A stretch of 64,000 bases of DNA from Methylopila capsulata (lineage in GTDB: Bacteria; Pseudomonadota; Alphaproteobacteria; Rhizobiales; Methylopilaceae). The position numbers and the translations under genes were made by a program. Of the stretch, positions 1 through 64,000 are shown one piece after another (within the stretch, counting starts at the first letter, position 1; each line of letters begins with the position of its first letter). Location: the NCBI RefSeq assembly GCF_016907975.1, contig NZ_JAFBCY010000003.1, positions 806,001 to 870,000 of the forward strand, in the 5' to 3' direction. A model generated the notes under the pieces. It was not told the DNA's origin, did no database searches, and was given only the letters and a program-made list of their open reading frames with translations.

Positions 1-596
1 AGCAGCGCCGCCCACTCCTCGCGGGTCGACGGCTCCGGCGTGTTCAGGTTCATGTCGGCCGCGATGTTCAGCGCCGCCTGCTTCACGAAGAACGAGACCA
101 TGCCGGGGTTCGCGCCGCAGGTGGAGACGGCGGTCGGCAGGCCCTTCGGCGAGCGACGGCGCAGGTCGAGCGTGATCTCGCGCAGCGCGTAGTTCGAGCG
201 CTCCGAGGGACCCTTGGTCTTGTCGAAGTAGAACCCGAGCCACGGCTCGTTGACGGTGTCGATGTAGAGAACGCCGAGCTCCTGGCAAAGCGCGATCAGG
301 TCGGCCGAGCCGGTGTCGACGGAGAGGTTCACGCAGAAGCCGCGGCCCTCGCCCTTGGTCAGCAGCGGCGTCAGGAACGCGCGGTAGTTCTCCTTCGTGA
401 CGTGCTGCTGGATCAGCTCGTAGCCGTGCTTCTCGGCGATGTGCTTGTTGAGGTCGCTCGGGTCGATGATCGACACCCGGCTCTTGTCGAACTCGAAGTG
501 GCGTTCCAGCAGAGGCAGCGTCGCCCGTCCGATGGAGCCGAAACCGATCATCACAATGGGACCGTCGATCTTGGCGTACACCGGGTGGTCCGTCAT
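1..596 (-). CDS. hss: Homospermidine synthase, N-terminal part (cut by window edge)
   Basis: Makes homospermidine from putrescine/spermidine using NAD+ as a catalytic hydride carrier; homospermidine is a typical cytosolic polyamine of Alphaproteobacteria. Translating the minus strand from ATG at 594-596 gives 198 residues without a stop up to the edge, so roughly 40 percent of a usual ~470-residue protein is present. A Rossmann nucleotide-binding motif, IGFGSIGR, lies at residues 17-24. Further hallmarks of the family are IDTVNEPW and STCGANPGMVSFFVKQA. The C-terminal part lies left of the window. The 124-base region to the next gene upstream shows no clear regulatory site. Identification is from family sequence memory; a generic saccharopine dehydrogenase-like protein is less likely. 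Confidence 0.93.
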   Translation of the reverse strand, partial: MTDHPVYAKIDGPIVMIGFGSIGRATLPLLERHFEFDKSRVSIIDPSDLNKHIAEKHGYELIQQHVTKENYRAFLTPLLTKGEGRGFCVNLSVDTGSADLIALCQELGVLYIDTVNEPWLGFYFDKTKGPSERSNYALREITLDLRRRSPKGLPTAVSTCGANPGMVSFFVKQAALNIAADMNLNTPEPSTREEWAAL

Positions 597-720
597 TCTT
601 TCGCGCTCCTGGGCTGGTCTGACGCGGCGGACGCCGCGCGGCCCGATAAAGGCCGAACGGCGTCGTAGAATCAACAGCCTGGGGGTGACACGGGGATGAC
701 GTCGCCCGGCCCGGCCGGCG

Positions 721-1200
721 TCAGACGTTCCAGCGGCGGGCGATCAACCGGTCGAGCGACAGCGCGCCGGGGCCCCGCGCGACGATCAGCAGAAAGCACG
801 CCGCCCAGACGCCGTGGGTCGGCCAGGCGTCGGGATAGACGAAGATCTCGATCACCAGCGTCATGCCGAGCAGCGCCAGCGCGGCGAAGCGGCTTGCGAG
901 GCCCAGCACGAGGAGGATCGGAAACACGTGCTCGGCGAACGCCGCGCCGTAGGCGGCGACCGTCGGGTCAACCAGCGGCAGCCGGTACTCCTCCTGGAAC
1001 AGGTAGACCGCGCTGTCGGACAGGCCGAAGCCGTCCACCTTGGTCTGGCCGGACTGCCAGAACACCGCCGCGGGGAACACGCGCGCGGCGAGCGCCAGCG
1101 CCGAATAGGGGATCGCTTCGAACAGGCCGACGATCCGCCGAACGCCGGCGGCGAGAGGCCCGCGGGGCGGGACGCGGGCGGCGAGAGGGACGGCGGTCAT
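721..1200 (-). CDS. DoxX-family membrane protein of the bufferin operon
   Basis: A 159-residue inner-membrane protein with about four hydrophobic segments and the DoxX-type pattern ([20 protein letters not shown] early, then two close helices in the second half). It is the last gene of the bufA-bufB-bufC-doxX unit; its ATG overlaps the bufC stop (ATGA), so translation is probably coupled. DoxX proteins often accompany DUF692/DUF2063 genes; a role in redox or membrane steps of bufferin production or export is inferred, not proven. No Cys residues are present, so it is not itself a thiol redox enzyme. Confidence 0.85.
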
Positions 1201-1979
1201 GGCTGGAGCTCCGGGTTCGGGGGCGGGTCGATCGTCGCGACGAGACCGGCCGCGATCAGGCCGGACAGATTGAGGGTCAGGTCGAAGTCGGGCGCGACGC
1301 GGCGAGCAATCGCGCAGGCGCGCCCCAGCGCGCGTCCGCTTCCAAGCGCCGCGAGAAAGGCCGCGCCGCCTCGGGGCAGCCGCCGCACATGGACCTCGAG
1401 CTCCGGCCGCGTCACGAGCCCGTCTTCGGCGAGAAGCCCGGCGATCGGGCCGAGCTCCGCCTCGTCGGCGTTCATCGCCCAGATCGATACGACCGGATGC
1501 GGCGACCGTACGACGCCGACCGATGGATGGAGCCGAAGCCCCAGCTCCGGCAGCGTCTCGGGCGGAACCGCGGCGAAGGCGTCCGCTACGAGCGGCACGG
1601 CGTCGGCCGCGTGGTAGGCGCGGGTGCGGGCGGCCTCGAGCCGGGCGACGTCGCCGAGGTAGGGAAGCTCCGCGAGATCAGGCGCCGCTGCGATGAATTC
1701 GGGAAAGGCCTCGCCATAGACCATCATCAGGGTGGAACGCGGAGGGTGCGCGTGGATGAACCCGCGCGCGAGCTCCGCGAAGAAGGCGTCGCCGACGATC
1801 CGCCGCACGGCGGGGAAGCGCGCGGCGAGCGCGCCTCCGAGACCGACCGCGACGTTGTTGCGGTAGACCGCGAAGCGTCGCTCCGGCCGGAGGCCGCCCG
1901 CCGCGGCGAGATCGGGGGGCGGGGCCGCGTGCGGATCCAGCGCCGCCGCGGCGAAGCGCGCCTGGGCGGCCGCGCTCAC
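1197..1979 (-). CDS. bufC: BufC-like partner protein (DUF2063, N-terminal putative DNA-binding domain)
   Basis: A 260-residue cytosolic protein starting at GTG (1977-1979) overlapping the bufB stop (GTGA). The N-terminal half carries the DUF2063 signature ([12 protein letters not shown], then [13 protein letters not shown]), historically labelled a DNA-binding domain. In RiPP clusters such proteins act as partners of MNIO enzymes that bind and present the precursor peptide (MbnC and BufC are the named examples). The C-terminal half is alpha/beta and family-variable. Between bufB and the DoxX gene with overlaps on both sides, it is very likely co-translated with them. Function as precursor-recognition partner is inferred from family and gene order. 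Confidence 0.87.
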
Positions 1980-2866
1980 GCCGCGATCTCACTGCGCTTG
2001 GCGTCAGCGCCGCCACGCGGCGCGCTTCGGGCGGCGCGGTCGAGCCACGCCTGCGCGACCATCGCCTCCGCGCGCAGCTCGGACCAGGCCGGCACGTCGT
2101 TGTCGCGCTCGATCAGCGTCGGCAGCGGGCCGGTCCGTTCGAGCGTCCGCGCGTAAAGCGCCCAGACCGGATCGGCCACCGGCGCGCCGTGGGCGTCGAT
2201 CAGCAGCGGCGCGCCGCCGTCGTCCTCGGCCAGATCATGACCAGCGAGATGGATCTCGCCCACCGCTCCTAAGGGGAAGGCGTCGAGATAGGCCTCCGGC
2301 GACGTCCCGTGATTGGTGGCGGAGACCAGCACGTTGTTGATGTCCAGCAGCAGCCCGCAGCCGGTGCGGCGGGCGACTTCAGCGAGAAACGCGGCTTCGG
2401 GAATCTCGCTTTTCACGAACAGCACGTAAGTCGCGGGGTTCTCGAGCAGCAGGCGCCGGCCGAGCGCGCTCTGCGTCTCGTCGACGTGGGCCACCACCCG
2501 GGCGAGCGTCGCGGCGGTGTAGGGCAGCGGCAGCAGGTCGTTCAGAAACACGCCGTCGTGCGTCGACCAGGCGAGATGCTCGGAAAAGCTCTCGGGCCGG
2601 TAGCGGTCGCACACCAGCTTCAGCCGCGAGAGATGCTCGCGATCGAGCGGCCCGGCGCCGCCGATCGACAGGCCCACGCCGTGGATCGAAAGGGCGTGGT
2701 CCAATCTCAGCCGGCCCAGTTGCGCGTGCGGCGGCCCGCCGGCGCCCATGTAGTTTTCGGCGTGGACCTCGAAGAAGCCGGCGAAGTCGGCGTCGGCGAG
2801 CGCATCGGTGAAGTGTTCGGGCTTGAAGCCCACGCCCGCGGTCGCGGGCAAGGTGGTCGGGATCAT
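1976..2866 (-). CDS. bufB: MNIO-family enzyme BufB (DUF692), multinuclear iron peptide-modifying oxidase
   Basis: A 296-residue TIM-barrel enzyme of the DUF692/MNIO family. These use two or three iron ions and O2 to modify cysteines of precursor peptides (oxazolone/thioamide in methanobactin, thiooxazole-type groups in bufferins). Metal-ligand segments expected for the family are visible: [39 protein letters not shown] and ERDND. Start ATG at 2864-2866 has GGAG eight bases upstream. It follows the precursor gene bufA after a 76-base gap holding a hairpin. Substrate assignment to the adjacent four-Cys precursor is inference from context; family membership is strong. Confidence 0.93.
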
Positions 2867-2894
2867 GGCGTGCGCTCCGGGAGTTGGAGACGCG

Positions 2895-2935
2895 CGCCGG
2901 ACGCCGCGGCGGCCGAGCCGGCGCCGCGTCCGGCG
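2895..2935 (-). promoter_or_regulatory. Stem-loop between bufA and bufB
   Basis: Ten-base perfect arms CGCCGGACGC (2895-2904) and GCGTCCGGCG (2926-2935) flank a GC-rich loop in the 76-base gap between the precursor gene and its modifying enzyme. It has no downstream U-tract. A hairpin here could protect the bufA message 3' end or dampen read-through so that precursor is made in excess over enzyme. Position and pairing are seen; the function is inferred. Confidence 0.45.
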
Positions 2936-2942
2936 GCGATCG

Positions 2943-3227
2943 TCACATCTTGATCGGGGTGAGCGATCCCATGCCCTTCGGCGTCTTCATCGTCACGCAG
3001 GAGCCCGCCGGGACCGCTTTCCAGGCGTTGCCCTGGTAATCGACCTTGGCGGTGCCGGCGCAGGTGGTTCCCGCGCCCGCGGCGCAGTCGTTCTGGCCCT
3101 TCATGGCGACGCCGTAGCACTTCTCCTTGCCGGCCATTTTGTCCTCGGCGGACGCGGGCGCGGCGACGGAGGCCAGCGCGGCGGCGAACGAACCCGCGAG
3201 GGCGACGGCGGCGATTCGACGATTCAT
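2943..3227 (-). CDS. bufA: Bufferin precursor BufA (DUF2282), exported four-cysteine peptide
   Basis: A 94-residue small protein. Start ATG at 3225-3227 is preceded by AGGAGAA at proper spacing; a longer upstream reading (to 3260) lacks this site. Residues 1-26 form a signal peptide ending APASA, and the mature part holds exactly four cysteines (Cys37, Cys48, Cys56, Cys77) in the DUF2282 pattern [19 protein letters not shown] and [11 protein letters not shown]2282 proteins are bufferin precursors: Cys residues are post-translationally modified by the MNIO enzyme encoded next door, and the product sequesters copper in the periplasm. First gene of the operon, directly behind an ECF-type promoter. 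Modification chemistry in this organism is inferred. Confidence 0.92.
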
Positions 3228-3277
3228 GACTGTTCTCCTGAAGTAGATCCGGGCTCTCATCGGCCCGTGCCATGGTC

Positions 3278-3304
3278 TTCGTCAGGAGACGGACGTTCGT
3301 TACA
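3278..3304 (-). promoter_or_regulatory. ECF sigma-factor promoter for the buf operon
   Basis: Read on the minus strand the sequence is TGTAACG (3304-3298), a 16-base spacer, then CGAA (3281-3278), about 50 bases upstream of the bufA start. The same -35 heptamer, the same 16-base spacing and a near-identical -10 occur in the divergent promoter before the sigma gene, which strongly suggests recognition by that sigma factor. It resembles the promoters described for Caulobacter SigF (from memory). Confidence 0.75.
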
Positions 3305-3355
3305 GCGACCCGCTTGAATTTTGAAAGGCGGCGTCCGGCTTGACCGGGGAGCGCC

Positions 3356-3382
3356 TGTAACGCTTCCTGCGTCTCGCGCGTA
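3356..3382 (+). promoter_or_regulatory. ECF sigma-factor autoregulatory promoter
   Basis: TGTAACG at 3356-3362, a 16-base spacer, and CGTA at 3379-3382, ending 20 bases before the GTG start of the sigma gene; a GAGG ribosome-binding site follows at 3392-3395, so the leader would be very short. Paired with the divergent copy over bufA it implies positive autoregulation of the sigma/anti-sigma pair. Confidence 0.7.
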
Positions 3383-3402
3383 AGTCGGATCGAGGATGCT
3401 TC

Positions 3403-3954
3403 GTGAACGAGCGTGAACGGGACTGGGCGGCCTGGATGGCGGAGGCGGAAGCGGGCGACACGTCCGTCTATCGTCGCCTGCTCGCCGAGCTCGCCGTGTT
3501 CCTCCGAAAGGTGGTCCGGCGCCGCGCCGGGAGCTTCGGCGTGGACGACGCGGAGCTGGAGGACGTGGTCCAGGAGGCGCTGCTCGCGATCCATCTGAAG
3601 CGCGGCACCTGGGATCCGGCGCAACCCGTTGGTCCGTGGGTGGCGACGATCGCGCGCAACAAGCTGACCGACGCGCTGCGGCGCCGCGGCCGGCGGATCG
3701 TCGTGCCGATCGAGGACGTCGAGGAGGTCCTCGCCGCGCCGCAGGAGGACGAGGGCCTGTCGGCTCGCGAGACCGACCGGCTGCTCTCCGTGCTCAAGGG
3801 ACGGCAGCACGACGTCGTGCGGTCGATCTCGCTGGAGGGCGCGGACATCCGCGCGACGGCGGAGAAGTTCGGCATGAGCGAGGGCGCCGTGAGGGTCGCG
3901 CTGCACAGAGGGTTGAGCGCGTTGTCCGCCGCCTACAGGAGCTTCCGGGAATGA
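3403..3954 (+). CDS. ECF RNA polymerase sigma factor (SigF-like), controls the buf operon
   Basis: A 183-residue group 4 sigma factor starting at GTG (3403) with GAGG seven bases upstream. Region 2 shows DAELEDVVQEALLAIHLKRG followed by PWVATIARNKLTDALRRRGRR; region 4 is RETDRLLSVLKGRQHDVVRSISLEG then the helix-turn-helix IRATAEKFGMSEGAVRVALHRG. The gene overlaps the anti-sigma gene (ATGA) and is divergent from bufABC-doxX. In Caulobacter the SigF/NrsF pair responds to metals and oxidants and drives a DUF2282/DUF692 operon; the arrangement here is equivalent. The inducing signal (copper or other thiophilic metal) is inference. Confidence 0.9.
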   Translation: MNERERDWAAWMAEAEAGDTSVYRRLLAELAVFLRKVVRRRAGSFGVDDAELEDVVQEALLAIHLKRGTWDPAQPVGPWVATIARNKLTDALRRRGRRIVVPIEDVEEVLAAPQEDEGLSARETDRLLSVLKGRQHDVVRSISLEGADIRATAEKFGMSEGAVRVALHRGLSALSAAYRSFRE

Positions 3955-4589
3955 GGACGAGCGATCTGATCGAGGCCCTGGCCGCCGACGCCGCCACGCC
4001 GCCCGCGCGGCTCGGCCGTACGTTCGCCTTCGCTTTCGCGCTCGCGGTCGCCGGCGCCGCGCTCGTCTTTGCCGTGAAGCTCGGACCGCGGCCCGACTTC
4101 GTCGACGCGCTCGGGACCGTGCGGTTCCCGTTCAAGTTCGTGGTGACCGGCGCGTTTGGAGCCGCCGCCGCGCTGCTCGCGCTGCGGCTCGCGCGGCCGG
4201 GCGCCTCGGTGCGCAGCGGCGTTCTCGCGCTCGGCCTAGCCGTCGCGGTGCTCGGGGCAGGCGTGCTGGCCGAGCTGGCGGTGACGCCCGAGGCGACTTG
4301 GGCGGCCCGGCTCGTGGGCCACAACTGGCTGGTCTGCCTGATCAACGTGCCCGTGCTGTCGGCCATCCCGCTGTCCGCGCTGCTGATCGCGCTCCGTCGG
4401 GGCGCGCCGGCGTCGCCGTCGCTCGCCGGCGCTGTCGCGGGCGTGGTCGCCGGCGCGATCGGCGCGACGTTCTACGCCGCTCAGTGCCCGGACGACTCGC
4501 CGCTGTTCGTGGCCGTTTGGTACACGTTGGCGATCGCCATCGTGGCGACGGTCGGGGCCGTCGTCGGGTCGCGTCTGCTGCGGTGGTGA
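3951..4589 (+). CDS. nrsF: NrsF-type membrane anti-sigma factor (DUF1109)
   Basis: A 212-residue protein with a short cytosolic N-terminal segment (the DLIEALAADA region typical of DUF1109) followed by six predicted membrane helices. Start ATG 3951 overlaps the sigma-factor stop. Two isolated cysteines, Cys129 (NWLVCLIN) and Cys179 (YAAQCPDD), match the spacing of the two sensor cysteines known in Caulobacter NrsF, so metal or redox sensing through them is plausible. It should hold the sigma factor at the membrane until the signal arrives. The 135 bases after it hold no recognised feature. Confidence 0.88.
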   Translation: MRTSDLIEALAADAATPPARLGRTFAFAFALAVAGAALVFAVKLGPRPDFVDALGTVRFPFKFVVTGAFGAAAALLALRLARPGASVRSGVLALGLAVAVLGAGVLAELAVTPEATWAARLVGHNWLVCLINVPVLSAIPLSALLIALRRGAPASPSLAGAVAGVVAGAIGATFYAAQCPDDSPLFVAVWYTLAIAIVATVGAVVGSRLLRW

Positions 4590-4724
4590 GGCCACGCCAC
4601 CCAACGTCGCGCCGGCCCTCGCACATTTGTGGCGATGGCGCGACTTTTCCGTGAACGATCGTCCACTGGGCGCGTTCTAGGCCTGCTGGCGTCGGGGGCG
4701 GCGCCGGGGAGGACGTCCTGAGCT

Positions 4725-5219
4725 ATGAAATTTCGCACCTTGGCGACTGCGGTCGTCGTGGCGAGCCTCGCCGCGCCAACGGCGCAGGCGGGCTTCCTGG
4801 ACTTCCTGTTCGGACGCCGGGCGCCAGCTCCCGTCGAGGAGTACCGCGATCCGCCCATGGCGCCGGCCCCGCCGAGGGTCGATCGCGCGCCTGTCCGGGC
4901 GCCGCAGCTCTCGCCGAGGGAGCAGCTCGCGCGCACGATTGATCCGGTCGTGAATCCCGACTGGCATCTGGTGGATCCCACCCTGCGGCGGGGCGACGTG
5001 CTGTTCCTGGCGGACCGCGTGGTCGTCTTCACCGGCGGGCGGATCGGCGACGCCAGCAGCTACGCGCCGCTCGAGAGCAGCCGCACCGTCAGCCCGACCG
5101 AACGCCGCGCGCTGCGCAAGATGGCGGGCCGGGCGGCGCAGGACGAGCCCACCGAGCCGAAGGAGCGGCGCCGCCGGACCGTGAAGCCCGCCGGCGCCCG
5201 TCTCGCGACCTCGTTCTGA
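4725..5219 (+). CDS. Hypothetical exported protein
   Basis: 164 residues. Residues 1-22 form a Sec signal peptide (ends PTAQAG with cleavage after AQA). The mature protein begins GFLDFLFGRR, followed by a Pro/Ala-rich stretch, a compact central domain (residues ~68-110, NPDWHLVDPTLRRGDVLFL and VVVFTGG) and a basic C-terminus. I do not recognise an enzymatic family; similar short periplasmic proteins with an N-terminal FLDxLFG segment occur in Hyphomicrobiales. It converges on the Kbp-like gene with a 13-base gap. No promoter stands out. Confidence 0.7.
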   Translation: MKFRTLATAVVVASLAAPTAQAGFLDFLFGRRAPAPVEEYRDPPMAPAPPRVDRAPVRAPQLSPREQLARTIDPVVNPDWHLVDPTLRRGDVLFLADRVVVFTGGRIGDASSYAPLESSRTVSPTERRALRKMAGRAAQDEPTEPKERRRRTVKPAGARLATSF

Positions 5220-5232
5220 GGCCGCCCGCAAT

Positions 5233-5667
5233 TCAGGCCGGGATGCGCAGGACCTGGCCCGGATAGATCTTGTCCGGGTGCTTGAGCATCGGCTTGTTGG
5301 CTTCGAAGATGTCGTTGTAGCGGCTGGCCTTGCCGTACTGGGCCTCGGCGATCTTCGAGAGGTTGTCGCCCTTCTTGACGGTGTAGAACTTGGCGTCCGC
5401 GCCCGGCGCGTCGACCTTGAGCTGGTCGTCGACCTTGGCGACGCCGAGCGTGTTGCCGGCGGCGAGGATGATCTTTTCGCGGATCTCGTTCGACGGCGCG
5501 GCGCCGGTGATCTTCACCGTATCGCCCTCCACGGACACGTTCAGGTCCTTCGCGTCCAGCCCGTGCTTCTCGATCTCGGCCTTGATCTTGTCGGCCGGCG
5601 CGGCCTCGGCTTCGCTCGCGCCGAACAGCTTCTCGCCCACGTCCTTGATGAAGTCGAACACGCCCAT
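5233..5667 (-). CDS. BON-LysM protein, Kbp/YgaU-like
   Basis: 144 residues with the same two-domain layout and length as E. coli Kbp (YgaU), a cytosolic K+-binding stress protein. Residues ~25-85 are a BON domain (VSVEGDTVKITGAAPS), residues ~93-143 a LysM domain (YTVKKGDNLSKIAEAQYG ... IYPGQVLRIPA). N-terminal MGVFDFIKDVGEKLFG is the typical amphipathic start and there is no signal peptide. It is a single-gene unit; the function as K+ sensor or envelope-stress protein is transferred from family only. Confidence 0.88.
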   Translation of the reverse strand: MGVFDFIKDVGEKLFGASEAEAAPADKIKAEIEKHGLDAKDLNVSVEGDTVKITGAAPSNEIREKIILAAGNTLGVAKVDDQLKVDAPGADAKFYTVKKGDNLSKIAEAQYGKASRYNDIFEANKPMLKHPDKIYPGQVLRIPA

Positions 5668-5748
5668 GAACCGTCTCCTGTCGTCGATTGTCGTTAGGAG
5701 GGCTCATATAGCGCCGGCGCGGCGGACCGACAGGCCGGGGCCTCGCGC

Positions 5749-6537
5749 TTAGGCCGCCCGGTTCTCGCGCAGCGTCATGGGCTGGAGGCGCGGCGCGGCG
5801 CCGGCCGGGGCCACGAGCGCGTGGTCCGGCGGCACCAGCGCCCACCGCTCGCGCGAGCCGTCGAGCGGCTCGGAGGCGACGAGCAGGCGGTCTTCGCTCT
5901 CGCTCCAGTAGAGCGTCGGCGGACGGTCGTCGGAGGACCAGCGGAAGGCGTAGAGGTCGCGGCCGTCGGTGAGCGCGGCGGCGAAGCGCAGCGGCTCGGT
6001 CACGCCTTTCGCCCGCATCTTGCGGGCGACCGTCTCGAGCGTCGCGGTCACGGCGCGGACGGGATCGTCCTCCGCGCCGGCGGCGATGGCCGCCAGGAAC
6101 AGCGCCTCGGAATCCGTGCCGCCCATCCGGGCCGCGTAGAGCGCGTCGGGGATCATGCCCTCGACCGTCCGGCGCATCTGCGGCCAGCCGCCGATCTGGC
6201 CGTTGTGCATGAACAGCCAGCGGCCGTAGGCGAAGGGGTGGCAGTTGGCGCGGCTGGTCGCGGGGCCCGTGGAGGCCCGCACGTGGGCGAAGAACAGCCG
6301 GGCGCGGATCTGCCGGCAGAGGTGGCGGAGGTTTTCGTCGGACCAGGCCGGGAGGGTTTCGCGGTAGAGCCCGGGCTCGTCGCGGTCGGCGTACCAGCCG
6401 ACGCCGAAGCCGTCGCCGTTGGTTCCCGTCACCGCCTCGGCGGCGTGCAGGCTCTGGTGGATGAGCGAATGCGCGGGCGCCGCGACGAAGGTCTCGAGGT
6501 AGGTGGGGGCGCCTCGGTAGGCGATCCAGCGGCACAT
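5749..6537 (-). CDS. Class II glutamine amidotransferase (YafJ/EgtC type)
   Basis: 262 residues. I place the start at ATG 6535-6537 because the mature Ntn-hydrolase needs Cys2 as nucleophile (MCRWIAYRG); an in-frame ATG 12 bases further upstream would bury that Cys. Other family signatures are NGDGFGVGWY, HVRAST (oxyanion/Arg region), CHPFAYGRWLFMHNGQIGG and GGTDSEALF. Proteins of this group hydrolyse glutamine or gamma-glutamyl amides; the true substrate is unknown because no synthase partner is adjacent and no ergothioneine genes are in view. Confidence 0.85.
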   Translation of the reverse strand: MCRWIAYRGAPTYLETFVAAPAHSLIHQSLHAAEAVTGTNGDGFGVGWYADRDEPGLYRETLPAWSDENLRHLCRQIRARLFFAHVRASTGPATSRANCHPFAYGRWLFMHNGQIGGWPQMRRTVEGMIPDALYAARMGGTDSEALFLAAIAAGAEDDPVRAVTATLETVARKMRAKGVTEPLRFAAALTDGRDLYAFRWSSDDRPPTLYWSESEDRLLVASEPLDGSRERWALVPPDHALVAPAGAAPRLQPMTLRENRAA

Positions 6538-6707
6538 GGGCGGGCGCAACAGGGTGAACGACGGGTTAACGCTCGCCGGCCCGCGGTAAACATCGGGTTA
6601 ACCGCCGGTTACGGCGCCCGGTTTCGGTTGGCCTGCGACGCCGCGGACGGTACGTCTGGGGTCACCGGCCGCCACGCCCGGCCTCGAACCCAAGGTCGAC
6701 CGCCTCC

Positions 6708-8168
6708 ATGACAGTCCGCCCCCGGCGTCCGCTTCCTCCGCTCGCGGGCCTCCTCGCCCTGGTCCTCGCCGTTGGTCTGGCGCTCTGGGCGCTCAGCCCC
6801 TGGCTCGCGACCGTCATCCACGGCCATGTGGACGGCAAGGCGCTGTCGCTCGTCTGGACGCTGCCGCTGGTCGGGCTGCTGCTGTCGATCGCGGTGATGC
6901 CGCTCGCGGCGCCCCATGTCTGGCACCACCACTACGGCAAGATCGCCGCAGGCTGGGCGCTCGCGCTGCTGGTCCCGTTCGCGGCAGTCTACGGCGTGGG
7001 GCCGGTGGCGAGCGAGACGATCCACGCCGCGCTCGGCGAGTACCTGCCCTTCGTGGTGCTGCTGTTCTCGCTGTTCACCATCTCCGGCGGCATCCTGGTC
7101 AAAGGCAACCTGCACGGCACGCCGGCGCTCAACACCGCGCTGCTCGCGATCGGCACGCTGCTCGCCAGCGTCATCGGCACCACCGGCGCCTCGATGGTGC
7201 TGATCCGCCCGCTGCTGCGCGCCAACGACCAGCGCCGGCGCAACGCCCATGTGGTGATCTTCTTCATCTTCCTGGTGTCGAACATCGGAGGCTCGCTGAC
7301 GCCGCTCGGCGACCCGCCGCTGTTCCTCGGCTTCCTGCAGGGCGTCGACTTCTTCTGGACGACGACCAACGTCGCCAAGGAGACCGCGGTGCTGGTGGCG
7401 ATCCTGCTGCCGGCGTTCTACCTGCTGGACCGCTGGTTCGTCTCCCGCGAGCCCTTCATCCCGAAGCCCGACCCCACGCCCGACAGCCGGATCGGCGTCG
7501 CGGGACTGCAGAACCTGCCGCTGCTCGCCGGCGTCGTCGCCGCCATCCTGATGAGCGGACTGTGGGACAGCGGCGTCGAATTCGACGTGTTCGGAACCCA
7601 CGTCACGCTGCAGGCGCTGCTGCGCGACCTCATCCTCGTGGGCCTCGCGCTGGCCTCCCTCGCCATCACCCCGCGCGACTTGAGGGAGAGCAACGGCTTC
7701 GACTGGGAGCCGATCCGCGAGGTCGCCAAGATCTTCGCCGCGATCTTCGCGACGCTGATCCCGGCCCTGCTGATCCTGAAAGCCGGGACGGAGGGGGCGG
7801 CCGCGCCGCTGGTCGCGCTGGTCTCGCGGCCGGACGGAAGCCCCAGCGACGCCACCTACTTCTGGCTCACGGGCATCCTGTCGAGCGTGCTCGACAACGC
7901 CCCGACCTACCTCGTGTTCTTCAACCTCGCCGGCGGCGACGCGCAGCAGCTGATGGGGCCGCTCGCCTCGACGCTCGCGGCGATCTCGGGCGGCGCGGTG
8001 TTCATGGGCGCCCTCACCTACATCGGCAACGCCCCGAACTTCATGGTGCTCGCCATCGCCAGGAACCGCGGCGTCGCGATGCCGAGCTTCTTCGGCTACA
8101 TGGCCTGGTCCTGGGGCGTCCTCGGCCCCTGCTTCGTGCTGCTGACGCTGCTGTTCTTCGAGTGGTGA
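6708..8168 (+). CDS. NhaD/CitMHS-type sodium:proton antiporter or carboxylate transporter
   Basis: 486 residues with about 12 membrane helices. Family-typical elements: VMPLAAPHVWHHHYGK after the second helix, TGASMVLIRPLLRAN, the loop VSNIGGSLTPLGDPPLFLGFL, and near the C-terminus LDNAPTYLVFFN with YIGNAPNFM. These are shared by NhaD-type Na+/H+ antiporters and by the ion-transporter superfamily group often annotated as putative citrate transporters; sequence alone does not settle the substrate. Start ATG 6708 lies after a 170-base gap with several GTTAAC half-sites but no complete known operator. A long hairpin follows the stop. Confidence 0.82.
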   Translation: MTVRPRRPLPPLAGLLALVLAVGLALWALSPWLATVIHGHVDGKALSLVWTLPLVGLLLSIAVMPLAAPHVWHHHYGKIAAGWALALLVPFAAVYGVGPVASETIHAALGEYLPFVVLLFSLFTISGGILVKGNLHGTPALNTALLAIGTLLASVIGTTGASMVLIRPLLRANDQRRRNAHVVIFFIFLVSNIGGSLTPLGDPPLFLGFLQGVDFFWTTTNVAKETAVLVAILLPAFYLLDRWFVSREPFIPKPDPTPDSRIGVAGLQNLPLLAGVVAAILMSGLWDSGVEFDVFGTHVTLQALLRDLILVGLALASLAITPRDLRESNGFDWEPIREVAKIFAAIFATLIPALLILKAGTEGAAAPLVALVSRPDGSPSDATYFWLTGILSSVLDNAPTYLVFFNLAGGDAQQLMGPLASTLAAISGGAVFMGALTYIGNAPNFMVLAIARNRGVAMPSFFGYMAWSWGVLGPCFVLLTLLFFEW

Positions 8169-8196
8169 GACGGAGCGTCAGGCCCGCCTCCGCCCG

Positions 8197-8236
8197 GCGC
8201 CCGAGACCATCAGGTTCGGCCTGAGGTCTCGGGCGC
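8197..8236. terminator. Bidirectional hairpin terminator
   Basis: Twelve-base perfect arms GCGCCCGAGACC (8197-8208) and its complement (8225-8236), with an inner TCAGG/CCTGA extension (8210-8214 with 8220-8224). It sits between the convergent ends of the transporter gene (8168) and the EF-hand gene (8255). There is no strong T-tract, so termination efficiency is uncertain. Confidence 0.6.
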
Positions 8237-8254
8237 TCGTCGGAGCTGTGTCTC

Positions 8255-8557
8255 TTACTTGGCGTCCTTGCACCACGACGACGACGCCTCGCGGCACCGG
8301 GCGGCGTAGCTCTGCGACAGCTTCTCGGCCGCGGCCCACTCGTCCTCGTCGACGGAGTTCGTGCTGTTGGCGTCCATCGCCTCGAACGTCGGCACCTGCT
8401 CGATCTTCAGGTTGGCCGAGTTCTTCCTCCACTCGACGCTGTCGATCTGACCGTTGCCGTCGGTGTCGATCGACTTGAAGCTCGGCCACTCGGCTGCGAT
8501 GGCGGGAGCCGCCGAAAGCAGAAGGACCGCAGCGAAAGCGACCAGTTTCTTGGTCAT
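8255..8557 (-). CDS. Exported EF-hand protein
   Basis: 100 residues. Start ATG at 8555-8557 begins a clear signal peptide (MTKKLVAFAAVLLLSAAPA, cleaved near residue 22). A canonical calcium-binding loop DTDGNGQIDSVE covers residues 31-42; a second, DANSTNSVDEDE at 62-73, is degenerate at the third position but keeps the acidic ends. Two Cys at the C-terminus (Cys89, Cys96) may form a disulfide. Likely a small periplasmic calcium-binding protein; it is not co-transcribed with the ChaA-type Ca2+/H+ antiporter gene next to it, being 275 bases downstream. That gap holds no gene I can support. Confidence 0.78.
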   Translation of the reverse strand: MTKKLVAFAAVLLLSAAPAIAAEWPSFKSIDTDGNGQIDSVEWRKNSANLKIEQVPTFEAMDANSTNSVDEDEWAAAEKLSQSYAARCREASSSWCKDAK

Positions 8558-8832
8558 TTGCGTATTCTCCCTAGTGTCGTTAGTGACCCCCGCAACTGTG
8601 GGCGCGGGCCCTGCCGCCTGTTTTCGGCCGCTTTCCAACGGGCAGATACTCGCCAAGCTTTATCAATGGCACTTCTTCCCGATTTTGGCCGGGACATAGT
8701 CGTAGGCGCTGCGATACGTCGCCTATACGCCAAGCGACCGCGCCGGGACGACGTCAACGCCACGTCAAGACATCGCCTTTGGCCTCGGCCTGCGACCTGG
8801 CCCGCGGCGACGTCGGGCGACCGCGCTCCCCC

Positions 8833-9975
8833 TTACGGCTGCACCACCAGGAAGCAGAACGTCGCGAACAGCACGAGGTGGATCAGACCGTAGAGGATGT
8901 TGGTCCGGCCCGTGCCGAAGGTGAGCAGCGCGACGGCGAAGGTGACGAGCAGGAGCACCGTGTCCTTGGAGTCGAGGCCGAGCTCCAGCGGGGCGCCGTA
9001 GAGCAGCGACAGCGCCGCGATCGCGGGGATGGTGAGGCCGATGGTGGCGCAGGCGGAGCCGAGCGCGAGGTTGACGCTCTTCTGCAGCTTGTCGGCGCGG
9101 GCGGCGCGCACCGCGGCGCTGAACTCCGGCAGCAGGATCAGGAAGGCGACGATGACGCCGGCGACCGCCGCCGGCGCGCCCGCCGCCCGCAGGCCGACGT
9201 CGACGGTGGCGGTGAAGGTCTTGGACAGCAGGATCACCACCAGCAGCGCGGCGACGAGGAAGCCGAAGGAGATCAGCGTGGCGCGGTTGCTCGGCTTGTG
9301 CGCCTTGTCCGCCACCTCGTCGTCCTTGATGACGACGGCGAAATACTCCCGGTTGCGCACCGTCTGGGTGTAGAGGAACGCGAGATAGATCGCGAAGGTC
9401 GCGACGCCCGCGAAGGCGAGCTGGCTGGAGGAATAGGCGCCGCCGGGCGCCGCCACCGTGTGGTTCGGCAGCACCAGCGACAGGGCGCAGAGCGGGATCA
9501 GGACCGCGAGATAGGCGTTCGCGCCAGTGACGCGGAAGCTCTGCTCCTTGTGGCGCAGTCCGCCCATCAGGATGCAGACGCCGACCAGCCCGTTGCCCAC
9601 GATCATCACCACGGCGAGGATGGTGTCGCGGGTCAGCGTCGGGTTCGGGTCGTCGCCGAGCAATGCGGAGGCGAGCAGCGCCACCTCCATCACCGTGACG
9701 GACATGGCGAGCACCAGCGTGCCGAAGGGTTCGCCGGTGCGGTGGGCGATCAGCTCCGCGTGGTAGACCGCCGCGAACACCGCGCCGAACAGCACGGGGA
9801 TAAGCGCGACCGCAACCACGAGGCTGAGCGTCGAGCCGTCGTAGCCGCCGTCAAGGCCGAGAACCTTGAGCGCAGCGACGAAGGCGAGCCCGACGAGCGG
9901 CGGCGCCCACGCGGAGACGGGCGTCCTCGGCTCGACGTGGGACTGACGTTCGGCGGCGGCGGCGACGGATGTCAT
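8833..9975 (-). CDS. chaA: ChaA-family calcium:proton antiporter
   Basis: 380 residues with about 11 membrane helices in two CaCA repeats. The repeat signatures are VMEVALLASALLGDDPNPTL (first half) and LLPEFSAAVRAARADKLQKS followed by GSACATIGLTIPA (second half); the acidic residues in these repeats are the ion-binding positions. Start ATG at 9973-9975 is preferred over one 51 bases upstream, whose extra residues are basic and unlike the family. Exchanges cytosolic Ca2+ (or Na+/K+ in E. coli ChaA) for H+. It is divergent from metW. Confidence 0.88.
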   Translation of the reverse strand: MTSVAAAAERQSHVEPRTPVSAWAPPLVGLAFVAALKVLGLDGGYDGSTLSLVVAVALIPVLFGAVFAAVYHAELIAHRTGEPFGTLVLAMSVTVMEVALLASALLGDDPNPTLTRDTILAVVMIVGNGLVGVCILMGGLRHKEQSFRVTGANAYLAVLIPLCALSLVLPNHTVAAPGGAYSSSQLAFAGVATFAIYLAFLYTQTVRNREYFAVVIKDDEVADKAHKPSNRATLISFGFLVAALLVVILLSKTFTATVDVGLRAAGAPAAVAGVIVAFLILLPEFSAAVRAARADKLQKSVNLALGSACATIGLTIPAIAALSLLYGAPLELGLDSKDTVLLLVTFAVALLTFGTGRTNILYGLIHLVLFATFCFLVVQP

Positions 9976-10143
9976 GACGTGCGGTGGTCTCCGGCAGGCG
10001 CGCTCGCCGAGGGACGACGAACGCATCGGCGCGCTTTGCGGCGTGAGCAGGATGGATTATCCGATCCCGGGTGTAGGACAGTGACGCCCGGTGTCCACCC
10101 TTCCCTCCGCTTCCGGCCCTACCCTGCGTCGAACAAGAGCGTG

Positions 10144-10809
10144 ATGACCACCCCACCAACCGAGCCGCTGACCGATCCCCTCGTGGCCCCCGAGACGCTC
10201 GCCGCCGCCCCGCGGCCCGACCATCTGCTGGTGACGGAGATGGTGCAGCCGGGCTCGCGCGTGCTCGACGTCGGCTGCGGCGACGGCGCGCTGCTCAATC
10301 TGCTGATCGCGCGTCGCGGCGTGGACGGGCGCGGGATCGAGCTGTCCCAGTCGGGCGTGAACGCCTGCGTGGCGCACGGCCTGTCGGTGATCCAGGGGGA
10401 CGCCGACGCCGACCTCGGGGCCTATCCCGACGACGCCTTCGACTACGTGATCCTGTCGCAGACGCTGCAGGCGACGCGCCGCCCGAAAGAGGTGATCGAG
10501 GACCTCCTGCGCATCGGCCGTCGGGCGGTGGTGTCGTTCCCGAACTTCGGCCACTGGCGCACCCGCATGCAGTTCCTCACCGAAGGCCGCATGCCGGTGA
10601 ACGCCAATCTGCCGGAGGCCTGGTACGAGACGCCGAACATCCACCTCTGCACCATCCGCGACTTCGTGGACCTGGTGGAGATGCTGGGCGCCCACATGGA
10701 GCGCGCGGTCGCGCTCGACGCCACGGGACGCCCCGTGCGGGTGAACGCGCCGTGGTGGTTCTGGAACCTGTTCGGCGCGCAAGGGGTGTTCCTGCTCAGC
10801 CGGGACTGA
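10144..10809 (+). CDS. metW: Methionine biosynthesis protein MetW
   Basis: 221 residues, class I methyltransferase fold. MetW motifs: VLDVGCGDGALLNLL (SAM motif I, residues ~40-54), GRGIELSQSGVNACVAHGLSVIQGDAD, DYVILSQTLQATRRP and VSFPNFGHWRTRMQ. In most Proteobacteria metW follows metX, homoserine O-acetyl/succinyltransferase, and the two act together in methionine synthesis. Here metX is not next to it: the upstream neighbour is chaA on the other strand. Start ATG 10144 overlaps an upstream GTG (10141) that would also fit. No SAM riboswitch was recognised in the 168-base gap. Confidence 0.93.
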   Translation: MTTPPTEPLTDPLVAPETLAAAPRPDHLLVTEMVQPGSRVLDVGCGDGALLNLLIARRGVDGRGIELSQSGVNACVAHGLSVIQGDADADLGAYPDDAFDYVILSQTLQATRRPKEVIEDLLRIGRRAVVSFPNFGHWRTRMQFLTEGRMPVNANLPEAWYETPNIHLCTIRDFVDLVEMLGAHMERAVALDATGRPVRVNAPWWFWNLFGAQGVFLLSRD

Positions 10810-10850
10810 GCGGGCGGGTGATTCAGCCGCCTTCGCCCCCGCTCGGTGGT

Positions 10851-11004
10851 CCCCCTCCCCCTTGCGGGGAGGGGTCAGGGGTGGGGGTGGCGCAGAAAAA
10901 AGCTCGTCGGGAGAGCCGCGCGGGCTCGCCGGGCGTACGTCGGCGTCAGAGGCTTATCCGGGGCCACCCCCACCCCCCGGCCCCTCCCCGCAAGGGGGAG
11001 GGGA
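10851..11004. repeat. Inverted GC-rich intergenic repeat, type C
   Basis: Two ~40-base arms in opposite orientation (10851-10890 and 10964-11004), each reading as CCCCTCCC-CTTGCGGGGAGGGG followed by GGGGTGGGGGTGG or its complement, separated by 73 bases. It lies between the convergent metW and methyltransferase genes. Similar cassettes are common intergenic palindromes in Hyphomicrobiales; it may form a long hairpin and could terminate both genes. Confidence 0.75.
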
Positions 11005-11022
11005 GAAGATGCGCGGCGGCCT

Positions 11023-11763
11023 CTACGGCGCAGGCGCCGGCACGCCCACGGGCGCCGGCGACAGCGCGGGCGCCATCTTGACCCGACGCGTCGAGCGCGC
11101 GGGAAGCGGGCGCATCACCTGCTTGGTCGCCTCCACCAGATGCACGCCCGCGAACGGCGCCCACAGCCGCGCGCCGAAGCGTTCGAAAGCGAAGGCGCTG
11201 CGCAGCATCAGGCCGCGCTCGACCGGCGGCATGAACAACGCCTCGTCCCAGCCTTCGGGGGTGAACAGCGCCTCGCGCAGCAGGTCGGTCAGCTGGCTGC
11301 GGCTGAAGGGCCGGCCGTGGCCGAAGGGGGTGGCGTCACTCTGCGCCCAGGCGCCGCGGCGGTTGGGCGCGACCACGATCAGCCGGCCGCCGGGCGCCAG
11401 GCAGCGCCAGGCCTCGCGCAGCACGTCCGCCGCGCTGTCACTGGTCTCGAGCACGTGGATCGCGAGCACCCGGTCGACGGCCGCGTCGGGCAGCGGCCAC
11501 ATGTCGGCCTCCACCAGGGCCGCGGCGTGGGGCGGCTCCGGCGGCCAGGCGATGACGCCCTGCTGCGCGGGGCAGAGCGCCAGCAGCCGCTCCGCCTCCC
11601 CCCGGAACACGCCGAGATAGGGGCTCGCGAAGCCGACCCCGAGCACGCGCAGGCCGGAGGTGGCGGGCCAGCGCGCGCGCAGCTTGCCGCGCAGGATGCG
11701 CCGGGCGATCTCGCCGAGCGGCCGGGCGTAGAAGTCGCGGAGATCGACGACGTCGAGCGGCAT
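11023..11763 (-). CDS. Class I SAM-dependent methyltransferase
   Basis: 246 residues. The SAM-binding core is LRVLGVGFASPYLG (motif I, residues ~38-51), ALVEADMWPLPDAAVDRVLAIHVLE and LREAWRCLAPGGRLIVVAPNRRG. The C-terminus is Pro/Ala rich. In related genomes a gene of this kind lies with metX, metW and the glyoxalase II gene gloB; here only metW is close, across an inverted repeat. Substrate unknown. Ends seven bases before the hybrid kinase stop, and it is downstream of that kinase on the same strand, so co-transcription is possible. Confidence 0.82.
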   Translation of the reverse strand: MPLDVVDLRDFYARPLGEIARRILRGKLRARWPATSGLRVLGVGFASPYLGVFRGEAERLLALCPAQQGVIAWPPEPPHAAALVEADMWPLPDAAVDRVLAIHVLETSDSAADVLREAWRCLAPGGRLIVVAPNRRGAWAQSDATPFGHGRPFSRSQLTDLLREALFTPEGWDEALFMPPVERGLMLRSAFAFERFGARLWAPFAGVHLVEATKQVMRPLPARSTRRVKMAPALSPAPVGVPAPAP

Positions 11764-11770
11764 CCGCGCG

Positions 11771-14272
<2,502 letters not shown>

Positions 14273-14413
14273 CGAACGGCATCCGCGCTGTGCGACGCTG
14301 ACTGGAGGGTCCACCGAAATCCCCGAGCGGACCGGCCCCGCCAAAACGCTAGCACGAAAGCCGGGCGGCGTGTCGACACCCCCGTGACGCGTCGGCGAAC
14401 GGACGGCTATCGG

Positions 14414-16789
14414 TCAGGCGAAGGGCGCGTCGGCGCCGTCCTCCGGCGGCCCGTCCTGGGCGCGGGGCTGCTCCGGGCGGCGCTCCGCGACGCGGCGCGG
14501 GGGCGTCCGCCGCTGCGCGATCTCGCCCGCGAGCCGGAGCGGAGGGGCCTCGCCGTCCTTGTCCTCGCCCATGTAGAGCGTCATGTGCGGGAACGGCATC
14601 TCGATGCCGCGCGCGTCGAAGATCTCCTTCAGGATCTCGTTGTAGGCGCGGCCCGCGGCCCACTGCTTGCCGGGCTGGGTCTTGATGCGGGCCCGCACGG
14701 TGATCGCGCTGTCGCCGAACACGGTGAGTCCGTGCATCTCGAACGGCCCGATGATGGCCGGGCCGTGCTCGGTCTCCTTCAGCCGGTCGAAGGCCTCCTG
14801 CATCGCCTCCTTCACCTCGGGGATGCTCTCGCGGTAGGCCACCCCGATCTGGGCCATGTGGTAGCTGAAGATCTTCGTCGCGTTCGAGACGCTGTCGACC
14901 GACGAGAACGGGATCAGGTGGTAGACGCCGTCGATGGAGCGGACGCCGACCGAGCGGATCGTCAGGTGCTCGACCGTTCCGGTTATGCCCGCGATCTTGA
15001 CGTTGTCGCCGGTGTTCATGGCGTTCTCGAACTGGATGAACGCGCCGGTGATGATGTCCTGCACCAGCTTCTGGGCGCCGAAGCCGATGGCCAGGCCGAG
15101 CACGCCGGCGCCGGCCAGCAGCGGCGCGATGTTCACGCCGATCTCCGACAGCGCCAGCATGGCGACCAGCACCACCAGCACGATGGTGAAGGCGTTGCGG
15201 AACAGCGCGAGCAGCGTCTTCTCGCGCGCGGTCGGGACGGCGCCGTAGTTCGGGTTCAGCCGGTACTCGACCCAGGACGACATCGCGAGATAGGCGGCGA
15301 GGCCGACCAGCAGGATCAGGCCGGCGGAGATGACGGAGGCCGCGACCCGCGCGCCGGCCTGGCTGGAGATCCAGCCGGCGAAGTCGAGCAGCGCCCAGCT
15401 CTGCGCGATCGCGAGCAGCACGGCCAGCAGCACCACGACGCGCACGACTTTCAGGATCGCCGGCACGAAGGCGTTGAGCCGCGTCTCGAGCAGCGGCAGC
15501 CGGTTCCGCACGTCCTCCGGCAGGCGCATGCCGCCGGAGATCACCCGCGAGATGAAGGCCGATACGAGCGCGCCGATCGCGACCGCGGCCAGCGTCTGCA
15601 GCGTCGCCGTCGCCATGAAGGGCAGCGCCTCCTGCGGGTTCACCAGCCAGACCACGAACAGCGCCAGCAGCCAGCCGATCGCCGCGACGTGCCAGTAGCG
15701 CGCGAGAAAGCCGTAGAGCGCCGAAAGCGCGTCGCTCGACGTCGCCTCGGCGCCGCCCGCGAGCGCGAGCCGCACCCGCTCCCGGTTCTGCAGCACGATC
15801 GCGAGCGACATCATCAGCGCGGTGAAGGCGACGACGACGCGCACCGCCTGCGCCGCTCCGGGCGAGACCGCGGCGGTGAGGATGGGCGCCACGAACAGGA
15901 ACGCGTAGCCCAGCAGGCTGACGAGGCGGCTGCCCCAGAAGTACCAGTAGGCGGCCGCCTCGTCCGACAGCGGCAGCGCGCGCAACGACCCGTAGTTCGG
16001 CGACAGGGCGGCGCGCATCAGGACCTTGGCGAGTTCGATGAACAGGAAGGCGTTGAGGTAGAGCGCCTCCTGGATGTGCATCACGCCGGTGACGCCGAAC
16101 TGGATGGCGAAGACGTAGCCGCCGGCCCAGGCGACCGCGACCATCAGCGCGTCGACCACCAGGCTGGCGAGGACAAGCGGAACGTGGACGGCGAGCCGCC
16201 CGCTGGCGGCTTTGCGTCCGATCCAGCGGTAGAACGGAATGCCGGCCGCGCGGATCGCGAGGAAGCCGCCGAAGGTGACGCCGATGGTGGCGGCGACCGC
16301 GATCAGGCGGCCCCAGTTGGCCTCGATCCCGGCGCCGCCGGCGGTCACGATCGACGACAGGTCGCCGACGAGGCGCGCGCTGGCGGCGACGAGGTTCGCG
16401 CCCTGCTCCGCGACGCTGCGGGTGTACTCCGCGACGCGCCGCGCGAAGGTGGGCTCCGGCGTGCCCTCGGCGGATTTCGCGGCGTCGACGGCCGCGGCCT
16501 CGGTCGCCGGCGCGCTGGGCGTGTCGCCGCCGGAGGCCTTGGTCTCGGCGGTCGGCCCCGCCGGCTGCCGCGGCGTCGCCGCGGCCTTCAGCCGGCCGAT
16601 CAGCTCTCTGCGGGCCGTGTCGTCTTCGAGAACGCGGATGAGGGCGTCGACGTCGGGCGCAGCAGGCGCCTTCGCCTCGGACGCCTCGGACGCCGCGGCG
16701 TCCGGCGTCTGGGCGAAGACCGGCGACGGCGCAAGCGCGAACGCCGACGCGAGCACGGCGATGGCGAGGACGAGACGGCGGAGGATCAT
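14414..16789 (-). CDS. Large MscS-family mechanosensitive channel
   Basis: 791 residues. Residues 1-26 form a signal peptide (ends SPVFAQ); a ~150-residue Ala-rich periplasmic region follows, then about ten membrane helices. The MscS core sits at the C-terminal third: the pore helix and loop GAGVLGLAIGFGAQKLVQD, then ITGAFIQFENAMNTGDNVKI and the beta domain GTVEHLTIRSVGVRSIDG. Architecture resembles YbdG/YnaI-like large MscS proteins of Alphaproteobacteria. It should release solutes on hypo-osmotic shock. Start ATG 16787-16789. The 124 bases downstream hold a repeat. Confidence 0.88.
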   Translation of the reverse strand: MILRRLVLAIAVLASAFALAPSPVFAQTPDAAASEASEAKAPAAPDVDALIRVLEDDTARRELIGRLKAAATPRQPAGPTAETKASGGDTPSAPATEAAAVDAAKSAEGTPEPTFARRVAEYTRSVAEQGANLVAASARLVGDLSSIVTAGGAGIEANWGRLIAVAATIGVTFGGFLAIRAAGIPFYRWIGRKAASGRLAVHVPLVLASLVVDALMVAVAWAGGYVFAIQFGVTGVMHIQEALYLNAFLFIELAKVLMRAALSPNYGSLRALPLSDEAAAYWYFWGSRLVSLLGYAFLFVAPILTAAVSPGAAQAVRVVVAFTALMMSLAIVLQNRERVRLALAGGAEATSSDALSALYGFLARYWHVAAIGWLLALFVVWLVNPQEALPFMATATLQTLAAVAIGALVSAFISRVISGGMRLPEDVRNRLPLLETRLNAFVPAILKVVRVVVLLAVLLAIAQSWALLDFAGWISSQAGARVAASVISAGLILLVGLAAYLAMSSWVEYRLNPNYGAVPTAREKTLLALFRNAFTIVLVVLVAMLALSEIGVNIAPLLAGAGVLGLAIGFGAQKLVQDIITGAFIQFENAMNTGDNVKIAGITGTVEHLTIRSVGVRSIDGVYHLIPFSSVDSVSNATKIFSYHMAQIGVAYRESIPEVKEAMQEAFDRLKETEHGPAIIGPFEMHGLTVFGDSAITVRARIKTQPGKQWAAGRAYNEILKEIFDARGIEMPFPHMTLYMGEDKDGEAPPLRLAGEIAQRRTPPRRVAERRPEQPRAQDGPPEDGADAPFA

Positions 16790-16912
16790 GAAGGGGGCTT
16801 CGCTCAGCGCACGGTCGACGGGACAGGCGGATGTAGGCCGCGACGCCCCGCCGCACAGTCGCCGATGGTCGGTCGAGCCTGATGGGAGATTGGATCCGGC
16901 GTGAAGCGCGCC

Positions 16913-17008
16913 GCGTCATGCCCCGATTTATCCGGGGCATCCAGGCATTCAGGGCAAGGCGCTCGACGGGCGCCTCTGGATTCCCCGGATAAGCCGGGGA
17001 ATGACGCG
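16913..17008. repeat. Palindromic intergenic repeat, type A
   Basis: A ~96-base element bounded by GCGTCAT and ATGACGC. Left hairpin ATGCCCCG-ATTTAT-CCGGGGCAT and right hairpin ATTCCCCGGATAAGCCGGGGAAT flank a variable middle. The same plan recurs at 18631-18719, 45798-45891 and as a short form at 48812-48844. Non-coding, between divergent-end neighbours; possibly a transcript-end or mobile palindromic element. Confidence 0.8.
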
Positions 17009-17045
17009 TGTCGCGGCCTTCGCCTCTGCCTTTCCCGATGGGCCC

Positions 17046-17264
17046 TCAGTCCTTTTCCAGCTCCGAATGCGACTTGAGGGCCTTCCCGCCGTCCTCCTGC
17101 TCCACGAGGTAGGCCGGATTGTCGGCGGTGGCGCGGCGAACGATCTTCGCGCCCTTGATCGTGCGCTGGACCCGCTTCTGGAAGACGTCCGCCACCTTCC
17201 CGCTCGCCCGCCCCTGCCCCCAGCTCCACGACACCTTCGCGCCCACGCCGTAAGCCTTCGTCAT
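17046..17264 (-). CDS. DUF2945 (HVA1-type TUDOR-like) small protein
   Basis: 72 residues, cytosolic, basic. The domain spans the whole protein: GAKVSWSWGQGRASGKV, then VQRTIKGAKIVRRAT and PAYLVEQEDGGKALKSHSEL, the pattern of the hypervirulence-associated TUDOR-like family. Bacterial members have no established function. Starts 153 bases from the divergent argE. Confidence in family is good, in function none. Confidence 0.82.
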   Translation of the reverse strand: MTKAYGVGAKVSWSWGQGRASGKVADVFQKRVQRTIKGAKIVRRATADNPAYLVEQEDGGKALKSHSELEKD

Positions 17265-17417
17265 CCCTCACCTCGTCCTGCCTCGATGTCGCCAGCGGGG
17301 AAACGCCGGCTCGGGACGGCCCGTTCCGGGGCGGACCTTCCGATCGACGGGGCCTTCTGATCGTCGTGCAAAGGCCGTAAGGTCCGACCGCCTCTCCCTG
17401 ACCCCCGACGGAGACCC

Positions 17418-18575
17418 ATGGCCTCGGACGCAACCCGCGACCTGCTCGCCCGGCTTGTCGCCTTCGACACCACGAGCCGCAATTCGAACCTCGCGCTGAT
17501 CGAGCACGTGGAGGCCTATCTCGACGGCCTCGGGATCACTCATGAGCGCGTGACGGACCCGCACGGCGGCAAGGCCAACCTGTTCGCGACCATCGGGCCC
17601 GCCGACCGCCCCGGAATCGTGCTGTCGGGGCACACCGACGTGGTGCCGGTGGACGGCCAGGTCTGGGCGTCCGATCCCTTCGCGCTGGCCCGCCGCGACG
17701 GCAAGCTCTACGGCCGCGGCGCCTGCGACATGAAGGGCTTCCTCGCGGTCTGTCTCGCGCTCGCGCCGGAGATGAAGGCGATCGCGCTGAAGACGCCGAT
17801 CCATTTCGCCTTCTCCTACGACGAGGAGGTCGGCTGCCTCGGCGTGCGCGGCCTGCTGGACGTGCTGGCGGCCCGCCCGGTGAAGCCGCTCGGCTGCATC
17901 GTCGGCGAGCCGACCGACATGCAGGTCGTCATCGGCCACAAGGCCAAGCGCTCGCTGATCGCGACGGCGAAGGGCACGGGCGGCCACTCCTCCCGCGCGC
18001 CGGAGTTCGTCAACGCGGTGGAGCACCTCGCGGAGCTGGTGACGGCGACGACCGCGATCGGCAAGCGCCTCGCCGCGTCAGGCGCGCGGGACGAGCTCTA
18101 CGACGTGCCGCACACCACCGCCCATGTCGGCGTCTTCAACGGCGGCACGGCGCTCAACATCGTGCCGGACGAGGCGACGACGGAGTTCGAGTTCCGGGTG
18201 CTGCCGACCGAAGACCCCGACGCGCTGGTGGCCGAGATCCGCGGCGTCGCGGAGGAGATCGAGGCCGAGATGAAGGCCCGCGACCCCCGCGCCTCGCTGG
18301 ACCTGCGGATCAAGTCGGAGTTTCCCGGCCTGTCGACCGCGCCGGAGGCCGAGATCGTCACGCTGGCGAAGCGCCTCGCCGGCCGCAACGACCACGCCAA
18401 GGTCGCCTATGGCACGGAGGCGGGGCTGTTCGTGGAAATGGCCGGCATCCCGACCGTCATCTGCGGCCCCGGCTCGATCGGCGAGGCGCACAAGGCCGAC
18501 GAGTTCGTGACCGAGGCGCAGCTTGGCGCCTGCGAGGACTTCGTCCGCAAGCTGATCGCGCACTGCGCGGCGTGA
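17418..18575 (+). CDS. argE: Acetylornithine deacetylase
   Basis: 385-residue M20 metallohydrolase that removes the acetyl group from N-acetylornithine in arginine synthesis. Metal and catalytic signatures: LSGHTDVVPVDG (His ligand and catalytic Asp), YGRGACDMKGFLA (bridging Asp), YDEEVGCLGVRG (general-base Glu and Glu ligand), VGEPTDM and AHKADEFV (last His). Dimerisation domain with TGGHSSRAPE at residues ~190-200. Start ATG 17418. Length matches ArgE. Many organisms of this order use ArgJ instead, so redundancy or another N-acyl amino acid substrate is possible. Confidence 0.9.
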   Translation: MASDATRDLLARLVAFDTTSRNSNLALIEHVEAYLDGLGITHERVTDPHGGKANLFATIGPADRPGIVLSGHTDVVPVDGQVWASDPFALARRDGKLYGRGACDMKGFLAVCLALAPEMKAIALKTPIHFAFSYDEEVGCLGVRGLLDVLAARPVKPLGCIVGEPTDMQVVIGHKAKRSLIATAKGTGGHSSRAPEFVNAVEHLAELVTATTAIGKRLAASGARDELYDVPHTTAHVGVFNGGTALNIVPDEATTEFEFRVLPTEDPDALVAEIRGVAEEIEAEMKARDPRASLDLRIKSEFPGLSTAPEAEIVTLAKRLAGRNDHAKVAYGTEAGLFVEMAGIPTVICGPGSIGEAHKADEFVTEAQLGACEDFVRKLIAHCAA

Positions 18576-18630
18576 GACGACCGCGGCTTCGCTGGGGGGC
18601 GCAGAACGAATGCCGCGGAGACACGCGCTC

Positions 18631-18719
18631 CGTCGTCCTCCGGCTCGACCGGAGGACCCACCGCCGACGTCGCGCTCGACCTCGGACATGGATGGTCCGG
18701 TCAAGCCGGACCATGACGG
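18631..18719. repeat. Palindromic intergenic repeat, type A (diverged copy)
   Basis: Element bounded by CGTCGTCC and CATGACGG. Left hairpin GTCCTCCGGCTCGACCGGAGGAC and right hairpin TGGTCCGGTCAAGCCGGACCA flank a variable middle, the same layout as the copies at 16913 and 45798. It fills the gap between the convergent argE and mesaconyl-CoA hydratase genes. Confidence 0.75.
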
Positions 18720-18752
18720 CCGCGGGGGAATGTCCCTCAGTTCTGAGGAGAC

Positions 18753-19796
18753 TCAGCGCGGCAGCAGCACCCAAAGGTCGAGGTCGAGCACCACCGAAGG
18801 GTGGTCCTTGCCGTCCTCGGTCTTCAGCGGGAAGGCGCCCGGCGCGTCGTTCTTGAGGCCGACGAGGCGGACGCGCAGGGCGCCGACGTCGTCGCGGCCG
18901 GGCAGCGTCTGCTTGTCGAGGATTTCCGACCAGGCGTAGAGCGTGTCGCCCGCGAAGATCGGCGCGACATGCCGGCCGCCGTTGATGGCGGCGACGTGGA
19001 AGGCGTTCTCCAGCCCGTTGTACATCAGCCCGCGGGCGAGGCTGATGACGTGGCCGCCATAGACCAGCCGCCGGCCGATCTTGCTCGACTTCTGCGCGTG
19101 GTTGTCGAAGTGCACCCGGGCGGTGTTCTGCCAGAGGCGGGTGGCGAGCTGGTGCTCGGCCTCCTCCACCGTCATGCCGTCGACGTGGTCGATCCGCTCG
19201 CCGACCGCATAGTCGTCGAAGCGGCGGGGGCTGCCCGAGAGCGCGTCGTCCCAGGCCGAGAGATCGATGCGCGGGCAGGCGCCGCCGATCTCGGCGGGGT
19301 CCACCACCGCGGGAAGGTCGGGCACGACGGTGTCCTGGATCGGGCGGCCGCCCTGGACCCGCACCAGCACCCAGCGCACGTACTCCAGCACCAGCTCGCC
19401 GTCGGCCCGGGTCCCCCGCGTGCGCACCCACACCACGCCGGCGTCGCCCTTCGAGGTCGGGCGCACGCCGATGACCTCCGAGGTCGAGGACAGCGTGTCG
19501 CCGGGATAGACCGGCGTCAGGAAGCGACCGGCGGCGTAGCCGAGGTTGGCGAAGGCGTTGAGCGAGACGTCCGGCACGGTCTTGCCGAACACCACATGGA
19601 AGGTGACGAGATCGTCCACGGGGGAGCGTGGGTAGCCCAGCCCTTGGGCGAAGGCGTCGGACGACTGGACGACGTAGCGGTTGCCGTAGAGCGCCTGGTT
19701 GAGCGCGAGGTCGCCGAGCGTGACGGTGCGGGGAGTGGCGTGGCGGATGACGTCGCCGACGATGAAGTCTTCGAAGAACCGTCCCGCTCCGGCCAT
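18753..19796 (-). CDS. meaC: Mesaconyl-CoA hydratase (tandem MaoC), ethylmalonyl-CoA pathway
   Basis: 347 residues from ATG 19794-19796. Two MaoC/hotdog domains. N-terminal signatures fit mesaconyl-CoA hydratase of Methylobacterium (MeaC) and Rhodobacter (Mch): RFFEDFIVGDVIRHATPRTV, LNQALYGNRYVVQSSDAFA, SPVDDLVTFHVVFGKTVPD, LGYAAGRFLTPVYPGDTL. The second domain has QNTARVHFDNHAQKSS and VYGGHVISLARGLMYNG. It hydrates mesaconyl-CoA to beta-methylmalyl-CoA, a step in glyoxylate regeneration for C1/C2 growth and acetyl-CoA assimilation. No other pathway gene is in the window, so assignment rests on sequence. Confidence 0.88.
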   Translation of the reverse strand: MAGAGRFFEDFIVGDVIRHATPRTVTLGDLALNQALYGNRYVVQSSDAFAQGLGYPRSPVDDLVTFHVVFGKTVPDVSLNAFANLGYAAGRFLTPVYPGDTLSSTSEVIGVRPTSKGDAGVVWVRTRGTRADGELVLEYVRWVLVRVQGGRPIQDTVVPDLPAVVDPAEIGGACPRIDLSAWDDALSGSPRRFDDYAVGERIDHVDGMTVEEAEHQLATRLWQNTARVHFDNHAQKSSKIGRRLVYGGHVISLARGLMYNGLENAFHVAAINGGRHVAPIFAGDTLYAWSEILDKQTLPGRDDVGALRVRLVGLKNDAPGAFPLKTEDGKDHPSVVLDLDLWVLLPR

Positions 19797-20026
19797 GCCG
19801 CGTCGCTCCGTCTTGGTTTTATCGCAGCGCACATCTGCCACGTTGCGGCGCGGCGGGCGACATCGACGTTCGTCTTCTGCGTGCGTTTCCGGAGAGTGAA
19901 CGCGATTGCGCGATTCCAACCATGCCGCTTCACCCCGCCTTCAAGCCCGGCGTGCCACCTTCCGGCCATGGCCACTGGACGTCGGCGACGACGTCTTCCG
20001 GTCGATGGATTTCCCAGGAGGGGCTG

Positions 20027-20770
20027 ATGTCGCTGAGCGATGCTCGGGAACAGATCGCGGTCGCCGCGACGTATGACGTCGCCGCCAGGGCGCGCCGCGC
20101 GCTGACCTTCGAGCGGGCCGGCCGCTTCGGCGACGCCTGGCGCGAATGGGAGGCGCTGCGCGCGACCGAGGGCCGCCGGGCCGACTGGAACGCGCCGCTC
20201 GCGGCGAGCTACCTGCGCTTCGCCTTCGACTGGACGGCGGACGGCTCGCCCGAGCCGCTGCACGAGGCCGAGGAGGCGCTGGTGCGCGGCGTCGCGATCC
20301 TCAGCATCGATCTCGCCGAACAGCCCGACGACGTGGCGCGGCTGCTGCTCATCGCCCGCGCCTGCGAACAGCGCTGCCTGCTGCGCGCCTACGGCGAAGG
20401 CTGGACTCGCGCGGCGCGCTCAGCCCTCGAGGCCGGCGAGGCGCCGGAGGTGACGGGCGATCCGCGCCAGATCGCGGCGGCGGGGGCGGCGGCGACGGCC
20501 GCGCTCGACCTCGTGGCGATCCACGCGCCGTCGCTCGCGACGCTTGCGACCGAACTCGCCCAGAGCTGCCTCCGTCTCGCCGCCACGCTGGAGGCGAGCG
20601 GGGCCGGAGACGAGGCCGCCGGCCTGATGCTGCGCGCGGAGACCGTGTTGAGGGGGCCGACGGCGCCTCAGCGCCGCCCTGCGCTGATCGCGATCGAGGG
20701 TGGAGCCCCCGAGGAGCGCACGCCGCCGCGGCGGCCCGCGCTCACCCTCGTCACCAGTCGGACAGCTTGA
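20027..20770 (+). CDS. Hypothetical alpha-helical protein
   Basis: 247 residues from ATG 20027, chosen because AGGAGG at 20015-20020 sits in front. Almost entirely Ala/Leu/Glu-rich helix, rather like TPR or helical-bundle scaffolds (FERAGRFGDAWREWEAL, FDWTADGSPEPLHEAEEAL), but no named domain was recognised. No signal peptide or membrane segment. Its last 20 bases overlap the 3' end of the convergent DUF1737 gene. Function unknown. Confidence 0.65.
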   Translation: MSLSDAREQIAVAATYDVAARARRALTFERAGRFGDAWREWEALRATEGRRADWNAPLAASYLRFAFDWTADGSPEPLHEAEEALVRGVAILSIDLAEQPDDVARLLLIARACEQRCLLRAYGEGWTRAARSALEAGEAPEVTGDPRQIAAAGAAATAALDLVAIHAPSLATLATELAQSCLRLAATLEASGAGDEAAGLMLRAETVLRGPTAPQRRPALIAIEGGAPEERTPPRRPALTLVTSRTA

Positions 20771-20957
20771 TCTCGTCCGACCACTCGACGTCCGGAACCT
20801 CCTTCACGATCGCCTGGCCGCAGATCACGGTCGCCTTGACCGGATCGTAGGTCAGCGACGGATCGCCCTGCAGCGCCCAGCCCTGGTTGAGCGCCGCGGA
20901 GACGCGCCGGCAGAAGGCCGCGTCGTCGGGGCCGGTGAGGAAGCGGTAGAGTTTCAT
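20751..20957 (-). CDS. DUF1737 protein
   Basis: 68 residues from ATG 20955-20957. The family pattern is complete: MKLYRFLTGPDDAAFCRRVS, ALNQGWALQGDPSLTYDP and VICGQAIVKEV. DUF1737 proteins are short cytosolic proteins of unknown role that are common in Alpha- and Gammaproteobacteria. It lies at the end of a run of small minus-strand genes downstream of asd. Confidence 0.83.
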   Translation of the reverse strand: MKLYRFLTGPDDAAFCRRVSAALNQGWALQGDPSLTYDPVKATVICGQAIVKEVPDVEWSDEIKLSDW

Positions 20958-20985
20958 GGGAGCCTGACAGGAGACGTTGAGCGCG

Positions 20986-21111
20986 TCAGCCGCGCTTGCC
21001 GTAGCGGCGGTCGAACTTGGCGACCTCGTAGCGAGCCCAGACGAGGGCCATGACGCCAAGCGCAAACGCGCCGGCCGGAACGCCCCACTGGAACCAGAAC
21101 GGGATTTCCAT
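20986..21111 (-). CDS. Small single-span membrane protein
   Basis: 41 residues from ATG 21109-21111. One hydrophobic helix (residues ~8-25, WGVPAGAFALGVMALVWARY) then a basic tail, EVAKFDRRYGKRG, giving an N-out/C-in orientation by the positive-inside rule. It follows the 78-residue membrane protein gene by only four bases, so the two are probably co-translated. Too short for family calls; supported by operon position and composition. Confidence 0.55.
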   Translation of the reverse strand: MEIPFWFQWGVPAGAFALGVMALVWARYEVAKFDRRYGKRG

Positions 21112-21115
21112 CGCC

Positions 21116-21352
21116 TCAATCCTCGCTGCGCAGCCAGCTGAGAAGAACCTGCGCAACCGAATGTAGGCCGACCGCGAGCAGAATCCAAACAAGAGCCGCC
21201 GGCGTGAACGTGCCGCCGATGAACGGAACCAGCACGGCTGCGCCGAGCACCGTCAGCCCGACCGTGTTCACAGAGCCCGCGAGCAGCTTCAGACGCTCGT
21301 TGATCCGTTTCGCGCGGATGCGGCGCTCGGCGTCCTCCGGGGCGATGGCCAT
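21116..21352 (-). CDS. Small two-span membrane protein, unknown function
   Basis: 78 residues from ATG 21350-21352. A basic amphipathic N-terminus (EDAERRIRAKRINERLKLLAG) is followed by two hydrophobic segments (NTVGLTVLGAAVLVPFIGG and AALVWILLAVGLHSVAQVLL) and a charged end. It follows asd by 35 bases on the same strand and overlaps nothing. Not recognised; conserved small membrane proteins of this shape occur in many Hyphomicrobiales. Confidence 0.6.
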   Translation of the reverse strand: MAIAPEDAERRIRAKRINERLKLLAGSVNTVGLTVLGAAVLVPFIGGTFTPAALVWILLAVGLHSVAQVLLSWLRSED

Positions 21353-21387
21353 GTCGGAGATCCGTCGAGCGCCGCCTCGCTTGAGCC

Positions 21388-22419
21388 TTAGGCCGCCTTC
21401 TTCAGCAGCCCGCGGTTGGCGAGGCTTTCCGCGATCTGCACCGCGTTCAGCGCCGCGCCCTTGCGGAGGTTGTCGGAGACGATCCACATCGCGAGGCCGT
21501 TGTCGACGGTCGGGTCCACGCGGATCCGGCTGACGAAGGTCGCGAAGTCGCCGACGCACTCGACCGGCGTCACGTAGCCGCCGGGCTCACGCTTGTCGAC
21601 GACCAGGATCCCCGGCGCCTCGCGCAGGATGTCGCGCGCCTCCTCGGCCGAGATCGGCTTCTCGAACTCGATGTTGACCGCCTCCGAGTGGCCGACGAAG
21701 ACCGGCACGCGGACGGCGGTCGCCGTCAGCTTGATCTTCGGGTCGAGGATCTTCTTGGTCTCCGCGACCATCTTCCATTCCTCCTTCGTGAAACCGTCCT
21801 CCATGAAGACGTCGATGTGAGGAATGACGTTGAAGGCGATCTGCTTCGGGAACTTGCCGACGCCCGGCTCCGGCGCCTGGTTCACATAGATGCCCTTGGT
21901 CTGGTTCCAGAGCTCGTCCATGGCGTCCTTGCCGGCACCGGAGACGGACTGGTAGGTCGACACCACCACGCGCGTGATCGTCGCCGCGTCGTGCAGCGGC
22001 TTCAGCGCCACGACGAGCTGCGCGGTCGAGCAGTTCGGGTTCGCGATGATGCCCTTCTTGGTGTAGCCGGCGACCGCGTCGGCGTTCACCTCCGGCACCA
22101 CCAGCGGCACGTCGGGGTCCATGCGCCACACCGACGAGTTGTCGATGACGATGGCGCCCTGCTTGGCGATCTTGGGCGACCACTCGCGCGAGACCTCACC
22201 GCCGGCCGACATCAGGCAGATGTCGATCCCGGTGAAGTCGAACTGCGCGAGGTCCTTGCATTTCAGAGTTCGATCGCCGAACGACACTTCGGTCCCGAGG
22301 CTCCGGCGCGAGGCCAGCGCGACGATCTCGTCGACCGGGAACTCCCGCTCTTCGAGGATGTTCAGCATCTCGCGGCCCACGTTGCCCGTGGCGCCCACGA
22401 CGGCGATCCGATAACCCAT
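21388..22419 (-). CDS. asd: Aspartate-semialdehyde dehydrogenase
   Basis: 343 residues from ATG 22417-22419 with GGAG seven bases before it; an ATG 12 bases upstream is an alternative. Converts aspartyl-phosphate to the semialdehyde with NADPH, feeding lysine/diaminopimelate, threonine and methionine synthesis. N-terminal NADP motif VVGATGNVGREML, substrate phosphate loop LASRRSLG, catalytic Cys in IANPNCSTAQL, and the downstream segments STYQSVSGAGKDAMDEL and RVPVFVGHSEAVNIEF (active-site His). Length and motifs are typical; cytosolic tetramer or dimer. Confidence 0.96.
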   Translation of the reverse strand: MGYRIAVVGATGNVGREMLNILEEREFPVDEIVALASRRSLGTEVSFGDRTLKCKDLAQFDFTGIDICLMSAGGEVSREWSPKIAKQGAIVIDNSSVWRMDPDVPLVVPEVNADAVAGYTKKGIIANPNCSTAQLVVALKPLHDAATITRVVVSTYQSVSGAGKDAMDELWNQTKGIYVNQAPEPGVGKFPKQIAFNVIPHIDVFMEDGFTKEEWKMVAETKKILDPKIKLTATAVRVPVFVGHSEAVNIEFEKPISAEEARDILREAPGILVVDKREPGGYVTPVECVGDFATFVSRIRVDPTVDNGLAMWIVSDNLRKGAALNAVQIAESLANRGLLKKAA

Positions 22420-22613
22420 CTCCAACTCCATCGGCCCGGTTTCGACCGCGGCCGTCTTGCTCTCGTTCGCGGCGCGACGCCGCGCGATGTGAATGGCCCC
22501 GTTGGGCCGAGATTGCAAGAAATTCACGGAACGAGAGCCGGCGAAACGACGTTGCTTCCATGACCGACGCGGCTCAGTCCCGGGACGCGGCGTTTCGTCC
22601 AGAGGAGGCTGCA

Positions 22614-22901
22614 ATGCGCCGCATTGCGTATGGAACGACCGCGTTCTTGCTCGCGGCGGGCGTCGCGCTCGCCCCGCTCGCCGCATCCGCGCAGACCCGC
22701 GACCGCGCCTCGCCCGACCGGGGCGTGGCGATCACGATCCGGAAGGCGCCGAGCTACCTCAACACCCGCACCGTCGCCCGCCCGATGACCGGCGCCGACT
22801 ACCAGACCTCGGCGCTCTACCAGTCGTCGACGCCGACACGCGGCCCGGGCGGCTTCGAGCGCTGGCCGCTGCCGTCGACCTTCGACGTTCCCGGCTACTG
22901 A
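22614..22901 (+). CDS. Hypothetical small exported protein
   Basis: 95 residues from ATG 22614, with AGAGGAGG at 22601-22608. A signal peptide covers residues 1-26 (MRRIAYGTTAFLLAAGVAL ... AASAQ). The mature part is basic at first and then shows KAPSYLNTRTVARPMTGADYQTSALYQSS without recognised domain. Conserved-looking short periplasmic protein; function unknown. A 15-bp hairpin follows. Confidence 0.68.
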   Translation: MRRIAYGTTAFLLAAGVALAPLAASAQTRDRASPDRGVAITIRKAPSYLNTRTVARPMTGADYQTSALYQSSTPTRGPGGFERWPLPSTFDVPGY

Positions 22902-22952
22902 AGCGGCCCGGCTCAAGGCCGGGACACGAGCGCGGCGTTTCCGTCGTCTTGA

Positions 22953-22987
22953 CCGTACGGCGGCGGGGACGACCCGCCGCCGTACGG
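22953..22987. terminator. Bidirectional hairpin terminator
   Basis: Perfect 15-base arms (22953-22967 and 22973-22987, beginning CCGTACGGCGG) around the loop GACGA, between the convergent ends of the small exported protein gene (22901) and leuB (22992). The stem is very GC-rich; there is no T-tract on either side. Confidence 0.68.
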
Positions 22988-22991
22988 CGCC

Positions 22992-24107
22992 TTACGCCGC
23001 GAGCAGGGTCTCGAACTTCGCGACCACCGCCTGGCCCATCTCCGCGGTCCCGACGCGGGTCGCGCCGTCCGTGTAGATGTCGCCGGTGCGCAGGCCGTCG
23101 GCCAGCACCTCGGAGATCGCCTTGTCCAGCGTGTCGGCGAGATCGGGGCGGCCGAGCGAGTACTTCAGCGCCATGGCGACGCTCGCGAGCATGGCGAGCG
23201 GGTTCGCGACGCCCTTGCCCGCGATGTCGGGCGCGGAGCCGTGCACGGGCTCGTACATGGCGGCGCGCTTGCCCGTCACCGGGTCCTCGGCGCCCAGCGA
23301 GGCGGAGGGCAGCATGCCGAGCGAGCCGGTCAGCATCGAGGCGACGTCGGAGAGCAGATCGCCGAACAGGTTGTCGGTGACGATGACGTCGAACTGCTTC
23401 GGTGCGCGCACCAGCTGCATGCCGAGCGCATCGGCCAGCATGTGGTCGAGCGTCACGTCCTCGAAGCCGTCCTTGTGGGTCGCGGTGACGACCTCGTTCC
23501 ACAGCAGGCCGGACTTCATGACGTTGCGCTTCTCGGCCGAGGTCACGCGGTTGCGGCGGACACGGGCGAGGTCGAAGGCGACGCGGGCGATGCGGTCGAT
23601 CTCGTAGGTGTCGTAGACCTGCGTGTCGATCGCGCGCTTCTGGCCGTTGCCGAGATCGGTGATGGTCTTGGGCTCCCCGAAGTAGACGCCGCCGGTGAGC
23701 TCGCGGACGATCATGATGTCGAGGCCTTCGACCAGCTCGGGCTTGAGCGAGGAGGACGCCGCAAGCGCGGGGTAGCAGATCGCCGGGCGCAGGTTAGCGA
23801 ACAGCATCAGCTCCTTGCGCAGCCGCAGCAGTCCGGCCTCGGGGCGCGCGTCATAAGGCACGCCGTCCCACTGCGGGCCGCCGACCGCGCCGAACAGGAT
23901 CGCGTCGGCCGCGTGCGCCTTGGCCATCGCGCCGTCGGAGATCGCGACCTTGTGCACGTCGTAGGCCGCGCCGCCGACGAGGTCTTCCTCGATCTCGAAG
24001 GACAGCAGGCCCTTCTGCTCGATGAAGGCGAGCAGCCGGCGAACCTCGCCCATGACCTCGGGGCCGATGCCGTCGCCGGGGAGCAGCAGGAGCTTGTGGG
24101 CGGCCAT
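22992..24107 (-). CDS. leuB: 3-isopropylmalate dehydrogenase
   Basis: 371 residues. Oxidative decarboxylation of 3-isopropylmalate in leucine synthesis, NAD+ dependent, cytosolic dimer. Motifs: LLLPGDGIGPEVMGEV at the start, RPEAGLLRLRKELMLFANLRPA (substrate arginines), ELTGGVYFGEP, DNLFGDLLSDVASMLTGSLGMLPSASLG (metal Asp residues and cofactor loop) and PVHGSAPDIAGKGVANPLA. Start ATG 24105-24107. leuC lies 8 kb away and leuD is not in view, so the leucine genes are dispersed. Confidence 0.97.
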   Translation of the reverse strand: MAAHKLLLLPGDGIGPEVMGEVRRLLAFIEQKGLLSFEIEEDLVGGAAYDVHKVAISDGAMAKAHAADAILFGAVGGPQWDGVPYDARPEAGLLRLRKELMLFANLRPAICYPALAASSSLKPELVEGLDIMIVRELTGGVYFGEPKTITDLGNGQKRAIDTQVYDTYEIDRIARVAFDLARVRRNRVTSAEKRNVMKSGLLWNEVVTATHKDGFEDVTLDHMLADALGMQLVRAPKQFDVIVTDNLFGDLLSDVASMLTGSLGMLPSASLGAEDPVTGKRAAMYEPVHGSAPDIAGKGVANPLAMLASVAMALKYSLGRPDLADTLDKAISEVLADGLRTGDIYTDGATRVGTAEMGQAVVAKFETLLAA

Positions 24108-24250
24108 GGGTCGTTCCTCGCGTGGCGTTGCTTTTGCGGGGTCTTTAGGCGGCCTAACGGGGCCTTGGCAAGGGAGCTTGCGCGCTCAGGCATGCCAGAC
24201 CGCGAAATGGCGTGCAGCCGTCGTGCAGGGGCAGAACAGGACGCGGGCGT

Positions 24251-24405
24251 CCCTCCCCCGGAAGGGGAGGGTGGACGGGCGAAGCCCGGCCGGGTGGGGT
24301 GGGTTTGAGATCGAGCGCGTCGGTCGCGGGACGCTCTACGCCCGAAGACCCCACCCGACCTCGGCTCCGCCGAGGCCACCCTCCCCAAGCTCCGCTTGAG
24401 GAGGA
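24251..24405. repeat. Palindromic intergenic repeat, type B
   Basis: About 155 bases made of several hairpins: CCCTCCCC-GGAAGGGGAGGG, GGCGAAGCCCGGCC, then CCTCGGCTCCGCCGAGG and CTCCGCTTGAGGAGG. It recurs in inverted orientation at 42697-42860 with the same order of blocks, including the shared segment GGACGGGCGAAGCCCGGCC. Located between leuB and gloA; no coding evidence. Confidence 0.8.
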
Positions 24406-24464
24406 ATCCCTGCGCTTGTCCCGGCGAGAGCTGACGGCGGCTGAGGTCCGCCAGGAGACCGGCC

Positions 24465-24860
24465 TCACAGAAACCGCCCGCCCCGCTCCAGCACCTCGAT
24501 CTTGTAGCCGTCCGGATCGCTCACAAAGAAGAACCGCGCAAAGGGCTTTCCCTCGCGGTCGAACTGCTTGAGCGCTCCGGGGTTCAGCCCGGCGGCCTCG
24601 AACCGGGCGTGCTCGGCGGCGAGATCGTCCACGGAGACGGCGAGGTGGCCGTAGCCGTCGCCGAGATCGTAGGGCGCGGCGCGGTCGCCGTTGACGGTCA
24701 GCTCCAGCTCGAAGCCGGTCTCGGAGTTCGACAGGTAGATCAGCGTGAAGCCGTCGAAGGGGTAGCGATCCGCCACCTTCAGGCCGAAAGCCGCGTCGTA
24801 GAACGCGACCGAGCGCTCCTCTTCGAGCACCCGGATCATGGAGTGGATCGCCTTGGCCAT
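24465..24860 (-). CDS. gloA: Lactoylglutathione lyase (glyoxalase I)
   Basis: 131 residues from ATG 24858-24860. Converts the methylglyoxal-glutathione adduct to S-lactoylglutathione. VOC fold with the four expected metal ligands: His near the start (AIHSMIRV), Glu in ELELTV, His in GYGHLAVSVDD, and Glu in YKIEVLERG. Also RSVAFYDAAFGLKVADRY, typical of GloA. Short length matches the Ni-type bacterial enzymes. It is downstream of the BI-1 gene but separated from it by a strong terminator hairpin. Confidence 0.92.
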   Translation of the reverse strand: MAKAIHSMIRVLEEERSVAFYDAAFGLKVADRYPFDGFTLIYLSNSETGFELELTVNGDRAAPYDLGDGYGHLAVSVDDLAAEHARFEAAGLNPGALKQFDREGKPFARFFFVSDPDGYKIEVLERGGRFL

Positions 24861-24920
24861 TCTGGTCTCCTCGCGCTGGATAAGGGCGGCGACACCAGAA
24901 CGCGACGGGTCGGCGCAGGT

Positions 24921-24954
24921 CAAAAGAAAGGGCCCCGGCGTCGCCGCCGGGGCC
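24921..24954 (-). terminator. Intrinsic terminator of the BI-1 gene
   Basis: Ten-base perfect stem GGCCCCGGCG (24931-24940) with CGCCGGGGCC (24945-24954) and a four-base loop. On the minus strand the stem is followed by CTTTCTTTTG (24930-24921), the expected T-rich tract, 43 bases after the BI-1 stop codon. Confidence 0.85.
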
Positions 24955-24996
24955 TTCGTTTCTTCCGTGCCTCCAGCCGTGGCCGGAAGCGTCAGG

Positions 24997-25776
24997 TCAC
25001 TCGCGGTTGCCGAACAGCGACAGCAGCATCGTGAACAGGTTGATGAAGTTCAGGTACAGCGACAGGGCGCCCATGATGGCCTTGCGGCCCATGACCGCGC
25101 CGTCGTCGCCGGCGTAGTACTCTTCCTTCAGGCGCTGCGTGTCGTAGGCCGTGAGGCCCGAGAAAATCAGCACGCCGAGCACCGACACGACGAACTGCAC
25201 CATCGACGAGCCGAGGAAGATGTTGACCACGCTCGCGATGACGATGCCGATGAGGCCCATCATCAGGAAGGTGCCCATCCCCGAGAGGTTGCGCTTGGTG
25301 GTGTAGCCCCAGAGGCTGAGTGCGCCGAAGGCGGCCGCCGTGATGAAGAACACCCGGCCGATCGAGGCGCCGGTGTAGACGAGGAAGATCGACGACAGCG
25401 ACAGGCCCATCAGGCCCGCGAAGACGTAGAACGCGATCTGCGCCGTCGACACGCTCATGGTGTGCAGGCGGGCCGACAGGAAGAACACCATGCCGAGCGG
25501 GGCGAGCATCACCACCCACTTGAGCGGGCTGGTGAAGAGCATGTAGCCGAACGAGGTCAGGTACATGCCGCCGCGCAGGGCGTATTCGGTCGGGGTCGAG
25601 CTCACCGCCATCATGAAGGCGCCGATGGCGACGAAGCCGGTGATGGCCAAGCCGAGCGACATGTAGTTGTAGACGCTCAGCATGTAGGACCGCAGGCCCT
25701 GATCGACCGACGCCGCCGGAACGGAGGCGCCGCCGAAGCCGGTGCGGCCATAAACGTTGCGTTGGGAGTCGGGCAT
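24997..25776 (-). CDS. Bax inhibitor-1/YccA family membrane protein
   Basis: 259 residues from ATG 25774-25776, with seven predicted membrane helices after a polar N-terminus. Family traits: VYNYMSLGLAITGFVAIGAF in the first helix, GLMGLSLSSIFLVYTG, FITAAAFGALSLWGYTTKR(N)LSGMG, and the C-terminal YDTQRLKEEYY with Asp-rich ending, matching the calcium-leak BI-1 proteins (BsYetJ-like di-aspartyl sensor). Bacterial relatives modulate FtsH or leak calcium; role here unproven. Transcript ends at a clear terminator. Confidence 0.9.
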   Translation of the reverse strand: MPDSQRNVYGRTGFGGASVPAASVDQGLRSYMLSVYNYMSLGLAITGFVAIGAFMMAVSSTPTEYALRGGMYLTSFGYMLFTSPLKWVVMLAPLGMVFFLSARLHTMSVSTAQIAFYVFAGLMGLSLSSIFLVYTGASIGRVFFITAAAFGALSLWGYTTKRNLSGMGTFLMMGLIGIVIASVVNIFLGSSMVQFVVSVLGVLIFSGLTAYDTQRLKEEYYAGDDGAVMGRKAIMGALSLYLNFINLFTMLLSLFGNRE

Positions 25777-25906
25777 AGAGTGCGGTCCCCTCAAGAACAG
25801 CTGAAATCGGGCCACCGAAAATCGGCGCCACGTATTGCCGTCGATGATATGGGGATGGGCCCTAGGCGCACAAGTTCGAGAGCGCCTTTGGATTCTGACA
25901 TCTTCG

Positions 25907-26467
25907 TCAGATGGCGCGCCGTCGGGGCCGCGGAACCGGGCGACCGATCTCGATCACGGTGCGGGGACCGATGCGGCCGGCGAGCCGCTTCAGCACGGCG
26001 GGCGCCAGCGCGACGCAGCCGGCGGTCGGCGTGAAGCCGGCACGCGCGGCGTGCAGGAAGATCGCGCTGCCGCGCCCGGCGCGCACCGGACGGTCGTTCC
26101 AGCCGAGCTCGAACACCAGGTCGTAGAGCCTGTCGTCGCGCCACATCCTTTCGTGCGAGGCTGGAAACGGCAGCTTTACCCGTCGGTTGTAGCGGCGATG
26201 CCCGACGGCGTCGCACCAGCCGTCGTCGGGCCGGGTCGCGCGTACGGGAAGGCCGGTGGGCGGCCGCGGCGTGCGGTCGGCGCGGCGCCACAGCCGCCGG
26301 ATGGCGAAGGTCCCGCGCGGCGTGACGCCGTCGCCTTCCCGCTTCGCCAAAGCGATCCCGGCCGGGCCGAGCGCGCAGGGAAAACGGGCCTGTCCGGCGA
26401 TCACACATCCGCGCGCGGGGTGTCCTGGCGCCGCTCGAACCTTGAGAACCGGGAGGAAACTCTGCAT
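25907..26467 (-). CDS. L,D-transpeptidase family (YkuD) protein
   Basis: 186 residues from ATG 26465-26467; longer in-frame starts exist. The YkuD active site is present: His in IFLHAARAGFTPTAGCVALA with the following Thr-Ala-Gly-Cys nucleophile region, plus GDGVTPRGTFAIRRLW earlier and a final EIGRPVPRPRRR. The SxGC motif is TAGC here, a Ser-to-Thr variant. No signal peptide is evident, so location is uncertain. Such proteins form 3-3 cross-links or attach proteins to peptidoglycan; this short type is often of unknown role. Confidence 0.82.
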   Translation of the reverse strand: MQSFLPVLKVRAAPGHPARGCVIAGQARFPCALGPAGIALAKREGDGVTPRGTFAIRRLWRRADRTPRPPTGLPVRATRPDDGWCDAVGHRRYNRRVKLPFPASHERMWRDDRLYDLVFELGWNDRPVRAGRGSAIFLHAARAGFTPTAGCVALAPAVLKRLAGRIGPRTVIEIGRPVPRPRRRAI

Positions 26468-26583
26468 TCCTAGCCGCAACGCCTCCTGAAGACGCGTCCC
26501 GGCGCCTTGTCGAGGACGGGGGGCGCGCACTAGGTGGGACGACGAACGACGCGGCGCCCGCCGCAGCCGGAGAAGACGTCCGA

Positions 26584-27270
26584 ATGGCCACGAAGCGCAA
26601 GATCCTTGTCGTCGACGACGACGCCGACCTCCGCGGGGAGATCGTCGAGCAGCTCAACCTGCTGGACGAATTCGACGCGGATTCCGCAGCCGTCGCGACC
26701 GAGGGCGTCGCCAAGATCCGCGGGGACCACGTCGACCTCGTGCTGATGGACGTCGGCCTGCCGGACATGGACGGCCGCGAGGCGGTCAAGATGATGCGCC
26801 GCGACGGCTACCGCGGCCCGGTCATCATGCTGACGGGACAGGACTCCGACGCCGACACGATTCTCGGGCTCGAGGCCGGCGCCAACGACTACGTGGCGAA
26901 GCCGGTGCGGTTCGCGGTGCTGCTCGCCCGCATCCGCGCGCAGCTCCGCAGCCACGAGGCGAGCGAGGACGCGATCTTCACGATCGGACCCTACACGTTC
27001 AAGCCCGGCGCCAAGATGCTGATGACGGAGAAGAACGCCAAGATCCGCCTGACCGAGAAGGAAACGGCGATCCTGCGCTTTCTCTACCGCTCCGGCGCCT
27101 CCGTCGTCGGGCGCGAGACGCTGCTGCAGGAGGTCTGGGGCTACAACTCCGGCGTGACCACGCACACGCTCGAGACCCACGTCTATCGCCTGCGCCAAAA
27201 GATCGAGGCCGATCCTTCGAACGCACGTCTGCTGGTCACGGAAGCCGGAGGCTATAAGCTGGTTCCTTAA
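26584..27270 (+). CDS. OmpR-family response regulator, CenR-like
   Basis: 228 residues. Receiver domain 1-120 with VVDDDADLR, acceptor Asp in LVLMDVGLPDMDG, conserved Thr in MLTGQ and Lys in VAKPVRF; winged-helix domain ~135-228 with LTEKETAILRFLYR, RETLLQEVWGYNSGVTTHTLETHVYRLRQKIE and TEAGGYKLVP. The tight similarity pattern and the neighbouring single-gene context fit CenR, an essential envelope regulator of Caulobacter and Rhodobacter; the symbol is withheld because orthology was not tested. The cNMP-binding gene follows after 22 bases. Confidence 0.87.
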   Translation: MATKRKILVVDDDADLRGEIVEQLNLLDEFDADSAAVATEGVAKIRGDHVDLVLMDVGLPDMDGREAVKMMRRDGYRGPVIMLTGQDSDADTILGLEAGANDYVAKPVRFAVLLARIRAQLRSHEASEDAIFTIGPYTFKPGAKMLMTEKNAKIRLTEKETAILRFLYRSGASVVGRETLLQEVWGYNSGVTTHTLETHVYRLRQKIEADPSNARLLVTEAGGYKLVP

Positions 27271-27292
27271 ACAGGGAATCAGCGGGGGCGGC

Positions 27293-27739
27293 TTGTCGCT
27301 TGAGGACGACATTCGGACGTTGAGCCGCACGCCGCTGCTCGACGAACTGGGCGTGGACGCGCTGCGGCTGATTGCGTTCTCGGCCGACCGGCTGAGCCTC
27401 GGCGAGGGCGACATCCTGTTCCGGCAGGGCGAGGAGGCGGACACGGGCTTCGTGGTCGTCTCCGGCGCGATCACGCTCACGCGGCGCGGCGGGCAGACCT
27501 ACCTCGCGGGGCCTGGCGCGCTCGTCGGCGAGCTGGCGCTGCTGTGCGACACCCGCCGCCCCGCCACCGCCGAGGCCGCCGAGCGGAGCGAGGTCTACCG
27601 CATCGCGCGGAGCCTGTTCGGCCGCCTGCTGAACGAATACCCCGCCGTCACCGCCAAGCTGCGCGCCCGTCTGGCCGCGCGCATGACCCAAAACGCCACC
27701 GACCTGCGCGCGATCGAATCGACGCTCCGCGGGCGCTGA
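27293..27739 (+). CDS. Cyclic nucleotide-binding domain protein
   Basis: 148 residues, apparently starting at TTG (27293), the only plausible start in the correct place after the preceding stop. The cNMP-binding fold spans ~residues 15-130: LGEGDILFRQGEEADTGFVVVSGAITL and GPGALVGELALLCDTRRPATAEA (the phosphate cassette region). There is no C-terminal helix-turn-helix, so it is a ligand sensor without DNA-binding domain. Placed 22 bases after the OmpR-family regulator, probably in one transcript. Whether it binds cAMP or another ligand cannot be said. Confidence 0.85.
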   Translation: MSLEDDIRTLSRTPLLDELGVDALRLIAFSADRLSLGEGDILFRQGEEADTGFVVVSGAITLTRRGGQTYLAGPGALVGELALLCDTRRPATAEAAERSEVYRIARSLFGRLLNEYPAVTAKLRARLAARMTQNATDLRAIESTLRGR

Positions 27740-27748
27740 GGCCTCCGC

Positions 27749-28186
27749 CTACTCCGCCGCCACGGACCAGCGCTGCGCCCAGTCCGGCGCGAGCTCCAGG
27801 CTCGCCGGAGCCGGTCCCGGCGCCCTGCCCTCCCGGACGCAGCCCGCGATGAACCGCAGCGCCGCGGTCATGCCCCAGGAGGTGTAGGGCTTCGAGATCG
27901 CCCCGCAGGCGCCGGCGAAATCCTCGGGGATGCGCTTGCGGTTGGCGGTCATGAACACCGCGACGACGCCATGGGTCAGCGCCGCCTCGCGGGCGACATC
28001 GACGCCGGTCGGCCCGTCGAGCAGGTGGACGTCCACGAGCGCCATGTCAGGCGGCGAGGCTTCCAGCAGCGCGCGGGCCTCCGCGCTGTCGAGCGCGAAG
28101 CCGCTCGGCGTCAGGCCCGCGTCCTCGATCATGAACTCGAGCTCGGCCGCGAGCAGGGCTTCGTCCTCGACGACCAGAATGCGCAA
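27749..28186 (-). CDS. Single-domain response regulator
   Basis: 145 residues: REC domain only, VVEDEALLAAELEFM, acceptor Asp in MALVDVHLLDGPTG, Thr in FMTANRK, Lys in ISKPYTS, then a Pro-rich 25-residue tail without DNA-binding domain. It follows the LOV histidine kinase by five bases on the same strand, so it is probably its direct target. Pairs of HWE/HisKA_2 kinases with single-domain regulators are common in Alphaproteobacteria (general stress and blue light circuits). Final output must be protein-protein or phospho-relay. Confidence 0.9.
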   Translation of the reverse strand: MRILVVEDEALLAAELEFMIEDAGLTPSGFALDSAEARALLEASPPDMALVDVHLLDGPTGVDVAREAALTHGVVAVFMTANRKRIPEDFAGACGAISKPYTSWGMTAALRFIAGCVREGRAPGPAPASLELAPDWAQRWSVAAE

Positions 28187-28191
28187 GGGCC

Positions 28192-29349
28192 TTATCCTTC
28201 TGCGCCCTCGACCGCCCGGTGCGGATGGATGGGGATGGTGACCCGGGCGGCGAGGCCGGGATCGCCGTCGCGCCGTTCGACCGTGGCGGACAACTGCCGG
28301 CTGAGCAAGTCGACGAGGCTCTGGCCGAAACCGATCTTTTCGTCCTCGAACGCCCCTGCGCCGCCGACGCCGTCGTCCTCCACCTCGATGACGAAGTTCT
28401 GGCCGTCCGGCTTGGCGGCGACCCGTATCCGGCCCGGGCGTCCATCGGGGAAGGCGTGCTTGAGGGCGTTGGTCAAAAGCTCGTTCACGACGAGCGCCAC
28501 CGGCGCGGCGCGGTTGGCCTTGATGACGACGGTCTCGAGGTCGAGGTCGAGCGCAAGGTCGTCGCGCCCGGTCGAGCCGACGAGCTCCGTCGCGATGTCG
28601 CGGATGAAGGCCGCGACGTCGAACACGCCAACGTCGTCGGACTGGTAGAGCTTGCGGTGCACCGTCGCGAGCGCGCTCACGCGGTCGAGCATGGAGCGCA
28701 GCGTGCGCCGGACGTCGGGGTCCGGGATGCGCCGGGTCTGCAGCAGGATCAGCGAGGCGATCAGCTGCAGGTTGTTCTTCACCCGGTGGTCGACCTCGTG
28801 CAGCAGCAGCGTCTTCTGCTCCAGCGCATAGCGCAGGTCGCGGGTGCGCTCCTCCACGAGCTTCTCGGCCATGGCCTTGGCCTGGCTGAGCGCGGTGTTG
28901 GCGTCGCGCAGATCGGACGCGGACTGGATCTTCTGGGTGACGTCGAGCTGCGACGCGAAGAAATGCGTGATCTCGCCCGCCGGGCTGAACACGGGGCTGA
29001 CGTAGAGCGCGTTCCAGAACGGCTCGCCGGTCTTCCGGTAGTTCTTGATCTCGGCCACCACCGCCTCACCGGCGTCGATCGCGTCGCCGATGCGCCGGAC
29101 TTCGCCACGGTCGGTCTCCGGTCCCTGCAGGAACCGACAGTTCCTGCCGATCACCTCGTGGCGGGGATAGCCCGTCAGCTGCAGAAACGCGTCGTTTGCG
29201 AAGACGATGGGGTTGTCCGGCTGCAGCGCGTCGGTGATCACGATCGGCATGCGGGTCGCGCGGATCGCGGCCCCGTAGGGATCGCTCGAATCGTGCTGGT
29301 CCTCGAGGCGCTGCGCCTCCCGCAGCGATGCATTGCGATCGTCGGTCAT
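28192..29349 (-). CDS. LOV-domain blue-light histidine kinase (HisKA_2/HWE type)
   Basis: 385 residues. The PAS domain (~30-140) carries the flavin-binding LOV signature GRNCRFLQG with photoactive Cys71, plus Asn103 (NYRKTGEPFWN, with Asn113) and Gln134 (FASQLDVT), the residues that contact FMN. Then a coiled linker and a HisKA_2 domain with HEVDHRVKNNLQL (phospho-acceptor His188), followed by an HWE/HisKA_2 type ATPase (NELLTNALKHAFP, VEDDGVGG, GFGQSLVDLL). So a photoreceptor kinase with all known LOV residues present. It precedes a single-domain response regulator by five bases. Confidence 0.93.
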   Translation of the reverse strand: MTDDRNASLREAQRLEDQHDSSDPYGAAIRATRMPIVITDALQPDNPIVFANDAFLQLTGYPRHEVIGRNCRFLQGPETDRGEVRRIGDAIDAGEAVVAEIKNYRKTGEPFWNALYVSPVFSPAGEITHFFASQLDVTQKIQSASDLRDANTALSQAKAMAEKLVEERTRDLRYALEQKTLLLHEVDHRVKNNLQLIASLILLQTRRIPDPDVRRTLRSMLDRVSALATVHRKLYQSDDVGVFDVAAFIRDIATELVGSTGRDDLALDLDLETVVIKANRAAPVALVVNELLTNALKHAFPDGRPGRIRVAAKPDGQNFVIEVEDDGVGGAGAFEDEKIGFGQSLVDLLSRQLSATVERRDGDPGLAARVTIPIHPHRAVEGAEG

Positions 29350-29469
29350 GCAAACTCGCGAAGCGTCGGTGCGCTGAACCGGGCGTCCAGCGGATCGAAA
29401 TCGGAAGCGCGACGGGAGCGCCGCGGGGAGAAGACGTCCGGAAACGCTTAACCCATACGATTGGTTCGC

Positions 29470-31188
29470 CTATTTGGATGGCGACCCGTCGTCCGAGCCG
29501 TCGGCCGGCGGCTCCAGAGCGGGCCGCGCAAGCAGGTCGCCCTGCAGATAGGTGGCGCCCCAGGCGGTCAGCAGCTCCGCCACCTCCTCGGTTTCGACCT
29601 GCTCCGCGACGGTCTCCAGCCCAAGCTCCCGGGCGAGCGCCAGCAGGGCGCGGACGAAGGCGGCGCTGTCCGCCGAGGTCCCGAGATCCCGCACGAAGGA
29701 CCCGTCGATCTTGACGAGATCGACGCCCAGCTCGCGCAACGCCTTGAACGAGGTGTGCCCGGTGCCGAAGTCGTCGATCGCGACGCGGACGCCGAACGCC
29801 CGGAGCTGCGCGACGAAGCGCCCCGTGACGGCGAGGTCGGCGATGGCGGCCGTCTCGGTGATCTCGACCATCAGCCGCGACGCGAGGTCCGGGCGCAGGG
29901 TGAACCACGAGGTCAGCGCCGCCAGCCAGCTCTCGTCGTTGGTGGTCGAGGCCGAGATGTTCACCGCGAGGTGGATCTGCGGCTTTTCGGCGAGCCGCCG
30001 GACCGCGAGGTCCAGCACCCGGTGATCGAGCATGTGCACGATCTTCAGCTCTTCCGCCGCCTGCACGTAGGCGCCGCCGGAGACGACCTCGCCGGTCTCG
30101 GTGGTGATCCGCAGCAGCGCCTCGCTCCACACCGGGTCGCGCGCGCCCGCGCGGAACACCGGCTGGTAGGCCAGCGCCACCCGGCGGCTGCTCATCGCGG
30201 CGACCAGCTCGTCGGCGAGGCGCAGATCGGCCCGGCGCCGCGCTTCCCGCTCGGGATCCGGCGCGTAGATCTGGAATCCGGTCGCGGACCCGCTCGCGCG
30301 GGCGAGCGCCGTGCGTGCGCGGGCGATGAACTCGGCGCCGTCCCGGGCGTGACGCGGCGCGACCACCCCGCCGATCGCGACGCGCACGGCGATGGCGCCC
30401 GCGCTGGAATCGATCGGCTCGTCGTGCACCGCCGCGATCAGCCGTCGTCCCACGACCTGCAGGTCCGCGGCGTCGCACTCCTGCAGCACGAGGCCGAAGG
30501 TCGAAGTGGAGAACCGGCCCAGGCTGTCGCCGCCGCGCATGGCGCCCCGAAGCCGGCGGGCGACGGCGACCAGCACGCGGTCGCCCACGTCGAAGCCATA
30601 AGCGTCGTTGACGCCGCCGAGGTTCACCACGGAGACCAGGACGAAGGAGGTCGAGGTCTGCATCCGCGCGCCCGCCGCAAGGGCGCTGGCGGCGATCTCC
30701 ATGAGACGCGGCCGCGCGAGCAGACCTGTGAGCGGGTCGAAGCGGGCGAGCGAGGCGGCCTGCTCGGCGCGCTCGTGATGGGCGCCGAGACGGCGGATGA
30801 CGCCGACGACTTCCGCCGGCCGGCCGTCGGCTCCCGCGCGCCAGCGGCCCCGGTCCTGGATCCAGAGGCGCTGCGCGCGCCCGCCGCGGAGCAGCGGATA
30901 GTCCACCTCGAACGGCACGCCCTGGCCGCTGTCCGTGGTCGCGGAGCCGAACACGGCCTCGCGACGGGTGGTCAGCGCCTCGGGATCGAACAGGGATGAG
31001 AAGGCGGTCTCGCTGTCGAGGAGCGTCGCGGCCGGGAGTTCGAGCAGACCGTGCGGATCGCCGATCCACTGCAGCCGGTCGGATTGCACGTCCCACACAT
31101 AGACGGCCTCGCCCACGGCCACGAGAATGTCGTCGACCGCGAGGCGGCCAAAGCTGGTCGCGCCTCCCGCGCCGATGTGCGTCGTCAT
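29470..31188 (-). CDS. GGDEF/EAL protein: degenerate cyclase, apparently intact phosphodiesterase
   Basis: 572 residues: N-terminal PAS-like region (~15-130), GGDEF domain (~145-310), EAL domain (~325-555). The GGDEF signature is replaced by STSTF (residues 227-231), so cyclase activity is unlikely. The EAL domain retains Glu356 (SEALLR), Asn410 (AVNIS), Glu446 (ITETA), Asp472-Asp473 (DDFGTG), Lys493 (KIDGSF) and Glu529 (AEQVE), consistent with active c-di-GMP hydrolysis. No membrane segment. A consensus CtrA site lies ~100 bases upstream. Downstream of it is the LOV kinase gene, 121 bases away. Confidence 0.9.
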   Translation of the reverse strand: MTTHIGAGGATSFGRLAVDDILVAVGEAVYVWDVQSDRLQWIGDPHGLLELPAATLLDSETAFSSLFDPEALTTRREAVFGSATTDSGQGVPFEVDYPLLRGGRAQRLWIQDRGRWRAGADGRPAEVVGVIRRLGAHHERAEQAASLARFDPLTGLLARPRLMEIAASALAAGARMQTSTSFVLVSVVNLGGVNDAYGFDVGDRVLVAVARRLRGAMRGGDSLGRFSTSTFGLVLQECDAADLQVVGRRLIAAVHDEPIDSSAGAIAVRVAIGGVVAPRHARDGAEFIARARTALARASGSATGFQIYAPDPEREARRRADLRLADELVAAMSSRRVALAYQPVFRAGARDPVWSEALLRITTETGEVVSGGAYVQAAEELKIVHMLDHRVLDLAVRRLAEKPQIHLAVNISASTTNDESWLAALTSWFTLRPDLASRLMVEITETAAIADLAVTGRFVAQLRAFGVRVAIDDFGTGHTSFKALRELGVDLVKIDGSFVRDLGTSADSAAFVRALLALARELGLETVAEQVETEEVAELLTAWGATYLQGDLLARPALEPPADGSDDGSPSK

Positions 31189-31283
31189 GGTCGCCCCCGG
31201 GCGCAGGAACTGGAATCGCCGGCTTGGAATTTACCAGCTTCGCTCTTAACTTATCCGTCGCCGATTGCCGACGGCGCCTGTGG

Positions 31284-31298
31284 TTAACATTAAGTTAA
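31284..31298 (-). promoter_or_regulatory. CtrA binding site upstream of the GGDEF/EAL gene
   Basis: On the minus strand the sequence reads TTAA-CTTAATG-TTAAC: exactly the CtrA full-site consensus TTAA-N7-TTAAC (from memory of alphaproteobacterial CtrA). It lies in the 218-base gap between the GGDEF/EAL start (31188) and the divergent small gene at 31407, about 95-110 bases from the former. In a genome this GC-rich a chance match is unlikely. Confidence 0.72.
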
Positions 31299-31406
31299 AT
31301 TTTAGGTTGCGGAGCGCAAAAAACGATGGGCTCCATGCTTTGAGGCATGGTCGGGCGTTGGCTTGAGGGAGCGAACGCGCCATTTCGGCGCAGGGAGGCG
31401 ACGCGG

Positions 31407-31760
31407 ATGCTGATGATCGCCGGACCAGGCCGAGCCGACCGGGCCGCCCGCGTCGCGCGAAAGCGCGGGGTCGATCCGGTCTCGCCTTCGCCGCGCGTCG
31501 AGCCGGCGGCCGACGCCGCGCCCCCGACCGACCGCCCCGACGCGGACCTCGCCGCCCAGGCCGCCGCGGACCGGGAACGGGCGGGACCGGCGCCGCTCGG
31601 CCGGCCCTTCGCGCCGCTGGTCGCCCAGCTCATCGCCGGCGTCCTCGGCCTGCCGCAGACCCGCGCCCGCCGCCGGGCCGAGCCGTCCCACGCGACGCGG
31701 GCCTATGGCCGGCGGCCTGCCGAGACGCCGAGCGGCGCGCTTTACGAAGCGACGGCCTGA
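31407..31760 (+). CDS. Hypothetical protein, Ala/Arg/Pro rich
   Basis: 117 residues from ATG 31407 with GGGAGG seven bases upstream; an ATG 60 bases upstream is less supported. Starts MLMIAGPGRADRAARVARKRG, then a disordered Pro/Asp-rich stretch, then a short hydrophobic helix (APLVAQLIAGVLGLPQTRARRR) and a basic tail. Resembles short Hyphomicrobiales proteins of unknown function; no signal peptide. Nothing can be said about its job. Confidence 0.5.
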   Translation: MLMIAGPGRADRAARVARKRGVDPVSPSPRVEPAADAAPPTDRPDADLAAQAAADRERAGPAPLGRPFAPLVAQLIAGVLGLPQTRARRRAEPSHATRAYGRRPAETPSGALYEATA

Positions 31761-31838
31761 GGCGCGGCGTTTCGCTGGGGACGGAGCCGCCTCCAGCGCA
31801 TTTGCAACTCGTTCAAGACTTCACCTATATGACGTGCC

Positions 31839-31967
31839 ATGAGCAGGCACGGATCCAGCATCGCCGCGCGTTCGACCGAGACCTTCGCGGGCCTCGCCGA
31901 CCACGTGCGGCTGCCGTCGCGGTTCCACGCGCGCCTGTCGGCGATCAGCACGCGACTCCGCGGCTGA
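31839..31967 (+). CDS. Possible small ORF upstream of leuC
   Basis: A 42-codon ORF (MSRHGSSIAARSTETFAGLA ...), ending 71 bases before leuC. No Shine-Dalgarno is obvious (CCTATATGACGTGCC precedes it) and there is no run of Leu codons, so a leucine attenuator peptide is not supported. Basic, hydrophilic composition and compact position suggest it could be translated, but coding is unproven. Confidence 0.3.
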   Translation: MSRHGSSIAARSTETFAGLADHVRLPSRFHARLSAISTRLRG

Positions 31968-32038
31968 CCCCGACTCCGGCGCGCCCGACGGCGCGACGCC
32001 ACCTCCGTTCCGCATTCCAGAAGGCTTAGAGGCGCACC

Positions 32039-33448
32039 ATGTCCGCCGCTCCCAAGACCCTGTACGACAAGATCTTCGACGACCACGTCGTCGACCGCCA
32101 GCCCGACGGCTCCGTGCTGCTCTACATCGACCGCCACCTCGTCCACGAGGTGACGAGCCCGCAGGCCTTCGAGGGGCTGCGCATGACGGGCCGCAAGGTG
32201 CGCGCGCCGGAGAAGACGCTCGCCGTCGTCGACCACAACGTGCCGACCACCAGCCGGCTGCTGCCGAACCCCGATCCGGAAAGCGTCGCCCAGATCGCGG
32301 CGCTGGCCGAGAACACGCGCGAGTTCGGCATCGAGTACTATGACGAGTTCGACAAGCGGCAGGGTGTCGTCCACATCGTGGGCCCCGAGCAGGGCTTCAC
32401 CCTGCCCGGCACGACCATCGTCTGCGGCGACAGCCACACCTCGACGCACGGCGCCTTCGGGGCGCTGGCGCACGGCATCGGCACCTCCGAGGTCGAGCAC
32501 GTGCTGGCGACCCAGACGCTGATCCAGACCAAAGCCAAGAACATGCGCATCACGGTCGACGGCAAGCTGCCGGAGGGCGTGGGCGCCAAGGACGTGATCC
32601 TCGCGATCATCGGCGAGATCGGCACCGCGGGCGGCACCGGCTACGTGATGGAGTACGCCGGCGAGGCGATCCGCGCGCTGTCGATGGAAGGCCGGATGAC
32701 GGTCTGCAACATGTCGATCGAGGGCGGCGCCCGCGCCGGCATGATCGCGCCGGACGAGACCACCTACGCCTATGTCCAGGGCCGCAAGCGCGCACCCAAG
32801 GGCGAGGCCTGGGACGCCGCGCGCCGCTACTGGGAGACGCTCGTCTCCGACGAGGGCGCGCATTTCGACCGCGAGATCCGGCTCGACGGCGCCAACCTGC
32901 CGCCGATCGTGTCCTGGGGCACGAGCCCGCAGGACGTGGTGTCGATCACCGGCGTCGTGCCCGATCCGGACGCCGCGTCCGACGAGGGCAAGCGGGCCGC
33001 GATCAAGCGGGCGCTCGCCTACATGGGCCTGACCGCCGGCTCCAAGATCACCGACATCGCGCTCGACCGCGTGTTCATCGGCTCCTGCACCAACGGCCGG
33101 ATCGAAGACCTGCGGCAGGCCGCCAAGATGGTCGCCGGCAAGACCGTCAACGCCAACGTCGCCGCCATGGTGGTTCCGGGCTCCGGCCTGGTGAAGGAGC
33201 AGGCCGAGGCCGAGGGCCTCGACAAGATCTTCACCTCCGCCGGCTTCGAATGGCGCGAGCCGGGCTGCTCCATGTGCCTCGCGATGAACCCCGACAAGCT
33301 GCGGCCGGAGGAGCGCTGCGCCTCCACCTCGAACCGCAACTTCGAGGGCCGTCAGGGCTTCAAGGGCCGCACCCATCTGGTGTCGCCCGCGATGGCGGCG
33401 GCGGCGGCGATCGCCGGCCGCTTCGTCGACATCCGCGACTGGCGCTGA
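32039..33448 (+). CDS. leuC: 3-isopropylmalate dehydratase large subunit
   Basis: 469 residues, aconitase family. Isomerises 2- to 3-isopropylmalate with a small subunit (LeuD) not in this window. The 4Fe-4S cluster cysteines are in [11 protein letters not shown] (Cys) and [12 protein letters not shown] (two Cys); other family segments: [63 protein letters not shown] and [16 protein letters not shown]. Start ATG 32039 is preceded by AGGCGC. Stands alone on the + strand. Confidence 0.97.
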
Positions 33449-33485
33449 GCGAGCTCCAGGCACGATCGGGGCGTCCGCCAAGCAA

Positions 33486-33581
33486 CGTCGTTCCGGGCGA
33501 AGTCCCGGAACCCATACCCATGCCGGTCCAGATATTTCTGCGCCGTTCGGGGTGATGGGCCCCGGCACTTCGGCCGGGGCG
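33486..33581. repeat. Palindromic intergenic repeat, type D
   Basis: Two hairpins: GTTCCGGG-CGAAGT-CCCGGAAC on the left and GCCCCGG-CACTTCGG-CCGGGGC on the right, joined by an AT-richer stretch with GGAACCCATACCCATGCCGG. It occupies most of the leuC-GNAT gap. Not seen elsewhere in the window, but of the same style as the other intergenic palindromes. Confidence 0.65.
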
Positions 33582-33647
33582 ACTGCAGAGCGCGGAACTT
33601 CGGTCGCGCCGCCCCACGCGAACGGCTCTCATCACCGGAGCGCATCT

Positions 33648-34106
33648 GTGAGTCTTCGCATCCTCCCGCGCCTCGGCGTCGACGACGTGGCCCGGCTCGC
33701 GCCGCTGCTCGCGGCCTACTCCGCCGCGTTGCTGCACGAGGAGCCGGGGGCGCCGGACGAGGCCTACGCCCGCGCCCTGATCGACGACCATGTGGCGGAG
33801 ATCGCCGGCGCCGAGCTCGACGGCCGTCTGGTGGGCTTCGCGGTGTACTACGACCTTCCCGAAGCCATCTCCCGCCGCCGCGCCGGCCAGCTCGACGACC
33901 TCTACGTCGATCCCGCCTGCCGGGGCCGCGGCGTGGCGCAGGCGCTGCTGGAGCGGCTCGTCGCCCATGGCGAGACGCTCGGCTGGGTGCACCTGCGCTG
34001 GATGGTCCCCGAGGGCAACCCCGCCGCCGCGCTCTACGACCGCCTCGCGGAGCGCGCGCCCTGGCGCAACTACGTCATCCGGATCGACCGCTCCGTGCAC
34101 TGGTGA
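33648..34106 (+). CDS. GNAT-family N-acetyltransferase
   Basis: 152 residues from GTG 33648, with GGAG seven bases upstream; no ATG fits. Acetyl-CoA-binding signature LDDLYVDPACRGRGVAQALLERLVAHG (residues ~80-105) and LRWMVPEGNPAAALYDRLAERA near the end, typical of short GNATs. The N-terminal half ILPRLGVDDVARLAPLLAAY recalls amine acetyltransferases acting on polyamines or amino acids; substrate unknown. Confidence 0.85.
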   Translation: MSLRILPRLGVDDVARLAPLLAAYSAALLHEEPGAPDEAYARALIDDHVAEIAGAELDGRLVGFAVYYDLPEAISRRRAGQLDDLYVDPACRGRGVAQALLERLVAHGETLGWVHLRWMVPEGNPAAALYDRLAERAPWRNYVIRIDRSVHW

Positions 34107-34205
34107 GCGGGCTGGGGTTGCGGCGCTCGAGATCGACCACCCGTCGGCGGTCCCGGCGACGGGGCGCCCCTCATGGAAACCGGGAGGCGCGGAAACCGGG
34201 AGGCG

Positions 34206-35837
<1,632 letters not shown>

Positions 35838-36037
35838 ATCGTCCTCCTACACGCCTGCCCCCGCGCGCCGCATCTCCTGCGCGCCCGCTGGAGAGACCAG
35901 CGAAAATCGGCGCGAACGTGACGGCGGCGGCTGTTTTGTCGCACAGGCCGCGCTCCGGCCCGCGCGACCGCGACTTTCCTGCGACGATATCACGCCTTGC
36001 GCCAGGAGAAGCAGACGATTCGGCGCCGCGACAAGGG

Positions 36038-36286
36038 TCAGGCGGGCGTCGGACCGCGGAAGTAGGGCTCGACCTCGCCCTTGAGCTTCAGCGTCATCGG
36101 CTTGCCGAAACGGTCGCGCGCGAGGCCGGCGGCGACGCGGATCCATCCTTCGCTCACCGAGTATTCCTCGACGTTGGTCTTCTCGACGCCCTTGAAGCGG
36201 ATGCCGACGCCGCGCTCGAGCGCCTCGGCGTCGTAGAACGGGCTGTCGGGATCGGTCGAGAGGCGGGCGGGCGGCGTGTCGTCCAT
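36038..36286 (-). CDS. DUF3297 protein
   Basis: 82 residues from ATG 36284-36286. Pattern DSPFYDAEALERGVGIRFKG ... EEYSVSEGWIRVAAGLARDRFGKPMTLKLKGEVEPYF is the DUF3297 family, short cytosolic proteins of unknown role, found in many Proteobacteria. Divergent from the PHB depolymerase-type gene with 270 bases between, including a long palindrome. Confidence 0.85.
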   Translation of the reverse strand: MDDTPPARLSTDPDSPFYDAEALERGVGIRFKGVEKTNVEEYSVSEGWIRVAAGLARDRFGKPMTLKLKGEVEPYFRGPTPA

Positions 36287-36453
36287 CGAAGGCGCTCCGG
36301 AGAGGTTGCGAGAAGCGGCGGACCATAGGCGCAGCGTTCCGCCCGGCCAAGCCTCTCTGGTTCTCCGCCCGCCCATAGCGCCTCGGCGGCGGGCGCCGAC
36401 GCACGGCGACCTTGCGCCGGCCGCGCCGCAGGCTCGCCTCATTCTCGGACGAT

Positions 36454-36484
36454 CAATTCAATGTTGCGTCGCAGCATTGAATTG
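36454..36484. promoter_or_regulatory. Palindrome upstream of the PHB depolymerase-type gene (PhaR-like site?)
   Basis: A 31-base near-perfect palindrome: arm CAATTCAATGTTGC (36454-36467), spacer GTC, arm GCAGCATTGAATTG (36471-36484), one mismatch in 14 pairs. Its core TTGC-GTC-GCAG resembles the CTGC-N3-GCAG type target of the PHB regulator PhaR (from memory). It is AT-rich against a GC-rich background and lies 73 bases before the PHB depolymerase-type start. Role inferred. Confidence 0.55.
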
Positions 36485-36556
36485 TGCCCTGCGGCGCCCA
36501 CCTGATCTCAGCGACGGCGACGTCCCCGATCGTTGCGCCAAAAGACTGGATGCGCC

Positions 36557-37771
36557 ATGGCCCGCTTCGGCGATCTCGCCTCGGAACTGAACCCATTCCT
36601 GAAGATGTGGTCGCTCGACGGCGGCGGCGCGTCCGCGGCCGGCAGCGCGCCCGCCGACGCGCGGCTCGCGACGGTCGCCGAGTTCGGCGGCAATCCCGGC
36701 GACCTCGTCATGAGGACCTACACGCCCGCGGGCCTCGCGCGCGGATCGGCTCTGGTCGTGGTGCTGCACGGCTGCACCCAGACCGCGGCGAGCTTCGAGC
36801 AGAGCGCGGCCTGGACCGCGCTCGCGGACGAGCACGGGTTCGCGGTGCTCTATCCCGAGCAGCATGCGGGCAACAACCCGAAGCGCTGCTTCAACTGGTT
36901 CAACCCCGAGGACGTCGCCCGCGGCGCCGGCGAGGCGGCCTCCATCCGCGCCATGGTCGGGACCATGGTCGCCAAGCATGGTCTCGACCGCCGCCGGGTG
37001 TTCGTGACCGGACTGTCGGCCGGCGGCGCGATGACCTCCGCGCTGCTTGCGGCCTATCCCGACGTCTTCGCGGGCGGCGCGATCATGGCCGGACTGCCGT
37101 GCGGGGCGGCGTCGTCCGTGCCGCAGGCCTTCGAGAGCATGTACAAGGGCGCCTCCCGACCGGCCCGCGAATGGGGCGACGCCGTCCGGGACGCCTCGGA
37201 CCATGGCGGGCCCTGGCCGAAGGTCAGCGTCTGGCACGGCGGCGCGGACTCGACCGTCGTTCCCTCCAACGGCGACGAGATCGTCAAGCAGTGGCTCGAC
37301 GTCCACGGGCTTCATGGCGCGAAGCCGACCGTCGAGCGCAAGGGCGGGCGCACCCGCCGGGTCTGGACCGGCCCGGACGGCGAAGCCGTCGTCGAACAGC
37401 ACGTCGTCGCCGGCATGAACCACGGCGTCGCGCTCGACGCCCGGCGCGGCGAGACGCCGGGCCCGTTCATGCTGGACGTCGGCGTGTCGGCCAACCGCGA
37501 CGTGCTCGCGTTCTGGGGCCTCGCCCCGGCGAAGGCCGCGGCCAAGGCCGCCGAGAAGGACGCTGGGAAGCCCGCCGCCGCGAACGCGTCCGCCGCCGCC
37601 GAGCCGCTTCGCCCCGCGTCGGCGCGCCGGCCCGCCGCCGCGACGCCGACGGCCAAGCCGTCCCGCAGCGGCTTCGCCGGCCGCATGGAGCCCGAGCCCC
37701 GGCGGAGCGGCCGCATCGACGTGCAGGGCGTCATCGCCAAGGCGCTGAAGGCCGCCGGCCTGATGAAGTGA
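36557..37771 (+). CDS. PHB depolymerase-type esterase (PHB_depo_PHB family)
   Basis: 404 residues from ATG 36557. Alpha/beta hydrolase fold: LHGCTQTAASFEQSA (oxyanion region), TGLSAGGAMTSALL with nucleophile Ser154 in GLSAG, VSVWHGGADSTVVPSNGDE (catalytic Asp) and GMNHGVALD (catalytic His). The C-terminal ~90 residues are Ala/Lys-rich and disordered. No signal peptide, so it could act on intracellular polyhydroxybutyrate granules or oligomers, but family members also hydrolyse other esters. A palindrome sits in the promoter region. Confidence 0.87.
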   Translation: MARFGDLASELNPFLKMWSLDGGGASAAGSAPADARLATVAEFGGNPGDLVMRTYTPAGLARGSALVVVLHGCTQTAASFEQSAAWTALADEHGFAVLYPEQHAGNNPKRCFNWFNPEDVARGAGEAASIRAMVGTMVAKHGLDRRRVFVTGLSAGGAMTSALLAAYPDVFAGGAIMAGLPCGAASSVPQAFESMYKGASRPAREWGDAVRDASDHGGPWPKVSVWHGGADSTVVPSNGDEIVKQWLDVHGLHGAKPTVERKGGRTRRVWTGPDGEAVVEQHVVAGMNHGVALDARRGETPGPFMLDVGVSANRDVLAFWGLAPAKAAAKAAEKDAGKPAAANASAAAEPLRPASARRPAAATPTAKPSRSGFAGRMEPEPRRSGRIDVQGVIAKALKAAGLMK

Positions 37772-37840
37772 CGCCGCCGGAACGCCTCGTCGCCGCCCCG
37801 CGTTGACTATGGGGCGACGACGACGGCCGCGGGCGGGCGA

Positions 37841-39508
37841 ATGATCACGGACCTCTGGTACAAGAACGCCATCGTCTACTGTCTCTCGGTCGAGAGCTTC
37901 ATGGACTCGAACGGCGACGGGGTCGGCGACTTCCCCGGCCTGACGCGCCGGCTCGACTACCTCCACGGCCTCGGCGTCACCGCCGTCTGGCTGATGCCGT
38001 TCCAGCCCTCGCCGGGGCGCGACGACGGCTACGACGTCTCCGACTACTACAACGTCGACCCGCGCTACGGCTCGCTCGGCGACTTCGTGGAGTTCACCCA
38101 CGCGGCGAAGCAGCGTGGCATGCGCGTGCTGATCGACCTCGTGGTCAACCACACCTCCGACCAGCACCCCTGGTTCAAGTCCGCCCGCGCGGACCCCAAG
38201 TCGCCGTTCCGCGACTGGTACGTCTGGTCGAAGACCAAGCCGAAGAACGCCGACGAGGGCATGGTGTTCCCCGGCGTCCAGAAGACGACCTGGACGCGGG
38301 ACGACGAGGCCAAGGCCTATTACTTCCACCGCTTCTATGAGTTCCAGCCCGACCTCAACACCGCCCACCCGGAGGTGCAGGCCGAGATCCTCAAGATCAT
38401 GGGGTTCTGGATCCAGCTCGGCGTGTCCGGCTTCCGCATGGACGCCGTGCCCTTCGTGATCGCCGAGAAGGGCGCCGACGTGACGACGCCGAAGGAGCAG
38501 TTCGGCATGCTCCGCTCGTTCCGGGAGTTCCTGCAGTGGCGCAAGGGTGACAGCGTCATTCTCGCCGAAGCCAACGTGATGCCCGAAGACGACATGAAGT
38601 ACTTCGGCGACGACGGCGACCGCATGCAGATGATGTTCAACTTCCAGGTCAACCAGCGCCTGTTCTATGCGCTGGCGAGCGCGGACGTCGCGCCGCTGGA
38701 GAAGGCCCTCAAGGAGACGCGGCCGGGCTATCCCACGGCGCAGTGGGGCATGTTCCTGCGCAACCACGACGAGCTGGACCTCGGACGCCTGACCGACGAG
38801 CAGCGGCAGGTCGCGTTCGACGCCTTCGGGCCCGAGAAATCGATGCAGCTCTACGACCGTGGCGTGCGGCGGCGTCTGGCCCCCATGCTGAAGGGCGACC
38901 GCCGCCGGCTGGAGCTCGCCTACAGCCTGATGTTCGCCCTGCCGGGCACGCCCGTGCTGCGCTACGGCGACGAGATCGCCATGGGCGACGACCTCGACCT
39001 GCCCGAGCGCTACTGCGCGCGCACGCCGATGCAGTGGGCGAACGAGCAGAACGGCGGATTCAGCACAGCTGAAAAGACTTATTTGCCGGCTATCTCAGGC
39101 GGCGGCTACGGCTATCAGTCCGTCAACGTGGCGCAGCAGCGGCGCGATCCGAACTCGTTTCTGAACTGGCTGGAGCGGATCGTCCGGATGCGGCAGGAGA
39201 CGCCCGAGATCGGCTGGGGCGAGTACCAGATCCTCCGTACGGGCGCGAAGGGCGTGCTCGCCATGCGCTACGACTGGCGGGGCAACGCAGCGGTGTTCCT
39301 CCACAACTTCGGCGAGGAGGGCTGCGACGTCGCCTTCCGCAGCGGCGGGGCGGAGGGCGAGCCGGACCATCTGGTCAACCTGCTGTCCGCCGACCACAGC
39401 CGTCCCGGCCCCGACGGCCGCCATCACGTCACGCTCGAGCCCTACGGCTACCGCTGGTACCGTCTCGGCCGCCTGGACGAGACCCAGCGCCGCACCGCCG
39501 CCGCGTGA
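37841..39508 (+). CDS. Trehalose synthase-like alpha-glucan enzyme (GH13)
   Basis: 555 residues, GH13 barrel. Conserved regions: DLVVNHTSDQHPWF, GVSGFRMDAVPF (nucleophile Asp in FRMDA), ILAEANVMPED (acid-base Glu), RNHDELDLGRL (third Asp). The N-terminal DLWYKNAIVYCLSVESFMDSNGDGVGDFPGL and MSLPGTPVLRYGDEIAMGDDL features match TreS-like enzymes (maltose to trehalose isomerisation), though related enzymes with other activities share them. Paired with a second GH13 gene 36 bases downstream; together they fit osmoprotectant or glucan turnover. Confidence 0.78.
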   Translation: MITDLWYKNAIVYCLSVESFMDSNGDGVGDFPGLTRRLDYLHGLGVTAVWLMPFQPSPGRDDGYDVSDYYNVDPRYGSLGDFVEFTHAAKQRGMRVLIDLVVNHTSDQHPWFKSARADPKSPFRDWYVWSKTKPKNADEGMVFPGVQKTTWTRDDEAKAYYFHRFYEFQPDLNTAHPEVQAEILKIMGFWIQLGVSGFRMDAVPFVIAEKGADVTTPKEQFGMLRSFREFLQWRKGDSVILAEANVMPEDDMKYFGDDGDRMQMMFNFQVNQRLFYALASADVAPLEKALKETRPGYPTAQWGMFLRNHDELDLGRLTDEQRQVAFDAFGPEKSMQLYDRGVRRRLAPMLKGDRRRLELAYSLMFALPGTPVLRYGDEIAMGDDLDLPERYCARTPMQWANEQNGGFSTAEKTYLPAISGGGYGYQSVNVAQQRRDPNSFLNWLERIVRMRQETPEIGWGEYQILRTGAKGVLAMRYDWRGNAAVFLHNFGEEGCDVAFRSGGAEGEPDHLVNLLSADHSRPGPDGRHHVTLEPYGYRWYRLGRLDETQRRTAAA

Positions 39509-39544
39509 CCTCCCCGTTTTGACGCCGGCTCCCAGGACCGATCC

Positions 39545-41128
<1,584 letters not shown>

Positions 41129-41140
41129 GAGCGCCGGCGC

Positions 41141-42151
41141 TCAGCCTTCGGGCAGCGCCACGATCCCGGCCTTGCCGTCCTCGGTGCCGAAGGCGATGCG
41201 GGAGCCGATGCGGTCCCAGCCGAGCGCGGTGACCGGGCCGCCCTCGCCCGGCGCGCGGCCGAGGATCTCCGCGCCGTCGGACAGGCGCGCCAGCAGGATG
41301 CAGCCGTCCTCGTACCCGAGCGCCACGACCGGGGCCTTGGGGTGCGCCGCGACGCGGGAGACGCGCGCCGGGCGGATGCCGAGCTCCTTCGGGGCCTTGC
41401 CCATGGGCCCGTCCTTCGACTGGAACGGCCAGATGACGGCGGCGTCGGCGCCGGCGGAGGCGAGCCACTTGCCGTCCGACGTCCAGTCCACCGAGCGCAC
41501 CTTGCCGGGGTAGCCGGTCATGCGCATGTGCGCCCCATCCGACAGGCGCCAGCCGTGCAGCGCGTTCTCCTGCATGGTCGTCACGACGAACTTGCCGTCG
41601 GGCGCGAAGCTTACGTCGATGTGGCTGCCCTTCCAGGTCAGCTCCTTCGGCGCGCCTTCGGTGCGCGGAAACCAGAGCGAGACGCCGTTGTAGCGCGAGA
41701 CCGCGAGCTGGTAGCCCTTCGGCGCGAAGGCGAGGCCGCGGGCGGCGGAGGGCGACTCGAACGTGCGGACATCGCCCTTGCCGTCGCGCGCGAACACCTT
41801 TTTGCCGGCCGACCATGCGACCGCGCCGTCGGGGCCGATCGCGACCGCGTCGATCCAGCCCTTGGCCTCGCCCACCGGCTCCGGCGTGTCGCCGGCCGCG
41901 AACTTCAGCACTTTGCCGTCGTCGCCGCCGGTGACGAGCAGGTTCGGCGCGACCGCCGTCGACACCACGCCGCCGTCGTGCGCAGGCACGCGCAGCTCGC
42001 CGTCGTCGCCCACGAACAGCACGGCGCCGTCGCCGAGCGCGAAGGCCGCCGCGCCGCCCAGGAAGGTCGCGGCGACGACATAGGCCCCGGCCTCGACCGG
42101 CGTCAGCCGGTCGGTCAGCGAGGGATAGCCGGCGTCGGTGGGCATGGACAT
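41141..42151 (-). CDS. WD40 repeat protein
   Basis: 336 residues from ATG 42149-42151 (an ATG two codons later is also possible). Seven-bladed propeller-like blocks with GGDDGKVLKFAAG, VRSVDWTSDGKWLASAGADAAVIW, RVAAHPKAPVVALGYEDGCILLARL and VTALGWDRIGSRIAFGTEDGKAGI. No signal peptide or enzyme domain. Convergent with the alpha-glucosidase gene (13-base gap). WD40 proteins scaffold partners; no partner is evident here. Confidence 0.85.
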   Translation of the reverse strand: MSMPTDAGYPSLTDRLTPVEAGAYVVAATFLGGAAAFALGDGAVLFVGDDGELRVPAHDGGVVSTAVAPNLLVTGGDDGKVLKFAAGDTPEPVGEAKGWIDAVAIGPDGAVAWSAGKKVFARDGKGDVRTFESPSAARGLAFAPKGYQLAVSRYNGVSLWFPRTEGAPKELTWKGSHIDVSFAPDGKFVVTTMQENALHGWRLSDGAHMRMTGYPGKVRSVDWTSDGKWLASAGADAAVIWPFQSKDGPMGKAPKELGIRPARVSRVAAHPKAPVVALGYEDGCILLARLSDGAEILGRAPGEGGPVTALGWDRIGSRIAFGTEDGKAGIVALPEG

Positions 42152-42399
42152 GAGGCGCGCGCGTCCGTTTCGGGCGAAGGGGGAAGACCGAGAGGCATAC
42201 AGGCGCGCGGGGCGGCTTCGCAAGCCGGCGCGGCCCTGGGCGGTTGCCGGGCTTTGGGAAGGGGATGAGGCGCGGACCTCGCTGGAGTAAGACCGCGCGT
42301 CGCCGTGCGCGCGCTGTCCGCCTCTCGACCCGTCCGCGGATCATGCTAAAAGGCGCGGGTCCCTGGCCGGTCCGCCGCCGTAACACTGGAGTTTCGCCC

Positions 42400-42648
42400 G
42401 TGCCCGACGCTTCCGCCGGTTCGCTCGACGTCAAGCGCGTGGTCACGCTCGCGGGCGCCACGGTGCTGATCGCGACGCAGACCATCGCCGCCTCCGTCGC
42501 CGGCGGCTGGGCGATCGCCGGGTTCTTCGGCCTCGGCGAGATCGGCGCCTACGCGCTCGAAGCGGCCGGCCTCGCCGTCGGCGTCTGGATCGTCGTCAAG
42601 TTCGTCCGCGCCGCGCTGAAGCAGGAGCCGCTGCGCACGCAGGGCTGA
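42400..42648 (+). CDS. Small two-span membrane protein
   Basis: 82 residues, starting at GTG 42400 with TGGAG nine bases upstream. A polar N-terminus (VPDASAGSLDVKRV) and two hydrophobic segments (LAGATVLIATQTIAASVAGG and YALEAAGLAVGVWIVVKFV) with basic C-terminus. No named family recognised. The gene ends 48 bases before a type B repeat and the zinc operon. Confidence 0.6.
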   Translation: MPDASAGSLDVKRVVTLAGATVLIATQTIAASVAGGWAIAGFFGLGEIGAYALEAAGLAVGVWIVVKFVRAALKQEPLRTQG

Positions 42649-42696
42649 GGGACGGGTTCCTCCCCTCTCATCGGATTCAGGACGAGGCGCGGGTAT

Positions 42697-42860
42697 CCCT
42701 CCTCGAGCGGAGCTTGGGGAGGGTGGCCTCGGCCGACAGGCCGAGGTCGGGTGTGGTCTCGGGCGTAGCGCCGCGGCGCCCCGGGGCTTCATCCCCCACC
42801 CACCCGACCCGGCCGGGCTTCGCCCGTCCACCCTCCCCTCTGGCGAGGGAGGGATGCCCG
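42697..42860. repeat. Palindromic intergenic repeat, type B (inverted copy)
   Basis: Inverted relative to the copy at 24251-24405: ATCCCTCCTC and AGCGGAGCTTGGGGAGGG at the left, GGCCTCGGCCGACAGGCCGAGG, a variable middle, then GGCCGGGCTTCGCCCGTCC and the ending CTCGCCAGAGGGGAGGG (complement strand). Lies between the small membrane protein gene and the zinc operon. Confidence 0.8.
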
Positions 42861-42934
42861 CGTTTCTCCGTTACCGCCCGAAGACGTCAGCGCCGTCGGT
42901 TGACGCCGGCAGAGCTCTCTTGCATCGCAAAAAC

Positions 42935-42947
42935 GTTACGATATAAC
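42935..42947 (+). promoter_or_regulatory. Zur-like operator
   Basis: GTTACGATATAAC, arms GTTA and TAAC, in an AT-rich island (AAAACGTTACGATATAACAT) 41 bases before the His-rich gene of the zinc operon. It resembles the Zur boxes of Alphaproteobacteria with TATAACATT (from memory). Only copy seen in the window. Confidence 0.65.
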
Positions 42948-42987
42948 ATTCGCCGCAGAGCGCTCCCCGCGCCCGACCGAGTTCGTC

Positions 42988-43206
42988 ATGACGTCCACCC
43001 ACGCCCACGACCATCACGCCCACGCTCACGGCGCGCATGACCCTGGCTCTCATGGCCACGACCATGCCCCGCGGCCGCACGGCCATGGCCCCCGCGCGCA
43101 GGCGCCCGCGGCATCGCTGCTGCGGACCTCGGCGCTCGCCCGGCTCGGCGGCGTCTCCGCGACGCTGATCGTGCTGTGGGCCGGCGTCGCCTGGGCGCTG
43201 GCATGA
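42988..43206 (+). CDS. His-rich small membrane protein, first gene of the zinc operon
   Basis: 72 residues. The first ~35 are a histidine-rich, metal-binding tract (about 14 His, mostly as HDHHAHAHG and HGHDH), then basic residues and one C-terminal hydrophobic helix (ATLIVLWAGVAWALA). Its stop overlaps the ATPase start (ATGA), so it is translationally coupled to the zinc transporter. Too short for a family call. Possible zinc buffer or donor at the membrane; no name known to me. Confidence 0.72.
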   Translation: MTSTHAHDHHAHAHGAHDPGSHGHDHAPRPHGHGPRAQAPAASLLRTSALARLGGVSATLIVLWAGVAWALA

Positions 43207-43943
43207 GCGCGCTCCGGCTCGAGGACGTGACGCTCGGCTACGACCGTCACCCCGCCGTGCACCACCTCGACGGCGCCGTCGCGCCGGGCGCGCTGCTGGC
43301 GGTGGTCGGACCGAACGGCGCCGGCAAGTCCACCCTGCTCAAGGGCCTCGTCGGGGCGATCGAGCCGATCGGCGGGCGCATCGACCGCGGCGCGCTCGGC
43401 CCCCGCGACATCGCCTACCTGCCCCAGGCCGCCGAGCTCGACCGCAGCTTCCCGATCGACGTGTTCGACCTCGTCGCCACCGGCCTCTGGCGCCGCACCG
43501 GTCTGTTCGGCGGCGTCGGCCGCGCGGACCGGGAGCGGGTGGCGGAGGCGATCGCCGGCGTCGGCCTGACCGGGTTCGAGCGCCGCGCCATCGGCACGCT
43601 CTCCGGCGGCCAGTTGCAGCGCGCGCTGTTCGCGCGGCTGCTGCTGCAGGACGCCTCCGTCATCCTGCTCGACGAGCCCTTCGCCGCCATCGACGCCAAG
43701 ACGGTCGAGGACCTGCTGGCGCTAGTCGCGCGCTGGCATTCCGAGCGCCGCACGGTGATCGCGGTGCTGCACGACATGGACATGGTCCGCCGCGCCTTCC
43801 CCGAGACGCTGCTGCTCGCCCGCCGCGCCGTGGCCTGGGGGCCGACCGCGGAGGCGCTAAAGCCGGAGCGCCTGCTCGAGGCCCGCGCCATGACCGAGGC
43901 GTTCGACGACGCCGCCCCGTTCTGCTCCGCGAACGCGGCCTGA
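43203..43943 (+). CDS. znuC: Zinc/manganese ABC transporter ATPase (ZnuC/AztA type)
   Basis: 246 residues. Walker A GPNGAGKST, signature LSGGQLQRALFARLL, Walker B VILLDEPFAAID and the H-loop AVLHDMD. N-terminal MSALRLEDVTLGYDRHPAVHH matches zinc/manganese importers rather than other ABC families. It is followed at four bases by the permease gene. Zinc specificity is supported by the His-rich neighbours and Zur-like box; the gene order ATPase-permease-binding protein also recalls Azt systems. Symbol given for the Znu family in general. Confidence 0.88.
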   Translation: MSALRLEDVTLGYDRHPAVHHLDGAVAPGALLAVVGPNGAGKSTLLKGLVGAIEPIGGRIDRGALGPRDIAYLPQAAELDRSFPIDVFDLVATGLWRRTGLFGGVGRADRERVAEAIAGVGLTGFERRAIGTLSGGQLQRALFARLLLQDASVILLDEPFAAIDAKTVEDLLALVARWHSERRTVIAVLHDMDMVRRAFPETLLLARRAVAWGPTAEALKPERLLEARAMTEAFDDAAPFCSANAA

Positions 43944-43947
43944 CGCG

Positions 43948-44823
43948 ATGACCCTCTACGACGCCCTCGTCGGCCCCTTCGCCGAGTTCGCCTTCATGCG
44001 GCGGGCGCTGGTGGGGTCGCTCGCGCTGTCGCTCGGCGCGGCGCCGATCGGCGTGTTCCTGATGCTGAGGCGCATGAGCCTGACCGGCGACGCCATGGCC
44101 CACGCTATCCTGCCCGGCGCGGCGGTCGGCTTCCTCGTGGCCGGCCTGTCGCTGCCGGCGATGACGCTGGGCGGCCTCGTCGCGGGCGTCTCGGTCGCGC
44201 TGCTCACCGGCCTCGTCGCCCGCACCACCGTGCTGAAGGAGGACGCGGCGCTCGCCTCGTTCTACCTGCTGTCGCTCGCGCTCGGCGTCACGCTGGTCTC
44301 GCTCAAAGGGTCGAACGTCGACCTGCTGCACGTGCTGTTCGGCTCGGTGCTGGCGCTCGACGACCAGGCCATGCTGCTGCTGGCGGGCGTCGCCAGCGTC
44401 ACGTTGGTCGCGCTCGCGCTGATCTACCGGCCGCTGGTGCTGGAATGCGTCGACCCCGGCTTCCTGCGCTCGGTGAGCCGCGCGGGCGGGCCGGTCCATT
44501 TCATCTTCCTCGGTCTCGTGGTGCTGAACCTCGTCGCCGGGTTCCAGGCGCTCGGCACGCTGCTTGCGGTCGGCGTCATGATGCTGCCGGCGGCCGCCGC
44601 GCGCTTCTGGTCGAACGCGCTGACGCCGATGTTCGCGGTCGCGATCCTGGTCGCGAGCCTCGCAAGCGTCGCCGGCCTCCTCGTCTCCTACCACTTCGAC
44701 CTTCCGACCGGCCCCGCGATCATCCTCTCGGCCGGCGTCCTCTACCTCGTCTCCGTCGCCGTCGGCTGGTCCGGCGGCGTGCTCTGGCGGCTCGCGCCGC
44801 CGCGCCACCACAGGGCGGCCTGA
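43948..44823 (+). CDS. znuB: Zinc/manganese ABC transporter permease (ZnuB/AztB type)
   Basis: 291 residues, about eight membrane helices. ABC-3 permease signatures: MSLTGDAMAHAILPGAAVGFL in the first third, GSNVDLLHVLFGSVLALDD in the middle and LLAVGVMMLPAAAARFW near the C-terminus. Start ATG 43948, four bases after the ATPase stop. Works with the preceding ATPase and the following binding protein to import Zn2+ into the cytosol. Confidence 0.9.
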   Translation: MTLYDALVGPFAEFAFMRRALVGSLALSLGAAPIGVFLMLRRMSLTGDAMAHAILPGAAVGFLVAGLSLPAMTLGGLVAGVSVALLTGLVARTTVLKEDAALASFYLLSLALGVTLVSLKGSNVDLLHVLFGSVLALDDQAMLLLAGVASVTLVALALIYRPLVLECVDPGFLRSVSRAGGPVHFIFLGLVVLNLVAGFQALGTLLAVGVMMLPAAAARFWSNALTPMFAVAILVASLASVAGLLVSYHFDLPTGPAIILSAGVLYLVSVAVGWSGGVLWRLAPPRHHRAA

Positions 44824-44853
44824 CCGCCCGAACGTCATCTTCCGGAGGTTTTC

Positions 44854-45777
44854 ATGATGCGGATGCGCTCTCTCCTCGCCGCCGCGGTCACGGCCGCGTT
44901 CGTCGTCACGCCGGCCGCGGCCGAGCCCGTCAAGGCGCTTGCGACCTTCTCGATCATCGGCGACCTCGTCCGCCAGGTCGGCGGCGACCGCGTGACGGTC
45001 GAGACGCTCGTCGGCCCCGACGGCGACGCCCATGTGTTCTCGCCGGCCCCGGCCGACGCCAAGAAGGCGGCGGACGCCGCCGTGATCTTCGAGAACGGAC
45101 TCGGCCTCGAGGGCTGGATCGACCGGCTCGCGAAATCCTCAGGCGCCAAGGGAACGGTGGTGATCGCCTCCAAGGGCGTCACGGCCCAGACGATGGAGGA
45201 CGAGGACGACGGCCATGCCAAAGGCCACGACCATGGGCACGGCCACGAGGTCACCGACCCGCACGCCTGGCAGTCGGTCCCGAACGCCAAGCTCTACGTG
45301 GCGAACATCCGCGACGCGCTGATCGCGGCCGATCCCGAGGGCAAGACGGCCTACGAGGCGAACGCGACCGCCTATCTCGCGACCCTCGACGCGCTCGACG
45401 CCGAGATCCGCGCGGGCCTCGCCAAGATTCCGGCGGAGCGCCGCAAGATCATCACCTCGCACGACGCCTTCGGCTATTACGCCAAGGCCTACGGCGTGGA
45501 GATCATCTCGCCGCAGGGCGTCTCGACCGAAGCGGAGGCCTCCGCCAAGGACGTCGCGAAGATCATCCGCCAGATCAAGGCGGAGAAGATCCCGGCGGTG
45601 TTCGTCGAGAACATCACCGACAAGCGGCTGGTGGAGCGCATCGCCAAGGAGACCGGGGCTGCGGTGGGCGGAACGCTCTACTCCGACGCGCTGTCGGGCC
45701 CGGACGGTCCGGCGGGAACTTACGTCGACATGATGCGCTCGAACCTCCGCGAGCTGACGGCCGCGCTGTCGAGCTGA
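44854..45777 (+). CDS. znuA: Zinc ABC transporter periplasmic binding protein (ZnuA/AztC type)
   Basis: 307 residues with signal peptide (cleaved near AAAEP). Cluster A-I fold. The metal ligands expected are His in GPDGDAHVFSPAP, His in DPHAWQSV, His in SHDAFGYYAKAYG and an acidic residue near TGAAVGGTLYSDAL. A His/Asp/Glu-rich loop (MEDEDDGHAKGHDHGHGHEV) lies between, a feature of zinc-binding members. Start ATG 44854 has GGAGG about seven bases upstream. Last gene of the operon; a type A repeat follows. Confidence 0.9.
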   Translation: MMRMRSLLAAAVTAAFVVTPAAAEPVKALATFSIIGDLVRQVGGDRVTVETLVGPDGDAHVFSPAPADAKKAADAAVIFENGLGLEGWIDRLAKSSGAKGTVVIASKGVTAQTMEDEDDGHAKGHDHGHGHEVTDPHAWQSVPNAKLYVANIRDALIAADPEGKTAYEANATAYLATLDALDAEIRAGLAKIPAERRKIITSHDAFGYYAKAYGVEIISPQGVSTEAEASAKDVAKIIRQIKAEKIPAVFVENITDKRLVERIAKETGAAVGGTLYSDALSGPDGPAGTYVDMMRSNLRELTAALSS

Positions 45778-45797
45778 GGCTGCCGGGCGGGTCTCTT

Positions 45798-45891
45798 CGT
45801 CATCCCCCGGCTGGTCCGGGGGATCCAGCCTCGTGACGGACCGCGGCGGCCAGCGGATGACTGGATGCCCCGGACGAGCCGGGGCATGACG
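45798..45891. repeat. Palindromic intergenic repeat, type A
   Basis: Begins CGTCATCCCCCGG and ends CCGGGGCATGACG. Left hairpin ATCCCCCGGCTGGTCCGGGGGAT and right hairpin ATGCCCCGGACGAGCCGGGGCAT flank a middle that differs from the copy at 16913. The gap between the zinc operon and the AHSA1-domain gene. Confidence 0.82.
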
Positions 45892-45951
45892 CGGCGTATG
45901 CGCAACGTCACCCCGGAAATCATGCCGGCATAGGCCGCCGGCGAGGCCGCC

Positions 45952-46422
45952 TCACAGCGTCTTCGCCAGCGCCTCGAGTTGGTCCGCCACCTGCCCCCAG
46001 CCCTGATGGAACCCCATCGCCTCGTGGGCGGCCTTGTCCTCGGCCGTCCAGTGGCGCGCGATCGCGGTGTAGCGCGTCTTGCCCCCTTCGTCCGCGAAGG
46101 TGAGAATCCCGACGAAAAACGGCTTCTCCGAAGGCTTCCACGCCTCGGTGAAGGCGTCGGTGAAGACGATCTTTTCGTTCGGGACCGCGTCGAGATAGAC
46201 GCCCGACATCGGCATGTCCTCGCCTTCGGGCGAGCGCATGGTGATGCGGTTCGACCCGCCGGGGCGGACGTCGAGCTCGGCGTGCGGGGTGGTGTAGGGC
46301 AGCGGCGCGAAGAAACGCTTCAGCAGCTCCGGCTCGGTCCAGCAGTGGTAGAGCGCCGCGCGCGGCGCGTCGAGCAGGCGGGTCAGCACGAGGTCGCGGT
46401 TCGGATCGGTGTCGTCGGTCAT
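45952..46422 (-). CDS. SRPBCC (AHSA1-domain) protein
   Basis: 156 residues from ATG 46420-46422. START-like AHSA1 domain spanning nearly all: LVLTRLLDAPRAALYHCWTEPELLKRFFAP, LDVRPGGSNRITMRSPEG, IVFTDAFTEAW and the C-terminal GFHQGWGQVADQLEALAKTL. These small ligand-binding proteins, often paired with ArsR regulators, are of unclear role. No ArsR gene is adjacent here. Confidence 0.88.
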   Translation of the reverse strand: MTDDTDPNRDLVLTRLLDAPRAALYHCWTEPELLKRFFAPLPYTTPHAELDVRPGGSNRITMRSPEGEDMPMSGVYLDAVPNEKIVFTDAFTEAWKPSEKPFFVGILTFADEGGKTRYTAIARHWTAEDKAAHEAMGFHQGWGQVADQLEALAKTL

Positions 46423-46560
46423 GGCGTCTGCTCCCGGTGACGGATCGGTTCGCTTTCGAGGACGGACGGGACGCCGCCGTCCCGACAGGGCCATTCCGCA
46501 AATTGTCCAGCCGGACGTTCAACCCGAAAACCTTAACCCCTCCCGGCCATCCTCACGCCC

Positions 46561-47541
46561 ATGACGTCGCCCGCCGCCCAGACCCTCGACGACCTGCTGC
46601 TTCCCGCGGCCCCGGACCTGCGCCAGGCCGTCGCGGAGTGGCTGCGGCATCTCGCGACCGAGCGGCGGCTGTCGCCGAACACTGTCGAGGCCTACGGCCG
46701 CGACGTCCGCATCTTTCTCACCTTCCTGCAGGGCCATCTCGGCGCGCCGGCTTCGCTGGACGACCTCACCGCGCTGAAGCCCCGCGACCTGCGCGCCTTT
46801 CTCGCCGCCCGGCGGGCGGAGGGGCTGGTCAGCCGCTCGCTGATGCGGGCGCTGGCCTCGAGCCGCTCGCTCGCGCGCTTTCTCGCCCGCAGCGGCCGTG
46901 GCGAGGCGTCGGCCTTCGCGGCGGTGCGGTCTCCCAAGATCCCGCGCAGCCTTCCGAAGCCGGTCTCGCCGGCGGCGGCGCGCGCGCTGGCCGACGCCGA
47001 CACCCGCGCGGGCGAGGAACGCGAGGGTTGGGTGCTCGCCCGCGACGCGGCGGTGATCGCGTTGCTCTACGGCTGCGGGCTGCGCATCTCGGAGGCGCTG
47101 TCGCTCACACGGGCGCAGGCGCCGGTCGAGGGCGTCGACCGTATCGAGGTCACCGGCAAGGGCGGCAAGACTCGCCAGCTGCCCGTCATTCCCGCGGTTC
47201 AGGCCTCCATCGCGGCCTATCTCGCAGACTGCCCCTGGACGCTCGCGCCCTCCGGGCCGCTGTTCGTGGGCGCCAAGGGCGGCCCGCTGAACCCGCGCAT
47301 CGTGCAGGCGGCCGTGGCGCGCATGCGAGGGGGCCTTGGCCTGCCCGACAGCGCGACGCCGCATGCGCTGCGCCACTCCTTCGCGACCCATCTGCTGGCG
47401 CGCGGCGGCGACCTGCGGACCATTCAGGAATTGCTCGGCCACGCCAGCCTCTCGACCACGCAGATCTACACCGAGGTCGACGCCGCCCGGCTCGTCGCCG
47501 TGCACCAGCAGTTCCACCCCCGGGCCCGCGCGCGGGCCTGA
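46561..47541 (+). CDS. xerC: Tyrosine recombinase XerC
   Basis: 326 residues. Resolves chromosome dimers at dif with XerD near the division septum. N-terminal SAM-like core (LRHLATERRLSPNTVEAYGRDVRIFLTFL), catalytic domain with Arg in YGCGLRISEALSL, Lys in TGKGGKTRQLPV, HxxR in PHALRHSFATHLL, His in LGHASLSTTQIYT and Tyr in the same segment. All catalytic residues are present. Start ATG 46561; it is the first gene of a pair with the CobW GTPase, 109 bases ahead. Confidence 0.92.
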   Translation: MTSPAAQTLDDLLLPAAPDLRQAVAEWLRHLATERRLSPNTVEAYGRDVRIFLTFLQGHLGAPASLDDLTALKPRDLRAFLAARRAEGLVSRSLMRALASSRSLARFLARSGRGEASAFAAVRSPKIPRSLPKPVSPAAARALADADTRAGEEREGWVLARDAAVIALLYGCGLRISEALSLTRAQAPVEGVDRIEVTGKGGKTRQLPVIPAVQASIAAYLADCPWTLAPSGPLFVGAKGGPLNPRIVQAAVARMRGGLGLPDSATPHALRHSFATHLLARGGDLRTIQELLGHASLSTTQIYTEVDAARLVAVHQQFHPRARARA

Positions 47542-47650
47542 TACGCCGCGGTCGCGCCCCGTGACGCCAGCGCCCGGCGTCGCTATATCAGGCGCGACCC
47601 ATCCATCCCGAAGCGGCCCCTCTCTGGCCGCGCCTGCCTCCGGAGGCTCC

Positions 47651-48793
47651 ATGTCGCTCGCGGCCGCATCCGACAAGACGCCCGTCACCGTGCTCACCGG
47701 CTATCTCGGCGCCGGCAAGACCACGCTGCTCAACCGCATCCTCTCCGAGCCGCACGGCAAGAAATACGCCGTCATCGTCAACGAGTTCGGCGAGATCGGC
47801 ATCGACAACGACCTCGTGGTCGGCGCCGACGAGGAGGTGTTCGAGATGAACAACGGGTGCATCTGCTGCACCGTGCGCGGCGACCTGATCCGCATCCTCG
47901 AAGGCCTGATGAAGCGCAAGGGCAAGTTCGACGCGATCATCGTCGAGACCACCGGCCTCGCCGACCCCGCGCCGGTGGCGCAGACCTTCTTCATCGACGA
48001 GGAGGTGGGCCGCAAGGCCCGGCTCGACGCCGTCGTCACCGTGGCGGACGCCAAGTGGCTGACGGACCGGCTGAAGGACGCGCCGGAGGCCAAGAACCAG
48101 ATCGCCTTCGCCGACGTGATCCTGCTCAACAAGACCGACCTCGTCTCGAAGGACCAGTTGGAGGAGGTCGAGGCCCGCATCCGCGGCATCAACCCCTACG
48201 CCCGCGTCATCCGCACCCAGAAGTGCGACGTCCCGCTCGACGCCGTGCTCGACAAGGGCGCCTTCGACCTCGACCGCATCCTCAGCATCGAGCCGGCGTT
48301 CCTCGAGGCCGACGACCACGACCACAGCCATCCTGACCACGCCCATGGCCACGCGCACGATCATCACGAGCATGGGCCGGACTGCGGTTGCGGCCACGAC
48401 CACGGGCATGACCACGGCCACGAAGACCATGGCCACGCGCACAAGGACCATGGCCACGGCGAGCATTCGCACGGCGGCCTGAAGCACTACCACGACGAGA
48501 CCATGCAGTCGGTCGCGCTGGAGATTCCCGGCGAGGTCGATCCCAACAAGTTCATGCCGTGGGTCAACGCGCTGGCGCAGTCGGACGGGCAGAACTTCCT
48601 GCGCTGGAAGGGCATCCTCGCGTTCAAGGGCGAGGAGCGCCGCTTCGTGTTCCAGGGCGTGCACATGATCCTCGACGGCGACCTGCAGCGCGCGTGGAAG
48701 GCCGACGAGACCCGCCGTTCGAAGCTGGTGTTCATCGGCAAGGAGCTCGACGCGGCGAAGCTGCGCGAAGGCTTCGAGGCCTGCGCGGCCTGA
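47651..48793 (+). CDS. CobW/COG0523-family metallochaperone GTPase with His tract
   Basis: 380 residues. Walker A TGYLGAGKTTLLNR, Walker B-like TTGLADPAPVAQTF, guanine motif LLNKTDLVS, and the metal-binding CxCC motif in NNGCICCTVRGDL. A ~55-residue His-rich linker (HDHHEHGPDCGCGHDHGHDHGHEDHG and similar) lies at ~220-275 before the C-terminal domain (ALEIPGEVDPNKFMPWV). Zinc-responsive members supply zinc to apo-enzymes; the metal here is inferred as zinc from the neighbouring uptake operon. Start ATG 47651. A 12-bp hairpin follows 18 bases after the stop. Confidence 0.92.
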   Translation: MSLAAASDKTPVTVLTGYLGAGKTTLLNRILSEPHGKKYAVIVNEFGEIGIDNDLVVGADEEVFEMNNGCICCTVRGDLIRILEGLMKRKGKFDAIIVETTGLADPAPVAQTFFIDEEVGRKARLDAVVTVADAKWLTDRLKDAPEAKNQIAFADVILLNKTDLVSKDQLEEVEARIRGINPYARVIRTQKCDVPLDAVLDKGAFDLDRILSIEPAFLEADDHDHSHPDHAHGHAHDHHEHGPDCGCGHDHGHDHGHEDHGHAHKDHGHGEHSHGGLKHYHDETMQSVALEIPGEVDPNKFMPWVNALAQSDGQNFLRWKGILAFKGEERRFVFQGVHMILDGDLQRAWKADETRRSKLVFIGKELDAAKLREGFEACAA

Positions 48794-48811
48794 GCATCGG
48801 GTTCGCTCTCC

Positions 48812-48844
48812 AGCGTCATGCCCCGGTTGAAAGGGCATGACGCT
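48812..48844 (+). terminator. Hairpin after the CobW gene, short form of the type A repeat
   Basis: Perfect 12-base arms AGCGTCATGCCC (48812-48823) and GGGCATGACGCT (48833-48844) with a nine-base loop. The arms equal the outer ends of the type A repeats, so the element may have been trimmed to a single hairpin. Placed 18 bases after a stop codon; T-tract absent. Confidence 0.55.
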
Positions 48845-48895
48845 GCTTGGACCGGGCGCGCGCGTCCCAACCTCCCCACAAAGTCAGCCAAGCCC

Positions 48896-50437
48896 ATGTC
48901 CGACATCGTCGTCTCCACGCGGGGGGCCGTGGCCGCTCCCTGCCGCGAGGCCGCGGAGACCGGCCGGCTGATCCTCGGCGAAGGCGGAGACGCCTTCGAG
49001 GCCGCCGTCGCGATGGCGGCGACGCTCGCCGTCGTCGCGCCGCACCTGAGCTCGCTCGCGGCCGACGCCGTCTGGACCTTTCGCGAGCCGCACGGCGCGA
49101 TCGGCGTGATCGAGGCCCGCGGCCTCGCCGGACGGCGCGCGACCCCCGCCTTCTTCCATACGCGCGGCCACGGCGCCGTCCCGGCCCGCGGGCCGCTCTC
49201 CGCCTTCGTCGCGCCGGGATCGGTCGAAGGCTGGCGCGCGGCGCTGGAGCTCTCCGTCGGGCGTCTGCCCCGCCACGTGCTGTTCGCCGACGCGCTGCGT
49301 CACGCCCGCGAGGGGTTCGCCGTCTCGGGCGACCTCGCGCGGGCGCTGGCCTTAGGCCTTCCGAGGCTCCCCGAGGACGAGGGCTTCCAGGCGGCGTTCC
49401 TCATCGACAAGGCCGCGCCCGCCGGAGGCGCCACGCTGCGGCCGCCACGGCTGGCCGACGCGCTGGAGCATCTCGCGCGCGCGGGCTTTCGCGACCTCTA
49501 CGACGGCGACCTCTCCCGCGAGCTTTCGGCGGACCTCGAGCGCCTCGGCGTCCCGCTCGCCCGCGAGGACCTGAAGCGCGTCGACGCCCGGCCGCGGGCG
49601 GCGCTCGTGGCGCGGATCAAGCGCGGCGCGGCGTTCGACGCCGAGCTTTCGACGCCCGCCCTGATCGCGCTGCTGGAGCGGCTCACGCTCCGGCGCGACG
49701 ACGACGCCGCCTTCGTCCATGCCGCGGCGGAGGCCGCAAAGCGCGTCGAGGCGCTGCGCCGCGAGGCCGAGGCCGACGACCGCCCACGCGAGGCCGCCTC
49801 CGCCCGCCTGGAGCCGGATGCGCTCGACGCGGCGGCCGGCGCGCTCGACCGCACCCGCGCGACGCCGCTCACGCTCCCGGCCCTTACCCTCGGCGGAGCG
49901 GGCTGGATCGGCGTCGTCGACGCCGAAGGCCGCGCCGCCAGCGTCACGCACAGTCTGCTGTCGCCCTTCGGCGCCGGCGTTGTCTCGGCGTCGACCGGCG
50001 TGCTGCTCGCAAACCGCGGCGCGGCCTTCGCGCTTGAGGGCGACGAGCCGCTCGGTCCCGGCGCCGCGGCCTGCGATCCGCTCTCGGCCCCGCTGATGGC
50101 CATGCTCGACGGGCGCGTCGCGGTGTTCGGGGCCGGCGACCGGCCGCCGCTGGCCGCCACGGCGCTGGCGGTCCGCCGGCTCGGCTTCGAGCGGGAGCTC
50201 GGGGGCGCCCTCGCGGCCCCGCGGATCGCGCTTTGCCGCGGGCCGGACGGCGACGCCCTGCTCGCGCTCGAGGAGGGATTCGACGGCGAAGTCGCGGACC
50301 GGCTGGACCGGATGGGACATCGCGTCGCTGTGGAGAGCGCAGGCTTCGCGGCGCCCGCGGCGCTCATTCGCGAGGCCTCGGGCCGCATCGAGGCCGGGGC
50401 CGACCCCCGCGGCGAAGGGGTGGCGCTCGGGGTCTGA
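48896..50437 (+). CDS. Gamma-glutamyltransferase-like protein lacking the catalytic Thr
   Basis: 513 residues, GGT fold. N-terminal part STRGAVAAPCREAAETGRLILGEGGDAFEAAVAMAATLAVV matches GGT proteins. In active GGT autoprocessing occurs at the first Thr of TTHYSVVD; here the aligned segment is AGWIGVVD (residues 335-342), so Thr is replaced by Ala335 and the adjacent Thr/His by Gly-Trp. The later FGAGVVSASTGVLLANR (glycine-rich loop) is kept. Self-cleavage and hydrolase activity are therefore doubtful. No signal peptide, unlike secreted GGTs. Function unknown. Confidence 0.75.
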   Translation: MSDIVVSTRGAVAAPCREAAETGRLILGEGGDAFEAAVAMAATLAVVAPHLSSLAADAVWTFREPHGAIGVIEARGLAGRRATPAFFHTRGHGAVPARGPLSAFVAPGSVEGWRAALELSVGRLPRHVLFADALRHAREGFAVSGDLARALALGLPRLPEDEGFQAAFLIDKAAPAGGATLRPPRLADALEHLARAGFRDLYDGDLSRELSADLERLGVPLAREDLKRVDARPRAALVARIKRGAAFDAELSTPALIALLERLTLRRDDDAAFVHAAAEAAKRVEALRREAEADDRPREAASARLEPDALDAAAGALDRTRATPLTLPALTLGGAGWIGVVDAEGRAASVTHSLLSPFGAGVVSASTGVLLANRGAAFALEGDEPLGPGAAACDPLSAPLMAMLDGRVAVFGAGDRPPLAATALAVRRLGFERELGGALAAPRIALCRGPDGDALLALEEGFDGEVADRLDRMGHRVAVESAGFAAPAALIREASGRIEAGADPRGEGVALGV

Positions 50438-50532
50438 CGCCGAAGGCGCAGGTTCCCATCGCGCCCCGGCGGGCCTATCTAGGCGCAACCTTCGGCCGCC
50501 GGCCGAGCTTTCGAGACGCCCAAAGCCGCCCG

Positions 50533-51675
50533 ATGGAAACCGTCCTCACCAACGCCCGCCTCGTGCTCGACGACGCGATCGTCACCGGCACGCTGGCGCA
50601 CCGGGACGGCGTCATCCGCGACGTCTCCGAGGGCCGCTCGTCCGCCCCCGGCGCGATCGACCTCGAGGGCGACCTGCTGGCCCCCGGCCTGATCGAGATC
50701 CACACCGACAACCTCGAGAAGCACTTCGTGCCGCGGCCCGGCGTGGTGTGGCCGAACCCGCTCGCGGCGGCGCTGGTCCACGACGCGCAGATGGCCGCCT
50801 CCGGCGTCACCACCGTCTACGACGCGCTCTGCGCCGGCGGCTACGACGCCAAGAACGACTACCGCCGCGCGATCTTCCCCGACATGGTCGCGGCGATCGA
50901 AGAAGGGGTCAGTTCGGGCGCGTTCCGCATCGAGCACCGCATCCACCTGCGCTGCGAGCTGACCGACCCGGCGCTGATCGGCGACCTCGACGGCCATCTC
51001 GATTCGCCCCTCGTGCGGCTCGGCTCGCTGATGGACCACACGCCCGGCCAGCGGCAATGGCGGGACATCGCGACGCTGAAGCGCTTCATGACGAGCAACG
51101 GCCTGTCCGAAACCGACGCCGACGTAATGCTCGCCCGGCGCATGGCGGCCGGCGCCGAGAACGCCGCCCGCAACCGGCCGCAGGTGGTGGCGCTGTTCAA
51201 GGCCCGCGGCGCGCCGCTCGCGAGCCACGACGACACCACCGAAGCGCATGTCGCCCAGGCCGCGGCGGACGGCTGCGCGATCTCGGAGTTCCCGACCACG
51301 CTCGCCGCGGCGCAGGCGGCGAAGGCCGCGGGTCTCGCCACGGTCGCCGGCGCGCCGAACGTGGTGCGCGGCGGCTCGCATTCCGGCGGGGTTTCGGCCA
51401 GGGAGTTGGCCGAACACGGCCTGCTCGACGCCCTGTCCTCGGACTACGTGCCGTCCAGCCTGCTGCAGGCGGTGGAAAGCCTCGCGGCCGACGACGGCCC
51501 GATCACGCTCGCGCAGGCCTTCGGCTTCGTGACCTCCCGTCCCGCCGCCATGCTCGGTCTCGCCGACCGCGGGCGGCTCGCTCCCGGCCTCAGGGCCGAC
51601 CTCGTCCGCCTGCGCTTCGCAGGACGGACGCCGGTCGTCCGTTCGGTCGTCGTCGCAGGAGAGAGGGTGACATGA
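50533..51675 (+). CDS. phnM: PhnM: alpha-D-ribose 1-methylphosphonate 5-triphosphate diphosphatase
   Basis: 380 residues, amidohydrolase superfamily. Hydrolyses the 5-triphosphate intermediate of C-P lyase phosphonate breakdown. Motifs: APGLIEIHTDNLEKHFVPRPGVVWPNPLAA (metal His pair in HTDN-type motif), SGAFRIEHRIHLRCELTDP, SLMDHTPGQRQWRD, SHDDTTEAHV and VVRGGSHSGGVSARELAEHGLLD. Start ATG 50533. The stop overlaps the next gene (ATGA). Core C-P lyase genes (phnGHIJKL) are absent from the window. Confidence 0.92.
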   Translation: METVLTNARLVLDDAIVTGTLAHRDGVIRDVSEGRSSAPGAIDLEGDLLAPGLIEIHTDNLEKHFVPRPGVVWPNPLAAALVHDAQMAASGVTTVYDALCAGGYDAKNDYRRAIFPDMVAAIEEGVSSGAFRIEHRIHLRCELTDPALIGDLDGHLDSPLVRLGSLMDHTPGQRQWRDIATLKRFMTSNGLSETDADVMLARRMAAGAENAARNRPQVVALFKARGAPLASHDDTTEAHVAQAAADGCAISEFPTTLAAAQAAKAAGLATVAGAPNVVRGGSHSGGVSARELAEHGLLDALSSDYVPSSLLQAVESLAADDGPITLAQAFGFVTSRPAAMLGLADRGRLAPGLRADLVRLRFAGRTPVVRSVVVAGERVT

Positions 51676-52370
51676 GCGACCCCCGCTACGCGATCTACTA
51701 CGCGCCGCCACCGGAAAGCGCGTTGTGGACCTTCGGCTGCCGCGTGCTCGGCTACGACGCCGCGACCGCGGCGCCCGTGCCGGCGCTCGGGCCTCTGGAC
51801 GTGAAGCCCAAGCGATGGGCGGAGATGACGGCGTCCCCGCGGCGCTACGGCTTCCACGGCACGCTCAAGGCGCCGTTCCGGCTGTCGGGGTCGGCGACGG
51901 AGGACGATCTGGTGGCCGCCGGCCGCGCCTTCGCCCGGACGCAGGCGCCGTTCCCGCTGCCGCCGCTGAAGGTGGCCGCGCTCGGATCGTTCGTCGCGCT
52001 CGTCCCGGACGGCGAGGCGCCCGAGCTCGCGCGCCTGTCGGACGGCTGCGTCGAAGCCTTCGACCGGTTCCGCGCCGCCGCCAACCCCGCCGAGCGCGCG
52101 CGGCGGCAGGAGGCGCCCCTGACCGAGCGCCAGACCGTGGCTCTCGAGCGCTGGGGCTACCCCTATGTGTTCGAGGATTTCCGGTTCCACATGACGCTGA
52201 CCGGCGCGCTGGCCGAGGACGACGTCGCGCCGACGGTTGAGGCGCTCGCCCGGCTCTACGCGGACCACGTCGGCGCCGCGGCGACCGAGGTCAACGCGGT
52301 CACCCTGTTCGTCGAGGACAACCCCGCCGAGGGCTTCCGGATCGTAGACCGCTTCGTGTTCCAGGGGTGA
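51672..52370 (+). CDS. DUF1045 2H phosphoesterase-like phosphonate protein
   Basis: 232 residues from ATG 51672, overlapping phnM. Two HxTx motifs of the 2H phosphoesterase superfamily: FHGTLKAPF (residues ~64-72) and FHMTLTGAL (~175-183). DUF1045 proteins accompany phnM and C-P lyase genes and are thought to act on 5-phosphoribosyl 1,2-cyclic phosphate or on related intermediates. ATGA coupling to phnM supports a joint function. Confidence 0.85.
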   Translation: MSDPRYAIYYAPPPESALWTFGCRVLGYDAATAAPVPALGPLDVKPKRWAEMTASPRRYGFHGTLKAPFRLSGSATEDDLVAAGRAFARTQAPFPLPPLKVAALGSFVALVPDGEAPELARLSDGCVEAFDRFRAAANPAERARRQEAPLTERQTVALERWGYPYVFEDFRFHMTLTGALAEDDVAPTVEALARLYADHVGAAATEVNAVTLFVEDNPAEGFRIVDRFVFQG

Positions 52371-52492
52371 GCGCCCCCCTCGCCGGCGCACGCTCTCCAA
52401 ACAGTGGGTTGCAGCCGCCGCGTTTCGGCCGCACTCCGGGGCGATGACGCGCATGCGCCGCACGTGATCCCCCAGGAGCGAACCGACCGCCG

Positions 52493-53152
52493 ATGACGAC
52501 GCTTCGCCTCGCCCTGTGCGGTCTCCTCGCCGCGATCTCCGCCGTCGTCCCCCTCGCCGCCGAAGCGCACCCGCACGTGTGGGTGACGGCCCGCAGCGAG
52601 ATCGTCTTCGGCGCGGACGGGCGGATGGCCTCCGTGCGCCACGCCTGGACCTTCGACGAGATGTTCTCCTCGTTCGCGACGCAGGGGCTCGACACGGACG
52701 GCGACGGCAAGCTGACCCGCGAGGAGCTGCAACCGCTCGCCGAGGTGAACGTCACCTCGCTCAAGGAGTTCGGCTTCTTCACCTTCAGCCGCGACGGCGA
52801 CAAGAAGGTCGGCTTCGCCGATCCCGTCGACTACTGGCTGGAGCAGACGCCGAAGGGCCTGCTGATCCTGCACTTCACCCTCCCGGTGAAGGACAACGCG
52901 CCGCCGAAGGGCGCGCCGCTCAAGGTCGAGGTCTACGACCCCACCTATTTCGTCGCCTTCGAGTTCGCCAAGGACCATCCGGCGAAGCTCGTGGAGGCGC
53001 CGGCAGGCTGCGCGCTCGACGTCGCCCGGCCGAAGGAGCCGGACTCAGCGACATCGAAGAAGCTGTCCGAGAGCTTCTTCACCGGGCTTTCGCCGGGCGC
53101 GAATTTCGGCGCGCAGTTCTCCAACACCATCTCGGTCTCCTGCGCGCCGTGA
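52493..53152 (+). CDS. DUF1007 exported protein with EF-hand, partner of a NicO transporter
   Basis: 219 residues. Signal peptide (residues 1-25; ends EAHPHVWV so the first mature residues are near AEAHPH, the typical DUF1007 start with His-Pro-His). A calcium-type loop DTDGDGKLTREEL lies at ~72-84. C-terminal part SLKEFGFFTFSRDGDKK and YDPTYFVAFEF matches the family. DUF1007 genes are regularly upstream of NicO-type nickel/cobalt transporters; the next gene overlaps by GTGA. Probably a periplasmic metal-binding partner. Confidence 0.87.
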   Translation: MTTLRLALCGLLAAISAVVPLAAEAHPHVWVTARSEIVFGADGRMASVRHAWTFDEMFSSFATQGLDTDGDGKLTREELQPLAEVNVTSLKEFGFFTFSRDGDKKVGFADPVDYWLEQTPKGLLILHFTLPVKDNAPPKGAPLKVEVYDPTYFVAFEFAKDHPAKLVEAPAGCALDVARPKEPDSATSKKLSESFFTGLSPGANFGAQFSNTISVSCAP

Positions 53153-54114
53153 GGCGGGTCGTCCTCGTCGCCAGCGCGGCGCTGGCGCTGGTCGCGCTGG
53201 CGGGCGCGGCGGATGCGCTCGCGCAGGCGGCGGGCCCCTTCGGCGTCGGCCGGCCGGACGGTCCCGGCGGCGCGCCCGCGGCGGGCGGCCTGCTGGGCTG
53301 GATCGCCGCACAGCAGTCGAGCTTCTACCGGTCGCTGTCGGCCGCGATCCGCGCCGCCAAGACGGATAACGCCGCGCTGTTTTCGCTCGCCGGCCTGTCC
53401 TTCGCCTACGGCGTGTTCCACGCCGCGGGGCCTGGCCACGGCAAGGCGGTGATCTCCTCCTACCTGATCGCGACGGGCGAAGGCTTCCGCCGGGGCGTCG
53501 CGCTCTCGACGCTCGCGGCGCTGGCGCAAGCCGTGACCGCGATCGCGGCCGTGGGCCTGATCGCGGTGGTCCTCGGCGCCACAAGCATGGCGATGGGCGT
53601 CGCGACCTGGTGGCTGGAAGCGGCGAGCTACGCCGTGATCCTAACGCTCGGCCTCGTTCTGGTCTGGCGCAAGGGGCGCGGCTTCCTCCGCACGCTCAGG
53701 GGCCAGGCCGCCCATGTCCACGGCCCGGACTGCGCCCACGAGCACGGCGTCGATCCAAAACTCGTCGAGGGCCGGGTGGACTGGCGCCGCGCCGGCGCGG
53801 CGGTGCTCGCGATCGGTCTCCGCCCCTGCACGGGCGCGCTGGTGGTGCTGGTGTTCGCGCTGGCGCAGGGGATTCTCTGGGCGGGCGTCGCCGCGACCTT
53901 CGCCATGGCCGCGGGAACCGCCGTCACCGTCGCCGCGATCGCCGCTCTCGCGGTGGGGGCGAAGGGCCTCGCGCTCCGCCTCGCCGCCGCCCGACCCGGC
54001 GCCGGGTCTGTGGCGCTCGCCGGTCTCGAGACCCTGGCCGCGCTGGTGGTGCTGGCCTTCGGGGCGATCATGCTCGCAGGCCTGTTGCTCACCGGGGTCG
54101 GCGCGCCCGGCTGA
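53149..54114 (+). CDS. NicO-family nickel/cobalt transporter
   Basis: 321 residues from GTG 53149 overlapping the DUF1007 stop. Hydrophobic with about six helices. Family motifs: FHAAGPGHGKAVISSYL (nickel-binding HxxxxGHG type motif), LGLRPCTGALVVLVFALAQG and a His-containing loop (HVHGPDCAHEHG) near the middle. N-terminal ~20 residues resemble a signal peptide. Import or export direction is not clear from the sequence; RcnA-type members export. Confidence 0.88.
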   Translation: MRRVVLVASAALALVALAGAADALAQAAGPFGVGRPDGPGGAPAAGGLLGWIAAQQSSFYRSLSAAIRAAKTDNAALFSLAGLSFAYGVFHAAGPGHGKAVISSYLIATGEGFRRGVALSTLAALAQAVTAIAAVGLIAVVLGATSMAMGVATWWLEAASYAVILTLGLVLVWRKGRGFLRTLRGQAAHVHGPDCAHEHGVDPKLVEGRVDWRRAGAAVLAIGLRPCTGALVVLVFALAQGILWAGVAATFAMAAGTAVTVAAIAALAVGAKGLALRLAAARPGAGSVALAGLETLAALVVLAFGAIMLAGLLLTGVGAPG

Positions 54115-54119
54115 GCCGT

Positions 54120-54845
54120 TCAGGCCGGAACGCCGGTCCTCTCGGCCGCACGGGCGGCCGGAACGCCGACCTCCTCCGCGAAGAACCGCCGCCCCATCGT
54201 GGTGACGTCGAGCGTGCGCTCGTCCTTCCGGCGGGCGAGAACGCCGCCGTCGACCAGCGCCGCGAGCAGCGCGGCGCCGAGCGCCCCTGCGAGGTGGTCG
54301 CGCCGCTCGCTCCAGTCGAGGCAGCAGCGGGCGAAGGCGCGCGGGGAGCAGCGCGCGCGGGCGACGTCGACCCCTCGCGCGCGAAACCAGCGCTCGCCGG
54401 CGAGCGTCGGCTCGAAGCCGTCGTGGCCGCGCCGCAGCAGGTCGCGCGCGACCAGCGCCGCGACGAGCTCCACCGCAAGCCGTCCGGCGAGATGGTCGTA
54501 GCAGGTCCGCGCCTCGCGGAAGGCGGCCTCGGCTGCTGTGCGGGGCCGAACGGCGGGCCGGGCGACGCCGGCGAAGGTCATCAGCCGCTCGATCAGTTCC
54601 GCGACCTCGGTGCCGGCCAGACGCACGTAACGATGCCGCCCCTGCGTCGCGACCGACACAAGGCCCGCCGCGGTCATCTTGGCGACGTGCCCGCTCGCGG
54701 TCGGGGCCGAGACCCCGGCGAGGCTCGCAAGCTCCTTCGCGGTGCGGGCGCGCCCGTCCATCAGCACGCCCAGCATGCGGGCGCGGGTCGGGTCGCCGAT
54801 CAGGGCGGCGGCTTCGGCGATGAGAGGGTCTGCGGGCGCGGTCAT
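54120..54845 (-). CDS. ArsR-family transcriptional regulator
   Basis: 241 residues from ATG 54843-54845. Winged helix at residues ~10-80: ALIGDPTRARMLGVLMDGRARTAKELASLAGVSAPTASGHVAKM. The C-terminal ~150 residues contain Cys113, Cys164, Cys172 and Cys173 but no recognised metal site pattern. Divergent from the antibiotic-biosynthesis-monooxygenase gene with 129 bases between; such pairs are frequent, so it probably controls that gene. Confidence 0.88.
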   Translation of the reverse strand: MTAPADPLIAEAAALIGDPTRARMLGVLMDGRARTAKELASLAGVSAPTASGHVAKMTAAGLVSVATQGRHRYVRLAGTEVAELIERLMTFAGVARPAVRPRTAAEAAFREARTCYDHLAGRLAVELVAALVARDLLRRGHDGFEPTLAGERWFRARGVDVARARCSPRAFARCCLDWSERRDHLAGALGAALLAALVDGGVLARRKDERTLDVTTMGRRFFAEEVGVPAARAAERTGVPA

Positions 54846-54974
54846 GGGGGAAGGTTACGCCTGCGGAAGCGGGCTCGCGAGCGCGAAGGCTTCGGCCTTC
54901 GTCGAAGCGTTTTGGCTTGCGGAGCGCCGGGCGCCGCGGGCAGGTTCGGACCTTGCCCGCGTGAGGAGCCGCCC

Positions 54975-55319
54975 ATGATCGCCGTCATCTTCGAGGTCAC
55001 GCCCGCCGAAGGCCGCACGGACGACTACTTCGCCATGGCGGGCGCCCTGAAGGCCGACGTCGAGACCATCGACGGCTTCATCTCGGTCGAGCGCTTCGCG
55101 AGCGTGACGACGCCGGGCAAGTACCTGTCGCTGTCGATCTGGCGCGACGAGGAGGCGGTCGCCGCCTGGCGGGCGCTCACGCGCCACCGCGCGGCGCAGG
55201 TCGCCGGCCGCGAGGAGGTGTTCGCGGGCTATCGCCTCAGGGTCGCGTCGGTGATCCGCGACTACGGGATGGACGAGCGCGCGGAAGCGCCCACGGACTC
55301 GCTCGCGCTGCACGGCTGA
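54975..55319 (+). CDS. Antibiotic biosynthesis monooxygenase-family (ABM) protein
   Basis: 114 residues from ATG 54975. Dimeric alpha+beta barrel domain: MIAVIFEVTPAEGRTDDYFAM, VETIDGFISVERFAS, YLSLSIWRDEEAVAAWRALTRH and a C-terminal SVIRDYGM. ABM proteins include heme-degrading and quinol monooxygenases, but most have unknown substrate. Opposite the ArsR-type regulator. Converges with the Uma2 gene (10-base gap). Confidence 0.85.
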   Translation: MIAVIFEVTPAEGRTDDYFAMAGALKADVETIDGFISVERFASVTTPGKYLSLSIWRDEEAVAAWRALTRHRAAQVAGREEVFAGYRLRVASVIRDYGMDERAEAPTDSLALHG

Positions 55320-55329
55320 CGCCGCGGCT

Positions 55330-55902
55330 TCAGTCTCCGAAGGGCAGCCCCTCGAACACGTCGCGGGCGTCGAGCCGGCACCCGATCTCGGGCAGGTCCA
55401 GCGTCGCGTCCAGCGTCTCGTAATGGTGCGGCGTCCAACCGGAGGCGTCGCGCACGTGCAGCGTCATCTGCGGCTTCTCGGTGTCGACCAGCAGGATGTA
55501 GCGCAGCGACGGCACGGACTTGTACTCGTCGAGCTTGCGCACCCGGTCGAAGTTCATGGTGCTGGGCGACAGCACCTCGACGACGAGCCGGGGCTCGGCC
55601 GAAGTTGTGTCCTTGAGGCGGGGCTCGCCGCACTCCACCGTCACGTCGGGACGCCAGATGTTGCCGGCGGAAATCTTTAGCGCCAGGTCATCAGTCGTCG
55701 GTTGGCAGGGCTTGCGGCGCAGTTGATTGGCGAACTCTCGCAGGATGTTCACGACCACGCGATGGTGGCCCCGCGTCGCGCCGGTCATCGCCTTGAGCGG
55801 CAGGACGGGCAGGCCGTCGACCAGCTCGTAGTTCCGATCCTGCGATTGCTGCCACTCCAGGAACTCGTCCTGGGTCATGCGGGTGAGCTTCAGTTCCGCC
55901 AT
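55330..55902 (-). CDS. Uma2-family (DUF820) PD-(D/E)XK nuclease-fold protein
   Basis: 190 residues from ATG 55900-55902. Uma2 signature: DRNYELVDGLPVLP, HHRVVVNILREFANQL, NIWRPDVTVECGEP (acidic active-site Asp) and LVVEVLSPST followed by RVRKLDEYKSVPSLRYILLVD. The fold belongs to the PD-(D/E)XK superfamily, but activity of these common proteins is unsettled. Short lone gene, next to ABM. Confidence 0.88.
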   Translation of the reverse strand: MAELKLTRMTQDEFLEWQQSQDRNYELVDGLPVLPLKAMTGATRGHHRVVVNILREFANQLRRKPCQPTTDDLALKISAGNIWRPDVTVECGEPRLKDTTSAEPRLVVEVLSPSTMNFDRVRKLDEYKSVPSLRYILLVDTEKPQMTLHVRDASGWTPHHYETLDATLDLPEIGCRLDARDVFEGLPFGD

Positions 55903-56030
55903 CGACGACGCCTCCGCGCGGCCATCGAGAACAGCATAGCACGACCTTTTTCGCCGTTTCGTCCTCCGCCCCTTCGACCCCGTCGAGAGGCGCGTTTGCC
56001 GCGCGACGCGCATTGGCTATCTAGCGCGGG

Positions 56031-56906
56031 ATGACGACCTCCCGCCCGGAGCGGCGCTTGCCCGAACCCACAGACGCCGCCGCAGCCGCCGCGGCCGCCG
56101 ACCCCTCGCCCGATGGGCCGCCTCCCGCCGGACGGGGCGGCTTCGCGCGGTTCCGCCGCTCGCTGCACGCGCTCTATCACGGCGACAGCCGCGCCGCGCT
56201 GCGGTTCCAGGGCGTCGTGATCCTGATCGACCTCGCGATCATCGCCTTTTTCCTGGCGACGCCGGCGCTCAGCGACCAGCAGATCTACCTCTGGCTCGAC
56301 GTCCTGATCGCGATCGTCGTGGGCCTCGACCTCGCGGCCCGCGCGCTCGCCGCGGCGGACCTGAAGCGCTGGATGCGCCGGCCGGACGTCTGGATCGACG
56401 TCTTCATCTTCGCCACGCTGCTCGCGCCCGCCTGGTTCGCGAACCTCGGCTACCTCAGGGCGCTGCGAATCTGGACGCTCTCGCGCAGCCCGACGATCTG
56501 GCGGGGCCTGCGCCGCCACGGCTTGGCCCATTGGGAGGACGCCACCCGCGCGGTGGTCAACCTCGCCACCTTCCTGATGGTGGTGACCGGCTTCGTCTAC
56601 ACCGGCTTCGCCGGCCGCGCCGAAGGCATCACGTCCTACGTCGACGCGCTCTATTTCACGGTGGCGACGGTCACCACCACGGGCTTCGGCGACATCACCC
56701 TGCCCGGAAGCTGGGGGCGACTGACCTCGGTCGTCGTCATGATCGTGGGCATCTCGCTGTTCGTGCGGCTGGCGCAGGCGATCTTCCGGCCGCGGAAGGT
56801 CTCGTTCTCCTGTCCGCAATGCGCGTTGACCCGGCATGAGCCCGACGCGGTGCACTGCAAGGCCTGCGGCCATCCGCTGAAGATTCCAGACGGCGACGAC
56901 GACTGA
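56031..56906 (+). CDS. Two-pore-loop-type ion channel protein with C-terminal zinc ribbon
   Basis: 291 residues. After a disordered Ala/Pro N-terminus there are about six helices with a voltage-sensor-like segment (NLGYLRALRIWTLSRSPTIWRGLR) and the selectivity filter TVTTTGFGDIT (~210-220), as in K+ channels. The C-terminal 40 residues form a CPQC ... CKACGHP zinc ribbon, an unusual fusion for a bacterial channel. Predicted inner-membrane K+ channel. Start ATG 56031 and a separate promoter region. Confidence 0.87.
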   Translation: MTTSRPERRLPEPTDAAAAAAAADPSPDGPPPAGRGGFARFRRSLHALYHGDSRAALRFQGVVILIDLAIIAFFLATPALSDQQIYLWLDVLIAIVVGLDLAARALAAADLKRWMRRPDVWIDVFIFATLLAPAWFANLGYLRALRIWTLSRSPTIWRGLRRHGLAHWEDATRAVVNLATFLMVVTGFVYTGFAGRAEGITSYVDALYFTVATVTTTGFGDITLPGSWGRLTSVVVMIVGISLFVRLAQAIFRPRKVSFSCPQCALTRHEPDAVHCKACGHPLKIPDGDDD

Positions 56907-57015
56907 GCGCGATCCGTCGGGCCCTTCGCACCGTAACGGCCCGGAACCCGCAGCTGTATTTCCCCGCGTCGGCGACTATGTTCCCGCCAGCCATTCGAGG
57001 AGTTCCAACCGTCCG

Positions 57016-58074
57016 ATGAACGCCCCCTTCAGCCAGGGCGACATGCGCGCCGTGCGCCTGCCCGCCGACCATCCGCCGGTGAAGGTCGGCCGCATCGGCG
57101 TGCTGCTCGTGAACCTCGGCACGCCGGACGGCACCGACTACTGGTCGATGCGGCGCTACCTCAAGGAGTTCCTGTCCGACCGCCGCGTGATCGAGACGCC
57201 GCGCATCATCTGGTGGCCGCTGCTGAACGGGGTCATCCTCACGACCCGGCCCGGCCGCAAGGGCAAGGACTACGCCTCGATCTGGAACAAGGAGCGCGAC
57301 GAGAGCCCGTTGCGCACCATCACCCGCTCGCAGGCGGAAAAGCTCGCGGCGAGCCTCGCCGCGTCCGCGCCCCAGCTCACGGTCGACTGGGCCATGCGCT
57401 ACGGCAACCCCTCGATCCCGTCCCGCATCGAGGCGCTCCAGAAGGAGGGCTGCGACCGCATCCTGCTGGTGCCGCTTTATCCGCAGTACGCCGCGGCGAC
57501 CTCCGCCACCGTCTGCGACAAGGCCTTCGACGCCCTGAAGGCCATGCGGTGGCAGCCGGTGTTGCGCGTCGCTCCGCCCTGGGCCGACGACCCGGTCTAC
57601 ATCGAGGCGCTCGCCAGCCAGCTGACGAAGGAATTGGCCAAGCTGCCGTTCGAGCCCGAGGTCATCCTCGCCTCGTTCCACGGCGTGCCGAAGTCGTACC
57701 TGATGCAGGGCGACCCCTACCACTGCCAGTGCCACAAGACCGCGCGGCTGATGCGCGACGCCCTCGGCCTCGACGAGCAGCGCTTCCGGATCACCTTCCA
57801 GTCCCGCTTCGGACCGGCGGAGTGGCTGCAGCCCTACACCGACAAGACGGTGGAGGCGCTCGCCAAGGAGGGCGTGCGCAACCTCGCGGTCTGCATGCCG
57901 GGCTTCACCGCCGACTGCCTCGAGACGCTGGAGGAGATCGCGGGCGAGAACGCCGAGATCTTCCATCACAACGGCGGCCAGAACTTCGCGGCCATCCCCT
58001 GCCTCAACGACGGCGAGGAGGGCATGCGCGTGATCGAGCACGTCGTGCGCCGCGAACTGATGGGCTGGATCTGA
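57016..58074 (+). CDS. hemH: Ferrochelatase
   Basis: 352 residues. Inserts Fe2+ into protoporphyrin IX, last step of heme synthesis. Motifs: VLLVNLGTPDGTDY, RYLKEFLSDRRVIE, YGNPSIPSRIEAL, VPLYPQYAAATSATV and the catalytic His222 in LASFHGVPKSYL; later ITFQSRFGPAEWLQPYT and GFTADCLETLEEI. Cys237 and Cys239 in YHCQCHK sit next to the active site and could take part in an Fe-S cluster as in some alphaproteobacterial enzymes (not proved). ATG 57016. Confidence 0.96.
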   Translation: MNAPFSQGDMRAVRLPADHPPVKVGRIGVLLVNLGTPDGTDYWSMRRYLKEFLSDRRVIETPRIIWWPLLNGVILTTRPGRKGKDYASIWNKERDESPLRTITRSQAEKLAASLAASAPQLTVDWAMRYGNPSIPSRIEALQKEGCDRILLVPLYPQYAAATSATVCDKAFDALKAMRWQPVLRVAPPWADDPVYIEALASQLTKELAKLPFEPEVILASFHGVPKSYLMQGDPYHCQCHKTARLMRDALGLDEQRFRITFQSRFGPAEWLQPYTDKTVEALAKEGVRNLAVCMPGFTADCLETLEEIAGENAEIFHHNGGQNFAAIPCLNDGEEGMRVIEHVVRRELMGWI

Positions 58075-58278
58075 GAAAAACGCCGCCGCGGCGCACAGGC
58101 GTCGCCATAATACCGTCTCCCGAAGGACTCAATCGCGCCTTTCTCGCCCGCGTACTCGTTATGGACTCTTGGGGCCGACTCGCCCCGAGGGGTATGGTGA
58201 CGCTGATTCGTGAGGGGCGCGCGCGGGGCGTATGGCGCGCCTTGCGCGGCGAACGCCGCACCGACGGGGGCTCACCAG

Positions 58279-60708
58279 ATGCACGACCGGCCGCGCCGCG
58301 CCGTCGCTCCTATTGTCGTCGCCGCGACGGCGCTCTCCGTTCAGCCGGCCGCGGCCGCGCCGTTCGGAGCGCCTGAGACCGCCGCGCTGTCGCTCTTTCT
58401 CGGCGCCCTGTTCGTCGCCGCCCTCACCTCCATCCTGTTCCTGCGCACGCGCCAGCGCCTCGCCGAGGCCCAGAGCGCCGCGGCCGCCGAGATCGCCGAG
58501 CTGCGCTCGCGGCTCGACCGCTCCGAAGCGCTGGTCGCGACCGAGCCGCAGGTGATGATCATCTGGCGGGCGGGCGCCGAGACCCCGGAGCTGGTCGGCG
58601 ATCCGGCGCGCCTGACCGGCATGCCCGCCGGCCGCCGCCTGCTCGCCTTCGGGACCTGGCTCGAACCCGAGGCCGCCCGCGCTCTCGACGCCCGGCTGGA
58701 CGCGCTCCGCCAGCGCGGAGAGCCGTTCCGCCTGATGCTGCGCACGCCCGAGGGCGGCCACCTGGAGACCGAAGGCCGCCCTGTCGGCGCGGCCGTCGTG
58801 CTGCGGCTGCGCGACGTCACGGGCGAGCGCCTCGCCCGCGCCGAGATCGAGGACCGCAACGCCGAGCTCTCCGGCGCCCTGGCGCGCGCCACCGCCCTGC
58901 TGGAATCCCTGACGCAGCCGGTCTGGATCCGCGACGCCGACGGCCGGCTGACCTACGCCAACGAGGCCTATGCCCGCGCGGTCGAGGCCAGGACCGGCGC
59001 GGACGCGGTCGAGCAGGGCGCCGAGTTCCTGGACCAGCCGCTGCGCGCCGCCGCCGCGCGCGCCAACCAGGCCGGCCAGGTGTTCCGCCGCCGGGCGCCC
59101 GCGGTTTTCGCCGGCGCCCGCCGCATCTTCGACGTGGTCGAGGCGCCCTCGCCCTCGGGCTCGGCCGCGATCGCCGTCGACGTCTCCGAGCTCGAGGACG
59201 TCCGCGCCGACCTGTCGCGCCAGATGGAGGCCCACCGCCGGACGCTCGACGAGCTCGCGACCGCGGTGGCGATCTTCCGCAAGGACGGCGCGCTCGCCTT
59301 CCACAACCAGTCCTACCGCCAGCTCTGGACGCTCGACCCCGCCTTCCTGGACGGCGGCCCGAGCGACGCCACCATCCTCGACCGGCTGCGCGCCGAGCGC
59401 CGGCTCCCCGAAGAGGCCGACTTCCGCAAGTGGAAGGCCGAGCTGCATGAGGCCTACCGCGCGATGGAGCCGCGCGAGCATTGGTGGCACCTGCCCGACG
59501 GCCGCACGCTGCGCGTGGTCGCGGCGCCGAACCCCGAAGGCGGCGTCACCTACCTCTTCGACGATGTCACCGAGAAGATCGCCCTGGAGAGCCGTTTCAA
59601 CGCGCTGTCCAAGGTGCAGCGCGAGACGCTCGACCATCTGCAGGAGGCGGTCGCGGTGTTCGCCTCCGACGGCCGGCTCACGCTGCACAACCCGGCCTTC
59701 GCCAGCCTGTGGCGGCTGTCCGAGGCGGACCTCGCCAACCGCCCGCACGCCGACGAAATCCTCAAGGCCTGCAGCGCGCGCCACGCCGACGTCGAGCTCT
59801 GGCGCCAGCTCAAGATGGCGATGACCGCCATGCCGGACGAGCGCCAGCCGGTGATCGCCCGGATCGACCGCGACCGCGCCGGCATCGTCGACGTCATCAC
59901 CCTACCGCTGCCCGACGGCGGCACGCTCGCCACCTTCACCGACGTCACCGCCAGCGTGAACGTCGAGCGGGCGCTGCGCGAGCGCGCCGAGGCGCTCGAA
60001 GCCGCCGACCGGCTCAAGAACGACTTCGTCAACCACGTGTCCTACGAGCTGCGCTCGCCGCTCACCAACATCATCGGCTTCGGCCAATTGCTGGGCGACG
60101 CCCGGCTGGGCGCGCTTTCGCCCAAGCAGCGCGAATACGTCGAGCACATCCTGTCGTCCTCGGCCGCCCTGCTCGCGATCATCAACGACATCCTCGACCT
60201 CACCACCATCGACGCCGGCGCCATGGAGCTGGAGCTCGGCCCGGTCGAGGTACGAGAGAGCATCGACGCCGCGGTCGAAGGCGTGCGCGACCGGCTTGCG
60301 GAGGCGGGGCTCCGGCTCGAAATCGACGTCTCCCCCTCGGTCGGCTCGTTCGTCGCCGACGGCAAGCGCGTGCGCCAGGTGCTGTTCAACCTGCTCGCAA
60401 ACGCCATAGGATTCTCCCAGCCCGGCCTGCCGATCCGGCTGTCCGCGCGCCGCGAGGAGGACGCCGTGGTGTTCCAGGTCTCAGATCGAGGTTCCGGGAT
60501 CCCGCCCGAGATGATCGAGAAGGTCTTCGACCGCTTCGAAAGCCGCACCGCCGGCGCCCGCCACCGCGGGGTCGGCCTCGGCCTGTCGATCGTCCGCTCC
60601 TTCGTGGAGCTGCACGGCGGCCGCGTGGCGATCGACAGCGGGCTCGGCCGCGGCACCATCGTCACCTGCCGCTTCCCCGCAGGCCAGATCGCGGCCGCCG
60701 CGGAATGA
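58279..60708 (+). CDS. divL: DivL-type tyrosine kinase-like sensor
   Basis: 809 residues from ATG 58279. Residues ~30-60 form a membrane segment, then three PAS-like regions (~205-310, ~320-435, ~445-560), dimerisation helix and HATPase ([43 protein letters not shown]). The normal phospho-His position is Tyr589 in [16 protein letters not shown] (codon TAC at 60043-60045). This is the DivL hallmark: in Caulobacter DivL is a noncanonical kinase that interacts with CckA and controls CtrA. Its stop overlaps the TsaE-AmgK gene. The 204-base gap to hemH has no clear site. Confidence 0.92.
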
Positions 60709-62264
60709 AGGGCCCCGCCAGCATGATCGGCGCCGCGCGCAAGGCGACGCCGGGCGTCGAGACCTGGGAGCTCGCGCTCGCCGACGAAGCCGCGACCGCG
60801 GCGCTCGCCGCCGACGTCGCCCGCATCCTTCGCCCCGGCGATCTGATGACGCTGTCGGGCGACCTCGGCGCCGGCAAGACCACTTTCGCCCGCGCCCTGG
60901 TGCGCGCCCGCGCCGGCGACCCCGAGCTCGAGGCCCCGAGCCCGACCTTCACCCTGCTCCAGATCTACGACCTGCCGCGCGGTGCGATCGTCCACGCCGA
61001 CCTCTATCGCCTCACCGGTCCGGAGGAGTTGGAGGAGCTCGGCTGGGAGGAAGCCGGCGAAGACGCGATCGTGCTGGTGGAATGGCCGGACCGCATCGGC
61101 GCGGACCTTCCGCCGGACCGGCTGGACCTCACGCTAGACCTCGGCGCGAGCCCGGAGTCCCGCAAGGCGCGGCTGTCGGGCTACGGCGCCTTCGGCCATC
61201 GGCTGGCGCGGCTGCGCGACGGCCGGCGCTTCCTCGACGCCGCCGGATGGGGCGAGGCCGCGCGCGCCCACGTGCAGGGCGACGCCTCGAGCCGGCTCTA
61301 CGAGCGCCTGACGCTCGGCGACCGCACGGCCATCCTGATGGACGCCCCGCCCCGCGCCCACGGCCCCGCGATCTACGACGGCAAGAGCTACCTCACGCTC
61401 GCCCGCCTCGCCGTCGACGTGAAGCCCTTCGTCGCGGTGGCCGACGCCTTGCGCGCCTTCGGCTACGGCGCGCCCGAGATCTACGCGCAGGACCTCGCCA
61501 ACGGATTCCTGCTGGTGGAGGACCTGGGCTATGAGCCGGTGGCCGCCGGACAAGCGATCGCGAGCCGCTACGAGACCGCCGTGGAGCTTCTGGCCGACCT
61601 CCACGGCCGGTCGACGCCGACGGAGCTGCCGGTCGGCCGCGAGCTTTACAGCGTGCCGCCCTACGACCTGCCCGCGATGCTGGTCGAGGTCGACCTGCTG
61701 CTCGACTGGTACATGCCGCATGTGGCCGGCGCCGCTCCCGCGCCAGAGGCCCGCGCCGAGTTCCGGGCGCTCTGGGCCGCCGCGCTCGCGCCGATCCTCG
61801 ACGAGACCCCGACCTGGACGCTGCGCGACTACCACTCGCCGAACCTCACCTGGCGCGACGACCGCGAGGGGCTGCAGCGCCTCGGCGTGCTGGACTTCCA
61901 GGACATGGTGTTCGGCCCGCCGGCCTACGACGTCGTCTCGCTGCTGCAGGACGCCCGCGTCGACATGCCGGAAGGGCTCGAGCTCGCGCTCGCCGCCCGC
62001 TATCTGGAGCGGCGGCGCCGCGCCGACCCCGGCTTCGACCCCCGCGCCTTCGCCCGCGCCTACGCCACCTTGGGCGCGCAGCGCGCGACCAAGATCCTCG
62101 GCGTCTTCGTGCGGCTCGCCAAGCGCGACGGCAAGCCGGGTTACCTCGGCCACATCCCACGGGTGCGGCGCGCGCTCGCCGCCAACCTCGCCCATCCCGA
62201 CCTCGCCGATCTCGCGGCCTGGTGCGCGGCCAATCTCGACCTGACGGAGACACCGGACCGTTGA
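60705..62264 (+). CDS. Fused TsaE (t6A ATPase) and AmgK-type sugar kinase
   Basis: 519 residues from ATG 60705 overlapping the divL stop. Residues ~15-160 are Tsa[19 protein letters not shown] (Walker A), [17 protein letters not shown] and VLVEWPDRI. Residues ~175-515 are an aminoglycoside-phosphotransferase-like kinase: [25 protein letters not shown] and [17 protein letters not shown], matching AmgK (N-acetylmuramate/N-acetylglucosamine kinase of the MurNAc recycling route). MurU follows directly. The fusion is typical of Hyphomicrobiales. Both activities are inferred from sequence. Confidence 0.88.
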
Positions 62265-62983
62265 GCGCCGCGATCACCGACGCCATGGTGCTGGCCGCTG
62301 GCCTCGGCACGCGGATGAAGCCCATCACCGAAACGAAGCCGAAGCCGCTGGTCGAGGTCGGCGGCGCGACGCTGGTCGACCATGTGCTGGACCGGCTGGC
62401 AGACGGCGGCGTCGCCCGCGCCGTCGTCAACGTCCACCACCACGCCGACCAGATGGAGCGGCACCTCGCCGCCCGGACGACGCCGGCGATCGTGATTTCC
62501 GACGAGCGCGACCGGCTGATGGATTCCGGCGGCGGCGTCGCGCGGGCGCTTCCGCTGCTGACGGGGGACGCCGTCTTCATCGCCAACGCCGACACCTTCT
62601 GGATCGACGGCGCGCGCTCCAACGTGGCCCGCATGGCCGAGGCCTGGGACCCGTCGCGGATGGACGCGCTGCTGATGGTGGCGGCGCTCACCGCCAGCGT
62701 CGGTTTCGACGGGGCCGGCGACTTCGCCTTCGCCGCCGACGGACGTCTCACCCGACGCGCCGAGAACCAGGTCACCCCCTTCGCCTACGCCGGCCTCGCG
62801 GTGATGCCGCGCGCCGCGTTCGAAGCCGCCGGCGACGCGCCGTTCTCGCTCAACCGGCTCTGGAACGACGCCATCGAGCGGGAACGCCTGTTCGGCCTCC
62901 GCCTCGACGGCCTGTGGCTGCACGTCGGCACGCCCGAAGCCATCGTCGAGGCCGACCGCGCCATCGCGCTCTCCGCGGTCTGA
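62261..62983 (+). CDS. murU: MurNAc-1-phosphate uridylyltransferase (MurU)
   Basis: 240 residues from TTG 62261, overlapping the preceding stop; no ATG fits, since the first Met inside (in the AMVLAAGLG motif) is too late. Nucleotidyltransferase motif [36 protein letters not shown] and [10 protein letters not shown]. MurU makes UDP-MurNAc from MurNAc-1-P in cell-wall recycling, after AmgK. The usual next genes in relatives (addB/addA) are absent; sppA follows instead. Confidence 0.87.
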
Positions 62984-63076
62984 GCGGAGCGCCGCAACGC
63001 TCAGGCGAGAATGGAAGACAGCGCGCGGCCGGCCATGCTACGCCTCCTCGCCCGACCGCCGCACAGGGACGACGCC

Positions 63077-64000
63077 ATGGCCCTCGACGCCGAATCCATC
63101 ATCGAGCGACGCGCGCTGCGGCGCCGGCTGGCGATCTGGCGCGTCGGCGCGATCGCGCTGGTCGGCCTCGTCATCGTGGTCGGCGCGCTTGCGGCCTTCG
63201 GGGGCGGCGCACGGAAGCCCGGCCCGCGCGAGGCGCACATCGCCAAGGTCGAGATCTCGGGCGTCATCATGGACGACGAGAAGCGCCAGAAGCTGCTCAA
63301 GGACATCGACAAGAGCGATGCCAAGGGCGTCCTGCTGGTCGTCAACAGCCCCGGCGGCGGCGTGACCGCCTCCGAGGACATCTACCTCGCCGTCCGCAAG
63401 ATCGCCGAGAAGCGCCCGGTCGTCGCCGTCGTCGAGACGCTCGCGGCCTCGGGCGGCTACATCGCCGCCATCGCCGCCGACCACATCGTCGCCCGCGAGA
63501 CCTCGATCACCGGCTCGATCGGCGTGCTGGCGCAGTACCCGAACTTCACCGGCCTGCTGGAGAAGCTCGGCGTCCAGGTGGAGTCCGTGAAGTCCTCGCC
63601 GCTGAAGGCCGCGCCGAACGGCGTGGAGCCGACCAGCCCGGAGGCGCGCAAGGCGCTGGAGGCGCTGATCCTCGACAGCTACGCTTGGTTCAAGACGCTG
63701 GTCTCGGAGCGCCGCAAGCTCGACGGCGCGGGCCTGGCCACCGTCGTCGACGGCCGCGTCTTCACCGGCCGGCAGGCGATCGGCCTGAAGCTCGTGGACG
63801 AGATCGGCGGCGAGGACCAGGCCATCGCCTGGCTCGGAACCCAGGGCGTGAACGTCGATCTGCCCGTGCGCGAGTGGAAGCCGAACCAGGGCGGGCTGGC
63901 GCGGCTCGGCCTCGCCGGCATGGCGGCCTCGGCCGCTGACGCTCTCGGCTTTCCGGCGCTCGGCGCCGCGCTTCGGACCGGCGGCGACGGCCGCCCGCTG
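63077..64000 (+). CDS. sppA: Signal peptide peptidase SppA, N-terminal part (cut by window edge)
   Basis: 308 residues visible from ATG 63077 (an in-frame ATG at 63035 is possible). N-terminal membrane helix (residues ~20-47, WRVGAIALVGLVIVVGALAAF), S49-type serine protease: VNSPGGGVTASEDI, the catalytic Ser in VETLAASGGYIAAIAAD, SITGSIGVL, and Lys in ESVKSSPLKAAPNG; later VVDGRVFTGRQAIGLKLVDEIG. Degrades cleaved signal peptides in the membrane. The right end of the window cuts the C-terminus, usually about 20 further residues. Confidence 0.92.
   Translation, partial: MALDAESIIERRALRRRLAIWRVGAIALVGLVIVVGALAAFGGGARKPGPREAHIAKVEISGVIMDDEKRQKLLKDIDKSDAKGVLLVVNSPGGGVTASEDIYLAVRKIAEKRPVVAVVETLAASGGYIAAIAADHIVARETSITGSIGVLAQYPNFTGLLEKLGVQVESVKSSPLKAAPNGVEPTSPEARKALEALILDSYAWFKTLVSERRKLDGAGLATVVDGRVFTGRQAIGLKLVDEIGGEDQAIAWLGTQGVNVDLPVREWKPNQGGLARLGLAGMAASAADALGFPALGAALRTGGDGRPL

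Follow-up and report, generated by a model that had tools for sequence, protein, structure and literature searches.

Does the six-gene cluster at positions 721 to 4,589 of a 64,000-nucleotide stretch of Methylopila capsulata DNA (the window, in full) encode a bufferin of a new kind governed by a sigma factor of its own, or is it one more member of a known system? The cluster is very probably a canonical Buf1 (DUF2282) copper-buffering operon under an ECF16-type SigF/NrsF switch, whose regulon also repairs methionine sulfoxide. The locus would thus represent one more species carrying a known copper-buffering system.

Locus Layout and Relatives

All six proteins of the locus passed the Pfam cut-offs of their families (Table 1). 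Against narrower NCBIfam models, BufA, BufC, DoxX and NrsF each scored under the cut-off of the model matched (HvfC for BufC and HvfX for DoxX; for NrsF, 119.9 bits against AntiSigF_NrsF, with a cut-off of 300). The minus-strand bufABC-doxX operon diverges from the plus-strand sigF-nrsF pair, and neighboring genes overlap by GTGA at bufB/bufC and by ATGA at both bufC/doxX and sigF/nrsF. The initial annotation, which described a bufferin-type locus with an ECF sigma factor and NrsF, was correct in its coordinates, gene order, strands, families and overlaps, and family models, gene order and promoters agree on this identity. Genes, families, conserved residues, and promoter sites with their conservation make up the sequence-based part of the bufferin reading. 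No second DUF692, DUF2282, DUF2063 or NrsF match was found elsewhere in the genome in a search at E 0.001.

Table 1. Genes and predicted promoters of the M. capsulata bufferin locus (window positions).
Feature	Positions	Strand	Description
doxX	721-1200	-	159-aa membrane protein of the DoxX family; 66.7 bits against Pfam PF07681 (cut-off 23.6)
bufC	1197-1979	-	260-aa partner protein with DUF2063 (PME-type 1); 89.8 bits against Pfam PF09836 (cut-off 27.2)
bufB	1976-2866	-	MNIO (DUF692) maturase, 296 aa; NCBIfam MNIO_BufB 369.4 bits (cut-off 310); Pfam PF05114 339.7 bits
bufA	2943-3227	-	DUF2282 (Buf1) precursor, 94 aa; Pfam PF10048 86 bits (cut-off 22.4)
SigF-type promoter of bufABC-doxX	3278-3303	-	GTAACG-N16-CGAA; ends 50 bp upstream of bufA start
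SigF-type promoter of sigF-nrsF	3357-3382	+	GTAACG-N16-CGTA; ends 20 bp upstream of sigF start
sigF	3403-3954	+	183-aa ECF sigma factor with Pfam sigma-70 regions 2 and 4; NCBIfam PRK12512 238.1 bits (cut-off 198)
nrsF	3951-4589	+	212-aa anti-sigma factor of the membrane (NrsF, DUF1109); 201.7 bits against Pfam NrsF (cut-off 26.8)

This layout is already known and has been in print since 2012: according to excerpts of PMC3511200, all six families recur in identical order in Caulobacter crescentus CC3252-CC3257 (nrsF, sigF, DUF2282, DUF692, DUF2063, DoxX; bufferin 1). C. crescentus likewise has divergent SigF-type promoters, two conserved NrsF cysteines, and an msrP homologue (CC2748) in the SigF regulon, according to portions of PMC3511200 and PMC8224329. 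However, it also carries a second DUF2282-DUF692-DUF2063 operon (CC2907-CC2905), whereas M. capsulata has one bufferin operon only, and its msrPQ genes lie side by side, whereas the M. capsulata msrP and msrQ-like genes are on separate contigs. In Sinorhizobium meliloti, the ECF16 factor RpoE7/EcfR7 has a divergent four-gene operon (SMb20527-SMb20530) with DUF692 and DUF2063 genes, called orthologous to CC3254-CC3257, with promoter motifs predicted upstream of both operons (PMC6180224, in excerpt). More distant likenesses are found in the fontiphorin, oxazolin and gonophorin clusters (captophorins), which combine an MNIO with a DUF2063 partner, cysteine thiooxazoles and a link to copper, but whose precursors carry EGKCG-type repeats instead of DUF2282 (excerpts of PMC13097082).

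The BufA Precursor and Its Predicted Maturation

BufA begins with what resembles, by eye, a Sec signal peptide, and its four cysteines lie at residues 37, 48, 56 and 77 (spacing 11-8-21), as the initial annotation had stated. That annotation further called the spacing distinctive and the mature product a possible new variant, perhaps with a new modification pattern. The precursor is indeed unstudied in M. capsulata, and a PDB sequence search with BufA matched no solved structure. However, the 11-8-21 spacing is the DUF2282 norm, being shared by 94 of 96 four-cysteine matches and by all 91 loci compared, and both exceptions (11-7-21) are second copies beside a normally spaced one. The 91 loci comprise 79 named loci (the best 79 of at least 529 confirmed) and 12 family loci from a profile search; the peptides used to find the 79 included cysteine-bearing ones, which biases this set toward the same spacing, and one locus (L002) is the window's own, so that it is counted twice. 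Unusual cysteine spacing was therefore rejected, and because the spacing is ordinary for the family, a new variant is highly improbable.

In Buf1, the two central cysteines are modified and the outer two are joined as a disulfide (PMC12452194). By this analogy, the expected mass shift of BufA would be about -8 Da plus -2 Da, rather than -4 Da on each of four cysteines. The modified residues are thiooxazoles, as described in parts of PMC13097082. Both maturation genes adjoin bufA in M. capsulata, with BufB above the MNIO_BufB cut-off and BufC above that of Pfam. Many invariant histidine, aspartate, glutamate and asparagine columns of BufB are kept in all 76 aligned rows (76 of the 90 sequences with a match, from 89 loci and the window, after partial or broken ones were left out), and a PDB sequence search aligned BufB with chains of 3BWW, TglH and MbnB, while the same search with BufC gave no match.

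SigF-Type Promoters and the Reach of the Regulon

What the present analysis adds to the known layout is the predicted divergent promoter pair (Table 1), which matches the tGTAACc-N16-CGAA type of motif given in excerpts of PMC3511200 and PMC3420878. Of 67 divergent loci, 62 carry SigF-type sites upstream of both operons, against a mean of 0.02 for shuffles; the set is partly redundant, the two sites being identical within each of the pairs L010/L015, L005/L050, L051/L058 and L070/L074. The exact core GTAACG-N16-CGWA occurs five times in the genome: upstream of bufA, sigF, msrP, msrB and an msrQ-like gene. This genome-wide search covered GTAACG with at most one mismatch, with GTAACC- and GTAACA-type sites outside its scope. 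The 11 core-mismatch sites were examined for nearby open frames, and one (L127) lies 33 bp upstream of a 153-aa frame.

The sigma/anti-sigma pair had been described as dedicated to the bufferin. Exclusivity is weakened by the core sites at msrP, msrB and the msrQ-like gene, and by relatives that lack the precursor. DUF2282 is absent from four of 13 same-genus genomes, and these four retain nrsF, the sigF self-site and the msrP site, so the pair is probably not dedicated to the bufferin. The SigF-type site upstream of msrP is present in 12 of the 13, all four DUF2282-less genomes included. Of the three Msr-gene sites, that of msrP was the one followed in relatives; its scoring covered 16 of 18 genomes and left out G003 and G005, which gave weak distant matches only.

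Could SigF/NrsF nevertheless serve the bufferin operon alone, the msrP, msrB and msrQ sites being due to chance or belonging to another sigma factor? The 16 genome-wide sites with at most one mismatch do not exceed the 18 of a reversed-pattern control, and genomes G007 and G004 carry NrsF with no exact site upstream of msrP. The conservation of the msrP site across the genus argues against this explanation, as do the single NrsF match in the genome and the membership of methionine-sulfoxide reductase genes in related regulons, with msrPQ under SigF in C. crescentus (PMC3511200 and PMC8224329, in part) and Msr genes under the ECF16 factor EcfF in Bradyrhizobium japonicum (PMC3420878, in part). 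It is thus unlikely, and a regulon reaching beyond the bufferin is preferred. The related systems differ in their targets: msrB is not named among the C. crescentus SigF targets in the excerpts of PMC3511200 and PMC8224329, the available text of PMC6180224 describes no msr target of RpoE7/EcfR7, and that of PMC3420878, which gives the EcfF motif GTAAC(g,a)...CG(t,a) and methionine-sulfoxide reductases among the targets, names no bufferin operon.

It is possible, though only tentatively proposed here, that SigF/NrsF in this genus regulates at its core periplasmic methionine-sulfoxide repair (msrP, probably with msrB and msrQ), the bufferin operon being an exchangeable add-on missing in some species. 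If so, the bufferin would form the preventive arm of one regulon, holding copper before sulfur is oxidized, and the Msr enzymes its repair arm. A bufferin and three methionine-sulfoxide reductase genes under one regulator is a prediction of possible use, and the close relatives with the regulator but no bufferin precursor offer a natural comparison for what the bufferin adds.

Proposed Mechanism and Signal

The order sigF-nrsF is that of ECF16 pairs, and in C. crescentus SigF is held by NrsF and freed by stress (PMC3511200, in excerpt). Cysteines 129 and 179 of the M. capsulata NrsF are both present in all 66 aligned rows (66 of 70 sequences, from 69 loci and the window, partial or broken ones left out). 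Their 50-residue spacing equals that of C131/C181, and their numbers equal those of the B. japonicum anti-sigma factor OsrA (excerpts of PMC3420878), compared by numbering and not by alignment. A PDB sequence search with NrsF gave five matches only, at chance level (E 0.63-0.72).

Modification, copper binding, signal and regulation at the M. capsulata locus would follow those of characterized relatives. The signal, whether copper or a different stress of oxidative or thiol-reactive nature, may act on NrsF at the two conserved cysteines and release SigF, which would then transcribe sigF-nrsF, the divergent bufABC-doxX operon and, elsewhere, msrP, msrB and the msrQ-like gene. BufB, as an iron-dependent MNIO, together with its partner BufC would convert the central cysteines C48 and C56 of BufA to thiooxazoles, and a C37-C77 disulfide would form after Sec export. 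The mature peptide could then bind excess periplasmic copper while the Msr enzymes repair oxidized methionine.

Alternatively, copper may not be the natural signal, and the operon may respond mainly to a different metal or to an oxidant, with gold, silver, chromate, cadmium and hypochlorite as candidates. SigF relatives respond to chromate and cadmium (PMC3511200, in part), to hydrogen peroxide and singlet oxygen (PMC3420878, in part) and to HOCl (PMC8315932), and the Cupriavidus metallidurans cluster responds to gold and silver as well as copper (PMC8224329, in part). Excerpted results also speak against the copper-bufferin reading: that cluster had no effect on copper resistance (as reported in PMC8224329), S. 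meliloti reporter fusions were unresponsive to H2O2, Cd and chromate (PMC6180224), and deletion of sigF, CC2906 or CC3255 caused C. crescentus no loss of viability in chromate or cadmium (PMC3511200). This last result, however, also disfavors chromate or cadmium as the main signal. The C. crescentus SigF regulon, with both DUF692 clusters and msrPQ, is induced by copper, and a sigF::Tn5 mutant is copper-sensitive (PMC8224329, in excerpt). A signal other than copper is therefore rather unlikely, and copper remains the preferred signal, in keeping with the copper chelation by bufferins reported in portions of PMC12452194.

Gene content and conservation of the locus

The six genes of the locus form two divergent units, with bufA, bufB, bufC and doxX transcribed in that order on the minus strand and sigF and nrsF on the plus strand. 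Both gene overlaps proposed in the initial annotation, GTGA and ATGA, were seen in the sequence, and sigF and nrsF are also joined by an ATGA overlap. BufB was assigned by NCBIfam to 'MNIO family bufferin maturase' (369.4 bits, cut-off 310) and SigF passed PRK12512 (238.1, cut-off 198); BufA, BufC, DoxX and NrsF scored under the cut-offs of the narrower NCBIfam models that they matched. The invariant His, Asp, Glu and Asn columns of BufB were found in 76 of 76 aligned rows, and PDB 3BWW, 8HCI and MbnB chains align with the protein. DUF692, DUF2282, DUF2063 and NrsF each had a single match in the 4.1-Mb genome.

Features of the bufferin locus and of methionine sulfoxide reductase genes with SigF-type sites (L132, L133 and L140, loci cut from the same genome, G000)
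Feature	Position	Strand	Evidence
doxX	721-1200	minus	Pfam DoxX, over curated cut-off
bufC	1197-1979	minus	Pfam DUF2063, over curated cut-off
bufB	1976-2866	minus	Pfam MbnB_TglH_ChrH, over curated cut-off
bufA	2943-3227	minus	Pfam DUF2282, over curated cut-off
SigF-type site towards bufA	3278-3303	minus	matches C. crescentus motif; end 50 bp before bufA
SigF-type site towards sigF	3357-3382	plus	matches C. crescentus motif; end 20 bp before sigF
sigF	3403-3954	plus	Pfam sigma-70 regions 2 and 4, over curated cut-off
nrsF	3951-4589	plus	Pfam NrsF, over curated cut-off
msrP	L132:472-1464, G000:C1		GTAACG-N16-CGTA 36 bp before ATG; MsrP 402.6 bits, cut-off 207
msrB	L133:1056-1472, G000:C1		GTAACG-N16-CGTA 28 bp before ATG; MsrB 168.1, cut-off 113.05
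msrQ-like	L140:455-1468, G000:C4		GTAACG-N16-CGTA 32 bp before ATG; MsrQ 113.1, under cut-off 130

When the six proteins were run by TBLASTN against 91 loci, the 79 named loci (the best 79 of at least 529, several ending at contig edges) contained bufB in 77, doxX in 74, bufC in 70, sigF in 58 and nrsF in 57 cases. Within this same best 79 of at least 529, sigF was divergent from a bufA and at most 450 bases away in 55, and 45 combined a divergent sigF with all the other genes anywhere in the locus. Divergent sigF, nrsF, bufB and bufC were present in all 12 family loci retrieved by profile search, own locus included; at about 3 kb, these loci leave doxX out of reach. Among the matches listed, the closest named BufA relative was that of Chenggangzhangella methanolivorans (Methylopilaceae; 91% in the best segment), whose bufA-sigF interval carries the same two sites as that of the same-genus genome G008; a Methylopilaceae host is accordingly probable. 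The locus represents a known system in well-preserved form, and both its regulator and its layout are already known.

The cysteines of BufA (37, 48, 56 and 77) give spacings of 11-8-21, which had been taken as distinctive but prove to be the family norm: a spacing-tolerant pattern applied to the window and the 91 loci found 11-8-21 in 94 of 96 four-Cys matches, and every locus had at least one such copy. Four five- or six-Cys matches (in L028, L066, L075 and L084) were left out of this count. Cys-bearing peptides were among the queries that retrieved the named loci, a bias towards 11-8-21; the 12 family loci, from the profile search, agree on the spacing. Tandem bufA copies occur in three loci (L020, L039 and L081), and the two 11-7-21 matches are second copies beside a normal one in L039 and L081, a natural precursor variant. 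In Buf1 precursors, the central residues of four conserved cysteines are described as modified and the first and last as disulphide-linked (PMC12452194); MNIO-DUF2063 systems are described as producing thiooxazoles, with a shift of -8 Da for a two-site substrate (PMC13097082).

Predicted divergent promoters and the putative NrsF sensor

Both intergenic sites match the SigF motif given for C. crescentus, GTAACC-N16-CGAA (PMC3511200). Under a rule of GTAAC, 16 to 19 bases, then CGA or CGT, the 67 divergent loci, some of which repeat one another, had a site towards sigF in 67, towards bufA in 62 and in both directions in 62, compared with means of 1.1, 1.2 and 0.02 (maxima 4, 7 and 2) over 200 dinucleotide-shuffle rounds. 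At the site towards sigF, the ending is CGT in 11 of the 12 family loci versus 6 of 55 named loci (from the best 79 of at least 529), and this ending may tune autoregulation. Towards bufA, CGA is found in every one of the 12 family loci and, among named loci with a site, in 48 of 50, again from the best 79 of at least 529.

Cys 129 and Cys 179 of NrsF are present in all 66 aligned rows. By spacing they are the counterparts of two C. crescentus NrsF residues, C131 and C181, whose replacement by Ser is described as raising SigF-gene expression (PMC3511200), and C129 and C179 of OsrA are numbered identically (PMC3420878).

A predicted joint SigF regulon

Exact matches to TGTAACG-N16-CGWA occurred twice in the genome, both at bufA/sigF. 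Allowing one mismatch gave 16 places versus 18 for the reversed control, a number not above chance; it is the position of sites that carries weight. The exact core, GTAACG-N16-CGWA, occurred in five places, two at bufA/sigF and three elsewhere, which lie before msrP, msrB and an msrQ-like gene at separate genome places; the remaining 11 of the 16 carry a mismatch in the core. The msrQ-like product matched Pfam Ferric_reduct (45 bits, cut-off 28). The msrP site was found in 12 of 13 same-genus genomes (the exception being G007) and in a further genome, G002, and was absent from two others, G001, without NrsF, and G004, with NrsF. From these positions, bufferin, msrP, msrB and the msrQ-like gene are predicted to form a joint SigF regulon, which would be a new piece; the msrPQ part is already known from C. 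crescentus. A literature search found no paper that names bufferin, methionine sulfoxide reductase and MNIO together, but the connection itself has been published with different names.

Under the conditions examined, C. crescentus responds to copper by inducing its SigF cluster, msrPQ and another DUF692 cluster, and the sigF::Tn5 mutant is sensitive to the metal (PMC8224329); Msr genes are common to several ECF16 regulons (PMC8315932, PMC3420878). On the other hand, the C. metallidurans cluster is reported to have had no effect on copper resistance (PMC8224329), and C. crescentus was no less viable under dichromate or cadmium after losing sigF, CC2906 or CC3255 (PMC3511200). In S. meliloti the divergent operon is transcribed by RpoE7, but reporter fusions were unresponsive to H2O2, Cd and chromate (PMC6180224).

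Persistence of sigF and nrsF without DUF2282

A DUF2282 match was not found in 4 of the 13 same-genus genomes (G006, G009, G010 and G012). All four keep NrsF and the msrP site, as well as a SigF-type site upstream of sigF that was identified by script in three of them and by eye in G010, so the earlier description of the sigma pair as dedicated to bufferin is probably wrong. This persistence of sigF and nrsF without DUF2282 is also a new piece.

The BLASTN alignment of the window with the close relative G012 runs up to 701 and resumes from 3375, the gap corresponding to 808-837 of the G012 stretch (L183). By TBLASTN, sigF and nrsF occupy the corresponding position there, with 84% and 63% identity, and none of bufA, bufB, bufC and doxX was found in that stretch. 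The neighbour protein of the locus, with Pfam Sacchrp_dh_NADP and presumably homospermidine-synthase-like, is 99% identical. With nrsF identity as low as 63% beside so similar a neighbour, a simple deletion need not be assumed; the locus may have been replaced. Separately, a 164-aa open reading frame whose N-terminus resembles a signal sequence (window 4725-5219), for which Pfam and NCBIfam gave no match at E 0.001, is conserved in G012 (L183:2240-2734).
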